From Hygrocybe punicea (lineage: Eukaryota; Basidiomycota; Agaricomycetes; Agaricales; Hygrophoraceae), in the NCBI GenBank assembly GCA_963556145.1, contig OY744463.1, positions 7,130,001 to 7,194,000 of the forward strand: 64,000 nt of DNA. Direction: 5' to 3'. The position numbers were made by a program, and so were the translations under genes. Every line of letters begins with the position of its first letter. Position 1 is the stretch's first letter. This document shows, one piece after another, positions 1-64,000 of this stretch. The notes below the pieces were generated by a model that was given only the letters and a program-made list of their open reading frames with translations, was not told where the DNA came from and ran no database searches.

Positions 1-490
1 CCAGAAATGCCGTTACAAGGTGCAACAACTTGAATATGCACCTTCGAACAGTATGAAACCAGTTTGCATGCGCTGCACGCCCTTGTACCTGGATCCGGAC
101 ATGCTTTGTACTTCCCAACTTCAACATTTGCGCAGGGCAGCCTTTCGAAAGGAAGGAATCTCGGCTTCGCATTTCGAGCAGTCGCGATCAATGAATCCCG
201 GCAGTACTGGAAGTGTTCTGAGTCCATGGCGAATATCGTGATGATCGGATTGGGAGGGAAGGGTGCCACGATGTAAGGATCCCTTTAAGCTTTTGCCACA
301 GCTATCTCTGGCTGCGGACGACATAAATGGGCGAAATATGGAACAACTTGAAGGTAAACACTGAAACAGAAGGTGGTGAGCTCGAGATATCTCACAAGAT
401 GGTGGACCCTACATGATGAGCAGTGATTCGAAGAACATTTCTACTGCATTGGCCGGTACATGTCAGTGTGGTCTCCGAAAGTCACGTACA
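1..490. other. Intergenic, nothing recognised
   Basis: Only short overlapping open frames on both strands, none with a recognisable motif or splice pattern. Homology to the second duplicated block near 42660 starts only at about 490. Confidence 0.4.
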
Positions 491-3020
491 GGACAATAAC
501 AGGCTGCGTATAAACATGTGTATTGTTTACAAGCCGAGAACAAACCACTACTTACACTAAGTCATAGTAGTCATCGCACAGAAAGGTCAATGCCAGTGTA
601 ACCTGAATATGTCCAACTCGAAGCTGTTATGACCGCGACAGTAAAGTCTTGTCCAAGCTCTCAAACCCCAGAGAGAGTAAAAGCACCCCCTTTTAGAACC
701 GAAAACGCTTTTTTGAGCCAAGTTTCACGAACGAGACGAACGAGACAAAGTTGGGAAATTCATTTTGCGAAAGACCGTGATCATGTTCAACATGCACTGC
801 TGAGTCTGATACACCATTCTGAAAGATGATCGAAGTGGGGTCAGATGTGCACGGGTTACGATGATATATAGAGGGGATTAACCTTTTCTCCAGCTCCTGC
901 TGAGAGGCTGGTGAACGGGGATATATGTATCGACACAAGATCAGCACGGGCACTTCGAAAATCTTCCCTTGCATTCAAGCTAAGTACCGAAATGAGAGAG
1001 AGATCAAAAATGATTTTTTTAGTTCTCCGGGTTTGAGATTGATAATAGTCAGACAACATACGAGGCCAGGTAACAGCAGAAATGAACTTGACAGAAAAAA
1101 AGTGATCAGCCGTTAATAATCTTTCAGGATCAACCCAGCACGCACCTTTGGTAAGGAGCCAAACCAAAAGATGGGAAACACCGGAGAGCCTATACGATTG
1201 GCACTAAAACTATTTTCAAACCTTCCTGCATCATGCAAATCACCCATGCTTGTTGCTCACCAACGTGGTTATTGCGGCTGTGAAGAGACTGCAGGGACAC
1301 ACGTAATGAGACTTGCGAGGTCAATCTGGGGAACAAAAAGGAACCCTACACGACGATCAAACCTTGTTTCCAGCCAGTAGTCAGATGAACATGTCAGGTT
1401 GATAAAAAATGTTAGGGAGAACCCACCGGTATTGACAGAGTATAGTATCAGGGTGTGAATAATCGAGTTTGTCCTGCACAAGGAATTGCCTTTAAGATCC
1501 AAACTGTGCACAAGCCAACCAAGACGACATACTTGGGAAAATAGCCTCGTGATTTATAGAGGTAGTAGCATATCGAAATAGCGATACAGAATTCCACAAC
1601 AGTCAGTGAAGAGAACACCAACGTTACACCCAACCGATAAACCGTCGGATCAGTAAGATTCTTGTGCGTGGCGCTATGTGGAGAATCGTATGGGTCAAGA
1701 TTTTTAGATCAAGCTGCCAGTGCGTTATCGAAAATACCGACATTACAGCGGCGAGATCTGCAGTTGTGATTAGCAATTTCAATGTCTATTTCAGGAAATG
1801 ATACGACATACATTCCACACATGCTAATGAAAGAAAATGGCATATTTTTACATCAGCCTTGGCACCAGAAGGGAAAAGCGATGTTGGAGAGGTTTCACAC
1901 ACCCAGTGAATAGATAGATAGGATCGTCTGTCGACATATAAGAAGCAAAGCATCTGCATCGGTGAGTTCACTCACCAAGAAGGCGGTTAATGGCTTGTTC
2001 TTGTTGCTGACTACCGATCAGGGAATGAGTGGACATAACAAATTTGGATCATATATATTCACTCACGCAGATACACACGACGCGTAAACATGCTGCGACG
2101 CAGGAATCAGCGTTTGTGAGACAACCTTATATTTGAATAAAAATTTGCAGACCTCCGAATAACGAACTCCATAACTCCCTTTGAATTGCGGCATGGAAGT
2201 CAGCGCTGAATACTTGATATACCCATTACACTCACCGCCAACATGACATAGACCTTTAGAAAGCCCAAAGTAAAAATCAATCAGTTTACATAGACAAGAT
2301 ACGGTGTTTTTCCCCTCACCCATAAACTCCTGCCGGAATAGATTGGCAGAACGGTCAAAGAGGAGATCGCGAGGTGGAGCAAAACTCTCACCAGATGTTG
2401 ACTGCAAGTAATGCAGGGTTCCCGTACCCAGTGACGAGAAAGAAGTAAGATGTGTGGATGTTGATGCAACAATTGAACGTGTTGATACACCTAACGACAA
2501 CGGTCATTTGATCAGGAACGCGTTAGACAATGCCCTACAGATTGCTTGCCAGAGCAATCCAACCTATAAATTCAGAACTCAGAAAATGTGACCTCACAGG
2601 TTTGACTGCAAAAACTCACCAGGACCCGAAGGAATAGTTGATCTCCAGGATGGTGCATGTAAAATGTGTACGTCTGGACACATGCTATCCCCCATACCCT
2701 GTCACTTTCTGATAAGATTGGCATACCGTCGCAAGGACCACAAAAACGTACGCAGTACTCAATACCGCTATTGAATAATGCGATGAGCTAGCAGACCAAA
2801 AAAGAGACGCAAAATACCAACCGCCTACGAAATAACCCCCAAGAATCAGTTCCAACGAAGATGGGGTAGGACTGTCAGCCATTGTTCCGTTGTAAAACGG
2901 ACTAGTGGACTCTGCTGGAATAAGTACATGCTTTTATGAGCAGCTTAGTAAAGACAACTGTGACTCACTCGTATTGTCAATCAGACAGTTGCTGCACTGC
3001 GCAGAGTGTCATCCTGTAGT
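490..3020. repeat. Segmental duplication, copy A (partner 42660-45140)
   Basis: The block matches 42660-45140 in the same orientation almost base for base through the DUF6534 gene, with a few short insertions and deletions in the 5' part (for example extra AAATGAGAG sequence near 990). Similarity fades to both sides: the left edge near 490 and the right edge just past 3010 differ from the partner. It contains one whole DUF6534 gene and its upstream region. Confidence 0.85.
856..2882 (-). CDS. DUF6534-type multi-pass membrane protein, copy A (multi-exon)
   Basis: An uncharacterised basidiomycete membrane-protein family with several transmembrane helices; no reaction is known. Reading down the minus strand: the start at 2882 gives MADSPTPSSLELILGGYFVGG, then an exon with VWGIACVQTYTFYMHHPGDQ (about 2700-2630), an exon with YFFLVTGYGNPALLAVNIW (about 2470-2395), FTRRVYL (about 2090), VSNKNKPLTAFL (about 2010-1980), a long exon around 1640-1550 with VEFCIAISICYYLYKSR, then TNSIIHTLILYSVNT (about 1480-1430) and the terminal LNAREDF motif (about 1000-980). 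These segments sit in the order usual for the family and are separated by short introns. An in-frame TAA occurs near 2530 if the exon before CINTF is spliced as in copies C and D, so the copy may be inactive. The full exon model is not settled. Confidence 0.65.
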
Positions 3021-3164
3021 TACGGTACCACAATACGGCAACATTGTCTGTCACGGCGGTGGCTTTATAATGAGTACGTCGACCTCGAACAGTAAAGTTG
3101 CAGCATTGCAGGATAACTTAATTTCCTGCGATGATAACTGTAACTGTCAAACTAGCTTACAGCC

Positions 3165-4285
3165 AAAAGGAGCTGTGGCGTGACTCTAACTTTGAAACGG
3201 CTCGGTCTCGGGGTCGGGCATCGATTGGTCCTGCAAATTGCTTGTCATCCAGTCTACTTGGGATCGGCTGTAGGTGGACTTTTTCAGCGAGATCGGCATG
3301 ATGGTGTCGGGGAACCTCGGAGTCGTCGTTTTCACGCGGTCCCGGTCCGTCAAAAAAGCTGGAAGCGCCATTCAGAGTTTTACGACGCCGATTACCAACT
3401 CGGACGACTCATACAGTCGAGGATGAATATTCTTCGTTCTGGTCATGGTGTTGTAGGATATGTCAATCTGTTTCTGTGAGTGCATTGGCGTTCAACTTTT
3501 ACTGCCAAGTGTTTGTCAGTGGAATGCAAAGTAGCATCCATATGCAGCAACCCTATTTGTCTGCCAGTGATTCAGTATCGGAACCATCAGATCATCGCCA
3601 ATTTTCTTACCTGAGGTAGGAATTCGAGTCAACAATCCCCTGCTGCACTTGGTTTACGATGCCTGCAAACTGGCTTCGATCGTTTCGATTACGGGATATT
3701 CACACCGTTACTACTAATTCTCATGGGGGAGGAAGTGTCAAAAACTTCAAGTAGGACTAAAGAAAACGACCAGTCGGAATGTTCCCACCACCGTGTAACA
3801 GTCTGGAGTGTGCCATGCATTTTGCTGAGAAGCAAGGTAGGCTCGGCGATGCGTTAAAAGCTTTCCTTGTCTGACAACATACCTGTTCATAATGGCATTC
3901 AATTCCTCATCCGGTTGGGGTTAATGGATCATTTGCTACGATGGGGAATCCGTCTGGTTGATCTGTACGGAAATTGCAAGCTTTCATTTAAAGACTTGGC
4001 TTCCCAAGGTTTCACTCGTCAGTTGTACGTACCACATGATTGAATACCTCCCAGGCTGCAACATCCTTGGAATTCATTATTTCATTGGTGGTTGGTATTT
4101 CCCTCTAATCATTCTTTTGTCCTATGTTTATCATGAAAATCCAACAGCCGTATTGAACTCTGCGTGTGTTTTGTTGTTTTTATGACACTCAAGTCTCATC
4201 AGAAGCAATAGTGTATGGGTATCATGTGTCCAAACATATACATTTTACGTGCACCTCCAGGAGATCGACTATTTCTTAAGGTCAT
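3165..4285 (+). pseudogene. Inverted, truncated 5' piece of a DUF6534 gene plus its upstream region
   Basis: This stretch matches the reverse complement of about 51620-50790, that is the upstream region and first exons of DUF6534 copy C, now on the plus strand. Shared landmarks include the segment around 3225 (GGGCATCGATTGGTCCTG), the segment around 3720-3780, and the first-exon frame at 4039-4180 ending in NPTAVLNSACV. The match stops near 4285, where unrelated repetitive DNA begins, so the rest of the gene is missing. It lies head to head with copy A. Confidence 0.75.
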
Positions 4286-4299
4286 AGTGTCACCGTTCA

Positions 4300-4500
4300 T
4301 TCATCGGTGAATGTGCAAAAGGTCTGAGGTGGTCTGACATGGTCTGGCATTGTCTGGTCCAGACCCCCAGATCCCCCAGACAGCCAAGACCCTTCAGTAG
4401 ATTGCCATTTTCCCAAGACCTCCCAGACCATCTCCCAAGTTTCTCCCAGACCTCCCAGACCTCCAGACCATACACACTGCCAGACCACTTGCAGACCACT
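4300..4500. repeat. CCAGACC-rich low-complexity stretch
   Basis: Many degenerate copies of CCAGACC, CCCAGACCTC and their complement TGGTCTG, making short inverted and direct repeats. It marks the sharp change from the DUF6534 fragment to transposon-derived DNA. The frames across it are repeat translations, not genes. Confidence 0.6.
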
Positions 4501-5689
4501 GCTATAATATTAGTTTTATTTTTCTTATTGTGTTTTGCACATGACTTGGTGAATGCCATTTTTGGATATTGTTTTGAGACATACACTTTGAACTGCTATA
4601 TCTCACTCAAAACTTCATATTTTGGCCTGAAAGTTTGGCTGTGGGCAGCTGAGTACTGTATCTAGGTGCACTGAATTTTACAGCATTTAATTTGAAGTTT
4701 TTGAAAACTCAAATTTTGGAGGCTTGGTCCTGTCTTCAGATGGTTCGAGAGTATGGAAAGCAGCACTGATCAGCTCAAATTCATAAGCATGCCAATTGAT
4801 GTCCAACGTGCCATTGCATGAGGACCCAAGACACTTCATTTAGTTACTAAATACTAACACTTGAGATGCCACCAAAGCCCTCTGAGTACCATAGTAATAT
4901 CCTATACATGGTAATAACCAGTTCGGGAATGTCATGCCAGTCAGGGCTTGGGCTTTCCCATTGCCGTTGCCCGCTCGTCGTCATCAACGATGAGCACAAC
5001 TAATTCATTATCCCACAAAAATTTCTTCCAGATATTTATATGTATCACATATATTCTTATAAATAGTGTGTATATAGCCTAATATACATGAAAATACATG
5101 AAAGAAAAAGGAAAGAAAAAAAGAAAGAAAAAATATATACATGGAGTGCTGCCACCAAATTTATGGGTACCCACCTTCAGAGAGGCATTTCTGTTGATCT
5201 ATCCTTGATGGGGAATCGTGTTGGAGAGTGAGTAAGGGGTGGGGAAAGGCTGGCCTGAGTGAGGGTTGGCAATAGGTGGTGGGGAAGAGGTGGGAAGCAA
5301 GGTTGATGGTGGATAAGGTGAGGGGAGGGATAAATGATGGTTCCCAGCCGCGAACAAGCAGCGGAAACAGGTAAGTACATTTGGGAAAAAGCGGGTGGGG
5401 GGTGGGTACTCACCTTTGCCCTTGGGGCCCCCCACGGCCCTCCCAGCATCCCACCATTAATATAGACAATGGAGACGTCATCTACGATGTCTCCATCATC
5501 TTTCTTGTGATTTTCACAGTCCCGATCGGTTGCAGCATTGAGTTGTGCAGGGGCGGCGGCAAAGGTAGCGGCAGTGGCGATATCTCATCAACGATGACAC
5601 TGTTGATGACACAATTGCCGTGGGCAACCCTTGACATTGCCGTCATCATCTTCGTTGCTGTGCGCCTGGTCCGCCACCACTGGTTTTGA

Positions 5690-6065
5690 AGTTCGAGGTT
5701 GTTGGTCGAAAACGTTGGGGGCACTCCTGTGCAGTTTTGAGGGTATCTGGGGCAGCGGTCTTGGTTCATATTATTCTCATTGTCACCATCATTGTCGTTC
5801 CTGTCGTTGCTGGGGTGGTTAGAAGTGGGAGTGTGGTGAAATGGGGTGAGGGTCGTTAACTTGTTGTCAGTCACATGTACTTTATTATTACCTACTCACC
5901 TCCAAACTCGCATCCTCCCACACTCCCACTCCCCACCACCTCAGTAACGACGGGAACGACAATGATGGCGATGGTGAGAACAATTGAACCAAGACCACCG
6001 CCCCGGACACCGTCAAAACCACACAGGAGTGCTGCCAATGTTTTCAACAAATGGCCGCTGTGATG
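5690..6065. repeat. Imperfect palindrome inside the long-arm element
   Basis: About 5700-5870 is an inverted imperfect copy of about 5885-6060. The shared core reads ACGACAATGATGG on one side and its complement on the other. It would fold into a hairpin centred near 5880. Frames on the two strands mirror each other and are not counted as genes. Confidence 0.6.
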
Positions 6066-6272
6066 TAAAACTTTCACCCCCTCCCTCCACCGCCACCCAT
6101 TTTTGATGACTGTTCTGGTACCTCTGAATCCGAGAACCCGAACAATTACCAAAGCAGTGTCATGATGGCAGGAAGGCATCTCCAGGAAGCTCTGTTTCCA
6201 GAACGGACAAAATGTTCTGTCTATGCCACCAACAATTATGCCACCGAACCATGAAAGCCAATCCCAGGTTGG

Positions 6273-7826
6273 ATGGATGGTGGCACCACATGGCGATCCG
6301 CGCTTTATAGCTTCAGTGCCCCCACAGATCGAGCCAATGCAGATCCATCATGGATGGAGGATTCAAGAAAGGCATACAAGTCTTTTGTGGCATCGCCTCA
6401 CCACTCTCGTGGTGTCTACTCTACACTCAGCGATTCCGGCTGCATTCATGCATCCTGCAACTCAGGTTGCACAGCATCTTTCCCTCCGAATCACTGTTCT
6501 GAAACTGAAGAACTCTACTTCAAGTATTCCCAGTCGCTTTCTCAACGTTCTGAGTCCCGTTCCCTATTTCCCTCCACATCCCCGACATCCCCATCATCCC
6601 TCACAGCTTCCCATTGCCGCGAATGCCCTCTTTTGAAGCTGGGCGCCGAAGGCAAATTATTTGTGCCCAATGTCATGATGCGGGCACACGGCGGGTCCAG
6701 TCTGTCCATCTCCAGTGGTTATGGTTCAAGCTATCCAGGCGCATTGCATAGGAGTAATTCTACACTGTCCAAGGGCAGGGCCATGACCCTCTGGCCCTGG
6801 CCCTTGAGTCTAGGGCCAGGGCCAAGTCAATAAACAGCTGGCCCCGAGGGTCGGCCCTGGGTTGGCCCTGGCCCAGCCCTCTTAGATGTCAGGGCTATAA
6901 ATTTACCCTAGTAATTAGTCTACATTCACTCTTTTTTTAAATGATGTAGACATTAAATTATACCATGCATGCTTTGACATTTCCCAAAGCAGGAGGCTAA
7001 TATAGATTAGTTCTCATAGTTATAGATCCTTTTAGCCTTTTATCTTTGAGACCCCTGCAAGGTTTTAACTCCACATCCCATGAGTAAATAGAGCTAAATC
7101 ATACCCTTTGGGATCACCTGTAGCTCCTCATGTCTGAGAACAAGCTAGCAATACCAGCAGTAGCCACAACAGCATAAAATGCTACCAAAATGGCTCATAA
7201 CTATTTAGCTATACTGTAACAATATGTCTGTCTGTAGAAGGAGATTGTGAAGAAATGTGTTGGAGATTTTGATTTTAATGATGAGGACTATGTAGGTTAG
7301 AATATTGTTAATGGAGAGATGTATGGATAAATTCTTGAGATAGTCATTGGGCAAGGGCCGACCCTGACCTGGCCCTGACCCGACCCTATTGACCCAGGGC
7401 CAAGCAGGGCCCTAGAGGGTCAGGGTCAGGGTCAGTCAAAAACAGGCTGGCCCTGGCCCGGCCCGGCCCCTGGACAGTGTAAGTAATTCTGTGAAGAGCC
7501 CCTTGTCACGCGGGAGCGACCAGGACTTGGTGACGACCACCACAGTCCCAAGTTCGTTCTCTGCACCCAAGAGACCGGTTGTTGAAAGTGTCCTTTCATC
7601 ATCGATGCAATTGCTCATGTCTGTACGCTCTGTAGCCCATTCATGGTTGTATGACAACCTGAAGACATACCCTGTTATGCAACTTCCCCCAAAGAAGGAG
7701 AGGCATATCAAGCAGCAAGTTGTTGATGGATGGACAGTGGATGTCGAGATTGAGATTGAGGTCATTTTGCTGATGAAGCGTCTTTTCTTGTTTCCTGGCA
7801 AAGAGGTCAAGGTTGAGCGTTGTTGA
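6273..7826 (+). pseudogene. Uncharacterised ORF split by a hAT-like MITE
   Basis: A plus-strand frame runs from ATG 6273 to the MITE at 6761 and continues in the same frame after the MITE and one copy of the 8 bp target duplication (7490-7826, TGA end). With the insertion and one duplication left out the frame is unbroken: 488 bp lie before the MITE, and the serine codon across the junction is restored. The protein would have about 275 residues, a serine-rich centre with a CRECP motif near residue 120, and a lysine- and valine-rich end. I recognise no family. It is the only sizeable ORF between the long arms and may be a captured host gene piece or an unknown element protein. Confidence 0.5.
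6761..7481. mobile_element. 721 bp hAT-like MITE
   Basis: Ends are TACACTGTCCA at 6761 and its reverse complement TGGACAGTGTA ending at 7481. The element is flanked by AGTAATTC at 6753-6760 and again at 7482-7489, an exact 8 bp duplication, which is the hallmark of the hAT superfamily. The subterminal regions are dense in GGGCCAGGGCC-type repeats (6771-6890 and 7345-7470) while the centre is AT-rich. There is no coding capacity, so it would depend on a transposase elsewhere. Confidence 0.9.
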
Positions 7827-8670
7827 TGCATAACATTATTATTTTTCCCCCTTCCTATTGTGCATTCTCATTCCAACTCAATGCCGCAACCGATCGGGAC
7901 TGTAAAAATCACAAGAAAGATGATGGAGACATCGTAGATGGCGTCTCCATTGTCTATATTGATGGTGGGATGCTGGGAGGGCCGTGAGGGGCCCCAAGGG
8001 TGAAGGTGAGTACCCATGCCCCACTCGCTTTTTCCCCAATGTACTTACCTGTTCCTGCTGCTTGTTCAGGGCCAGGAACCATCATTTATCCCTCCCCTCA
8101 CCTTATCCACCATTAGCCTTGCTTCCCACCTCTTCCCCGCCACCTATTGCCAACCCTCACTCAGGCCAGCCTTTCCCCACCCCCAGTGTCAATCCCACCC
8201 CTCAATCACTCTCCAACACCATTCCCTATCAAGGATAGATCAACAGACATGCCTCTCCGAAGATGGGTACCCACCAATTCGGTGGCAGCACTCCATGTAT
8301 ATATTTTTTCTTTCCTTTTTCTTTCATGTATATTAGGCTATATACACTATTTATAAGAATATATGTGATACATATAAAAATCTGAAAGAAAATATTGCAG
8401 GATAATAAATTAGTCATGCTCATCATTGACGATGATGAGCGCATGTTCCTGTGGGGCCATGGCAATGGTGATGGGAAAGCCCGAGCCCTGACCAGCATGA
8501 CATTCCCGAACGGGTTATTACCATATATAGGATATTACTACGATGCTCAGAGGCATTCTCAGGTGCTGGTATTTAGTACTATATAGAAGTGTCTTGGGTC
8601 CTCATGCAATGGCATGTCGGACATTAATCAGCATGCTTACGAATTGAGCTGATCAGTGTTGCTTTCCATA

Positions 8671-9095
8671 TGAGAGGCCCCAAAACACCACCGAAGTGGT
8701 TGCAACGCATACATACATTCAAGTCATATATTTGGGTAACGGCAACAATGTGATAGACTTCAGTACAGCACAAAGTATTGTTGAAAAGACCTATTGAGAC
8801 ACTCCAGGCAAGGCCCCATCATCAGCAAATGCCATCCTGAATACTCCTGCCTTCAACAGTTCCACATCCTCCTCAGCAAAATGAATGATCAAATTGGTGG
8901 TCCCTTTCTAGGCAATACCATGGGTATACCCATGGGTGTCCTGAGGCCAACCTGGACCCAGACCTGCTCCAACCCATACCCATCTACCTGCGGGTCTTTT
9001 TTCAGCAGGTAGATGGCAGGTAGCAGCGGGTCAGGTGTGGGTATTGACCCACGCAGGAAACCCAGCAGGTTCCAGCCCACATCTACCTTGCATTG
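8671..9095. other. Non-genic, with a GGGTA/TACCC-rich stretch
   Basis: No gene is seen. Around 8918-8940 an ACCATGGGTATACCCATGGGT palindromic core occurs, followed by repeated GCAGGT and GGGT motifs to 9080 similar in style to hAT-element ends. A matching second end was not found. Confidence 0.4.
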
Positions 9096-9103
9096 CTGAC
9101 ATG

Positions 9104-10062
9104 TAGGGTTGACCACGGGTACGGGTTTACCCGCGGTATTTCCTAAACGGGTCACGCGGGTATGGGTACGGTGTCCAAAAACGGACACTGTACCCATACC
9201 GTCACCCGTACCCGCGGTGTACGGGTTTGGGCGGTTTCGCCAATGCACGACGACTACCACCACCACCACCACAACAACTGTGATGACAACAACGACAACA
9301 ACTATGAATACAAAAGCACCGACAACAACGACAACGATAACGACGACGACGAGCGTTTATGGATGGCCAGGGATGCGAGAAAACAGCCAGAGAGGTGGTG
9401 CACCCACCCTCTGGCTGTCAGGTACGTCTTTGTCATTATCTCATTAAAGTTTTTTGTGCTAATTGCTCGTTACTTTATTATTTTAGTTCCACTGGTTGTC
9501 TTTGCCAAATGACAACAATGACGCGACGACGACACGACACGATGACGCGACACGACGACTTGACAGCAACGTCGTCAACGGCGGCTCTGGCTTAATGGCC
9601 AGACCATTCCGTCGATGACGATGTGGTGTCGGTCGCGTCACTGACAACACAACCACAGGACGCGACGACGACATGACGGCAACGTCGTCGACAGCGGCTC
9701 TGGCTTAATGGCCAGACCGTTCTGTCGACGACGATGTGGTGTCGGTCGCACACAACCACAGGACGCGACGACGACGACGTGACGCGACAACATGACGGCA
9801 ACGTCGACGACGATGTGGTGTCTGTCGCATCACCATCCAGGGACCACCAGGCCGTCACCAAACACCCACGCCACGTCAATTGACGTGTGCTCGGTGTTGG
9901 TGACGACTTTCTGGGTGTTCCCCAGGGCATGGCCTAAGAACCCGCCGCAACCCGTCCTCAAACGGGTGCGGGTGCGGGTTTTACCCGCCTCGGGTACGGG
10001 TTCGGCGGGTACGGGTGCGGTGTCCCGATTTGGGACCCGTGGCCAACCCGTGGTCAACCCTA
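9104..10062. mobile_element. 959 bp non-autonomous hAT-like element
   Basis: Terminal inverted repeats are TAGGGTTGACCACGGGT at the left and ACCCGTGGTCAACCCTA at the right. The element is flanked by CTGACATG at 9096-9103 and 10063-10070, an exact 8 bp duplication as made by hAT transposases. Subterminal parts contain many CGGGTACGGGT-type repeats (9110-9240, 9950-10045). The inside consists of ACGACAAC and CGACGACG simple repeats with no credible coding frame. Confidence 0.9.
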
Positions 10063-10164
10063 CTGACATGCATGTCAATTGATGTGGCACTGTGCAAACG
10101 CAAGGAGTGAGGGGGCTGGGAACCATGTGACAGGTTGAGTTCTCATGGGCAAGAGACTCTCACC

Positions 10165-10255
10165 CATCGTTGTCATCTTTGTCTTCATCATTGTCGTTGT
10201 CATTGTCATCATCATTGTCATTGTCATTGTCATTGTTGTCATTGTCAAACGGTCA
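10165..10255. repeat. TTGTCA simple repeat
   Basis: Tandem, slightly varied copies of ATTGTC and ATCATTGTC fill the stretch, just outside the right end of the hAT-like element. Confidence 0.8.
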
Positions 10256-10435
10256 AGTCCTGAGACTTGGTTAGTTATGGCCATACTGAGTTGATGAAAA
10301 TGTACCTGCAGGCTAGGAGGTGGGAGCACCACCTAACCAGCCCCATTCTGTCACCCCTCGTCACTGCCATCACGCATTCTCATCATGTTATGTCATCCGT
10401 CATCATGGTCGCGCTCCTTTGTTGATCAGTCACAG

Positions 10436-10534
10436 TGGAGTGGTTGTGCCTGACAGATCACGTGACCAGTCCCTTAGTCAGTAGCAGTTCCTGATGTAGT
10501 AGACAGTTCATTCTATCCCATCCACCTTTCCCTT
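10436..10534 (+). repeat. 99 bp direct repeat, first copy
   Basis: Begins TGGAGTGGTTGTGCCTGACA and ends in CCACCTTTCCCTT. It recurs in direct orientation at 12035-12133 with about two mismatches. The pair brackets about 1.5 kb of C-rich sequence. No terminal TG...CA and no matching flanks, so it is not clearly an LTR pair. Confidence 0.8.
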
Positions 10535-10619
10535 CATCCATGGCTGTACAACACTCCAGTTACCCCTTGGTGCTCATGTTCAGCCCAATAGGGCCCCACA
10601 TCACCCCCTGTTGACCTGA

Positions 10620-11560
10620 AAATGCGCCCACGACCCTTCTCAACACCCAAGTGGCAGGCCACGTCACATTTTCGACCCCCCCATTTTTTTCATTTCATTT
10701 TTGTTTTCTTTCATCATTCCCAGCCCCAGGCAGGCCCGTCCAACCCCACGGACCCTCATTCGACGTACCAGAGCTCTGCGCTCACCTATGCCACCCCAAA
10801 TCCATGGATGCCGGCCTTTTTAGTCACACCATGGATCTGCTACATTTTCCCTGTTGGACCCCCATTTCTTCGTGTACACCAGCCCAGCCCACACTCATTC
10901 AACCTCACGTGCCTGTGTTCCACCGCCCAGAACCCCCCACCACGCTTTGTTGCCCCAAACGAAGCCATCCCACCCTTGTTGGTCACCACATGGATCTGCC
11001 ACATCACCAATGTTGGACCCTCATTTCTTCATGTACCCCAGCCCAACCCACACTCATTTAACTCCCCATACCCTCGTTCTACCTCCTAGAACCCCCCATT
11101 CCCCTTCATTACACCAAACAAGCCCCCACCATCGTTTTTCGACCCCCTGGCCATAAGCCATGTCACTATCTTGCTGGCCCCATTCTGCCAACGTAGCCAG
11201 CCCCAGGTCAACTCACGAAGCTCATGGCCCACCCGTTCACCATTCTGGAGCACCCACCTCCCTCCAATACCACAAACAGACTGTGCCCACCGTTTCCAGA
11301 CCCCCATCGTGTCCTGCCACGTCACCACCCCCCAGCTAGATTCTTGCACCATATCTGGCTCCGCGAGCCCTCGTTCAGCTCCCCGTGACCTTGTTCTCGA
11401 CCCTGGCAACTGCCCCAGACCTGTAGGGACCCAAACAAGTCACCCCAGCCCCCTGCGCACCCTTGTTCAGTGCCGTACACCTCCTGTTGACCTGGACGAG
11501 CCACCACGATCCCTTCGCATGATACACCAACCCCTCGCGTCGAGATACTGTGCCTTATTA
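10620..11560. repeat. C-rich degenerate tandem region, first block
   Basis: Strand-asymmetric, C- and A-rich sequence with degenerate tandem units: ATGGATCTGC at 10831 returns at 10990 (159 bp later), followed each time by CCTGTTGGACC/AATGTTGGACC, CACACTCATT and CCAGAACCCCCCA. Open frames on both strands reflect the base bias and are not treated as genes. Confidence 0.5.
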
Positions 11561-12034
11561 GTACAACTCTATGCCCCCATCATTTATTATAGCTTTTGTT
11601 ATAGCCCTATCCCCCTGTTCCCCCATCTACTGGATATCAACTACAATCTACCTACAAGCTGTCACCACACTCCATCCACACACCTGTTCACCCAGTTTCC
11701 ACCAACACCATTACATTTTTGACCACCAACTTTTGCACTGTGCTGTGCACTTGCTGGATAATTCAAGCATTTTTGGATCTTGCATTGTGAGCCCTAACCC
11801 TTGCGAGGGAGGCATTCAGAGAGTTTGAGAGAGGAGTTCTATAGAGTCTGGTCATCTACCACCTCCTGTGCAAGGACGACTACCCGCTTCACAATATAAG
11901 GCCATGACCTTGACTCGAGGCATTCTGAGGGTCTGGGAGTTGTGACTTTAGAGTTTCTTGGTCTGTTTTGTTTGTTTTATGTTCTTTTTTTGTAGCTGTA
12001 TGGCGACGAGGGTGTCACCATGAGGAGGGCCAAT
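11561..12034. other. Non-genic gap
   Basis: T-rich transition from the C-rich block to the second 99 bp repeat. No gene, promoter or repeat boundary could be supported. Confidence 0.4.
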
Positions 12035-12133
12035 TGGAGTGGTTGTGCCTGACAGATCATGTGACCAGTCCCTTAGTCAGTAGCAGTTCCTGATGTAGTA
12101 GACAGTTCATCCTATCCCATCCACCTTTCCCTT
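12035..12133 (+). repeat. 99 bp direct repeat, second copy
   Basis: Near-identical to 10436-10534 in the same orientation; differs at an ACGTGACC/ATGTGACC and an ATTCTA/ATCCTA position. The sequences outside the pair are unrelated. Confidence 0.8.
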
Positions 12134-12359
12134 CGAGTCCTGCGTGAGCCCCTGAGAGGTCCCTCGAGACCTCTCCAATGGTGTGACCAATGTCACAGTC
12201 ATCACTCACAAAGCAAAACTGCTTGCAAAGCATGTAGAACATATCTAAATAGATAGAATTGTGTTAGTATAGGTTAGAAAAGAGTGTGAAAAGACAGTAG
12301 TTACCTTCACCAGCAGCATACCTCAGTACCTGTGGGTATACCAAGACCCGCACTCACGG

Positions 12360-12501
12360 TGTAGTAGTGGGTAGTGCCCCACTACTACTAGTAGATCACA
12401 TGACTGTTCCGTAGGATTACCTTTTGTGTAGATAGCTTATGAGACTTCAGCTTGTCACACCACCTGAGACCACTGAGGCACCCAGTAGGGACCCTACTAC
12501 A
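12360..12501 (+). mobile_element. 142 bp MITE, first copy
   Basis: Ends are TGTAGTAG and CTACTACA. The interior matches the copy at 13898-14039 at all but about one position, in the same orientation. No target duplication is evident on either side, so the superfamily is unknown. Confidence 0.7.
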
Positions 12502-12599
12502 CCTGGTGATGAGAGTGTGATTCATCTCATGTTTGCTGTTCTCGCCTTTCTCCAGCTTTTTTGAGCTTTTTTGAGCTTTTCTACTAGTTTTCTCGTGAC

Positions 12600-13660
12600 T
12601 ACAGTTTTCTTCACACAGTCTCACCACCCAGTTGCAGGACAACCCCCATTTTTCATCCATGCCCAGCTACATGGCCACCCACATCCTTGTCAGACAGCCC
12701 ACAAGCCCTTGCGTCTCACGAAGCGCTGTCACCGCTCCTTTTATGGGGCAAAATGGCCAACATGCGCACCGCCACGTCACCGTGTTCAAGCAACATTTTT
12801 CATAGTTCACCATGAAGACACACTTGTAAGAGCCCCCATGCCTATGATAAACACCCCTAAGACCCATGCTAAGCCGCATTGCACCAATCACACACGTCTT
12901 CACTTCCAGGATACCTTTTCCGTGACACATTATTCCAAAACATTTTTTTTTACAGTTCTCAAGCAATGTACGCATGCTCAAAGCGCCCTTAGCACAACAC
13001 ATGTCCTAGAGCCCCGTGCACTCCCTGTGTACGCCCCACATGAGCCAACCTTGCTGTTTTAGAGCCCCCGTGTCACGCCACGTCATCTTCGTTAGCACCT
13101 CATTCCTGTCAGTTAAAGCCCTACACGTACATGTTACACCCCCTGTGCCCTCCGCTCCCATTCATCATCCCAAACAAATGGTCACTGGCCTTTATGGCCA
13201 CTGCCACATCACCACGCCCCCATCCCCCGTTTTCGTGTAGCCAAGCCATCTAGCCCACGCAACCGACCCCACAGGCCCTTGTTCAATGTACCAGACATCC
13301 CCGTTCACTCGCACTGTCCCAAACTAGCAGTCGCCAGCCTTTATGGCCATCCCACGGACCCACCGTGTCATTGATAGTCGACCCCCAGTTTTTCATGATT
13401 CCCCCACACAAGTACACTCACCTTACTCCCCACAACCTCGTCCCACATCCTAGAGTATTTAGTATCCCTTTGCCACCCCACATGAGCCACCCCCGCCGTT
13501 TTTGAAACTTTCCACATTGCCATAGGTTCACCCCTAGTTTTTCATAGTTCCCCACCTCACATCCACCTGTTCAATTACCTACAGCCTCGTTTGACACCCA
13601 AGGACCTACCGACCCCATGTTCACCTGCCCAGTCATCTTCGTACCCTACCTTTGCCACAC
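12600..13660. repeat. C-rich degenerate tandem region, second block
   Basis: Same composition and phrases as the block at 10620-11560 (GTTTTTCATAGTTC, CCACGTCA, CCTTTATGGCC and CACCCCAC recur irregularly). No credible gene on either strand. Confidence 0.45.
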
Positions 13661-13897
13661 CACGCTATGAAGCCTCCCACGTTTTTTTGAGACTTACACT
13701 CTGAGCACAGGCAATTTGGTCGATGAACGGTATCTTGAGCTGGTGGTGGTGTCCACCGGGGGGCATACCTGTCGGCAGCATTTCATAAGCCCTCAATGGA
13801 GTTGGAGTTTTGAGTTGGAGTTTGGGAGTTTTTGTGAGTGTTGGTTTTTTGGCTCCACAGTGGAGAGGACACCACTGTTTTTTTCGAGGGGGGTACA

Positions 13898-14039
13898 TGT
13901 AGTAGTGGGTAGTGCCCCACTACTACTAGTAGATCACATGACTGTTCCGTAGGATTACCTTTTGTGTAGATAGCTTATGAGACTTCAGCTTGTCACACCA
14001 CCCGAGACCACTGAGGCACCCAGTAGGGACCCTACTACA
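13898..14039 (+). mobile_element. 142 bp MITE, second copy
   Basis: Same TGTAGTAG...CTACTACA ends and length as 12360-12501. It abuts a 67 bp inverted repeat and the 3' end of a broken gene, so several insertions piled up here. Confidence 0.7.
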
Positions 14040-14040
14040 A

Positions 14041-14107
14041 TGGGTACAGGTTTTGTCTGGGTCCAAAAAAGGTAACCCATACCTGTACCCAGCAGTACCT
14101 GTACCCA
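14041..14107. repeat. Small inverted repeat that replaces the end of the neighbouring gene
   Basis: TGGGTACAGGT at 14041 is repeated inverted as ACCTGTACCCA ending at 14107, with further GGTAC repeats between. It follows directly on the point where the SAM-like gene on the minus strand loses homology to its paralogue, so it is likely a small transposon or an end of one. Confidence 0.5.
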
Positions 14108-14109
14108 CC

Positions 14110-15973
14110 ACCTGTGCCATTGCCTATCCCTTTCCCAATGTTGAGCCATTCTGAAAGCTTCTTGACTGTGACACAGTTACCTGTGAGCTGGTTGATGTGA
14201 TGATAATCTTCCTGATCAAATTTCCCAGCATGCACACTAAGGTTTTCACCACGGCATTGAGGATGATTGTCACAGTGTGCAAGCCAGGCAGATATCTCCA
14301 GATATTCAACAGGCATCATTTGGATGGGTGGTTGCTGCTGTGGGAGTTGGGGGCCAGAGTACAGATGCGCAGGTGGGGCATGATGGTAGCCAGCCAGGGT
14401 GTGAGGATAGGCCACTTGGGGCTGTGGATACCAAAGTGGATAGTGTGGACTCAGGTAATACCCATGTGGCACCACACCTGCAGGGGCAGGTGCAGGTGGG
14501 GCAGCAGGTAGGTTCTGTGCTGGATTCCTCATATGCACGCCATTACTTAAGACATTTAGTTCACTTGGCTTGTTATCTGCAGAGTACTTGTCAGGATTGC
14601 TGACCTGCAAGATGTCAGCTCAAAGATTGAAAATATAAAAGAGCTCACTTATGAGGAGAGTCACCCACATGTTGAGATTATATTCCGTAATGGGATAACA
14701 CAGGTTATTGACCAGTTCCTTCCAGCATAATGCATCCTTGTCAGGAAGGCTGTGTGTCACACATCGGAAGTGTTCTATAATTGCCAATTGTTCAGTGGTT
14801 CGCTTTGAAATATTGTTGCTTCCGACTTCACCCATTCCTTCTCAATAGCATTTTGTTTCACTTTCGTAGCCCCACCAGTTTTCTAGTTAATAGTTAGCAT
14901 TGGTGAGAAAAGAATATTCAAAATATGTTATCTGGTCAAATGCCTGATCACCCTTGTTGAAAATCTGGGCAGTGACACTCTTCATTTTTCAGGTTAAGCA
15001 TTGGCCATTTTTAAGGATCAGTGGGACTATGCGAGGCCAGAGCTGCTTCACCAAAATGTCAAGATGTTGCTGCGAGGTGAGTTCGAAAGGTAGCACCTTG
15101 GGTTCAGTGCTGAGGTGGTATTGAGCATGAAGTGAGGTAGGGTAGATATCAAGATTTGTGGCCAGTCGCTGTTGGAGTTGGTCCCAGGCAATCATTGACA
15201 ATATGATGTCGATTGAGTGGTTTCCCTTGAGCTGGTTGACCACTTCCAAGGTGATACTGAATGGCTCTGAGGTTGAGGGTTCTATGTTAGTAATACAAAA
15301 AAATCTATGGTACTCACCGTTATCCTGATCATCTTCCAACTCATCATCAATTTCCACAACTGTTGTGATGGGCACCATTTTTTCTTTCAGCCTGGAAGCA
15401 GGCTGTTTAATGACCAGTTTCTGATTCATAGGTTGGGATTCTTTGTCTAAGGAATCAAGATCCAGGTCTTGGTCTGAATCTCCATCTTCTGTCTGTTCAA
15501 AGTCAGACCTCGCCTCTTCTTCAGTGAGTTCAGAGACTTCGTTGAGAGCAATCTGGTGAAGTAGTGCACTGATGGCTTTTGCAGATTTGCAAACATGGTG
15601 GCCAGCTGCAGGGCTGATGTCAGAGTAAACTGTTTCATCGGTTGCTGTGGTTGATGTCACAGTGGGTTTCGAAACAGATGGAGCTGCAGACATTTGTATT
15701 AGTTGGTTGTATTCATAATATGTGAGAATCAGTATATCTACCATTAATGCAAATATGTCTCTCTTTCTTCCCTAATCCAGTGACCTTATTTCGCAGTTCA
15801 GAAGACTCAGTATCCAATGCAGTTTCAGAACTTGTGCTTGCAATGCGAGGATTGTTTGTGTCAGATGTGTTGGCAGCATCATTGATGGGTACAACTGCAT
15901 CACAGTCAATGGCTGTGGACTTTTTCTTGACTTTGGCTTGTTGTTTTTGCCTTTTGACTACTCCCTGACCCAT
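14110..15973 (-). pseudogene. Uncharacterised Agaricomycete gene with SAM-like C-terminus, copy 1 (broken)
   Basis: Minus-strand multi-exon gene. Exon 1 is 15973-15742 (MGQGVVKRQKQQAKVKKK start), exon 2 is 15683-15318 (acidic, DDELEDDQDN end), exon 3 begins at 15266; the first two introns have GT and AG borders that keep frame. Exon 3 reaches a TGA near 14990 after NGQCLT, where the paralogue at 33970-35551 stays open; the frame resumes with KSVTAQIFNKGDQ, matching the paralogue's KKAFQVILVDQ. Further parts are at 14835-14660 (ITEYNLNMW, matching ITDLSLWGMLL) and 14605-14110 (proline-rich, then a SAM-like helical end with LTGNCV and NIGKGIGN). The last helices are lost into an inverted repeat. 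Function unknown; called broken because of the TGA, an apparent frame change near 14830 and the lost end. Confidence 0.6.
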
Positions 15974-16036
15974 TGTGGAGGTGAGTAAAAGACACAATTG
16001 TTTGCTTATTTGTTTCAATGGTGTTTCCAAAATCCA

Positions 16037-16348
16037 ATGGCAACACTTCCACTCAAGTCCATGGAGAATGAAGAATCCAGCTTGACCTCATCAGCTGAAG
16101 AGGACCAAATTCATCTTGATCCATCATACTCCACTCCTCCTCCTCCTCAAACCACCGCACCACAATTACACCACACTTCCAAGAAGAATATTCAATGGCC
16201 CTCTTCAGTTCCGACTGTTGTTGTCGAAAGGCTCAAAATTGTCTGCCTATCCACACACATTGAACATTGTCTTATTACCAATGAATGCCAGCCCCCCAGG
16301 GCAATAGAGAAAGCTCACCTCCTCATTTGTGCCACTCTGGTATGGCGG
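16037..16348 (+). CDS. First exon of an uncharacterised gene, divergent from the SAM-like gene
   Basis: From ATG 16037 an open exon of 104 codons reads to a good donor (CGG|GTAAGAAATATG). It has an acidic serine-rich start, a PPPPQ stretch at about residues 40-45, then VVVERLKIVCLSTHIEHCL and a helical end. This end loosely resembles the start of basidiomycete DUF6532 domains, but that is a guess. It lies 64 bp from the divergent gene start at 15973, a shared-promoter arrangement. No downstream exon could be joined; AT-rich DNA and a foldback element follow, so the gene is probably truncated. Confidence 0.4.
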
Positions 16349-16815
16349 GTAAGAAATATGTCTCTCATAGCCACTAGCTACTAAACTATAGCCACAGCTG
16401 CGTCAGCTTGAATACACCTGGGTAGGCCTCTGAGTACTTTAAATGTGGACAGTACCAGCAATCTATTTTACTGTCAGGATTTTACACTCTTGTATATTTC
16501 TGTATTCTAATGTCTTATACCAGTATGTGCTGATCTCCATAAATCATTTGATGCTGGCAATTGGGTGCTCATTCTGTTCATTGAAACATTGAACAAAATT
16601 TTCAGTCTGTTTTAATCCCAATTTTATACTGCTTGTAAACAGTCCAATTTTCATCACTATCTCTACCTGAAATGTGCAAACTCTACCAAGACAAAGGCTT
16701 TTTAAAGCCATCAACTCACATTTCTCCCACCTCAACTTTTATTACAAATAAGACAAATTAGTAGGTACAGTTTCTTGATCACCTTAATTACAAATTTTAA
16801 GAACATTAAGAAGTA
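16349..16815. other. AT-rich gap
   Basis: No gene or repeat recognised between the truncated exon and the foldback element. It ends in the TA that flanks the foldback. Confidence 0.4.
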
Positions 16816-17251
16816 GGCAAATGCAAGGATATATCCTTGGTGTAACAAGGATTTTCAAGGATTTTGCTTTTACCATCTCAGATTTGAGATAATTGTGAAA
16901 TTTTCTATATGACCAAGAAGATTATGTCTATCCCTTCCAGGATCCTCGATGCTTTGGGTTACATTAACATTCTAGATGCTTTAATTCTTTGTATCAACTG
17001 CCAAGGATATGCTATATCCATAACTCCAAGTAACTCTGAGTTTTTATGGATATAGTATATCCTTGGCAGTTGATACAAAGAATTAAAGCATCTAGAATGT
17101 TAATGTAACCCAAAGCATCGAGGATCCTGGAAGGGATAGACATAATCTTCTTGGTCATATAGAAAATTTCACAATTATCTCAAATCTGAGATGGTAAAAG
17201 CAAAATCCTTGAAAATCCTTGTTACACCAAGGATATATCCTTGCATTTGCC
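16816..17251. mobile_element. 436 bp foldback MITE with TA flanks
   Basis: A nearly perfect inverted repeat: GGCAAATGCAAGGATATATC at 16816 is mirrored at the right end (17251), with arms of about 205 bp and a short loop near 17024-17046. TA lies on both sides (16814-16815, 17252-17253), as expected for Tc1/mariner-type insertion. There is no coding sequence. Confidence 0.85.
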
Positions 17252-17253
17252 TA

Positions 17254-17475
17254 CCAGCACCAGCACCAACACTGGCACCAGCGCCAATGTGGGCGCCAGC
17301 ACTGGCACCACAGCTCCGACACGGACACCAACACTGACACCAGCACCAGCACCAGTGCCAGTGCCAACACAGGCATCACAAGCACCAGCACTAGTACCAA
17401 CACCAGGACAAGCAGCACCAGCACCTACACTAGCACAGTACCAGCGGGCACCAGCGGCAGCAATAGTAAGATACA
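17254..17475. repeat. CACCAG/CACTGGCAC minisatellite
   Basis: Degenerate 6-12 bp tandem units (CAGCACCAGCACCAACACTG). All frames read as threonine, alanine and proline repeats on both strands, so they are not counted as genes. Confidence 0.8.
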
Positions 17476-17768
17476 GGTCATCCAAACTCAGCTTACTCCC
17501 TAACCCTAGGGTTGGTGCTTAGTAAGTGGCCAAAATGGCAGAGGGAAAAATATTAAATTGTAATTAGGCTATTTTTTATCTATTTGGCTGGTAAAATCTC
17601 ATCAATCTCAGCCATTATGCTTTCTGGCCACAATTGATGGCTGTGGTATTTTTTGTTTGCCTCCAAATCTGTGTCTTGCATACAGACAAGCTTTTGATTT
17701 GATTTCAAAAGCCACCAGCTTATGTCAGGGAAGCCTAAAGCTCAGAGGTTCTTGGTCTGTTCCTTGGC

Positions 17769-18185
17769 TCATTGTTGATGTCTTCTCATGGTCCACTTTG
17801 CAAAGTTCATTTTATTATAATGCCAAGATCTTGCTGGCACTTTGCGAGCCTGAAGAAAGTTGTCCATGCGTTCTTGGAGCTGTGCACTAAAGGTGAGAAG
17901 TTCAGCTTCATTTTTGACTGCCACATCATTGAGAAGGGACTCAACAGAGATAGAGAATGATGAAGAGGAAGACAAGCTTTGCAATGACAAAGTTGTGGAG
18001 GAGAAGGACTCAGAATTGTCAGAAAGGCTTTCCTGCCTGTTGTCTTGACTAGAGACCCAAGTGTTATTCCTCTAGCCAATTAATTCAATGAATCTGTGTT
18101 TCACTGGCTGAAAATCACTCACTTTTTGTGCAAAATTTCCAAGATTTAAGAGCTGTTTCTTTGCCCAGGCTTTCCTTGGTGCCAT
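17769..18185 (-). CDS. Small uncharacterised two-exon protein
   Basis: Exon 1 is 18185-18123 (starts MAPRKAWAKKQLLNLGNF), the intron 18122-18072 has a GTGAGT donor and TAG acceptor, and exon 2 is 18071-17769, ending TGA. The frame is kept, giving 121 residues: a basic start, a serine-rich stretch (about residues 45-65), a predicted helix VKNEAELLTFSAQLQERMD, and a basic end FAKWTMRRHQQ. I do not recognise the family. Further exons downstream are possible. It is divergent from the interrupted SAM-like gene that starts at 19047, as the exon at 16037 is from copy 1 of that family. Confidence 0.5.
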
Positions 18186-18329
18186 GGTGTATCTGAAGTA
18201 TTCCTTTGGCTGCAAGTCTGCCCCCTCAGCCAGTCATCTAATGTCCCTTAGCAGAGCTTAAATACACCCAGTGGAGTCCGGAGGTGGCCAATCTTGCAAC
18301 TCAAAATTTTATTTCCTACTTAGATTGAG

Positions 18330-18945
18330 TTTATTGCCGTTTTCAGAAAGGTTGTCACATCACACGTAACACGCGACTTTTGTCACTCTGGCACACGAAA
18401 CATCGGTGAGCCGTTTCTCATCCAATTCTCAACATTTCCGTCTAATTCTTTCTGTTCTGTTATCCCCTCATCCCTCTCCAGGTGCACAACCAACTTTCAG
18501 GCCCCATTTCTCAAGTATGGGCACGATCAAAATTTGGGCCTTGTCACCCTCTCGGAGAACATTTCTGGTGCATCGCGGGGAGATACCAAGCTGGAATTGG
18601 GCCGAAATAACCCAGGTATGTCCTCCCCAGATGCCCATGTAGTTTTTGTGCTGAATCACTTGAATTTTCACCGTAGGAAAACCCAGATGTCACCCAACGC
18701 CGCCCTGACGCTGTGAGCGTATCTGCATTACCTAGTGGAGAGATGTTGTCCAGGAACTATATGGAACCTTTCATGGTATGTCTACCCCAGGTGCATGCGT
18801 CGCCATAAGCTGACCACACTCAGTACTCGGCTTTACAGGCGGCTTGGAACCTCTGTACTATACTATCCACCTCCAGCCATTTTTCTCGACATCTATCTGT
18901 TCTGTTTTTGCACGGCTGGTCTATCCTTCGTATATGAGACATGTA
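18330..18945 (+). repeat. 616 bp dispersed repeat, first copy
   Basis: Matches the reverse complement of 40029-40644 at nearly every position. It begins TTTATTGCCGTTTTCAG and ends in a GAGAC(A/C)TGTA stretch. Inside are fungal-looking splice sites (CAG|GTATGTCC near 18616, CCGTAG| near 18678) that join ATCACCCAG and GAAAACCCAG frames, so it may hold remains of an exon pair. Both copies lie just upstream of a gene start (19047 here, 39922 there). No terminal repeats or target duplications were found. Confidence 0.7.
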
Positions 18946-19046
18946 CTGTACTTATATAAATATATTTGTTGCTTGAGAGCCAAATCAAATCGTGTGTTAC
19001 CGCGGAAACGGCCGAAGATCATCCTTCATCCTTCATCGCGACTTGC

Positions 19047-19122
19047 ATGGGGAACGCTCGACAAAAACAAAGCTGAGGTCCCAAAGCACACCGGGCAGCT
19101 CCTGTCCCTAAGGACCTGCCGG
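19047..19122 (+). pseudogene. SAM-like gene, copy 2: 5' piece before the retrotransposon
   Basis: ATG 19047 opens a frame MGNARQKQS that meets TGA at 19074 and then resumes in frame as GPKAHRAAPVPKDLP up to the retrotransposon. The TGA sits where CGA would give arginine. Removing the element and one CCGG joins this piece in frame to 33974. The MG..-QKQ/KRQKQ style start parallels copy 1 (15973). Confidence 0.5.
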
Positions 19123-20507
19123 TGTCATGACCCCAAGTGTTTTTGGGTGTAATGTCATGGGTTTACCATCGGACCACGGACTTAGATATTTAAGTGCAAC
19201 ACTATGGATGCACACCTACACTCATTAGTACCCATTCTATGCCTTTCCACATTACGCATGCTAGTGAACAGACACAAATAGCATATATGCTTACCTTTAT
19301 ATCATTTATTATGGCTTCACTAGTAATGCCCAGACCTAGCCATTTATGTATGGTGCACAGAGGCACATCCCCCACTCATTAGTATTTACTATATATTTCT
19401 CTGTATTGCGCGTGCAAGGAGACAAGCCCAACTAGCATTGTTACCTATATTAGCAGTAATGGATTGATTACAAATCTTGTTTACTTGTATTGATCAAAAG
19501 CGGCTCAGCTAGATAATGGGAAATGATTAGATAAGATGTGAACAAGAGGATGATAAGATAATGATAAGATAGGATGCATCAGAGAGTGATTGTGATATTC
19601 TGCTTACATAAAGACAATGGTCTATTGTTCTGAGCAGTCTATTGTTCTAAACAGTCCAAATGGAGATAGAGCCCATTGTTCACAGCCTCTTTGATGCCAT
19701 CCATTGTTCTCATGACTCAGTCCTATTGTTCTCACTTTCCCATTGTTCTCAGTCCCCCATTGTTCTCCAACAGTATAAATAGGGCCCCCAAATTCCAGTA
19801 GTCAGTAGGATTTCCCCCCTCACCACTCAGTAGTCACTCTCAGTTGGGTTCACACAGTGTGATCCCCCATTCTCTTAGTACTAGTAGTTACTCATTGTAG
19901 TAGCTAGTGCTTGCAATCCAGTCTAGTTCACTCTTATTCTATCATTCTCTGAGTTCCCCTTGTCATCAAGGAGAATTCACCCAGTTCACTCAGTTCAATC
20001 AATTCATTAGTCAGCATTAGTCAGCTAGATACATTTCTAAGGTTAAGGTTTCATCCTAAATAGATACACTTCTAAGGTTAAAGTTTCATCCTAAACAAAA
20101 CAGAGTATTCAAAAGGTATTAAAGATATCCCTGAACTAGTAGCCAATGTGCGTTTGAAGCTTCGGATTTAAGTCAGATATTATAATACCCAGAGATACTC
20201 TTGATTGAATAGGCCCTGTAGCCAAAACTGTCCATATTCAACTGGTGAATATTGTTATCAGTATTCATTAGTAGTGAATATTAGTATTTTCAGTACATCA
20301 CACACCCAATTGCTATTCATCCCTACTCAAAGTCTCAATTCTTAATTAAAGAGACCTCACTATTACATTCTATTGGTTCATATAGTACATATACCCACAA
20401 ACCCCTTCCTGATAGGTTATTTAGATATTAAAACCCACGAACAACAAGAAGGTACCTGAACAAAGTCAACTCCGGTAATTCTTGGTGAAACAAACATTCA
20501 CATAACA
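19123..20507 (+). repeat. 5' LTR (1,385 bp)
   Basis: Starts TGTCATGACCCCAAG, ends ACATTCACATAACA. U3 carries a GATAAG cluster (about 19512-19578), seven ATTGTTC motifs and a TATA box. The open frame at 19194 is duplicated exactly in the 3' LTR and is not considered a gene. Confidence 0.95.
19512..19782 (+). promoter_or_regulatory. U3 promoter: GATA cluster, ATTGTTC array and TATA box
   Basis: Four or more GATAAG/GATAAT sites lie at 19512-19578. ATTGTTC occurs at 19624, 19641, 19675, 19703, 19725, 19742 and 19759; three successive spacings are exactly 17 bp. TATAAATAG lies at 19774-19782, 15 bp after the last motif. ATTGTT is the complement of AACAAT, the type of site bound by HMG-box factors, and GATAAG fits fungal GATA factors. 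The arrangement suggests a host-regulated promoter with transcription starting near 19805. The same array is at +13462 in the 3' LTR. Confidence 0.6.
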
Positions 20508-20574
20508 AAATTGGAGCCCACCGCGAGGAGTTTAAATTTAAATAACCCAAGCATTTCTATACCTCTAATACACA
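20508..20574 (+). promoter_or_regulatory. Primer-binding site region and leader
   Basis: Five bases after the 5' LTR, TGGAGCCCACCGCGAGG (20512-20528) begins with TGG, the complement of a tRNA 3' CCA, and would pair with a tRNA 3' end. Which tRNA is not identified. The leader to the Gag start at 20575 is short. Confidence 0.55.
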
Positions 20575-23500
20575 ATGTCCACAAGCACCAGTGCTCGTAC
20601 CCCAGACATGATGCCCCTACTAGGGCAGAAGTCTGCCCCAGCTAAATTCAAAGGAAGCTATGAAGAAGTCAAGAGATTCTTAAGGCATTACAATCAAATG
20701 TGCAAATCCTATGCTGTTTCTGATAAAGAGAAATGTGAAAGGATTGTAGATTACTGCTCCACCAAAGTAGTCAAGCTCATTGAAGCCCTGGAGAGTTACA
20801 TATCCCAGGACTGGAATACTCTTGAGAAAGATATTACTCGCTACTTTGATGCTGCCCTAAAGGAAACAAGATACATTGTTAGAGATCTCATGACCCTTGC
20901 ACGCATTTGGAAACTTAAACAGATTAGAACTCTCACCAAATGGAAGCAATATGAACGCAGGTTCATTACTATTGCAGGATGGTTAGAGAGCAAGAAGAAG
21001 ATCTCTGCAGATGAAAAGGCTGCATACTTCTGGCATGGAATCAACAAGAACCTCAGACATATCATTGAGACACGTCTCAACACTGGATCAACACCTTTAG
21101 ATGTCACATCTCCATTCCCTATGAAAGATGTCATTAAGGTTGCAGAAACTCTATTTGAAAGGAATAGGTTTGACATGAATCTAGCAGATTCAGATTCAGA
21201 TATACCAGGAAGACTAGACAACTCTGTTTCAGAAGACTCTGATACAGATGATTCATCAGAGTATGATACAGATAGTGACTATGAAGCCTGCATCAAGAGA
21301 AAGAAAGCTAGCAAGAAGAAGAAGGCATTCAAATCCAAGGCATATGATTCAGATGATGAACTATTTAAGAAGACAGTAAGGAAAGAAACTGAGAAGAAAG
21401 ATAATGGCAGGAAGGGGATAGACAGGAAGTCTACCTCCACATCATCATCACACCAGAATGAAGTAGAGTCTTTAATCAAGCAAATGGGAAAGCTTTCTTT
21501 GGATGATATTAAGTATGGACTAGCATACTATAGAGCCTTGAAGCTAGATCCAGACATTGCTCACTGTATTAGCCCACCTGAGTTGAAACAACCTCAGCAA
21601 AAGCAAGCACAGTCACAGCAAACACAAAGACCTCCCTTCAAAATCTCAGCTGCCAATAGTGTTGGCCTTCCACCAAACCCTTCTACTAGTTCGTTTAACC
21701 CTACCAATTCGTTTACTCCTTCCAATGAACAAAGAGGACCCATGACCTGCTATGGTTGTGGAGGACAAGGACATGGTATGCAAACATGTTTCCAAATAAA
21801 TGAATTACTCAAGACAGGCAAGATAACCAAGGATGGTCTTGGAAGGATTGTTTATCCAGATGGCTCAATAATTCGCAGAAATATGGGTGAGACATTTGTA
21901 CAAGCAATTGATAGACATGTAGCTGAAAAGGCCAGCAATGTCCAGTCACACTTCTATGTATTACAAGATCAATTCTCTGATTACTATCAATCTGATGCTG
22001 AAGAAGATTTTGAAGCATATACTATACCTACAATCAAGGAAGAAGAAATACAAATCCTGCCTGCAGTCAGAGGACCACAGAAAATTGGTGCAGCAAGGAA
22101 GGAAGTATTAGATGGAGTATATCCTCCCACAGGTATTAAGGCCAAAGGAAAAGAGAATATAAGGCCTAATACAGTACTGCCACCCATTCCTAAAGGCCCA
22201 GTCAAACCCGGCCCTCTTTCAGCACAGAAGCAAGCTCAAGCACATGTACCCGCACCATTACCTTTTGCTCTCAAGAAGACAAACCCATTCCATCCTACAG
22301 AAGATCTGCATACAAAACAACCTGTTCCAATGGATATAAGAGCCCCAATACATATTCCTTCAGACACAGATTCAGATGTGGAGATGATAGATCCTTCTCC
22401 AACAAAGCCAGCCAAGACTCATATACAAGGACACAAGGCAAACATAGATAAGAACAAGATCATGGCTGAAAGACATAATGCCATAACTCGTCCAAAGCCC
22501 ACTCCCAGACAATCTGAAATTTCAGTCAATATTGGAGAAACTCAAGTTGTCAATCAAATCCTTGACACACCAGTTACCCTGCGCGTTCGTGAAGTATTAG
22601 CTTCTTCCAAGGAATTATCTGAGCAATTAACAGACATGATCAAGAGAAAGAATGCAAAGGTATCTGCCATTGCAAGCTCATTCATAACCAAGGATCGTGG
22701 AGTGTTAATCAGGCTTCAGATGGAATGTGATAGAAGACCTATTGAAGCCATCATTGACACTGGATCCCAGTTAAATGTGATTAGTAAAAAAGTCTGGAAA
22801 GAAATTATCCAAAGACCTATGGATGTAGGAAAAATTCTCACAATGAATGATGCTAATGGAGGTGAAGGAACATTAAAAGGATTGGTCTCAGAAGTTCCAT
22901 TGACTTGTGGTGGTGTCCTTACCTATGCCAATCTTTACATAGGAGAGACGGTGCCATTTGATTTATTACTTGGAAGACCATGGCAAAGAGGCAACTATGT
23001 TTCTATTGATGAAAGAATAGATGGTACATATTTAGTATTCAAGAATCCTGAAGATTTGACAAACAGATTTGAACTAATGGTCACACCAAGCCATTCTCAA
23101 GCTAATCACATCAGAGGAGCTACTACTGCCCATGCCTCAACATCCTATTTATGCACTTTACCTATGGAACTTGAAGAAACCACTACAATTCCTTTAACTA
23201 AGTCTTATGAACAAAATAAGGCATTAGTCCGCTATAATCCGCAATTTCAAACTCCGCTTAAACCGAATTATTTTACCGAAATGATTACATGCTTACAGGA
23301 TAAGCCTTATTTGGATAAGGATAAGTCTGAAGTAAAAGGAGATAAAAGTATCTCATGCTTCAATATCCCCAAAAATGCATATGATGGCTCGAAACTTTTT
23401 GCATTGTCCATAGCCCATTGTGATGACATGAACAATGAAGAATCTGAATTTTCTAAAAGGAGAAAGATAAGAAATGGATTTTCACACCAGGGAAATTTAG

Positions 23501-26500
23501 ATAGGAATTGCTATAAAAACTCTGAAGAAATGGGAGAGACAGTAGCCATGTCTGCTGCACAAACCCCCCAGATCCCACCTTTTATGATCAATAACCACCC
23601 TCTTCCTCTCCCTGTAGAAGGGATCCACTCCAATGGTCATCCAGATGCTGGCCGACTTATCACTTCCTTTTTGGGAAATTCCCTTGATTACCAATCTCCC
23701 CATTTAAGTAAATTTTTGATTGCTGCCACTGTAGGATATAGGCTTTCTCTGGGGATTGATTCCCTTGGTGTTCCTTTTGAGCACGGAATTTTATTAAATG
23801 CTTCTCTAGCTACAATAAATTCTCCAAGTGTCCCCCCCTCTTTAAGGATGGGACATTTAGTTTTTCAATTTTACCCATTTGCTAACCCTTCTACTGAGGA
23901 GAACTTTTCTCCTCCCCCTGTCCCTCCTCCTTACATAGAGGACTTTTATTCTTTCCCAGTGACCACTCGTGACCCTCGCACGCGCCCCGGCGACATTATT
24001 CCGCCCTTAGAACCGCCCCGTAACCCCATTAACTTACCGGTCACGCGGATTCCCACGGTTGGCTCTTCTGTCCCCGCTATCACGCTCACTGGCGAGGACG
24101 ACCGCGAATCGTCATTGACCAACGATGAGGCGCACGGTTGGAGCCCAATCGAAGGCTGGGAATGGGACTACGAGGTGGGAAAGATCCCGCTTCATCTGTT
24201 CACTGACAAACGACTTCCACTACAGTACACGGAGCGTGGCCGTAGATGCCCCTCCCTGACTACTACCACGCCTCCGGAAAATACTTCGACCCTCGCAGAT
24301 GGTACCACGGACCTTTCCGCGACCACGGACAGCAATTTCTTTCATTTCCGGGGATCCGAAGTCCACTCAACGGCCCCCACCAACGACATTCACCATTCCG
24401 CCCTCGACATCAGCCGCGACCTGTTCGAACATACAGATCATGACGGATACGAGGCAGGTGATGAAGGGGAAGTAGAATGGCCAGGTTGCACGGTGTGTAC
24501 TAGGCACCCCGCTCACGAAAAATGCCCGGATTTTACCTCACTCACGAAAAAGCCTTCTTTTGACGATTATACGGCCCCGGCGGCCACCGTTCAGCTCGCA
24601 ATACGCACGGAACCCATGAACGGCCACAATGCCATCCCTGATAGTGACCTCCTCGACGTTATTATCCCCACTTCTCCGCGCACGCCGTTAGTTGCATCCC
24701 TCCTCAAATCCACTAACTATATACCGGCAAATCATGAACGTAGCGCCCCGGCGCTCGTTTATGACCACGGACTCCCACCTGGTCTCAATATGCCGCTTGA
24801 TGCCCATTTACGCGACACTTCGCCCGGTCTCATCAATCACTACCCCACTTCCGCGAAAACCCCCGAATTTGTTTTCCCTGCTGATGACGACTGGGACTGG
24901 CCCATCGGCCAGGTCAGATATATCAACCCCGTCGTGCTCGAACCGCCCCGCATGCTTTACAACCACGCAGAGGTAAATTACGCATTTCCACCCCCTCCTC
25001 ATGCCGAATTGGGACGCGAGCCGATTTCCTGGCCCCCCAGCGATCCGGACCTCTTATCAGACGTCTCCAACCATGCCACCCCTGGTTCCGATGTAGGAAA
25101 CATTTGGTTCCCTGCTACTTCTTATTTGCCTACTCCCCCTTTTACCCCTTTTAATAGTAGTGAAAATTTTGTACCTTTAGTCTCTAGCTCCCCTTCTATG
25201 TCTTTTGATGATCTATATGGTGATTTAGGATATTCTCCTAAGTCTCCTATCTTTGAGGAAATTTTGCCAGATTTAAATAATAATAGTGATGATTATTTAT
25301 ATTCTTCAAATAAATACATAGATAGTAAAGATACTTCTATGTCTGTAGATTCTCAATCACCTTCTTCTGTTTATTCTGGGAGTGACTCTGAAAATAAGGC
25401 TGTCAAGATCCTAAGCCCCAAACCAGATCCACTCACCATCATTATTCCTCATACCACTTCCATAAATTCATCTCTACCTCAGCCTTATCAGGAACCTGGA
25501 TCTAGGACTAGACCTATCAGTGTGTCCTCTTCTGAGGACATTAATTCATCTTCTGATGAATCCATGGACACAGACTCAGATGAAGAATTAGAATGGTTCG
25601 CTTGGACTAGGTCTGATTCCCTAGATTCAGAAGCAATAACAGAATTTAATTCAGACCTCAGTCAGGCCATTGAAGAAGCCCAGCAGCCGCTCGATTCCCC
25701 TCCAGGCTTGATATCGCTTTCGCCTACACCACCCCCACTTGAAGATATACCTTTGTTACAATTGCCACCTGTCTCAGACAAAACTTGGTCCTTGCCAGAG
25801 GGTGAGGAAATCAATACCCCCTCTGATGAATATGCCAGACTCCCATTTGATCGTGCCAATGCCTTAAATGCAGGAGAACGCATTTCGCCCTTACCTCCCT
25901 CCAAGGATCCCAGATCCCCATTTAGTGTCAGATCAGGCCCATTATATCCAGAATCCAATCTACTCACTCAGCTTCGCATGGAAGCACCTCCTATTCGCCC
26001 TCAATCACCCATTCAAGTGTATTCCTTCACCATCTCCAATGCTGGCTCCTCTCATCAGGACTTAGCTGCTGCAAGAATCTTAACAGCTGAGCCAGACCAC
26101 ATGTCTACATTTGATGTTCACATCAGTTTCCTCAAAGCTATTAGAGGATCCTTGGTTGAAGGCATTCGCAGAATTGGATTCAAGCTAGCCACCCCTGACT
26201 GGAGGGCCCTCATCAATGAAAGGCCTTCAAATGACCCCGTCCGCTATTATTTCAACCACAAGTGTTTACTATTTCGGTTTCTGGAAGAAGGAGTTTCTGA
26301 AGGACTACCTGAACCTGCAACAGAGCATTTTAGGCCCCTTCACTTCACAGAGTCAAACCCTCTCCTTGAAGAAGAAGAAATCACCTTCCTCAAAAATTCC
26401 TCTATCATCTTTCGCTCCAATCGCCGCATGTTACTCTCTGATGCTATCAATGCAGTCTTGGATATGCGCTTTCGCCGCCCTGAAGCAGTGGCAGATTTGC

Positions 26501-26553
26501 TTAAGGAAGGATATTTTGATCCTCCCAAATATCTCAAGTCCACAATTACTTAG
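20575..26553 (+). CDS. gag: Retrotransposon Gag-protease polyprotein with long C-terminal extension
   Basis: 1,992 codons without a stop. Residues about 20-200 are Gag-like and helical. A CCHC zinc knuckle (CYGCGGQGHGMQTC) is at 392-405. The retropepsin active site IIDTGSQLNVI has its aspartate at 728 and the LLLGRPW motif lies near 798. After about residue 835 the ORF continues for over 1,100 residues with no known domain: an AT-rich part, a GC-rich insert (about residues 1126-1519), an acidic serine-rich part, and a helical end (about 1830-1992) starting near FDVHISFLKAIRG. Standard gypsy Gag-Pro proteins end soon after the protease. Pol overlaps in the +1 frame (26216-26553), so frameshifting or separate initiation is needed. 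Confidence 0.9.
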   Translation: MSTSTSARTPDMMPLLGQKSAPAKFKGSYEEVKRFLRHYNQMCKSYAVSDKEKCERIVDYCSTKVVKLIEALESYISQDWNTLEKDITRYFDAALKETRYIVRDLMTLARIWKLKQIRTLTKWKQYERRFITIAGWLESKKKISADEKAAYFWHGINKNLRHIIETRLNTGSTPLDVTSPFPMKDVIKVAETLFERNRFDMNLADSDSDIPGRLDNSVSEDSDTDDSSEYDTDSDYEACIKRKKASKKKKAFKSKAYDSDDELFKKTVRKETEKKDNGRKGIDRKSTSTSSSHQNEVESLIKQMGKLSLDDIKYGLAYYRALKLDPDIAHCISPPELKQPQQKQAQSQQTQRPPFKISAANSVGLPPNPSTSSFNPTNSFTPSNEQRGPMTCYGCGGQGHGMQTCFQINELLKTGKITKDGLGRIVYPDGSIIRRNMGETFVQAIDRHVAEKASNVQSHFYVLQDQFSDYYQSDAEEDFEAYTIPTIKEEEIQILPAVRGPQKIGAARKEVLDGVYPPTGIKAKGKENIRPNTVLPPIPKGPVKPGPLSAQKQAQAHVPAPLPFALKKTNPFHPTEDLHTKQPVPMDIRAPIHIPSDTDSDVEMIDPSPTKPAKTHIQGHKANIDKNKIMAERHNAITRPKPTPRQSEISVNIGETQVVNQILDTPVTLRVREVLASSKELSEQLTDMIKRKNAKVSAIASSFITKDRGVLIRLQMECDRRPIEAIIDTGSQLNVISKKVWKEIIQRPMDVGKILTMNDANGGEGTLKGLVSEVPLTCGGVLTYANLYIGETVPFDLLLGRPWQRGNYVSIDERIDGTYLVFKNPEDLTNRFELMVTPSHSQANHIRGATTAHASTSYLCTLPMELEETTTIPLTKSYEQNKALVRYNPQFQTPLKPNYFTEMITCLQDKPYLDKDKSEVKGDKSISCFNIPKNAYDGSKLFALSIAHCDDMNNEESEFSKRRKIRNGFSHQGNLDRNCYKNSEEMGETVAMSAAQTPQIPPFMINNHPLPLPVEGIHSNGHPDAGRLITSFLGNSLDYQSPHLSKFLIAATVGYRLSLGIDSLGVPFEHGILLNASLATINSPSVPPSLRMGHLVFQFYPFANPSTEENFSPPPVPPPYIEDFYSFPVTTRDPRTRPGDIIPPLEPPRNPINLPVTRIPTVGSSVPAITLTGEDDRESSLTNDEAHGWSPIEGWEWDYEVGKIPLHLFTDKRLPLQYTERGRRCPSLTTTTPPENTSTLADGTTDLSATTDSNFFHFRGSEVHSTAPTNDIHHSALDISRDLFEHTDHDGYEAGDEGEVEWPGCTVCTRHPAHEKCPDFTSLTKKPSFDDYTAPAATVQLAIRTEPMNGHNAIPDSDLLDVIIPTSPRTPLVASLLKSTNYIPANHERSAPALVYDHGLPPGLNMPLDAHLRDTSPGLINHYPTSAKTPEFVFPADDDWDWPIGQVRYINPVVLEPPRMLYNHAEVNYAFPPPPHAELGREPISWPPSDPDLLSDVSNHATPGSDVGNIWFPATSYLPTPPFTPFNSSENFVPLVSSSPSMSFDDLYGDLGYSPKSPIFEEILPDLNNNSDDYLYSSNKYIDSKDTSMSVDSQSPSSVYSGSDSENKAVKILSPKPDPLTIIIPHTTSINSSLPQPYQEPGSRTRPISVSSSEDINSSSDESMDTDSDEELEWFAWTRSDSLDSEAITEFNSDLSQAIEEAQQPLDSPPGLISLSPTPPPLEDIPLLQLPPVSDKTWSLPEGEEINTPSDEYARLPFDRANALNAGERISPLPPSKDPRSPFSVRSGPLYPESNLLTQLRMEAPPIRPQSPIQVYSFTISNAGSSHQDLAAARILTAEPDHMSTFDVHISFLKAIRGSLVEGIRRIGFKLATPDWRALINERPSNDPVRYYFNHKCLLFRFLEEGVSEGLPEPATEHFRPLHFTESNPLLEEEEITFLKNSSIIFRSNRRMLLSDAINAVLDMRFRRPEAVADLLKEGYFDPPKYLKSTIT
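23950..25130 (+). other. GC-rich in-frame segment inside the first ORF
   Basis: Flanking sequence is AT-rich and uses codons such as AGA and TTA. From about 23950 to 25130 the sequence turns rich in CGC, CCG, GCG and ACG codons without breaking the frame. It encodes proline- and aspartate-rich protein with DDDWDWP and GWEWDYEVG stretches and a CTVCTRHPAHEKC cysteine-histidine cluster. The sharp edges suggest a captured segment of other origin. Confidence 0.6.
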
Positions 26554-29500
26554 TGATTTGTTTACTCTTGCAACAATATTTTTGCCCCTATGTCAAACCT
26601 CTCTTCTTTATATCTGTCTGTACTACATTTTATTACTTGATGTGATAGTGTACAAGTTTATATTTTCAAAGACTATTCAGGATTTGACATCCTTAGCCAG
26701 CCCTAGTATACCTGTGTACAAACAAACTGAACTGACAAATATAACTTCTGTCAGACTGTATGAAGAGGACCCTCAAAATTCTAAGCATGAAGATAAGCCA
26801 CTAGAACAATTCAGTGTATACTATGAGACTATTAAGGATAGCCAAGAAACAACTATGCCTATTTTAGTCTACCCAGAAGATGAAGACAATCAAGATTACA
26901 ATCTTAATGAAGTACCAAATAAGCAAGAAAGTGCCTCAGAAGAAGCAGACTATTACTACATTATAGGAGAAGGAACCTTAATATGTGAAGAAGGAGACAT
27001 TCTCATATTCCCTTGTGAAGAAACAGATAGTCAAGGATATCCATTAACACTTACAGCTTACAAAAGAGTGGACAAGAAAATAAATCCTGTCCCTGGAACC
27101 TTTCCAGAAGATGCACGTGTTACAAGGAAATTTCCCTATGACCCTCTTTCCACATTACCACCACTTCCTATGATACCACCAGACTTCATACCTACAGAGA
27201 AGCTTACATCTGAACGTCTGAAGATACTCAAGATAAACAATGATGGATTTCTTTGGCCAGAAGAAGAAAAATTATTTACTCACCTCTTGTCACTTAACCA
27301 AGATGCTATTGGCTTTGAAGATACTGAAAGAGGCACACTTAAGGAATCTTACTTTTCACCATACATCATCCCTACTGTCCCACATGTACCCTGGGCATTT
27401 CGAAATATTCCTATACCACCAGGACTTAGAGAAAAAGTCATGGATGTTTTGAAGAGAAAAATAGATGCTGGTGTATATGAACCAAGTCAATCCTCTTATA
27501 GGTCAAGATGGTTTTGTGTAAGCAAGAAGGATGGAAAACTTCGTATAGTCCATGATTTGCAACCTCTCAATGCAGTTACAATACGTGATGCAGGCCTTCC
27601 TCCAATACTAGATGAATTTGTAGAACCTTTTGCTGGTCGCCAATGCTATACAGTCTTCGATTTACTATGGGGATTTGATGCTAGGAAAGTACATCCTACA
27701 TCTCGTGACCTCACTGCATTCATGACACCACTGGGATTACTTCGTCTCACATCACTTCCCACTGGATTCACAAATTCACCTGCAGAATTCCAACGTTGTA
27801 TGTGCTTCATCCTTCAAGATGAAATCCCTCATACTGCAAATAGCTTCATTGATGATTTACCTATAAAAGGACCTTCATCCATTTATCCTGATCAAGATGG
27901 AAGACCAGAAGTTTTACTAGAAAATCCAGGAATCAGAAGGTTTATTTGGGAGCACGCTCAAGATGTACATCGCATTATGCATCGCCTTGCTTGTGCAGGA
28001 ATGACAATATCAGCTAAGAAGACACAACTTTGCCGCTCAAGTGTTGTGATCGTAGGACAGAAATGCACTCCGGAAGGACGTTGTCCTGATGATAGTAGAG
28101 TACAAAAGGTTTTGGACTGGCCCCCACTCAAGACTCCCAAGGATGTTAGAGGCTTCCTAGGTCTCTGTGGAACAGTTCGCATTTGGATAGAAAATTATTC
28201 TGCACTAGCCAAGCCACTAGCAGAGTTATTCCATAAAGGAGCAGAGTTTATATGGGATGAAAGAAGACAAGCAGCTTTCCAGGCATTGAAAGAAAAGGTA
28301 TCTTCAGCACCTGCACTCCGCTCTATTGATTATACATCAGATAGACCCACATATTTATCAGTAGACAGTAGCCATATTGCTGCCGGTTTTATTTTATCAC
28401 AAGAAGATGAAAATGGAAATCGTCGCCCTGCTAGATATGGTTCAATACCAATGAGTGAAAGAGAATCCAGATATTCACAGCCAAAACTGGAGTTATATGG
28501 ACTATACCGCGCGTTACGCCACTGGAGACTGTATTTAATAGGAATAAAGAATTTACATATAGAGGTAGATGCCAAGTTTATAAAAGGCATGCTCAATGAA
28601 CCGGATTTACAGCCTAATGCAGCCATAAACAGATGGATTCAAGGAATTTTATTATTTGACTTCAAACTTATTCATGTACCTGCAACCCAGTTTAGGGGAC
28701 CAGATGCACTTTCTCGCAGAGAACTTGCAGATAATGAAGAAATTGAAGAGCATGATGATTCATGGCTAGATGATATTGCCTTGCTTGTTCATGTTCCTGA
28801 TCCACATGAAATAAGAAAATTTAGCTTCACTGTCCCTACCAAATTGCCATACAAGGCCATCACACTCCCTTCAAATAATGAAATTAAATTACAACAGGAC
28901 AAGATACTCATTCAAGTAAAACATTTTTTATCCACATTGGAAATGCCTTCAACAGATACCTTGCAGGCAAGAAGAAGATTTCTGAAGAAAACTGGACAAT
29001 TTTATTTAAAAGATGATAAACTGTTTAGAAGAAATGGCCAGAAAATGCCTTCATTAGTGATTATGAATGCAAAGAAAAGAATCGCTATTCTCACTCAAGC
29101 TCATGAAAACCTAGGTCATAAAGGAGAACAAGCTGTGTTTGACTTAGTCAAACTTCAATTTTTTTGGCCTCATCTCAGAGCAGATGTCCATTACCACATT
29201 TCATCATGTCATCAGTGTCAAATTAGGAGCTTGAAGAAAATCGAAATTTCCCCTACAATTTCTACCCCTACAGCAATTTTTCAAAAGGTATACATTGATG
29301 TAATGTTTATGCCACCTTCAGGAGGCTACCATTTCATTGTAGCAGCACGTGATGATTTATCAGGAGCAACTGAAGTAAAAGCTCTAAGATCAAACAATTC
29401 ACACAACTTAGCAAAATTTTTCTGGGAACAGATCTATTGTCGCTATGGTGCCATTGAACATGTAGTTACTGATAATGGAGGAGAAGTCAAAGGAGCATTT

Positions 29501-29944
29501 GAGTCTCTGCTTAGAAGACTAGGAATTCCTCAAGTTCGCATATCACCCTACAATAAGCATGCAAATGGTGTAGTAGAAAGAGGACATTTTACTCTACGTG
29601 AAGCCATAGTCAAGTCCTGTGAAAAAGATAAGACTGGAAAAATCAAGAATTGGCACAAGCACGTAGAGTTAGCATCATTTGCAGACCGAATTACAGTCAG
29701 CAGTGTTACTGGATACTCACCTTATTATCTACTCCATGGCACTCATCCTATACTTCCCTTTGACCTAACAGAAGCCACATTTATGGTTGAAGGTTTTTGC
29801 TCAGGACTTTCTACATCAGATTTGTTAGCACTCCGCATACGTCAGCTTGGAAGACATCAAGAAGATATTGATAAAGCAGCAGCTGTGCTTAAACAGGCTC
29901 GCTTCATATCTAAATTGCAATTTGATCAGAGATTTCATAGATGA
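26216..29944 (+). CDS. pol: Retrotransposon Pol: reverse transcriptase, RNase H, integrase
   Basis: Open frame of 1,242 codons in the frame +1 to Gag; the true start is uncertain because the first 110 codons overlap Gag-Pro. RT runs from about residue 436 (KKDGKLRIVHDLQPLN) with LPTGFTNSPAEFQR and the catalytic FIDD at about 544. RNase H begins near 711 (YLSVDSSHIAAGF) with the EVDAKF motif near 785. Integrase has a zinc finger (HENLGH near 963, CHQC near 997), first aspartate in YIDVMF (about 1027), second in VTDNGG (1086) and glutamate in VVERGH (1121). It ends at TGA 29942-29944, directly before the integrase C-terminal module, which continues in the same frame. All core catalytic residues seem kept. 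Confidence 0.9.
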   Translation: MKGLQMTPSAIISTTSVYYFGFWKKEFLKDYLNLQQSILGPFTSQSQTLSLKKKKSPSSKIPLSSFAPIAACYSLMLSMQSWICAFAALKQWQICLRKDILILPNISSPQLLSDLFTLATIFLPLCQTSLLYICLYYILLLDVIVYKFIFSKTIQDLTSLASPSIPVYKQTELTNITSVRLYEEDPQNSKHEDKPLEQFSVYYETIKDSQETTMPILVYPEDEDNQDYNLNEVPNKQESASEEADYYYIIGEGTLICEEGDILIFPCEETDSQGYPLTLTAYKRVDKKINPVPGTFPEDARVTRKFPYDPLSTLPPLPMIPPDFIPTEKLTSERLKILKINNDGFLWPEEEKLFTHLLSLNQDAIGFEDTERGTLKESYFSPYIIPTVPHVPWAFRNIPIPPGLREKVMDVLKRKIDAGVYEPSQSSYRSRWFCVSKKDGKLRIVHDLQPLNAVTIRDAGLPPILDEFVEPFAGRQCYTVFDLLWGFDARKVHPTSRDLTAFMTPLGLLRLTSLPTGFTNSPAEFQRCMCFILQDEIPHTANSFIDDLPIKGPSSIYPDQDGRPEVLLENPGIRRFIWEHAQDVHRIMHRLACAGMTISAKKTQLCRSSVVIVGQKCTPEGRCPDDSRVQKVLDWPPLKTPKDVRGFLGLCGTVRIWIENYSALAKPLAELFHKGAEFIWDERRQAAFQALKEKVSSAPALRSIDYTSDRPTYLSVDSSHIAAGFILSQEDENGNRRPARYGSIPMSERESRYSQPKLELYGLYRALRHWRLYLIGIKNLHIEVDAKFIKGMLNEPDLQPNAAINRWIQGILLFDFKLIHVPATQFRGPDALSRRELADNEEIEEHDDSWLDDIALLVHVPDPHEIRKFSFTVPTKLPYKAITLPSNNEIKLQQDKILIQVKHFLSTLEMPSTDTLQARRRFLKKTGQFYLKDDKLFRRNGQKMPSLVIMNAKKRIAILTQAHENLGHKGEQAVFDLVKLQFFWPHLRADVHYHISSCHQCQIRSLKKIEISPTISTPTAIFQKVYIDVMFMPPSGGYHFIVAARDDLSGATEVKALRSNNSHNLAKFFWEQIYCRYGAIEHVVTDNGGEVKGAFESLLRRLGIPQVRISPYNKHANGVVERGHFTLREAIVKSCEKDKTGKIKNWHKHVELASFADRITVSSVTGYSPYYLLHGTHPILPFDLTEATFMVEGFCSGLSTSDLLALRIRQLGRHQEDIDKAAAVLKQARFISKLQFDQRFHR

Positions 29945-30664
29945 TTGCAAAAACGTGATTATCAGCCAGGAGAACTAGTTCTAGTATATAATAGTCGTTT
30001 GGAGATGACTATAGGAAAATTCAAGACAGACCCTCGTTACCTTGGCCCATATGAAGTTGTCAGACAAACAAGAAGAGGAACTTATGTTTTAAAAGAATTA
30101 GATGGTGCTGTGCATGCTGAGCATTATGCAGCATTTCGGATTTTACCATACATTTATCGAACTGACCCTATCCTTTATAAAATAGCAGACCAGGAAGATG
30201 AAGCTGCTGAAGTAGAGGATTGCTCAGTAAATCAGTTAATATCTCTTAAATCAGGAGACATCACAGATATTATTCTTGCCATCAAGCCAGAATTTGCTGC
30301 ACACATTGCATCACGCACAAAGAATTTTGAATTTAGAAAATATCAAGTTCCAGCCACTGTCTGTCACATGTGGCTTTATGAAACAACGCCAATCAGTTCC
30401 ATTACAGGTGTCATTACAGTTGGTTCAGTAAAAGTACCAGGAGAAGTCAATGACCCCTCAGGTCTTGGCAATGAAGACTTTGATGCAGGTTTAAAGTTGT
30501 CAAAATATGGTTATCCTATATATCATCTTCATCAGTTACAAGTACCACTATCCGCAGATCTACTCCAGAAGAGATACAATACTATTATTCCTCACCGCTA
30601 TTGTATAGCCCCACACTCATTCATTCAAGATTTTCCTTTTTCTGCATTGATTCCAATATTCTAG
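29945..30664 (+). CDS. Integrase C-terminal GPY/F module fused to an ASCH-like domain
   Basis: In frame with pol after a single TGA. Residues about 8-65 form the GPY/F module (GELVLVYNSRLE, YLGPYEVVRQTRRGTYVLKEL). Residues about 107-205 look like an ASCH (PUA-like) domain: ILAIKPEFAAHIASRTKNFE, FRKY, HMWLYETTP, ITGVITVGSVK, then YPIYHLHQL. ASCH domains are small beta-barrels thought to bind RNA; the KPEFA..I..RTKNFEFR pattern corresponds to the usual KPxxAxxIxxGxKxxExR signature. The 239-residue stretch has no good start of its own (TTG follows the stop), so it would be made by readthrough, or the stop is a mutation. The domain call is from pattern recognition only. Confidence 0.7.
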   Translation: MQKRDYQPGELVLVYNSRLEMTIGKFKTDPRYLGPYEVVRQTRRGTYVLKELDGAVHAEHYAAFRILPYIYRTDPILYKIADQEDEAAEVEDCSVNQLISLKSGDITDIILAIKPEFAAHIASRTKNFEFRKYQVPATVCHMWLYETTPISSITGVITVGSVKVPGEVNDPSGLGNEDFDAGLKLSKYGYPIYHLHQLQVPLSADLLQKRYNTIIPHRYCIAPHSFIQDFPFSALIPIF

Positions 30665-31768
30665 CACCTTTGGTGACTGAATATTTAGTTATATCCAAGA
30701 CCCCTATCCCTCATGTGATTTCCCGCTGTACACCCTCTTTTTCTATGCCCCATGCATTTTTATTGGCCGCTATTTTTACCTATGCACATGATTTCCCGTC
30801 ACGCACCCTTTTTTTTATGCTATCTAAACTGATTAGATAAATTTTATTTGTTTTATGATTTGCTGGTCATTTTTAAGTCAGACATGCAAAGAAAATATAT
30901 ATAACGCTACAAAGTGATAATACAACCCCTCTCATCTAATAGTTGACGGACCCATTATATGAATACAATGATAATATATATAAAAGACATAACGAAACGT
31001 AACGAAACGTAACGTAATGAAATGACAAGACATAATGAAATAGAAAATAGAATAAAAGGAAATACAACTGGTGTATGAATAGAAAGATAAAGAAATGGAC
31101 GAACGACCGGTGACCCTCCACTCCCAGTAGTCCAGCAACTGAGTCCCACCCGAAAAATATAGCGCTCGCCCCTAGTTGAAACGGAGTGATGCTCAACATC
31201 ACCCCCGGCCCGTCCATCCTCCAGACGAATTCGTTGTCAAACGATTGCAGATAGTAGTAAGGAACGGCTAGATTTAGACCGTCTTATCTACATGCCAATT
31301 ATTCAGTAATTGTGAAAATTGAATATAAATATAAGAAGTTACTTAGCGGTTTGGTTTTTCTTGAGTTTTTCTTGAAGGGAGGATGGAGTGACCATTCATA
31401 GCGTCGGATAGATTTTTTTTACGATTTATTGCATAGTGGCATAGCAAGAAAAAGGAGTGGAGCACTACAGAACCATAGTGGCAGACTAGAGGAAAGAAAA
31501 GACGGATCGTGCAAATGTACAGCTATGACCCTGGAAAACACGTGACCGGCACATGTTTTCTCATGTGACCTGAGTAAACGGTCTAGACCAAATAAGCATT
31601 GGTACTATTGCAGATCTGTACCCGATACAGCTTCAAGACCCTGAAGAACCAAGGGAATGGTAAAATCCCGATTTGATCGATCATACAACCTTAAATCGAA
31701 TTTGAAATACATCATCCCAATATAGCAAGGCCAGGGCTAGTTTAGTTCTGGACCCACAGGGACCTATT
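30665..31768 (+). other. Spacer between pol and the extra ORF
   Basis: About 1.1 kb without a credible gene. It has an ACGAAACGTA simple repeat near 30990-31020 and a GC-richer part from 31090. Nothing like an envelope gene is seen. Confidence 0.5.
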
Positions 31769-32497
31769 GTGACACAGCGTCCCACATTAGTATTGCTTGA
31801 CCCACCATTCCGGTTCCCCCATAAATATTTTCCCTTAACGTCTCCTGTTACATCAACTGCACCGCTATTCCACTCAGCGCTTCAGCACTACCAGACGCCC
31901 ACATACCGTAATCCATATCATACTATGACATCATACTCCAGTCCTTCACCTTCTCCATCTATGGATATTCCTCTACGCCATCTCGATTTATCACGCTTAT
32001 TCGATACTCCCACTGAATACGATACGGACTTCTTTACCAAACCAACTAGTCCTGCTCAGACACCACCGCTACCCCCTTCGGAATCTGACGAATACATCGA
32101 TTTCGAATCTGTGAACGTACAAGGTGTTGACTGTCCGCCGCCAGACGATTTCGACTTTTTCATGGATAGTCTTCCCAACTTTCCTATGCCACCCGCCACC
32201 GTCCCTTCGCAATCTGTACCCTTAGACCCGGAGTTTAGAGAATGGCTCGAATCGCCTCCTTCATTTTCCACAAATCATAATCACCCAACTTCCTCTCACC
32301 GCAATCGTTTCGAACGCCCTGCAATTCCGGCATTACTTCCTAAGCCGCTACAAAAGAAGCGCACTCGCCCTAAGTACCACCTCAAGGCGCTATTAAATGC
32401 TACGAAGAAGAACATGGATCGGTTAAAGGCAGAAGGAGTTGATGTACAAGATTGGGAGGAATTCTTTGGAAAGATGAAGAAGAAGTTAAAAGAATAG
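31769..32497 (+). CDS. Extra ORF upstream of the 3' LTR, unknown function
   Basis: 242 codons from 31769; a second start at 31925 (MTSYSSPSPSPSMDIPLRHL) may be the real one. The centre is acidic and proline-rich (LSRLFDTPTEYDTDFF, PPPDDFDFFMDSLPNFPMPP), and the last 60 residues are basic and helical (KKRTRPKYHLKALL, ending FFGKMKKKLKE). There are no transmembrane segments or envelope-like features. The acidic patch plus basic helix would suit a nuclear or chromatin-associated protein, but that is inference. The ORF lies in the position where some LTR elements carry an extra gene and uses more CG-containing codons than pol. It stops about 90 bp before the 3' LTR. Confidence 0.6.
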   Translation: MTQRPTLVLLDPPFRFPHKYFPLTSPVTSTAPLFHSALQHYQTPTYRNPYHTMTSYSSPSPSPSMDIPLRHLDLSRLFDTPTEYDTDFFTKPTSPAQTPPLPPSESDEYIDFESVNVQGVDCPPPDDFDFFMDSLPNFPMPPATVPSQSVPLDPEFREWLESPPSFSTNHNHPTSSHRNRFERPAIPALLPKPLQKKRTRPKYHLKALLNATKKNMDRLKAEGVDVQDWEEFFGKMKKKLKE

Positions 32498-32584
32498 TAA
32501 TAATGTAAAAGCTTCTTCTCAGATTAAAAAGTTGTTTTCTTTTGGTTTCAACTGGGGACAGTTGATTTAATTGTGTTGTGCGGA

Positions 32585-33969
32585 TGTCATGACCCCAAGT
32601 GTTTTTGGGTGTAATGTCATGGGTTTACCATCGGACCACGGACTTAGATATTTAAGTGCAACACTATGGATGCACACCTACACTCATTAGTACCCATTCT
32701 ATGCCTTTCCACATTACGCATGCTAGTGAACAGACACAAATAGCATATATGCTTACCTTTATATCATTTATTATGGCTTCACTAGTAATGCCCAGACCTA
32801 GCCATTTATGTATGGTGCACAGAGGCACATCCCCCACTCATTAGTATTTACTATATATTTCTCTGTATTGCGCGTGCAAGGAGACAAGCCCAACTAGCAT
32901 TGTTACCTATATTAGCAGTAATGGATTGATTACAAATCTTGTTTACTTGTATTGATCAAAAGCGGCTCAGCTAGATAATGGGAAATGATTAGATAAGATG
33001 TGAACAAGAGGATGATAAGATAATGATAAGATAGGATGCATCAGAGAGTGATTGTGATATTCTGCTTACATAAAGACAATGGTCTATTGTTCTGAGCAGT
33101 CTATTGTTCTAAACAGTCCAAATGGAGATAGAGCCCATTGTTCACAGCCTCTTTGATGCCATCCATTGTTCTCATGACTCAGTCCTATTGTTCTCACTTT
33201 CCCATTGTTCTCAGTCCCCCATTGTTCTCCAACAGTATAAATAGGGCCCCCAAATTCCAGTAGTCAGTAGGATTTCCCCCCTCACCACTCAGTAGTCACT
33301 CTCAGTTGGGTTCACACAGTGTGATCCCCCATTCTCTTAGTACTAGTAGTTACTCATTGTAGTAGCTAGTGCTTGCAATCCAGTCTAGTTCACTCTTATT
33401 CTATCATTCTCTGAGTTCCCCTTGTCATCAAGGAGAATTCACCCAGTTCACTCAGTTCAATCAATTCATTAGTCAGCATTAGTCAGCTAGATACATTTCT
33501 AAGGTTAAGGTTTCATCCTAAATAGATACACTTCTAAGGTTAAAGTTTCATCCTAAACAAAACAGAGTATTCAAAAGGTATTAAAGATATCCCTGAACTA
33601 GTAGCCAATGTGCGTTTGAAGCTTCGGATTTAAGTCAGATATTATAATACCCAGAGATACTCTTGATTGAATAGGCCCTGTAGCCAAAACTGTCCATATT
33701 CAACTGGTGAATATTGTTATCAGTATTCATTAGTAGTGAATATTAGTATTTTCAGTACATCACACACCCAATTGCTATTCATCCCTACTCAAAGTCTCAA
33801 TTCTTAATTAAAGAGACCTCACTATTACATTCTATTGGTTCATATAGTACATATACCCACAAACCCCTTCCTGATAGGTTATTTAGATATTAAAACCCAC
33901 GAACAACAAGAAGGTACCTGAACAAAGTCAACTCCGGTAATTCTTGGTGAAACAAACATTCACATAACA
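32585..33969 (+). repeat. 3' LTR (1,385 bp)
   Basis: Same length and, by eye, same sequence as 19123-20507, ending CACATAACA before CCGG. The bases just upstream are only weakly purine-rich (CTGGGGACAG near 32555), so no firm polypurine tract can be called. Confidence 0.95.
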
Positions 33970-35551
33970 CCGGTTGAGGCTGGCAAAAGCCCTACGCCCC
34001 CTTGTCCTCGAACACGTCCCAAACCAACGCCAGCCTACAAAGTGCGCGACAACAACAGACTAGACGACTCGGAGCCGGATGTCGAAGTGCTAGATCGCGA
34101 CGAGGTATACAATCCACCTCCTGGCTCCGACAACGAGTGAGACGCCAACGATGTCAACATCCTTGTCAAAAAGCTTCTTGGGCCAGCTGGGGCTGCGGAC
34201 GCAAAACGCAATGAAGAATTTGACGTCGTCAAAGGCTTCAGCTCGGATTCTGATGCTGATTCCGAACCCGATGGTTTTCTGGTTTTTTATTCACATATTT
34301 CCTACGCTTACGCTAATTTACAGAAGTTCTCTGCCTCGAATTCAATATCCCTATCGGGACCGCATCCGACGTACAAAATTTTTCATCCGACATCACTTGG
34401 AGTATGTTTTGTAGCGAGGTTGCCGATGTGATGGATATTCGGCGTTCCGAACTCGAGGTGGCCTATAAGTTTAGCACATGGACTGCCAAGGCGCGACCTC
34501 TCCTACTCACCAAAGCAACTCAACTTGCTGCGTTATTCGATGCCGCACGGACAGAGTTGAATCAGATGGCTAAGGCTAAAGGTAAAAAGAAGGCATTTCA
34601 GGTTATTCTCGTCGATCAACGCGAAACGTCTCGCAAGGGTGGAAAGAGACGGGCAGACGATAAGAAGGACAAGGTAAATTTTCAATTGATAATACTATGT
34701 ACTGGACTGACTACATGCTTGGACAAGGTGAAGGCCAAGAGGAAGAAACGAGCGGACACAGATGAGGAGAGTGGGAACGACACCGAATCGGGGAAGAAAA
34801 TGTCGAAGACATCCGCCGATTACATTGCCGAGATTACGGAGAACCTCAAATGTCCTCTTCACGACGGCAAACCCTGTGTCAAATATCCGGAGGGCCATCA
34901 CTACACCTTACAAATAACTGATCTAAGTCTCTGGGGCATGCTTCTCGTGAGTCCCCCATTTATTTATTGCTTAACGAGACTCATTGTAGTCCACGTCAGG
35001 CAAACGGCTCGTATGATTCGACCATCTCGCCACCTGTCCAGTTGAAGCTTGGCGATGCTTCCTCTCGCCGGCACGTAAATGCGAAACCCGCTCAAGTTGC
35101 TGCTACAAGCGGTGCGGCTCAACCGATCATCATTCAGATGCCACCTCCATATGGTGGATCGAGGCACCACTATTCCCCGTACACCCCTCCATCGGCCGTA
35201 CCCAAAAAATCATCTCGCTCCCGACGTGATGGGCCGCACATCCCCAGCTCAGACACCATAGATTTCGATGACATCCCCAATGTCTTCCCAGCCATCCCCA
35301 CTTGGCTTGCTGCACTCGACTCCAGTGCTCGGGGCATCGATGGAGATAATTTTTCCCAGTATACTGATGCCATCCGGGCGAATGGGTTCAGGCGCATCCA
35401 CGAGCTTGCCGGTGAAGGTCTTGCTAATGAGACTATCACCCATTTCTCGACCGTTTGCAATATCCCAATTGGAATCGCGAAACGAATTCTCAAGTTTGTG
35501 CAGAAGGACACGGATCGTATCAAGAAGGCTGAGAGGGCCAACAGGAAATAA
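33970..35551 (+). pseudogene. SAM-like gene, copy 2: main part after the retrotransposon
   Basis: Continues in frame from 19122. The first exon portion (to about 34264) encodes SPTPPCPRTRPKPTPAY and an acidic part, with a TGA at 34138-34140 where CGA would be arginine. An intron (GTTTTCTGG...TTTACAG) leads to an exon from about 34324 with ELEVAYKFSTWTAKARP. A further exon has a C-x-H-x-C-x-H arrangement (CPLHDGKPCVKYPEGHHYTL) and LSLWGMLL. The last exon (about 34990-35551) ends in a SAM-like helical domain (PTWLAALDSS, NGFRRIHELAGEG, IAKRILKFVQKDTDRIKK). The order matches copy 1 at 14110-15973. Function unknown; two nonsense codons and a 14.8 kb insertion make it a pseudogene. Confidence 0.6.
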
Positions 35552-35718
35552 TGGGCAGTAGTGAAACATTTTCTTTCTAGTATGTGTGTAGATAGTCCTA
35601 CAATGTCTTCAACAGACTTGTAGTTATCAATATAGTGTTGCTGTTTGGTTTCTCAGAATGCAGAAAGTTGGGATCATTGAAAATTAAATATATCTTGGCA
35701 ATCATGGGGCAGCTTGCC

Positions 35719-35930
35719 TTATGTATGGTGAGGATGGAATGGATGGAGTGTTCATAGAGCATAAATATGTTAAGACCTATGGATTATTGGACAAACAATT
35801 TGAACACAACTACTGTGTTGATGTCACTGACCTGGGTGGGGAATTCTTACCTGGAGCCTTACAAGTTGGCATCAATGATGGGTCCCTTGAATTACAAAGT
35901 ACCTGGAATAATACATCCAGCTCTAGTATT
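35719..35930 (+). pseudogene. RPB1: Fragment of RNA polymerase II largest subunit
   Basis: The frame opens MYGEDGMDGVFIEHKYVKT and continues to FEHNYCVDVTDLGGEFLPG and LQVGINDGSLELQ. The YGEDGMDG core followed by an FE..YRVD-type segment is characteristic of the eukaryotic Pol II largest subunit. Only about 70 codons remain; the downstream conserved part is absent and the frame runs into tandemly repetitive DNA. It must be a captured or decayed fragment, not a working gene. Confidence 0.7.
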
Positions 35931-36700
35931 ACCACAGCTAAGGCAAGTAGCCAGTAGCCTAGCCAGTTTTAGCTTAGCCGAGGTCTGGCTAAGCTAAGGC
36001 TGATGACCAGCTACCAGCTACAGCTACCTCAAGTTATTAGCTGTTGGCCATTTGTGTTTGTGACGTGATGAGGGGTCCGTGCGTGAGATGTTGGGCCATG
36101 ATCACCCACGACCTCACTGTAACTGAATGGTGATCTTAGTCAAGTCTGGCTGACTGAGTAGAGGGAAAGCAGGTATTACAACAAAAACCAATTGAGGAAC
36201 ATTCACACCACTGCAGGTGCATTGCTAGTGGTGTAGATCTTGCCATCCTGGCAATGAGTGATACAGGAAGTTTGGAGGGGTGAACCACCATCTCGATCAA
36301 GGTCAGCAGCAGGATTGGGTGTTCCTCTGTGATTTTTTTGCCTATCACCTTGTCTCAATTCCTTTATGTAAGAGCAGGATTAAAATAGGTGATAAATGAA
36401 GGACACATAGAAATGGACCAAGGGGCTGGGGTTTCATGATTGGTGACTACAGCAGCAGGGGGTGGTACAACATGAATGATGGGAGACTGAGTTGCACTGA
36501 GATGAGCAGGGTGGATGAAATTTCAATGTAGATGGGACACTGTGTGTCGGTTGAATATGAAAATTGGTAAGGCCACAAGTCATAAGCAGAGGCAATTAGC
36601 TGACTGCGAAGTGAAGAGAGGAAGACCAGGCAAAACATAAAATGATGCAAGGTGGAAAAGTAGCTGGGCCAATGGAAGAGACCAAAGATATCATCGTGGA
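35931..36700. other. Non-genic, with a TAGCTTAGCC/GGCTAAGCTAAGGC hairpin
   Basis: Around 35945-36050 short inverted repeats of TAGC/GCTA could fold. The rest has no recognised gene; frames on either strand lack motifs. Confidence 0.4.
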
Positions 36701-38480
36701 CCATTACTTGACTCAAAGGAAGCAATACTAACTCCCATTGATGAGCTGGTTGTTGTACTGTTGGTAGGCCTTGGTGCCAACTCCTTTCCTACGACTGGCA
36801 GTGATACTCTTTGACGATCCTGTATTGCGATCGTAGACCATTACTTGACTCAACGCAGGCAATACTAACCCCCATTGATGAGCTGGTTGTTGTACTGTTG
36901 GTAAGCCTTGGTGCCAACTCCTTTCCTTTGACTGGCAGTGATGCCCTTTGACAATCCTGTATTGTGATCGTAGACCATTACTTGACTCAACGCAGGCAAT
37001 ACTAACCCCCATTGATGAGCTGGTTGTTGTACTGTTGGTAGGCCTTGGTGCCAACTCCTTTCCTTTGACTGGCAGTGATGCCCTTTGACAATCCTGTATT
37101 GTGATCGTAGACCATTACTTGACTCAACGCAGGCAATACTAACCCCCATTGATGAGCTGGTTGTTGTACTGTTGGTAGGCCTTGGTGCCAACTCCTTTCC
37201 TACGACTGGCAGTGATGCCCTTTGATGATCCTGTATTGTGATTATACACCATTACTTGACTCAACGCAGGCAATACTAACCCCCATTGATGAGCTGGTTG
37301 TTGTACTGTTGGTAGGCCCTGGTGCCAACTCCTTTCCTACAACTGGCAGTGATGCCCTTTGATGATCCTGTATTGTGATCATACACCATTACTTGACTCA
37401 ACGCAGGCAATACTAACCACCATTGATGAGCTGGTTGTTGTACTGTTGGTAGGCCTTGGTGCCAACTCCTTTCCTACGACTGGCAGTGATGCCCTTTGAT
37501 GATCCTGTATTGTGATCATACACCATTACTTGACTCAACGCAGGCAATACTAACCACCATTGATGAGCTGGTTGTTGTACTGTTGGTAGGCCTTGGTGCC
37601 AACTCCTTTCCTACGACTGGCAGTGATGCCCTTTGATGATCCTGTATTGTGATCATACACCATTACTTGACTCAACGCAGGCAATACTAACCCCCATTGA
37701 TGAGCTGGTTGTTGTACTGTTGGTAGGCCTTGGTGCCAACTCCTTTCCTATGACTGGCAGTGATATTCTTTGATGATCCTGTATTGTGATCGTTGACCAT
37801 TACTTGACTCAACGCAGGCAATACTAACTCCTATTGATGAGCTGGTTGTTGTACTGTTGGTAGGCCTTGTTGCCAACTCCTTTTCTCTGAACGGCAATGA
37901 TGCCCATTGACCATCCTGCTCTGCCATCGTCGACCATTACTTGACTCAAAGCAGGCAATACTAACTCCCATTGTTGAGCTGGTTGTTGTATTGCTGGTAG
38001 GCCTTGGTGCCAACTCCTTCTCTATGAACAGCAGTGATGCCCTTTGAACATCCTGTGTTGCCATCATAGACCATTAGGGGGTTTCACGCATCCCCAACTC
38101 GACCCCAACTCAAGCCTCAACTTTGCCTCAACTTTGCCCCAACTCGCCGAGTTGCGAAGTCTCGTTTAGGCAATTCTGGTCGAGTTGTGGCTGAAGTTGG
38201 GACACATGAAGTTGGGGATTGAAATCGTGCTCCCGAGTACAACTTCGTTTCAAACTTCGTGCCCCAACTTGTGCCCCAACTTGACAAAAAATTGCCCAAA
38301 AAGGACCTCAAGTCGGGTTTGAAGTCGGACCGAAGTTGGGGCCGAGTTGGGGATGTGTGAAACCCCCTATTACTTCACTCAAAGCAGGGAATACTAACTC
38401 CCATTGATGAGCTGGTTGTTGTATTGCTGGTAGGCCTTGGTGCCAACTCATTTTCCCTGAAAAAGAATGGCAGTGATGCC
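36701..38480. repeat. 137 bp minisatellite, about 12 units
   Basis: CCATTACTTGACTCAA starts units at 36701, 36838, 36975, 37112, 37249, 37386, 37523, 37660, 37797 and 37934, exactly 137 bp apart. Central units are almost identical while the outer ones diverge. The unit starting at 38071 is split by a MITE and resumes at 38370. As 137 is not a multiple of three, the long minus-strand frames cycle through the frames and are not taken as genes. Confidence 0.95.
38077..38367. mobile_element. About 291 bp MITE inside the minisatellite
   Basis: Ends GGGGGTTTCACGCATCCCCA and, inverted, GGGGGTTTCACACATCCCCA, giving terminal repeats over 30 bp long. ATTA precedes it (38073-38076) and ATTA follows one base after the right end (38369-38372), so a TTA or ATTA target duplication is likely; a TTA duplication would fit PIF/Harbinger. 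The interior is rich in CAACTTC/GAAGTTG repeats with no coding frame. Taking it out restores the 137 bp unit. Confidence 0.8.
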
Positions 38481-38731
38481 CTTTGATACTTGTGCCTGGC
38501 TCCTCCCCTTAACAAGCAAACTAGGGTCCAGCTCCACAGGCCATATTCAATAATCCTTATCAATGTACAATTTTACCCAAACAAAACAAGGATTTTCTGA
38601 TGAAGGTCTCAACCCTCCACAAAGGTTACAAAGCAATGAAGTCCCTCAACAGATGTCAAAGAAAAGACATTGATAATTGCACAATTACACAGTACAACAA
38701 AATATTCCTCCATCAGTCTTGCCAGATGTAG

Positions 38732-39922
38732 CTACAAATATCCACAGTGATGATAGAAAGCCTCCGCATCGTCTGCTGTCACTGTGTGCACCGATTCCCA
38801 CAGTTGGCAAAAGACCTCAGCCTGCTGGTCAGGTGTTTCCATCACTGCACGCACTATGTTGCCCTTCCGCCTGATGTCGGACTTGATTGCCGAGAACGCC
38901 AGTTCAATCGGGTTGAAATCCGGTGAGTATGGGGGGAGAAATTCGATTCGCATACCCCTATAATCCAATGAGTACCTGCAAGGAAGCAGGATCAATGACA
39001 TACCTTTCCTCAATCATTTCGGCAATTAGATTGGACTTGTGGATGCGGCAGTTATCCATTACAATGATGGAGTTGACCTCAGGAAAAGGATTCATCCGCT
39101 CGAGCAGCTCTTCGATGAATTCGGCGAAGCGAGACGTGTTGAATGACCCTTCGACAATCTTCACGGTCAATATCCCATCGATGGAAATTGCAGGAAGTAT
39201 GGAATATCTTGAATCACTGGTATCAGCTACTGATCTTGAATAGATAAAGAAACAAAATACCGTTTGCCCCGAATGAAAAAGGCTTTTCTGACAGCACGCT
39301 GGCCCCGAATCGCCCAAGCGCGGCCCCGGTACGTTGTGCGCCGATCACAGGCACTCTCGTCTACAAATACTAGCTGCTCAGCTTGATACTGAAGGCCAAC
39401 CCTTTGTATATATTCGGCACGCAGCAGAGCGCTCCTCTCAATAGCTACCTTCGTCAGCTGTGTAGAATTATCAAAATCGTCAGTTAGAATAGCTAAAAAC
39501 AAAGGAAACCGACCTTTTTCATAGTATGCCCACTACGGTGCAAGGCTCTCCATATCGTGGATAAGGATACTGATTTCTGGGTGCTCAGCTGAAGCTGGTC
39601 GCGAAGTTCTTCGAGGTACACGTCACAGTTATCATTGATACAACCTTGGAGGAACTGATGGGAATTTTGGTCAATACATCAACGATCTCAAGCGATGACA
39701 TACTGAAACCTCCTCAGAGGTCAAATGACGACGCCTTCCAATCAGCCGCTGGTCCACCAATGGCTTAGAAACTTGGCCAGTTGAGCGATGTTGAGCCAGA
39801 ATCCTGAGGACTTGTCGTCGGCTTATGCCAGTGTAAGCGGCGATTTTGTCGAGATCTTCACAGGGTGCCATCCGAACAATTGCCCAGCGTAGGTCTTCAG
39901 AGATTCGTTTGCCTCGCGGCAT
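38732..39922 (-). CDS. DD34E (Tc1/mariner-type, DDE_3) transposase, five exons
   Basis: Exons on the minus strand: 39922-39710, 39654-39514, 39457-39261, 39207-39004 and 38957-38732. All four introns have GT and AG borders and keep frame. The N-terminus (MPRGKRISEDLRWAIVRMA, TGISRRQVLRILAQH) is a helix-turn-helix DNA-binding part. Catalytic residues: D in LVFVDESACDRR, D in SIIVMDNCRIHKS, E in PYSPDFNPIELAF, with 34 residues between the last two, giving DD34E. No stop or frameshift was seen, so the protein (about 325 residues) could be active or a domesticated copy. Terminal repeats for this copy were not found; the 616 bp repeat lies directly upstream and a TA-flanked foldback follows that. 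Confidence 0.85.
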
Positions 39923-40028
39923 AGTGATTCGGAGTCGTTTCAGAAGATCAACGTTGGCTTTGGATACCTAATGTGGCAGTGTCAAGTTCAACAGCAAAGG
40001 GATCATTATTCAGGTAAAAACTACATCA

Positions 40029-40644
40029 TACAGGTCTCGTATACAAATAATAGACTAGCCGTGCACAAACCGAACAGATAGATGTCGAGAAAAATGGCCA
40101 GAGGTGGATAGTGTAGTACAGAGGTTCCAAGCCGCCTGTAAAGCCGAGTACTGAGTGTGGTCAGCTTATGGCGACGCATGCACCTGGGGTAGACATACCA
40201 TGAAAGGTTCCATATAGTTCCTGGACAACATCTCTCCACTAGGTAATGCAGATACGCTCACAGCGTCAGGGCGGCGTTGGGTGACATCTGGGTTTTCCTA
40301 CGGTGAAAATTCAAGTGATTCAGCACAAAAACTACATGGGCATCTGGGGAGGACATACCTGGGTTATTTCGGCCCAATTCCAGCTTGGTATCTCCCCGCG
40401 ATGCACCAGAAATGTTCTCCGAGAGGGTGACAAGGCCCAAATTTTGATCGTGCCCATACTTGAGAAATGGGGCCTGAAAGTTGGTTGTGCACCTGGAGAG
40501 GGATGAGGGGATGACAGAACAGAAAGAATTAGACGGAAATGTTGAGAATTGGATGAGAAACGGCTCACCGATGTTTCATGTGCCAGAGTGACAAAAGTCG
40601 CGTGTTACGCGTGATGTGACAACCTTTCTGAAAACGGCAATAAA
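40029..40644 (-). repeat. 616 bp dispersed repeat, second copy
   Basis: Inverted match of 18330-18945 with few differences (for example CACGCGTGATG here against CACACGTAACA-type variation there). In gene orientation it precedes the transposase start at 39922, as the other copy precedes the gene at 19047. Confidence 0.7.
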
Positions 40645-40663
40645 TGACATTTAGAACAACTTA

Positions 40664-41474
40664 CAGCCGTTTGCATAAATGATGGCACTTTGTGAAATTT
40701 TTTGAATGAATAGAATAATATGGACTTAGACAAATTTTCTGTGCTCAATCCTGTATCTCATGAAATACTGCACAGATTGACATGGTTACAGAGGGAAATT
40801 TATACTATTTTCTAAGGGCTATCAGCTCCAGTAATTACAATTGGACTATATTTAGTATATGATGAGTGGTGGATGAAATAAACAGGTAACGTAGTATTTT
40901 TGACACCCAATATGATATTGTAAAATTGTGGCATCAAAAGAGCTCCTATGAACAAGATTGTAGGGAGAAAATTGTTCAGTTTTTCAAGGGCTATAAGCTC
41001 ATATACCGTATTTTTCTTCATTCTTGTCCTTTGAGTCAATATTACTCTGTATTATATTTGTATGTTTTGGGTTTGAAATATGTCATGAATCATAATTATG
41101 TGATCAAAGGACAAAATTGAAGAAAAATACAGTATATGAGCTTATAGCCCTTGAAAAACTGAACAATTTTCTCCCTACAATCTTGTTCATAGGAGCTCTT
41201 TTGATGCCACAATTTTACAATATCATATTGGGTGTCAAAAATACTACGTTACCTGTTTATTTCATCCACCACTCATCATATACTAAATATAGTCCAATTG
41301 TAATTACTGGAGCTGATAGCCCTTAGAAAATAGTATAAATTTCCCTCTGTAACCATGTCAATCTGTGCAGTATTTCATGAGATACAGGATTGAGCACAGA
41401 AAATTTGTCTAAGTCCATATTATTCTATTCATTCAAAAAATTTCACCAAGTGCCATCATTTATGCAAACGGCTG
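40664..41474. mobile_element. 811 bp foldback element with TA flanks
   Basis: CAGCCGTTTGCATAAATGAT at 40664 is repeated inverted at the right end (41474). Arms of about 370 bp are nearly perfect, with a loop of about 70 bp near 41034-41103. TA precedes (40662-40663) and follows (41475-41476). The TA target and CAG...GCATAAAT end style fit Tc1/mariner-type elements. Frames inside appear on both strands because of the palindrome and are not genes. Confidence 0.88.
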
Positions 41475-41479
41475 TAAGA

Positions 41480-41990
41480 AAAAAAAATTGGGTATTGAGC
41501 AAGATACAGAGCTCTGAAATTTAAAAAGTCAAAGCATAGAATTGCGGAATACCATGCTAGAAACAAATCTATGGTGTTACAATTTTTGTTTGAGGCCAGT
41601 GGAAGATGCTGGGTCCATTTTTTGGAGGGGTGTTTGAGTAAGCTGAGTTTGGATGACCTGTATCTTACCAGTCAGTGACAGCAGTAGTGTGGTGAGAGCA
41701 TAATGGTGGGATGGGGCAGCATAGATGAAAGTATTAGCATATCTGCTGTTGTATATAGGTCATCATATCAATGCAATTCATTTTATTATAACGAAATGGA
41801 ATCCTAAATAATAAATAAGCAATATAAATGGTGTGTTTGCAGGCTGGGCCACTGGGGCAGCAGGCTAGACACTCCTATATTGTATTCTATAGGGAGCAGG
41901 CAAAGCTATGTAATGCTACATAGAGCCCAGGTGACGCTACATAGCGCTATATATCAGGGATGCTATGAGTGCTTTGGTTGCTATGACTAA
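41480..41990. other. AT-rich gap with GCTACATAG repeats
   Basis: No gene recognised. Near 41920-41995 GCTACATAG recurs several times. Similar AGCTACATAG words recur near 56640. Confidence 0.4.
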
Positions 41991-41999
41991 GCTACATAG

Positions 42000-42200
42000 C
42001 AGAGTTTGCTGATGTAATTAAGACGGGGCATTTAGGACTCAGAATGAACTGCTCTAACTCACTACATGTAAGTAAATCTGCCTGAGTTCCATGATATTCC
42101 AAGCACTCATCCACAACGATGAAAATCCTGGAGTAAGTCCCAACTACTGACTGCAATGTATTTGTACACTGTTGGACCGTCACTTGGACAGCACCTTTCC
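42000..42200 (-). pseudogene. NACHT-domain relic
   Basis: The minus-strand frame has LQSVVGTYSRIFIVVDECLE followed about 25 residues later by CPVLITSANSA. This matches the Walker B region and following sensor strand of fungal NACHT NTPases (usual pattern YSRVFIVVDALDE ... LLVTSR) with the DALDEC core partly lost. Nothing of the Walker A part or of other domains was found on either side, so it is a fragment. Confidence 0.5.
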
Positions 42201-42209
42201 TGCAATGCC

Positions 42210-42655
42210 TGCTCATTGTCAATACCCCTCCTGCCCCCCCCCCCCTCACCACCTCAAACAGGTATGGGCAATGTCACCTACCTTGCCCAGTCATGGGCAT
42301 TCCTGTTTCAGACACCACCACCGCTAGTCCCACAGAGGCCATAAAAACCCTTACTTCATTTTCCCCCCACTTGCTCACTCTCTCTCTCATTTTTGCTCTC
42401 ACTCTCTACACCCCCCATGGATCTTCAACTGCAAGGCATTCCCCACATATGTCACTGACAAGTCCAGTAATCAGTCACTTCTTGTGGATAGGGTCTGAAT
42501 CTCCATCATACATGATGGTAAAAAGATAAGGCTTGCGGTTTGTCTAGTCTAGAAGTGGTCTACAGTCAAGCAAGCTGCAATAACCTAGACCTACATGAAA
42601 AGGGTAGGATCTAAGTTATGGTCTGGGATTTTGGCTGCGGATGTACCTCCAGTAC
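42210..42655. other. Non-genic gap with poly-C tract
   Basis: A C-run at about 42233-42245 and pyrimidine-rich CTCTCT sequence near 42380; no gene recognised. Confidence 0.4.
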
Positions 42656-42659
42656 AAGA

Positions 42660-45140
42660 CAAGAGGGGCTGCATATAAACATAGAATGTTGTTTACAGGC
42701 CGAGAACATCTCATTGCTCCTACTACACGACACCATAGTAGTCATCACACAGAAAGTGTCAATGTAACCTGAACATGTCTAACTCGAAGCTGTTATGACC
42801 GCGACAGCAAAATCTTGTCCAAGCTCTCAAACCCCAGGGAGTAAAAGCTTTTGAGCCAAATTTCACGTAAGGAGACAAAGGAGACAAAGTTGGGAAATTC
42901 ACTTTGCGAAAGACCGTGGCAGGTCATGGTTCATTCAACCTGCACTGCTCGAGTCTGATACACCATTCTAAAAGATGATCGAAGTGGGGTCAGATGTGCA
43001 CGGGTTACGATGATATATTAGAGGAAGTTAACCTTTTCTCTAGCTCCTGCTGAGAGGCTGGTGAACGGGGATATATGTATTGACACAAGATCATCACGGG
43101 CACTTCGAAAATCTTCCCTTGCATTCAAGCTAAGTACCGAGAGAGATTTTTTAGTTCTCCGGGTTTGAGATTGATAATAGTCAGACAACGTACGAGGCCA
43201 GGTAACAGCATAAATAAACTTGACAGAAAAAGGTGATCAGCCATTAATGATCGTTCAGGATCAACCCAGCACGCACCTTTGGTAAGGAGCCAAACCAATA
43301 GACGGGCAACACCGGAGAGCCTATACGATTGGCACTAAAACTATTGTCAAACCTTCCTGTATCACGCAGATCACACTCATGCTTGTTGCTCACCACCATG
43401 GCTGTTGCCGCTGAGAAAAGACTGCAGGGACGCATGTAATGAGACTTGCGGGGAGAACCTGGACAGCAAAAAGGAACCCTACACGATGATCAAACCTTGT
43501 TTCCGGCCAGTAGTCAGATGAACATGTCAGGTTGTTAAAAAATGTTAGGGAGAACCCACCGGTATTGACAGAATATAGTATCAGGGTGTGAATAATCGAG
43601 TTCGTCCTGCACAATGAATTATCTTTAAGATCCAAACTGTGCACAAGTCAACCAAAACGACATACTTGGGAAAATAGCCTCGTGATTTGTAGAGGTAGTA
43701 GCATATCGAAATAGCGATACAGAATTCCACGACAGTCAGTGAAGAGAACACCAACGTTACACCCAACCGATAAACCGTCGGATCAGTAAGATTCTTGTGC
43801 GTGGCTCTATGTGGAGAATCGTATGGGTCAAGATTTTCAGATCAAGCTGCCAGTGCGTTATCGAAAATACCGACATTACAGCGGCGAGATCTGCAGTTGT
43901 GATTAGCAATTTCAATGTCTATTTCAGGAATGATACGACATACATTCCACACATGCTAATGAAAGAAAATGGCATATTTTTACATCAGCCTTGGCACCAG
44001 AAGGGAAAAGCGATGTTGGGAAGGTTTCACACACCCAGTGAAAAGATAGATAGGATCGTCTGTCGACATATAAGAAGCAAAGCATCTGCATCGGTGAGTT
44101 CACTCACCAGGAAGGCGGTTAACGGCTTGTTCTTGTTGCTGACTACCGATTAGGGAATGAGTGGACATGACAAATTTGGATCATATATATTCACTCACGC
44201 AGATACACACGACGCGTAAACATGCTGCGACGCAGGAATCAGCGTTTGGGAGACAACATTATATTTGAATAAAAATTTGCAGACCTCCGAATAACGAACT
44301 CCATAACTCCCTTTGAATTGCGGCATGGAAGTCAGCGCTGAATACTTGATATACCCATTACACTCACCGCCAACATGACATAGACCTTTAGAAAGCCCAA
44401 AGTAAAAATCAATCAGTTTACGTAGACAAGATACGGTGTTTTTCCCCTCACCCATAAACTCCTGCCGGAATAGATTGGCAGAACGGTCAAAGAGGAGATC
44501 GCGAGGTGGAGAAAAACTCTCACCAGATGTTGACTGCAAGTAATGCAGGGTTCCCGTACCCAGTGACGAGAAAGAAGTAAGATGTGTGGATGTTGATGCA
44601 ACAGTTGAACGTGTTGATACACCTAACGACAACGGTCATTTGATCAGGAACGCGTTAGACAGTGCCCTACAGATTGCTTGCCAGAGCAATCCAACCTATA
44701 AAGTCGGAACTCAGAAAATGTGACCTCACAGGTTTGACTGCAAAAACTCACCAGGACCCGAAGGAATAGTTGATCTCCAGGATGGTGCATGTAAAATGTG
44801 TACGTCTGGACACATGCTATCCCCCATACCCTGTCACTTTCTGATAAGATTGGCATACCGTCACAAGGACCACAAAAACATACGCAGTACTCAATACCGC
44901 TATTGAATAACACGATGAGCTAGCAGACCAAAAAAGAGACGCAAAATACCAACCGCCTAGGAAATAACCCCCAAGAATCAGTTCCAACGAAGATGGGGTA
45001 GGACTGTCAGCCATTGTTCCGTTTGCAAAACGGACCAGCGACACTTGAATAAGTACATGATTTTATGAGCAGCTTGGCAAATACAACCGTGACACACTCG
45101 CATGGTCAATCAGACAGTTGCTGCACTGCACAGGATGTCA
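42660..45140. repeat. Segmental duplication, copy B (partner 490-3020)
   Basis: Same orientation and nearly the same sequence as copy A. The first 300 bp are more diverged than the gene part, and several short insertions of copy A are missing here. Beyond 45140 the flanks differ. Confidence 0.85.
43010..45044 (-). CDS. DUF6534-type membrane protein, copy B
   Basis: Same exon set as copy A: MADSPTPSSLELILGGYFLG at 45044, VWGIACVQTYTFYMHHPGDQ, YFFLVTGYGNPALL, VEFCIAISICYYLYKSR (about 43690) and TNSIIHTLILYSVNT. The MSLV start at 45044 differs slightly upstream. The extreme C-terminus is shorter: a TAA lies near 43015 where copy A reads on. It shares with copy A the TAA before the CINTF exon. 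Function unknown, membrane location inferred from hydrophobic segments. Confidence 0.6.
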
Positions 45141-45144
45141 CTGT

Positions 45145-45960
45145 CATCCTGATCCAGGGTTCACGGTTCAGACAGCCTTCCAGCCGTTTCCGATGACGAT
45201 AGGATAAAAGCACCTTCGAATCCGAATCCGAGTCTGCAGCTCAGGCACAATCTATCCGACATTTTGAACGCCGCTTTTCCATTTTACAAGGACCAGGAAA
45301 GCTGGTCTCTTGGGTACGTACACCGTGAGTGTAAACACGGTTCCCTGAATGCTTTAGATTGACAGGTGTGGTATTTCCGAGATTAGCTCCGTTGCCCGAA
45401 CGCTGGTGCTTAGTACCCACTATGATCTAGCAGTACAACGCGGCTGTTTCCTGCAGTACATCCGTTGGAGAAGGGGTCCGTCGCACCTTTCAGGAAACTT
45501 TTTAGTGATGAGAATGACTATATGGACTGCCGGCATAAGTCACATGTAGGCTACATGTGACTTACCAGGGTCCAAGATGGAGAACGAGGCGATATCGTCT
45601 CATATAACCATACTGACGTGCACTCTCAGGCTGCTGATGCTCTTACTGATGTAGCAAATCAAATATGCGGATGAAACGGCTGATTTCACCGCACGATGAT
45701 CCTCATACCTACAGCCATCATTTTTGCACGTCTTCCGTATCTGTTACAACATCTTCTCACAATGACAGAACGACTCCAAACTAGAGGGAGACCTTTTCAA
45801 ACTAGAGGAGACCTTTTCCCGAGATTAATTATTCGACCCGGAACCGCACGTGGAAAATAACAGCAGTCCATACATACTCTACAAAGTTCCCCGCTAAATA
45901 TGCGACACGACATAGATCTGAAGTTGTAAAAAAAAACAAAAAAGAAAAGAATGTAGTCCG
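45145..45960. other. Intergenic, nothing recognised
   Basis: Region between the duplicated block and the 3' end of the glycosyltransferase-like gene. A GGAGACCTTTTC motif is repeated twice near 45785-45820; a poly-A-rich run is near 45930. No gene seen. Confidence 0.4.
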
Positions 45961-45963
45961 CAA

Positions 45964-47708
45964 TCATCCCTGTTCTGTAACTCGAGAATCCAGCATGGGT
46001 AGTTCCATCAAGATTCGCTTCATTACGTCCGCGTTGCGTGTCCATATCTCTCGCTTGTATTCCGCGTACCGTTGATTCGAGCACGTCCAGCCCTTGGCAA
46101 TCATTTCATCCATTTCCGTCTTCACCTGCTTTACCTGATATTCGCTGGCGGGCCCCGGTCTCGGAGACCAGTGCCCCGTTCGAAGAGCTTTGACGGCGAA
46201 CATCTCGCGTACTGCGTGAGGTCGGGTGACCGTCACACAGTCGTCGAGGAAAGAATAGGATTCTCGCGACCACTTGGTGACTAGTATCGGCACCTGGATT
46301 GAGATATATTTCAATAAGAATAAAAATATGCAAAAAAAAGAATAAAAACTTACGTTGCATTGTATCGATATTGCCATGGTGAAGCTCGCTTTGGCTTCAT
46401 AATCTGCTCAGCAGGATTTTCGCAGTCAGCTGATAAGAATTTCTCATTAGGGCTAGACCAACATTCCAGCGTGGACCACCCTTGGATGGTCAAGTCCATT
46501 GTTTGTATGAGAGCAAAGAACTCTTTGTACCAAAGGTCACTGTGAACGAGGACAACATTGGCGAGGACAGGTGGGACTTGAGGATCACCGGCGTTGCCGA
46601 TCAGATGGAGATGAAATGGCGGTATGAGTGCCGCCTCATCGGGCTCGTAGATGGAATCGGGGGTTGCGAGAGGCAGGTATCCCCAGGCTCGTGGATCCTC
46701 TGAGGAGTCGAATGATATACACGGAATCTAAAAATATTATTGTAAAACTCACCTTCGAACGATGCTAGTAAATCGGCGTAAACACCCAGATAGTCCCGGC
46801 GCTCGAACCGGAAGGAACCTTCAAGGGCAACATCGGTAAGGGCCTTCGGGTGTCGTTTTTGTTGATTTTGGGGGAGATCCAATACGGGTATGTACGTGTC
46901 TATCTTGACGTATTCGTAACCAGCCGAGTTGAGAGTTTCGTTTGTGCTCTCTGCTAGTTCCCTGAAGTTTCTACGAAGGCGAGCGGTGACACTAGAAGAG
47001 ATGTTTCAGCGGGGACTAAAGGTACGGGATGGACATAACTCACTGCTCTGAGATAGACATGAGCCGAAGAGAGTCTTTGGACACCCATTCGACGAGGTGG
47101 TCGTGCCAATGGATGTCGTCGCCGTGGTGAAACATGCAGACGATCTGAAATTTTTTGTCCACAGGTCGTGCCTTCCAACTGTCAAGAAGTCGACCGTGCC
47201 ATTCTCTCAGACTGGATTTATTGCGATGAACCGTCGTCATGCGACACTCGAGTATGAGAGAGAGGCGTAAGACTTACTCCCACTCGCAGGAAGGCAAGAT
47301 GACAAGATCTATCATGGATGTACCTTGGCCTTCAGGGTAGAGATTGGTCGAGTCGAGGTCACGAAAGAAGGACTCCTTGTCGGACATCTGACCGTGATAC
47401 AGTTCTAGTTCCTCTGCGAGTTCATCAAAGCCATAGCCGAACCGGTCCGGTATATAGACCTGCACAGTGTGGTTTTCTGACTGCAAGACTGCCCGCTCCA
47501 GCGTGTTAGCGATGCCCATGTAGATCTCGAAATGCCAACCAACATAGCTGGCTACGGCGATGTGAGTCCAGACATGGCGAGTGTTTGTGCCCGTGGGATC
47601 CCGAAGCGGTTTGGGACGTAAAAGAGGCCTAGGGAAATATACCGCGTTGAAAGAGAGAATCAGGAGTAGGAAGACGATGGTCAGCAGAAAGGTGAGGCGT
47701 CGCGCCAT
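45964..47708 (-). CDS. Type II membrane glycosyltransferase-like protein, six exons
   Basis: Exons on the minus strand: 47708-47278, 47211-47044, 46991-46753, 46699-46463, 46403-46354 and 46293-45964. They add up to 1,455 nt, a full frame of 484 residues, with GT and AG borders throughout. Residues 4-27 (LTFLLTIVFLLLILSFNAVY) form a membrane anchor, so the rest likely faces the Golgi lumen. Landmarks of this basidiomycete family: VWTHIAVASYVGWHFEIYMG near 45, IDLVILPSCEWDLREWHGRL near 133-152, the FERRDYLGVYADL segment, DPRAWGYLPL, and LEYYEAKASFTMAISIQCN. The family is often labelled glycosyltransferase, but donor and acceptor are not known. No stop or frameshift was met. Confidence 0.75.
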
Positions 47709-47939
47709 GGTGTACTGTGCATAGAATTAGTAGTAACCGCCAACTAGGAAATTATAACAAGTTTTGTCGCGTAAGTCGACGGAGGTCCGCGATCCGACTC
47801 GGATGTGGAACATGTTCAGAATTGGGTCACTTTGGGTCACTTTGTCCCACAACCAGGATCAACGGCTCCTACGCGCCGAAGACAGCAAGATCATCGTGGA
47901 ATGGTTGGGCCCATCCCTTCAAGCCAACAATCAAATATT

Positions 47940-48711
47940 TTACTGGTGAGTTGACTCTAAATCTCGTTGGATAACATTCGTCAACTGCAGTTTCAACTGT
48001 TCGGGGTTTCGAAAGAAGGACACGGCGAGCCTGCTCAGGTTGACAAAGTCGATACGGAACGTGGTTGCGAAGTGCAACCGAGATGGTGGTGGCAGAGAAC
48101 GCGATGAAAACAGTGACCATAACGACGATGTAGAGATAATCTCCTGCTGCGTACACTCGCGATTTTTCCGTAGGATAATGCTCATCTGCCTAGTATAGGG
48201 TATGTTATTCCTCTCCATGCAGACAGTCCGTCCCACCAACACACTGGTATACAGACACGCCAGATCGAAATTTGGGACCATTCAGCTGAATCAGCTCTAA
48301 TCTCACCTAGATCAGATCCAGACATTCCAGGACGTTCCTCCTCAGCCTCCCTCGGCCCCTTCAATTCCCAGCGGATTTTTGGGCCCCACCATACAGCGAC
48401 GATCGACAGTACGACGAGGAAGTTGATTTGCAGGAACCCATTCTTTTTCTCCTGATGACCTTGGAATCTCCCTTACTGACGTTATTCACCGTCGGGTGAA
48501 ACTGTTGCGATCTAACCGACAATACTTTCTTTGAAGGTATAGTTTCGATCCGTGTGCTAGTGACAGCAATGGCCAACGCTGACAGATTGGGGCCAAACAG
48601 GCAATCAGTGCTAAGCAATAGGTACCCCTTTGCGGTTCTGCGATTTTGCTTGTCACTGGGGTTCCTCAAGTCTGACACGTTCCTGCCGGTTTTTGGCTGT
48701 GCGCCTTCCAT
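47940..48711 (-). CDS. Possible small membrane protein, unresolved exons
   Basis: Two hydrophobic stretches on the minus strand, NFLVVLSIVAVWWGPKI (about 48410-48360) and YLYIVVMVTVFIAFSATTIS (about 48140-48080), are joined by an acidic EEERPGMSGSDLGE segment. An ATG at 48711 and a possible end near 47940 bracket them, but the frames differ and splice sites are not convincing. It lies upstream of the glycosyltransferase-like gene in the same orientation. Could equally be non-coding. Confidence 0.25.
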
Positions 48712-48969
48712 GGCTGTAGAACTTAGTACGCATTCACAATGTAACTCAGTGGCAGAGTAATGCTATATGAGCCGTGTTATGTATACCAATAGGTCAAACC
48801 TTGCCATGGTCTTTCTTTTGAGCCCAGCAAATATCTATATTAATATTCCCTCCGTTTCTGGTCACCGCACCTCCCGGAATGCCTGAAATTAAAACAACAG
48901 TGATTCTGAATTTGCGCAGCAAGTGGCAAAAACAGAAACATCACTGTGCAAAGGACCGTGGAAAGTCAT

Positions 48970-51038
48970 CTAGTGTCGTGTCAATGGATAGTTCAACGGT
49001 CTGCGACACTGATACACCAGTCTGAAGGGTGATCGGTTTGCATCGGAGAGTAAAAAAATATGGAGGTGAGGGGAGGTGCTGACCTTTTCCCCAGGCTTTG
49101 AGACTTTCGTGGATGGGGCTACTTGGGATAGATGTATCGACACAAGATCACCACTGCTTCTCCGAAAATCTTCCCGTGCATTCAAGCTACCGAAACAAGA
49201 TCAAAACGACTAACCATATTTTGATTAGTCAGGCAACGTACGCGGCCAGGTAACAGCAGAAATATACTGACAGCAAAAATAAGAACCATTAATGATTAAT
49301 GATCGTTCATTATGAAAAAATCACACACACATTTGGTAATAAGCCAAGCCAAAACTTGAGCAACGCCGGAGACTGTATACGGCTCGCCGCAGTGGCCCTG
49401 AAAGTAATGTCAAACCTTCATACAAACAAAATAACAAACATTGCTCACAAGTAAAATTACTGCAATGGAGATGAAGCTGCAGAGATCAATAAAATGTGAC
49501 AACAAGTAGTGCGATAGAACAACAGGGACATACAAGACGATTAAGCCTGGGTTCCACCGAAAGTTAAATTGCAGGTTGATATCAAAATGTTAGCAAGACT
49601 CACCAGTATTGACAGAATATAAAATTAGGGTGCGAATGATTGAGTTCGTGCTGCGAAAGGAATTTTCTGTGAGATCGGACCATGAATGGGTAGCCAAGAT
49701 GACACACCTATGAAAACCACTTCTTGAAGTGTAAAGGTAATAGCACAGCGAAATAGCGATGCAGAATTCTACGACGGCCAGCGAGGAGTACTCCAATATT
49801 ACGCCCAACTGAAAAATCCTTGGATCAGTAAGGTTCTTCTGTATGGCTCTAGTATGCGGAGAATGGTGTACATCAGCGTTTTGGACTTCTGGGGATTATC
49901 GATGATACCAACAATATGGTGCCGAGATCTGCGGCATTTTGATTAGGATTTTCAATATGTATTTCAGGAGAAAAATGATGACATACATTCAACACAGGCT
50001 AGGGAAGGAAGAAAGAAATCATACATCAGCACGAGGAAGAAACAAGTGAAGTTGGAGATTCTCAAACCCAGCGAAAAGAGAGATAGAACCACCTGTCAAA
50101 AAATCAGAAACTGAATTCCTGCATCATGGGGTGTGTCCACTTACAAGGAGAGTGGTTAGTGGCTTGTTCTTGTTACTGACTATCAATCAGGAAATGAGCG
50201 AGCGACGACAAATCGAGATCATACATTCACTCACGCAGATATACGCGACGCGTAAACATGCTGTCACTGAGGTTTCAGCACTGGGATACAACATTTTTGA
50301 GTGAATTTACAGACCTCCGAATGACGAACTCCGTAACACCCTTGAAATTATGGCATGAAATTCAGTGCTGAGTGCTCTGATAAACCCATTACACTTACCG
50401 CTGAAATGCAGTGGAACTTCAGACAAAATCAATCACGGTTTACATGAACAAGAAATGATGTTCGCCCTCACCCACAAGCTCCTAGCAGAATAAGTTTGAG
50501 GGACATCAAAAGAGGAGATCGCGAAGCAGCAATTCAAACCCTCACCAGTTGTTGATCGTAAGATGAGCAGGGTTACCGTAGTCGACGACGAGATAGAGGT
50601 AACACAAGTGAACATTCATGAACAAGTTGAAAGTGTTGATACACCTAATGACAATGGCCATTTGATCAGAAGTGTTGCGGTCCATAGCCTATAGATTGCT
50701 TGCCAGATGGACCCAACCTATATAAATTGTGCTCAGAGAATGTAAGCTAAGAAAATGTACAGTGACAACTCACTATGACCTTCAGGGATAGTCGATCTCC
50801 TGGACGTCGCATGTAAAATGTATATGTTTGGACGCATGATACCCCCCATACACTGTCGCTTCTGATGAGACTCAGAGAGTGTCATAAAAACGACAAAAAC
50901 GCACGCAGAGTTCAATACGGCTGTTGGGTTTTCACGATAAACATGGGACAAAAGAATGATTAGAGGGAAATACCGACCGCCAATGAAATAAGAACCGAGG
51001 ATGATTTCCAAGGAAGTTGCAGGAAGATATTCAGTCAT
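48970..51038 (-). CDS. DUF6534-type membrane protein, copy C
   Basis: A more diverged family member. The start at 51038 reads MTEYLPATSLEIILGSYFIG. The exon with CINTFNLFMNVHLCYLYLVV and DYGNPAHL (about 50645-50560) has an open frame upstream to an AG at about 50690, unlike A and B. Later exons hold VEFCIAISLCYYLYTSR (about 49775) and TNSIIRTLILYSVNTGE (about 49640), and LNAREDFRRSSGD ends the protein region (about 49185). Several transmembrane helices are expected; no function is known. The upstream 600 bp are duplicated inverted at 3165-4285. Confidence 0.6.
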
Positions 51039-51049
51039 GTGGTATGAGT

Positions 51050-51823
51050 GAAACCTTGGGAAGCCAAGTCTTTAAATGAAAGCTTGCAATTTCAACCAGA
51101 CGGATTCCCCTAGCAAATGATCCATTAACCCCAACCGGATGATGAATTGAATTGAATGCCAGGGTATGGGCACTCCGTGTTACACGGCGGTGGGAACATT
51201 CCGACTGGTCGTTTCCTTTAGTCCTACTTGAAGTTTTTGACACTTCGTCCCCCATGAGACTTAGTAGTAGTAACGGTGTGAATATCTCGTAATCGAAACG
51301 ATCGACGCCTTCGTAAACGCAGCAGGGGATCATGAGCGCTGTAGAAATAGGTAACATGTTGACTCGAATTCCTAAGCAAATTGGCGATGATCTGATGGTT
51401 CTGATACAGACAAATCATTAGGGTTGCTCAGCATATGAATGCTACTACTGACAAACGCTTAGCAGTAAAAGTTGAACGCCAATGCACTCACTAAAAAAGT
51501 CCACCTAGCTCCTAGATTCCGATCCGAAGTAGACTGGATGACAAAGCAATTCAAGGACCAATCGATGCCCGACGCCGAGGGCCCGAGACGGAGCCGACGT
51601 TTAGAGTCACGCCACAGCTTTTGGTTGCATTTCCGAGTCGAGGGTCGGGTCGGTCTTATTTAATTATTAATGCCATCTTCTACGGAAGGTTTCCCCTAGG
51701 ACCGTAACGTCGACGTTAATTTCCTAGGTGCAACCCAAGTAGCTACTACTAGGACCCAAATCGCGCATGCGGGCAACTAATTTCTCAAGCATATCCTTGT
51801 TACATAGCCTACATTGACTCGGC
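51050..51823. other. Upstream region of copy C and adjacent divergent gene
   Basis: Contains the stretch shared, inverted, with 3165-3960. Beyond 51660 the sequence is unique and holds no recognised gene before the start at 51824. Confidence 0.4.
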
Positions 51824-53621
51824 ATGAGCTGCCAGTGCCAGTGGCTGAGCGGAAAACCTCGGCGAGTGATTTCTCTGCATTGGCCTGAGAACGACCCTAT
51901 CATTCAGCAGGCACCCGAGCATTCTTCAAGTTGTTGGGGAACGTACAGCGTATTGGATGACCAAGTTTTGCACGCTTTGACTGTTCCTAATAATCCCAAC
52001 TTGAATGAGCGGACTTCAAGTTCCGTTGTCTACTTGGCCAAGATCCACGAGGCAATTGCCAGCGGAGGAACTGCAGCCGTTTTTGTCAAGATCGCTGAAC
52101 TGCCCGACGCAGTCCATAGGATCGCGTTGCTACCTGACAGAGTAGGCTTCGCATCCTTGCAGTACATTGAACGGTGCAAAATTTTTTGTCATTCGGTGTC
52201 AGTGCACAATGGACCCAGGTTAATCTGAACAATACAGCATACCGAGCATCACGTTGCGCATTCATAATTGGGATGGCGCCATCGTCAAGGAAAAGACAGT
52301 CCACGCTGCAGCCGCTTATGGTGATATCATCATTGACCGGCATGCGCTAGCTGTTTGCGTTAGTTCTGGCAAGCGGGCTCCATCGGAAATGTCTCTTCAA
52401 GGAAGCCCAAACGTGTCTTATAGAGTCGATGCCCACAGTGGCGGTCCTGTCCCTCTTGCATCTAGACATCTCACTGGTGATCAGATTGTGGTTTGGGGAT
52501 TTGACTCGGACACTGTAGTGAACACGCGAATCCCACAAGACGAAGATGCTCCTCTTACTGTCAGTCCAAAGTTTTTTTTTTTTTTGCTTCACGTGAAAAA
52601 CTGATTTACGTGCATAGCATCAATCTAGCTTTCAATTCGTCGACCGTCATTACTGTGCCTTGGGCGGGCAAGTGTGCTCTGCCTTTGGCACAGCATCCGC
52701 TCTCCTCAAATCATTTGACATCAATAATCCGAACGAATTCACGCGCACATTCACCCATGGGCAAAACTTTGAAGCGGAAGATGACATCGGCGTAATCGCA
52801 AAACTGGGATCTTCTGGTGGTAACGCCATGTTGGCAAATTATCATCATCAGGGAAGCCGTCTGACTGTAGTTGACAACAAACTCCTCACCGGCGACATCG
52901 ATGTGAGTGTTTCATGTTCATGTTCCATTATCCGTGGCTTGATCTAATGCCTCGATATAAGTCTGAGCCGAGTTCTGAAGATCCTTCGGGTTTGCACGCA
53001 TTCTGGGATCATCCAGGATTCTCAAGGACCATCGAAGGGACCATCAATGAGTTTCTACCCTCCATTTCCGATAACCGACTACTTGTTGCCCGCACTATCG
53101 AGGACGATAACGAGGAATTCAGCAAGTTTGCAGTCAAGGCGGAGTATGAGATGTATAGCAAAGTTCTGTTCTTGTATGACTTTGATCAAGCACGTTGCCA
53201 CGAGCTGTGCAATCTAACTGTGGAGGGGCGCGTCTCACTCGAGTCCAAGTTGATGGAAGAAAATACGAATGCCCAAGTACGCGTCGTCGAGCGTAATTTC
53301 TACGTCTCCATAGAAGGAGAGGAGGAGGACAGGGAATGGCCTCCCGGGTCCCACCTCCCGCGAGAGTGGATGGCACATTTGGATAGGCTGTACAAGGAGG
53401 CGGTGTCGCGAAAGGAGGGAACAGCAGATGTCCATGTTTTGGAATTCGACGAGGCACCTGATGCGCAAAAGAGGAACCCACGCATCTTGTTCACGCGGAG
53501 CGTTGTTTGGCTCGACGATACTCGAGATATTCAACTCAACCACTTGGCGCTAACGACTTCGGGGATTGTGCATCTGCCTCCTCCACGCAAACCAGGACGC
53601 TTCTTCTGTTTCAGTGATTGA
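51824..53621 (+). CDS. Uncharacterised four-exon protein (535 residues)
   Basis: Exons 51824-52173, 52247-52559, 52618-52902 and 52962-53621 keep a single frame of 1,608 nt with introns of 58-73 bp bounded by GT and AG. Readable landmarks are LHWPENDPIIQQAPE near residue 20, ITLRIHNWDGAIV near 117, WGFDSDTVVNTRIP near 205, and an acidic, tryptophan-containing C-terminal half. In style it resembles the C-terminal part of basidiomycete F-box/WD-like proteins, but no F-box or WD repeat is seen, so no function is given. The start may not be the original one: upstream DNA is shared repeat, and an N-terminal part may have been lost. Confidence 0.6.
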
Positions 53622-53784
53622 TGGGTCTTTACGTGTGCTTCAGACGTTCCCGTCTAGAATGTATTCTTGTACGCACCAAATGAGATGATAATAACAATTG
53701 TATCGTATTACATCTGAACTCGGCAAACACAATATTAGCCAAGTAATTGCAAAAAAAATCCACTATACCGGGACGTTCGTGCTA

Positions 53785-54600
53785 CTGATGCCCAACACAG
53801 TACGCTTCACCGGTGCAGCCCTGGTTTATTTCGGGATTTATTGAGCGGAACAGGGCATCTGTGATGACAAATTTAGCTTCAATTGCACCAGAAGAGTCCA
53901 CAGACTGCAACTTACGGTTACTTACCTATAGTAAAGGTTCCGGAAGCCACGTTACATGGACGCCCAGTCGGCATGGACGTATTAGCGGTCTACCACACAA
54001 TAGGCTTCCCCTACGAGGATTTTTGTACATCCCAAGTTGATCTCGGGATTTATGGCGCGGAACAGACATTGAATCTGGCCTCGATGGCACCGCAAGAATC
54101 CCCCCTGACACAATGGTGTAGTACTCGGTGCAGCCTGCAGTGATTGTTCCGGCAGCAATATTATTCGGTGGTCCGGTAGGAGTATTACTGGTATTTGTTG
54201 AAGGTGTGGAAGATTGATAAAACACAATACGCGAGCCCCGCAATCAGGTTGGTGTACTGCGAGTTCAACGAAATAAGAGTTGCTGATGAAGAATTTGCTC
54301 TCAATCGCAGCTGGGCAGCGGTCACCCGGCTGAATAGTGCAGAATTCTGCACAATTAGCTGTGGTCATGTTCGGCGCAACATTGGAGGGCGTACTAGTAG
54401 GTGCTGTTGGGAGTGTGTACTAGTAATTGTTGCGAGGAAATACAACACAGATTGTTGTGCCGGTGCCACCATTACTATGGTAATCGAGAGTGATCTGCTC
54501 AGTACTGAGTCATATTTACCTTGCTTGCAATCCAATCCTTTATCTAGCGGGACCGATTCAAGAAGAGGTTGCTGACCCCCCGAAAAGAAGTCTCCTGCTG
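53785..54600 (-). pseudogene. Decayed LysM-repeat protein gene
   Basis: Minus-strand pieces show at least three LysM (chitin-binding) repeats in a row: CAEFCTIQPGDRC with AGLAYCV (about 54350-54215), CTEYYTIVSG with INPEINLGC and VGEAYCV (about 54140-53990), and SGAIEAKF with INPEINQGC and EAYCVG (about 53905-53790). An earlier GTTICV end lies near 54465. The second repeat has an extra G that shifts the frame after TIVSG, and the last has lost residues between GC and EAYCV. Linkers are rich in threonine, serine and proline. Intact relatives are secreted chitin-binding proteins. The lack of one consistent frame points to a pseudogene, though unrecognised introns could explain part of it. Confidence 0.6.
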
Positions 54601-54721
54601 CTGTAAGTCGACGTTTCGGTCCACAGTAATGACAACCGTGACACTGTTTTTCACCAACCTGTGACCCGAAGCCCATATCTCATATCCGAGTCGTACTCAT
54701 ATCCGAGTCGTACTCATACCG

Positions 54722-56404
54722 ATGGGTCTGGCTGTCAGCAAGGGAGAAGTATTAGAAACCGTATTAAGCACCACACAGGCAAGTCCGTCTACAATCGGAC
54801 CTTTTCATTCTAACTTCTGTAGCAGGCCTCCATTTCCGTTTTGCTTATTCTAGGATATGGAGCTGCAGCCGAATTTTACGGTATCTTGACCCCACAGGGA
54901 GAAAAGGTGCCTTCCGCTTCCATATCGCTTGACCCTCATGTCAAAGTTCCCTCCAGAACATATCGCACCTAGGTGTCACCTTATTCCTCCCTGCACTTCT
55001 CTTGTCTGAGATCGGGCCCTACGCTTCGGCGTCAAACTTGGCACACGGTTTCGTATTGTTTTTTTTTTTCCCAATGGCTAAATAGAATTGCAACGTTTAC
55101 AACCCCCAAAGACTGGATAATCGTCGTCCTTGCTATATGGTTTCAACTCGTCTCGTATGCCGCTGGTGTCGTCTTACGAAAGTTCTTCAAGCTTCCCCGA
55201 TGGGTCGTGCCATGCCTGGTATTCAACAACGTTACCTCCCTCCCTCTTCTCCTGTTCAGTAGCCTCGAATCACATGGTGCTCTTGATGACCTCGTGGATG
55301 AAGGTGGATCACTGAATGTCTTATCTCGTCGTGCAAGAAGCTACATTCTGATACACGCGCTCGTATGCAACCTCGGTAAATATATATAAACATTATCGCA
55401 CTAAACATAAATCCACCTGCTTCCTCATAGCGCGCTTCCTTTTTGGGCCGATGTTGATGTCGTCCGAGAGTCACCACATCTTCAGTCATCATGAGACTCC
55501 GCATCCACTGAAGGTGTCCCAATGCGAGGCCGCAGATGCACCCCGAGACAGTTCCTCGCAGCCAGGTGACTCGGAACGCCAACCCCTCCTTGGTCACAGT
55601 CAGTCCAGCAGCAGCGCGGAGCTTCTCCAATCTAGGGGGAGAATGGAGCACGCCAAGTCGTTGTTGCACAAGGCGTGGGACCGTATAAAGCACGTTCTGA
55701 ACCCACCTTTGATAGGCGGCATAGTAGCTGTCATTGTTGGGGCTACACCATTCCTTCACAAGCTTATTTTGTCCGACGGCGCACCGCTTGCTGCTCTCAC
55801 TGACAGCATTTTGGCATTGGGAAAGTTGTATGTCGCATTGCAGATGTTTGTCCTTGGTGGACAACTATATGCCAAGCGGTGAATTTCAATCTTTCTCCCA
55901 TTTTAGACTAATGACTTAATATATAAGTCCACCATTCGAATCGCAGAGGCTCGAAAGCAGATATGAGTGCATTCGCACTTATATTCATGTGGAGATTCCT
56001 CTGTATGCCTGCGGTCTCGATTCTGACCGTTTATTTTGTCCGGACTCACAACATTATACCACCGAATCCTGTCTTGGTCTGTCTGCTTTGCCACCGGTAT
56101 TGCGAACCCTTTTGACATGTTTCCTTTGCGATTTTGACACAGGAATTTGTGCTCGCCGTCGTTCCAGTTGGCCCTCCAGCTATATCTCTCGCAGCAGTTC
56201 GTTAATAATCATTCTTTTGGATCCCCTTTCACTCTGATATTTACTTGTTATGTTTTGCAGGTCGCCGAGCTTTCCGACTTGTCACCCGAAGCGGAGGGCT
56301 GCATTGATCGCACATTGATGTATTCCTATGTTGTAACGCCATTCATCTCACTGCCTGTCACGGCAGCTTTGATGACTGTAATGAAGCTTCATGGCATCCA
56401 ATAA
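54722..56404 (+). CDS. PIN-like/AEC family transmembrane carrier, eight exons
   Basis: Exons: 54722-54778, 54826-54906, 54957-55047, 55112-55375, 55431-55878, 55947-56076, 56143-56196 and 56261-56404, together 1,269 nt or 422 residues in one frame. Intron 1 has a GC donor (CAG|GCAAGT); the rest use GT. Family landmarks are VLLILGYGAAAEFYGIL, ISHLGVTLFLPALLLSEIGP (residues about 47-66), WIIVVLAIWFQLVSYAAGVV, LVFNNVTSLPLLL, a polar central loop of about 90 residues, then NPPLIGGIVAVIVG, FMWRFLCMPAVSI, VPVGPPAISLAA and TPFISLPVTAALM. This is the layout of auxin-efflux-carrier-type (Mem_trans) proteins: two five-helix bundles around a cytosolic loop. In fungi they probably sit in the ER or plasma membrane; the substrate is unknown. 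Confidence 0.85.
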
Positions 56405-56689
56405 TGTTAGTGTTTCTAACTTTTTGTGTTACCGCTAACCCTTCAAGTTGTTTTCTTAGCTTATCTCTCTTCAGCTGCTTTTGATTCTTGTGCACAAACA
56501 AGCTTTATGGGATTGATATCAAAATGTAGAACTTCAGGCTGGAATATTTATCATCAATATTTATTACCAAAACAGCCTTTTTGCTGTAGAATGTATAGAT
56601 AAATGGCAAGAGGCATGTAGATGCTTGGCTTAGATTGTCAAGAGCTACATAGAGCTACATCATAGAGCTGTACAGCTCTGGATAGAAGT

Positions 56690-56985
56690 CGTCTTTGAGG
56701 ATGTCGAGGTGGATTCAATGGACAGGTGCCATTGGACACCACTCTTGCTTGCAGCATGATACAGGCCATGTCAAAGGTGAATTCAGGGGATAGGGGTGGG
56801 ACCACACCGCTCTGGTTTGCAGCCGGAAATGGACATGATGCAGTGGTACAGTTGCTGATCGGACCCCGCTATCGTTCGCGGCCAAAAATGGGCATGAAAC
56901 TGTACTGGAATTGCTACTGAAACGGCACGATGTTGTGGTGGATTTACTGGTGGATAATATATCATATGGTCTGGATGACTAATTT
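56690..56985 (+). pseudogene. Ankyrin-repeat relic
   Basis: Three degenerate ankyrin repeats: CHWTPLLLAA (about 56730), GGTTPLWFAAGNGHDAVVQL (about 56800) and, in a different frame, RTPLSFAAKNGHETVLELLL (about 56860-56920), then DVVVDLLVDN. Frames shift between units and no start or partner domain is seen. Could be the end of a former NACHT-ankyrin gene. Confidence 0.65.
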
Positions 56986-57178
56986 AGCGAGAAAGCATTT
57001 CCGTTTGTGCAGAGAACATATCGTATATATAAGAGCATACATAGCGTATACGCAGAGCGGGATCCTGAACAAGGATTCAAATATTCACACGTCCAAGCTG
57101 TTGGTGGAGAGCCCAACACGACATTCGGACGGCGCGAGGAAAGTTATCGGATAGTTCAACTTCGATATTGATACATCA

Positions 57179-59211
57179 TCATTCTGAAATGTGACCAAAA
57201 AAGTAAATCAATGACACAATACAAATGGAAAGGGCCAAAAGAGGGAAAGGGAGGTAGAGATAGCTAACCTTTTCACTGGCTACCACAGGCATTGTGCCGC
57301 CACTGGACGGGGTGATTTGGGAAAGATGTATTGACACGGGATCGCCCGTTCTGCCTCTTCGAAAATCTTCCCGCGAATTCAAGCTACCCAAAAAAACCAT
57401 TATCATATCAAACCCATTACTTCTCGATTTGAAATTTCAGGGCAACGTACGAGAACAGATAACAGCAGAAATACGCTATGAGAACAATTTGTGAAACCAT
57501 TCAATGCGAAGAATCACGCAGTGACGCACCTTCGGTAATGAGCCAGGCCATAACATGGACAAAGCCGGAGCGTGAAAACTTGCCCTGAAAGTCATGTCAA
57601 ACCTTTCTTTCATAACAAGATCACTCTGCCTTTGCTCACGAGTATAACAACGGAAATTGTGATGAAACTGTAGAGACGAATGGAATAAGACTGCGTAGCC
57701 AAGTTGGAGGACAAATCAAAAGACCTACAAGACAATCAAGCCTATATTTCCATCGCAAGTCAGATGGATTGCGGGATGATGAAAAGTGTTACTGAGACTC
57801 ACCAGTACTGACAGAATATAACATTAGGGTGTGGATAATGGAGTTGGTCCTGAACAAAAGAAATATTAGAGGAGTGTAAAATTGAATAAAAGCTGCTGAG
57901 GCTCCATGCTTTTTAAAGGGGCCCTTCGCTGTGTAGAAGTAGTAGCATAGTGAAACAGCGATGCTGAATTCAACAATGGTCAACGAGGATAAATGCAATA
58001 TTAGGGCTAGCTGAGAAATATTCTCGGTGAGGTCCTTCATCATGGCTCTACGGGAAAACTTTGTGCATTAGGTTTTCGGACAGCCAAAGATATCGAGAAA
58101 TACCAACAATGTGAAGGCGAGATCTGTAATTATGATTAATATATCAATGCCAATTGAGAACGGAAAAAACAACATACATTGAACACACGCTAGGAAGGTG
58201 AACACTCTACATCAGTGCCAGAAAGGAAAGGTCATGTTTGGAGAGTTCACACCCAGGGCAAAGACGGATAAGATCACCTGCTTCAAGAATAAGGAGCAGA
58301 ACATGTGCGTGAGAGTGTTCACTCACGAGGACGGTGGTTAGTAGCTTGTTCTTGTTGCTGACTATTCCGATTCGACCGGAAATAAATGGAACGACAAGTT
58401 GAGTTCATATATTCACTCACGTAGGTATACACGACGCGTAAACATGCTATCGCTGAGGAATCAGCACGGGGGTACAACATTTTGAGTAAATTCACCTTCG
58501 AATGATGAACTCCATAACTCCCTTTCATTAAAGAATAAAATTCAGTGCTGAGTACCTTGACACACCACATGGCACTCACCGACAATATGGGATTGACCTT
58601 GGACAACCCAAAGTAATATCAATCGCACTTTGCATCATCAAGATATAATGTATTTTCCCTCACCCACAAACTCCTGGAGGAATTAATTGGCAGAGGAGTT
58701 GTGAAATGAAGGAGAACGCTTACCAGGTGTTGACTGTCAGCGATTCTGGGTGACCGTACTCAGCAACGAGGAAGAAATAAGACGAGTGAACATTCAGGCA
58801 GAAGTTGCACGTATTCATACACCTAGTGGCAACGGTCATTTTGTCAGGTGGACAACAACCCATAGTTTGCTTGCCAGAGCAATCCGATCTTACAAAAGCT
58901 CGATTCAGAGGATGTGAGATAAGGAGTTTTACTGCGAAATCTCACCAGAACCCGAAGGAAGAGTCGATCTCCAGGATTGCGCATGTAAAATGTGTAGGTC
59001 TGGACACATGATATCCCCCATACACTGTTTTTTTTTTCCGATAAGAGTTGCGGAGCGTCACAAGAACGACAAAACGCACGCAGCGTTCGATACCGCTGTC
59101 ATTGGATTCGGTTAGCACAGGACAAAAAGATTTGCATCGAAAATACCAACCGCCTATGAACCAAGACCCAAGAATCGTCTCTACAGACGGTGCAGGGAGG
59201 CTCTCAGCCAT
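57179..59211 (-). CDS. DUF6534-type membrane protein, copy D
   Basis: Most diverged copy. The start at 59211 reads MAESLPAPSVETILGSWFIG. Other exons show CMNTCNFCLNVHSSYFFLVA followed by EYGHPESLTVNTW (about 58835-58735), FTRRVYL (about 58440), VSNKNKLLTTVL (about 58360), VEFSIAVSLCYYFYTAKG (about 57975), TNSIIHTLMLYSVSTGE (about 57840) and LNSREDFRRGRTGD (about 57400-57350). The exon upstream of CMNTC is open, as in copy C. Multi-pass membrane protein of unknown function. Confidence 0.6.
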
Positions 59212-59219
59212 TGTTCAGG

Positions 59220-61560
59220 TGATGAAAACCAGTGAGAATCACCAGTGGGAAGCCACTATTAAAACCGAGACCATGCGACAATCAGTGTCTCGCTTTTGAC
59301 GTGAGACATGACATGTGCATGTAGTCAGGGCAGACTGTCAGGTTTTGGCCAAGATTCCCCAACAGAGTGGAACGCAGCAAAAAACTTTGTTTGCACGGTG
59401 ACGGCGCCAAACCAGCAGCGCAGGCGAGAACAACGAACTTGAAACAGTGGGGCGGGGGACCAAAAAGATACCATCCGAATGTTGGTAGAAACCGAACGAT
59501 GGCGTTGCCCTGGGACGGGGGGATTCCCGTGTTCTGGGAGGCAAATCACTCACCGAACGTCTGTTCTGACCACCGTTGTCTTAGGCACGAAAAACAGAGC
59601 GCGACATCATTGGGACCTCCGGGACGTTACAGAGACTCGAGAGAGCCGGAAAGACGAGGATGGCCATGCGAGGGTTTCAAAATTAGGAAGTGAATTTGAC
59701 CGGTCCTGCAGGGCCCAAAAAACATGGACCAACGATCTCCGTAAGACGGTCCCTTTCGAATGCTGTTAAACCGCCTTGCATTCGATTGCTCTACACTGCC
59801 CACCCACCCTGACTGGGACTTCCTTGCATACAACTATGCCAATGCTAACACCCACCCACCAGCGATGGCGTCCCAAATCACTAGATGGGAACACAAGATT
59901 TCGGGCAGAGTAGAATGGCATGGGTGATGCTGACACAAATTCTAGGCATTTCAAACATTGCACTTGCGGCCACGGCCACGGCAACAGCAACAGCAACAGT
60001 TTACCACCCACAAACCCGACCCACCCTAACGATCTGGCCAGCGCCCTTTTTTAGGACTCCAACGTTTGACGTCGTACTGTACTAGTAATCCCGCGAATTA
60101 TAACAATGTGTCATATCACCCAGCGAATTCATTGAGCAGTGGTGCTCCTCAAAACCTTCAAGTTTCTTTGGCCAGGTGCACCGTGCAGGTGGTTTAGGAT
60201 GCGGTGGTTTAGAATGCTGGTTGCGGCCGTACAAGACATCGGAATCAGACAATTATTGAAATATTTAAACCTCTCATTGATTTTTCTCACTTGATAAGCT
60301 GCGCTTTGCTGGAAAATGCAGCTCCAATGAGGTATGTCGAACGTGTTTCCTACACTGGTGGGAGAAATGAGTGACCTCGGTGCTGGCTGCTTACAGAGTT
60401 TTACGACGCGGTACGACGGTAGTTCGTCCTTTACACGATAGTCTGGCTTGGCCAGCCTGAGGGTTGGTCACGATCAAATCCTTAATTGCTTGGTTAACAA
60501 AAGATTTATGTGATGGGGCATTGCTGGAACACGCGGCTCCAATGAGGTACTTCGAACGTGTTTCTGGTACTTGCAGAGTTTTACGGCGGGGGAGCACTGG
60601 CACGGCGGTAAGTTCGTCTTTCCAGAGTTGACCACTACCAAATGCTGGCATCGCTGACTACATCCGCTTTCCATACCAAAACCCAATTATACAATGTTTC
60701 CGTGGCCAATACCAGAGATGTCCCGTTCGTTTGCAGTAGGTCACCGAAGTCTTTTCACCTGCCTATCCTGTTGTTCATATATTTCCTAGGCCCTTAACCA
60801 ACAAGTCGTTCTACTAGTAACAACATTCTTTAGCCTCGAGCACGTTTCTGGCCCGAGGAATTTCCGCGAAGCAAGATCGGTGAATTCTCTTGTTGCCCTG
60901 TATATACTTGCAAACAACCGTAACTCATGCTAGGAACCTTTGTAGCGCATAACCTACAACATCCCCCGTTTCTCCAGTACGTCTCCTTTAACCACTCACA
61001 CCAGTGACAGAAATAAAAGTTTTTTGGTGTAGGCTATTACAGCCTCTTTCTAGTATCATTGGCGATATATGCGGTGTAAATGGTTTTTCAGCTTGAACAC
61101 TCCAGATGAATTCTTACGTTGCATCCAGCATCGCCGAACCTTGAAGCTTTCAAAGTTGGCTGCGACCCGTAGTTCCGTTTCGGCTTTGTGCTTGCTATTG
61201 CACCGATCCGCGTGGAGAGCACAAGGGAACTGTCACGGGTTGGACACAGGAATTGGCTGGTATCGTTACAATATTAAAATCATATACGTGTTCGACCTCA
61301 TTCACATCTTCACAGGTCAGGGTCAGGAAAGCAATATTTCATTTTAACTGTGGTTGCATCGTTGCAGACACGGGGCAAACACAAGTTTTTGGCAGTTTCG
61401 AATCCTCGGTTCTGGCCTGGTCACTATCCCTTCGTATTCTAGTGAATGGTCTTCGACCAGAACGGTATGGTAATCTACCTCGATCTATCCACCGGTAGCG
61501 TATTGACGATCTCTAGGCTACAGGAATCAATCGCTCAGAGTGGCCCGTTCCTCCTCCGAG
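59220..61560. other. Mostly non-genic, with a local direct repeat
   Basis: A frame at 59885-60085 starts with a signal-like stretch (MAWVMLTQILGISNIALA) but runs straight into a GCAACA/GCCACG simple repeat; not accepted as a gene. About 60303-60430 and 60525-60625 are degenerate direct repeats sharing GCTCCAATGAGGTA, CGAACGTGTTTC and GAGTTTTACG. Open frames at 61069-61498 have no recognisable motif. Confidence 0.4.
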
Positions 61561-61567
61561 AAACAGC

Positions 61568-62164
61568 ATGACCCGCGCTACCATCGTCAAGTTTTTATGT
61601 CTCTTGCTTCTGATGTCGTTTCTCCAGCTGCTTGACGGTTAAGTTAAACACTTTCTGAAACCACGGCTACTAATATAAATCACTCAGGTTTATTCTGCCC
61701 TTGCTGCGGTTTGAAACATTACTTTTGCCATGTACTGGAACCGTGGCAAACGTACAAGATGACTCCCGGTGTCGACAATAACCCGGAGCCGTTCGAGCGC
61801 AAGTTTAAGCACCGTCAAAATACACGTCTGTCTATCGTCGGCATAGACAAGCGTGACATGATTCTCGGGATTGAGCTCGACGGAACCTTTTTCGGCTATA
61901 CCTCTGATGTTGATATCGATAAATCACTGGATTGCGGGTCGGATTGGGCTCGGTGTTTAAAAATGGGAATGACAAACGTTATTTTGGACATTCCGGCAGG
62001 AGAACATTGGGTCAAATTAAGTTGGGAGGGCAAAGGTATGTGATTGTTCCCCCCATTTTCTGCTTTATTACATCCCTGTAGATTATCTGCCGGACACAAA
62101 GCACATCGACTGGGATGGACGCGACTACCGTAGATTCATGTGGAAACTCGATTCCTGCTTTTAA
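61568..62164 (+). CDS. Small secreted or membrane-anchored protein, three exons
   Basis: Exons 61568-61637, 61688-62035 and 62082-62164 add to 501 nt, 166 residues, all phases matching and introns with GT and AG borders. Residues 1-24 (MTRATIVKFLCLLLLMSFLQ and following) look like a signal peptide or anchor. Next comes a cysteine cluster (LFCPCCGLKHYFC, residues 25-37), then a compact domain with LSIVGIDKRDMILGIELDGT and IPAGEHWVKLSWEGK, ending FMWKLDSCF. The last half has the alternating hydrophobic pattern of a beta sandwich. No family is recognised; a secreted protein typical of fungi is a reasonable guess. Confidence 0.6.
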
Positions 62165-62950
62165 GGTTCAATATCCCCACCCTCTCCTGCAGCGCCCCTG
62201 CTTCAACCCCTCTTACCCTATGCACGCTTCTTATCCACCGTATGGTAGAACAGTCGAAGGTGCAATTCCACCAGGGCATCTACTCCCTCAACGCTTGAGG
62301 GCCAATACCGTTTATAATTTTACGCTCAAAGTGGGGAGAGATACACAAACGATGGGGTATGCCAGGTTCCTTGGTTACAAAAAGAGGTTTGTTGAGTTTT
62401 ATCACTTTCTGCGAACAATAGGGGCGCGCATTCTCCAAGCACGAAGACTTGGATCTCAAGAACTATTTTCTGGGACGACTGTAGGGCCGCACACAAACAG
62501 ATTGAAACAGGTCAGCGCTCGCTCGGCGATTTATTGTCCCCTATGGGCCCTATCCACCCTACCTACCACTGGAATTTAATGTATTCGTTATCAAGAAGCC
62601 ATTGTGGGCTGTTGAACGTTGAAGTCCCACCCAATATACTGTGGGTTCTACTGTATGGGTTCTCCTATGACATTCATTCCGAGTCTGCACTTTTACCCGG
62701 AGTATTCGTGAGGGTTGCAATAACGGCATTTGACGCTTCTTCGACTCCTGCGTGAATGCGTTGGCGCCGAGCTGGGCCAAGAATGTTCAAGGGAGCGAAT
62801 TGAATTACTCGCACCACTTGCGCACCACTTCATACGTGCGCTGGTCCCTGTTCAAGTCGAATTGAGCCATCGTACTTCATGGTGTCGCACATAACAAGTG
62901 TTCCTTATCCGGAACTGCAACCATCACTCACATCGCCTAGTGCCTTTTAT
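62165..62950. other. Intergenic, nothing recognised
   Basis: Short overlapping frames on both strands without motifs; no repeat boundaries seen. Confidence 0.4.
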
Positions 62951-62954
62951 ACAA

Positions 62955-63260
62955 ATGACGGAACGGACCGCGACCCACGAGTACCCACGCGAGGAAATCC
63001 GTGCCATGATGGACTTCTACCACGGGAAGACTTGTGTCCTGACGCACAACCAACTAACGGTGCATTGGGCTCACATGCTCGATGCAGCCTGGTTAACTTC
63101 CAATCAGCGGGTGCGGCATACTTTTCCATCTCCAGCTCTCTAACGCTAAAGATGCAACTGATAAGCTTCAATGGATGTTGGACAGGCATCTGCGTCAAGA
63201 CAAACATCCTAGCCATGCTGCCGAAATCCGAGAGAATCTTATACCTTGTATGTCATTTTG
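62955..63260 (+). pseudogene. HNH-like domain remnant
   Basis: The frame from 62955 reads MTERTATHEYPREEIRAMMD then CVLTHNQLTVHWAHMLDAA, resembling the C-x-(V/L)-TG ... WAH motif of basidiomycete HNH-type proteins. The continuation FQSAGAAY and then LQLSNAKDATDKLQWMLDRH lies in two other frames with no usable intron between, so two frameshifts are likely. It might also be the first part of the gene that continues at 63324. Confidence 0.4.
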
Positions 63261-63323
63261 ATTTGCTCCTGTCGCTCAAAAACTGTAATAACTATCACAG
63301 TGAGTCCTACTCATCACTCCGAG

Positions 63324-64000
63324 ATGGACAGTAGTCCTCCCATCGCAACACTGTTCCTGCATGAAGACTTAGTAGCTCGGACGCTTGCCTTCGAGCTTGA
63401 TCTACAGCAATGGAGATTGGCAGAAATAGGGGCCGGCCGAGGGGATCCGGGTAGACCCAATTATCTTGATGCCTTCTCAGTGAGCGATATTCTGCATCCT
63501 TTAGTGCAATTCTGATTAATCTCATGCATGTGTCAGATGCCTTTCACGGAGCACCGCTGGCATAGTCGTGGCTCAGCTTTTGTGAATCTTGATGAAGAAA
63601 GGACGTACTATGCGAGAGATTGTCCTGGCGTCCATCCGCCTTCCAACAATGCGTTCCCTACTATTCGTACTTTGCTTTCCATCCCATTTTCTCTTCTCCA
63701 CACCGTCACTCGCCTGTCTGCCATTGTTCCCCGAAGCCGATATCAACACGAACTGATCACAATGGGGGAAGAGATCTTATTTCTGTGGTCGTGGGATCCG
63801 TCACCTGCAGAGGTAGAGCTATTGACAATTCATGCTGCCCGGAATAACTTGAGCACGGTACGAACGCCCCAACCCATACCCATCCGAGATCGTCAAAACG
63901 TGACATTCGACGCGATGCGCCCCCACATAACATTCGGCCCAGCGACAGGTGCCCGTCGTGCTGACCATAGTGCAAGTTCAGTTTCAGACGGGATCACGTT
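63324..64000 (+). CDS. Uncharacterised gene running off the window end
   Basis: Exon 63324-63479 (52 codons, LVARTLAFELDLQQWRLAE and PNYLDAFS) joins across a 57 bp intron (GTGAGC...TGTCAG) to an exon from 63537 that stays open to 64000 (MPFTEHRWHSRGSAFVNLDE, LLTIHAARNNLSTVRT). The phase is kept. No stop is reached within the window. The first exon's FELDLxxWR pattern occurs in several Agaricomycete proteins of unknown role; whether it belongs with the HNH-like remnant just upstream cannot be told. Start choice is tentative. Confidence 0.45.

Follow-up and report, generated by a model that had tools for sequence, protein, structure and literature searches.

In chromoviruses, a chromodomain sits at the C-terminus of the integrase. 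Other captured domains have been described in Ty3/gypsy elements: a dUTPase occurs at varying places in the Pol of Postia placenta elements, where it was seemingly gained independently and from different sources (PMC2864245), and orchid elements carry an AlkB-type m6A demethylase that is active in vitro (PMC9289625). Fixed extra domains in LTR retrotransposons are considered rare in the latter account (PMC9289625). Among ASCH proteins, ZmASCH of Zymomonas mobilis cleaves ssRNA, with three residues (Tyr47, Lys53 and Ser128) described as important by mutation (PMC5615036), and YqfB is an N4-acylcytidine amidohydrolase (PMC6972931).

Here, an ASCH domain is described in the Pol of a Ty3/gypsy element from Hygrocybe punicea, found in a window of 64,000 nucleotides of contig OY744463.1 (coordinates below are those of the window unless a locus is named). 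Like the chromoviral chromodomain it is an accessory domain at the integrase C-terminus, although the two folds are unrelated, and like the basidiomycete gypsy dUTPase, which again differs in fold, it is an apparently captured domain at varying places in Pol. The RNA-acting AlkB demethylase is likewise a captured domain in a gypsy element, but that plant element encodes it in an ORF of its own, the second, whereas the ASCH domain lies within Pol. Among the papers listed by a full-text literature search, with most subscription journals outside its reach, none describes a retroelement with an ASCH domain; the main text of a survey of fungal LTR elements (PMC3248453) does not contain the word ASCH, and the dUTPase account in PMC2864245 does not mention it. 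The Pol ASCH domain is real, in frame, recurrent and constrained, and is a new type of cargo in a known type of vehicle.

Organisation of the element

The element occupies 19123..33969 (+) from LTR to LTR. Its 5' LTR (19123..20507, +; TG...CA, 1385 nt) and 3' LTR (32585..33969, +; TG...CA) were located by blastn of the two ends, with the termini read from the sequence, and are nearly identical (99.9% across 1389 blastn columns). A target-site duplication, CCGG, was read at 19119..19122 on the left and 33970-33973 on the right. The 17 nt primer-binding site (PBS; 20512..20528, +) is complementary to the CCA-bearing 3' end of the genome's own tRNA-Lys. According to the ORF list and Pfam, a gag-protease ORF of 1994 aa follows at 20569..26553 (+), with the aspartyl protease near residues 723-805 by sub-threshold Pfam matches, and then a pol ORF (26189..29944, +) in which RT, RNase H and the integrase zinc-binding domain were identified by Pfam. 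The two ORFs overlap by 365 nt (26189-26553) in different frames.

The integrase core model had no match in the window pol ORF at E<=1. The core was placed in this frame (26189-29944) through similarity to relatives, as the model matches P0002, P0003 and P0006 at E<1e-5 and all three align along the window pol region. In the window copy, pol is interrupted by an in-frame TGA (29942-29944), missed in an earlier note on this DNA; other genomic copies are open at this position. In the same frame, pol continues for 239 aa (29945..30664, +). This continuation holds a GPY/F (SH3_Tf2-1-like) module (29969..30094, +; Pfam PF24626, E 0.0016, below cut-off), an acidic linker and the ASCH domain (30263..30661, +), whose 133 residues run up to the last codon. 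A further open frame of 263 aa stop to stop lies between pol and the 3' LTR (31706..32497, +); it has no Pfam match and is also present in genomic copy L034. At another locus, L018, the match to the Pol end sits within a single open frame of 3364 aa.

With its LTRs, target-site duplication, PBS and the order PR-RT-RH-IN (the protease by sub-threshold matches), this is a Ty3/gypsy element; the Pfam scan found no chromodomain in it, and it is therefore not classed as a chromovirus.

Identification of the ASCH domain

The earlier note had pointed to two segments, KPEFAAHIASRTKNFEFRKY and HMWLYETTP...ITGVITVG, as signs of an ASCH-like fold, and both are indeed present in the 239-aa plus-strand frame. 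Using this Pol end, phmmer against PDB sequences matched ZmASCH (E 9e-7), and the PADLOC model PDC-M11B matches the domain at 2.5e-13. The AF2 model of the domain has a pLDDT of 95.4 and ASCH as its best fold, so that the structure comparison proposed in the note, where the lack of any ASCH or PUA match was to count against the idea, instead gave a strong ASCH match.

Standard family models were less sensitive. Pfam ASCH scores 14.6 bits on the window domain, under its cut-off of 21.2 bits, and NCBIfam gave no match to it. Over the whole H. punicea genome the Pfam model had no match at E<=1, and it finds members in 6 of 14 control genomes, which indicates that it covers this group too narrowly. 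A linked relative, P0118, lies above the Pfam cut-off (24.1 bits), is retrieved by profile A1 at 2.5e-7 and is matched by PDC-M11B at 8e-42. The predicted structure and the sequence matches together support a true ASCH (PUA-like beta-barrel) fold for the domain.

Copies and related families in the genome

The genome (92 Mb in 42 contigs) was searched with the 239-aa Pol end. Scores were given to 150 of the 528 candidates from a first look, which makes all copy counts lower bounds. At least 152 matches were found, and the groupings below are drawn from the 150 listed. The window element belongs to family A, in which the ASCH domain is at the integrase C-terminus. Among the matches listed, at least 44 copies, that of the window included, span at least 237 of the 239 residues with identities of 93% or higher. 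The match is free of stops in 42 of them, and in 22 it falls within a single open frame of 1491 aa.

Family B, with at least 60 of the listed matches, aligns over the ASCH domain only (38-42% identity), and at least 25 of its matches are in frames of 1435-1451 aa. It is a chromovirus, with RT, RNase H, integrase and Chromo (residues 1227-1276) followed by ASCH, and thus has both accessory domains. Family C (at least 24 of the matches listed) matches the GPY/F part only, at 59-66% identity and never past residue 96; the three loci examined, L033, L036 and L040, have an acidic tail and no ASCH domain. The remaining 22 listed matches are partial or diverged copies together with one host gene.

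Two loci, L034 and L035, lack RT and integrase; in each, a single open frame (1659 and 1668 aa, respectively) runs through gag, a piece of GPY/F and ASCH (the Pfam scan was of L034). From the ASCH start onward their DNA is 96.6% (L034) and 91.6% (L035) identical to the window, compared with 87.1% and 81.4% in GPY/F, and between L035 and L059 dS is 0.18 in ASCH and 1.9 in the linker. This lower divergence of ASCH than of its flanks is a sign of exchange.

Position in Pol and phylogenetic analysis

Relative P0002 has the same architecture as the window element and is 66% identical across the ASCH domain. In P0003 the order is RT, RNase H, dUTPase (631-759), ASCH, integrase; the start of P0039 resembles by eye the dUTPase-ASCH region of P0003, without dUTPase. 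The first part of P0031 is the end of a Chromo domain (E 8e-4), and ASCH comes next. The domain therefore occupies three places in Pol among these relatives. The proposed fusion to the integrase C-terminus stands in that it is in frame, but proves too narrow, since in relatives the domain can follow a chromodomain or lie between RNase H and integrase. Relatives without the domain, or with it out of frame, had been named as evidence against the fusion; family C does lack it and the window copy has a stop, but P0002 and at least 22 rows from the same genome carry it in frame.

These positions bear on one alternative, by analogy with chromodomains: ASCH might read modified DNA or chromatin and steer integration to DNA with a methylated or oxidised base. 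In family A it takes the place that the chromodomain has in chromoviruses, PUA-like EVE and YTH domains read modified bases and some ASCH domains are predicted to do so (PMC7641849), and, from structure titles, TRIP4-ASCH was crystallised on dsDNA. Family B, however, has a chromodomain in addition to ASCH, and in P0003 ASCH comes before the integrase, so its place is not tied to targeting; such a reader is considered unlikely.

Families A and C, P0002 and P0003 form one Pol lineage (>60% identity in RT-RNase H), from which the Pol of family B is distant (27-29%). Despite this, the ASCH domain of family B shares 38-40% identity with its counterparts in A and P0002. In the ASCH tree A, P0002, B and P0014 group together (98/96), and the P0003 type groups apart from them with P0008, P0009, P0031 and P0051 (100/99); of these last four, only P0031 has a Chromo remnant and the others are typed by the tree. 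The sets {A, P0002, L034, B, P0014} and {P0003, P0015, P0039, P0008, P0009, P0031, P0051} are joined at 64/81 only. Such disagreement between domain tree and Pol backbone is expected if ASCH moved between lineages. A single clade of chromoviral ASCH (B, P0008, P0009, P0031, P0051) was rejected (p 0.0016), as was grouping A with the P0003 type (p 0.033), both groupings having been chosen after the tree was seen and B being a long branch of odd composition. Searched against 5.8 billion proteins, the family B end (P0004) gave nothing at E<=0.01 among 156 candidates.

Host genes and prokaryotic relatives

A five-domain ASCH profile matches 116 proteins at E<=0.01, including many stand-alone ones of Agaricomycetes and Pezizomycotina. 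These fungal proteins (about 165-235 aa) are approximately 40-50% identical to the element domain and share with it the pattern KNHEYRKY...GNDDFD, but are host genes with an N-terminal extension that the Pol domain does not have. Many (P0010-P0041) have in common, by eye, an N-terminal MPAERT...(R/K)QxTL motif. The H. punicea genome has its own such gene (C3:300098-300694, minus), with two exons, and hence an intron, by reading. The simplest reading of the sequences is that the Pol domain derives by capture from a gene encoding a small fungal ASCH protein; the reverse direction, from element to host gene, is possible.

That the genome has a related host gene of its own would also fit a decoy or antagonist, in which the element ASCH mimics the host protein and interferes, for example, with host defence. 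PDC-M11B, a phage-defence candidate model, matches P0012 and P0025, both host proteins, as well as the window domain. It acts as a general ASCH model, however, as its score on P0118 illustrates, and is a candidate only; moreover, we know of no function for the fungal stand-alone ASCH proteins, that of this host included. A decoy is accordingly regarded as improbable.

Prokaryotic kin are sporadic, with 22 loci in genome_contigs and one in viral_contigs (L061-L083), and include Bacilli, Clostridia, WWE3, Woesearchaeota and Bacteroidales MAGs. A class-I LysRS-like protein (~359 aa), or pieces of it, adjoins ASCH in 13 of the 23 loci (nine of the partner genes were aligned). In L065 the two are within one 501-aa frame, and a second ASCH gene follows in L068 and L074. 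A 338-aa ORF follows the ASCH gene in L078 and L079 (4422-5435 in each); that of L078 is a C5 cytosine DNA methylase, which the L079 ORF matches in length and place.

As the PBS of the element fits tRNA-Lys and the prokaryotic kin pair with a LysRS-like protein, the co-occurrence of ASCH and a tRNA-Lys PBS was checked. The idea that one tracks the other was rejected, since this PBS is common in ASCH-less family C (4/7 rows, 9-11 kb upstream on the same strand) and rare in ASCH-bearing family B (1/10 rows within 12 kb, at 7.2 kb), with positions compared by eye using PBS places from C1 and part of C2. The sole family B site is off the expected place, as the B 5' LTR ends ~5.9 kb away in L032. 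The first 14 PBS bases are absent from B loci L032, which starts inside an LTR, and L037, which holds parts of two copies; the 5' LTR of family C was not found in L089. Genome-wide the 17-nt sequence occurs 539 times (275 forward, 264 reverse), pointing to many elements that use a tRNA-Lys primer.

Conserved residues

An alignment of 51 sequences shows the motif KNFEFRKY (30320..30343, +) after the first helix, where its Lys (30320-30322) and Glu (30329-30331) are present in all 51 and its Arg (30335-30337) in 49. This KxxExR corresponds to the ASCH-superfamily motif GxKxxExR, of which the window domain does not keep the Gly. A Tyr (30377..30379, +), found in 48 of the 51, aligns with Tyr47 of ZmASCH.

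ZmASCH (PDB 5gus/5guq) is the best match in PDB to the window domain by sequence and fold, although only the latter forms part of a retroelement Pol. KxxExR and Tyr47 are common to both. At Lys53, however, the window domain has Ser, and at Ser128 it has Arg, this second placement being less sure as it was made via the PQS of P0118 with ZmASCH outside the alignment. A ZmASCH-type ssRNase was rejected, with only Tyr47 of the three key residues retained. A YqfB-type amidohydrolase was rejected too, as Thr24 of the Lys21-Thr24-Glu74 triad is Glu in 51/51, its position being set by the spacing Lys21-Thr24-Arg26 with no YqfB sequence in the alignment.

These substitutions speak against a wider alternative, drawn by analogy with the dUTPase, that ASCH may be a nucleotide, nucleoside or RNA hydrolase which cleans the nucleotide pool or trims RNA. 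Two ASCH proteins are after all enzymes, ASCH directly follows a dUTPase in P0003, and dUTPase itself takes varying positions in fungal gypsy Pol (PMC2864245). With the YqfB Thr replaced throughout and two of three ZmASCH residues different, an enzyme is judged distinctly unlikely. The window domain has a net charge of 0, and values for five other ASCH domains range from 0 to +3, which gives no sign of a strongly basic surface for RNA binding.

Selection on the domain

Nei-Gojobori counts were used, in which pairs are not independent. For the family B ASCH domain the pooled pN/pS is 0.18 (55 pairs from 11 of 12 loci, L058 being excluded by a motif filter though its frame is open). The deepest pairs give a dN/dS of 0.08 with dS saturated, and L032 against L037 gives 0.18 (pN/pS bootstrap 0.17-0.40). 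In the same family, pooled pN/pS is 0.02 for the chromodomain and 0.16 for the linker before ASCH (each for the 7 of 12 loci matched by sequence patterns), and dN/dS is 0.012 for RT-RNase H (one pair, dS 2.5). The pooled values for family A are 0.22 for ASCH, 0.22 for GPY/F and 0.55 for the linker (22-24 rows, some of them one place fetched twice), with a bootstrap range of 0.10-0.55 between the window and L035.

The ASCH domain is constrained, silent change exceeding amino-acid change per site, and in family A the linker is freer than ASCH. In family B, ASCH changes faster than RT-RNase H and the chromodomain and not slower than the linker, which leaves it little more constrained than the sequence around it. 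That, together with the survival of family C without ASCH, is what a passenger would lead one to expect, namely a read-through or fused host exon with no function. A passenger is nevertheless highly improbable given pN/pS well under 1, the many open copies, the two Pol lineages, the three positions and the invariant motif.

Proposed role and implications

In the reading preferred here, with a probability of about 0.53, the Pol ASCH is a true domain, likely captured from a host gene and kept as an accessory in at least two distant Ty3/gypsy lineages, where it would bind nucleic acid or a modified base. The ASCH fold, the many copies fused in frame, the three Pol positions, the excess of silent change and the host gene in the same genome were computed directly. 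Occurrence of the same domain at other Pol places in related elements suggests that it does a useful job for them. This job is probably the binding of RNA, DNA or a modified base; element RNA, a modified base and a host factor had been put forward as possible partners in the earlier note. Against this reading are sister family C, which does without ASCH, the net charge near 0, the change of two of three ZmASCH key residues and a family B constraint like that of the linker.

As a nucleic-acid- or modified-base-binding module, ASCH may travel with Pol into the particle or the pre-integration complex. It would act there as a free unit, because in relatives it is found on either side of the integrase. 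The best guess for its ligand is RNA, from the element or a tRNA, or else a modified base in either RNA or DNA, which may be held in a predicted pocket marked by the KxxExR motif and the conserved Tyr. A bolder version, tentative and on balance doubtful, is that a domain with which the host recognises bases or tRNA has turned into a movable accessory part of Pol, captured or swapped at least twice, and gives the elements a handle on a nucleic-acid-modification or tRNA pathway that prokaryotic kin run with a class-I LysRS-like enzyme.

Fixed extra domains such as the chromodomain, dUTPase and AlkB hint at what limits an element in its host. The presence of ASCH in two gypsy lineages and at three Pol places indicates that some ASCH ligand may be important for fungal retrotransposition, be it RNA, DNA or a modified base, and the uncharacterised family of fungal ASCH proteins thereby gains its first functional lead.
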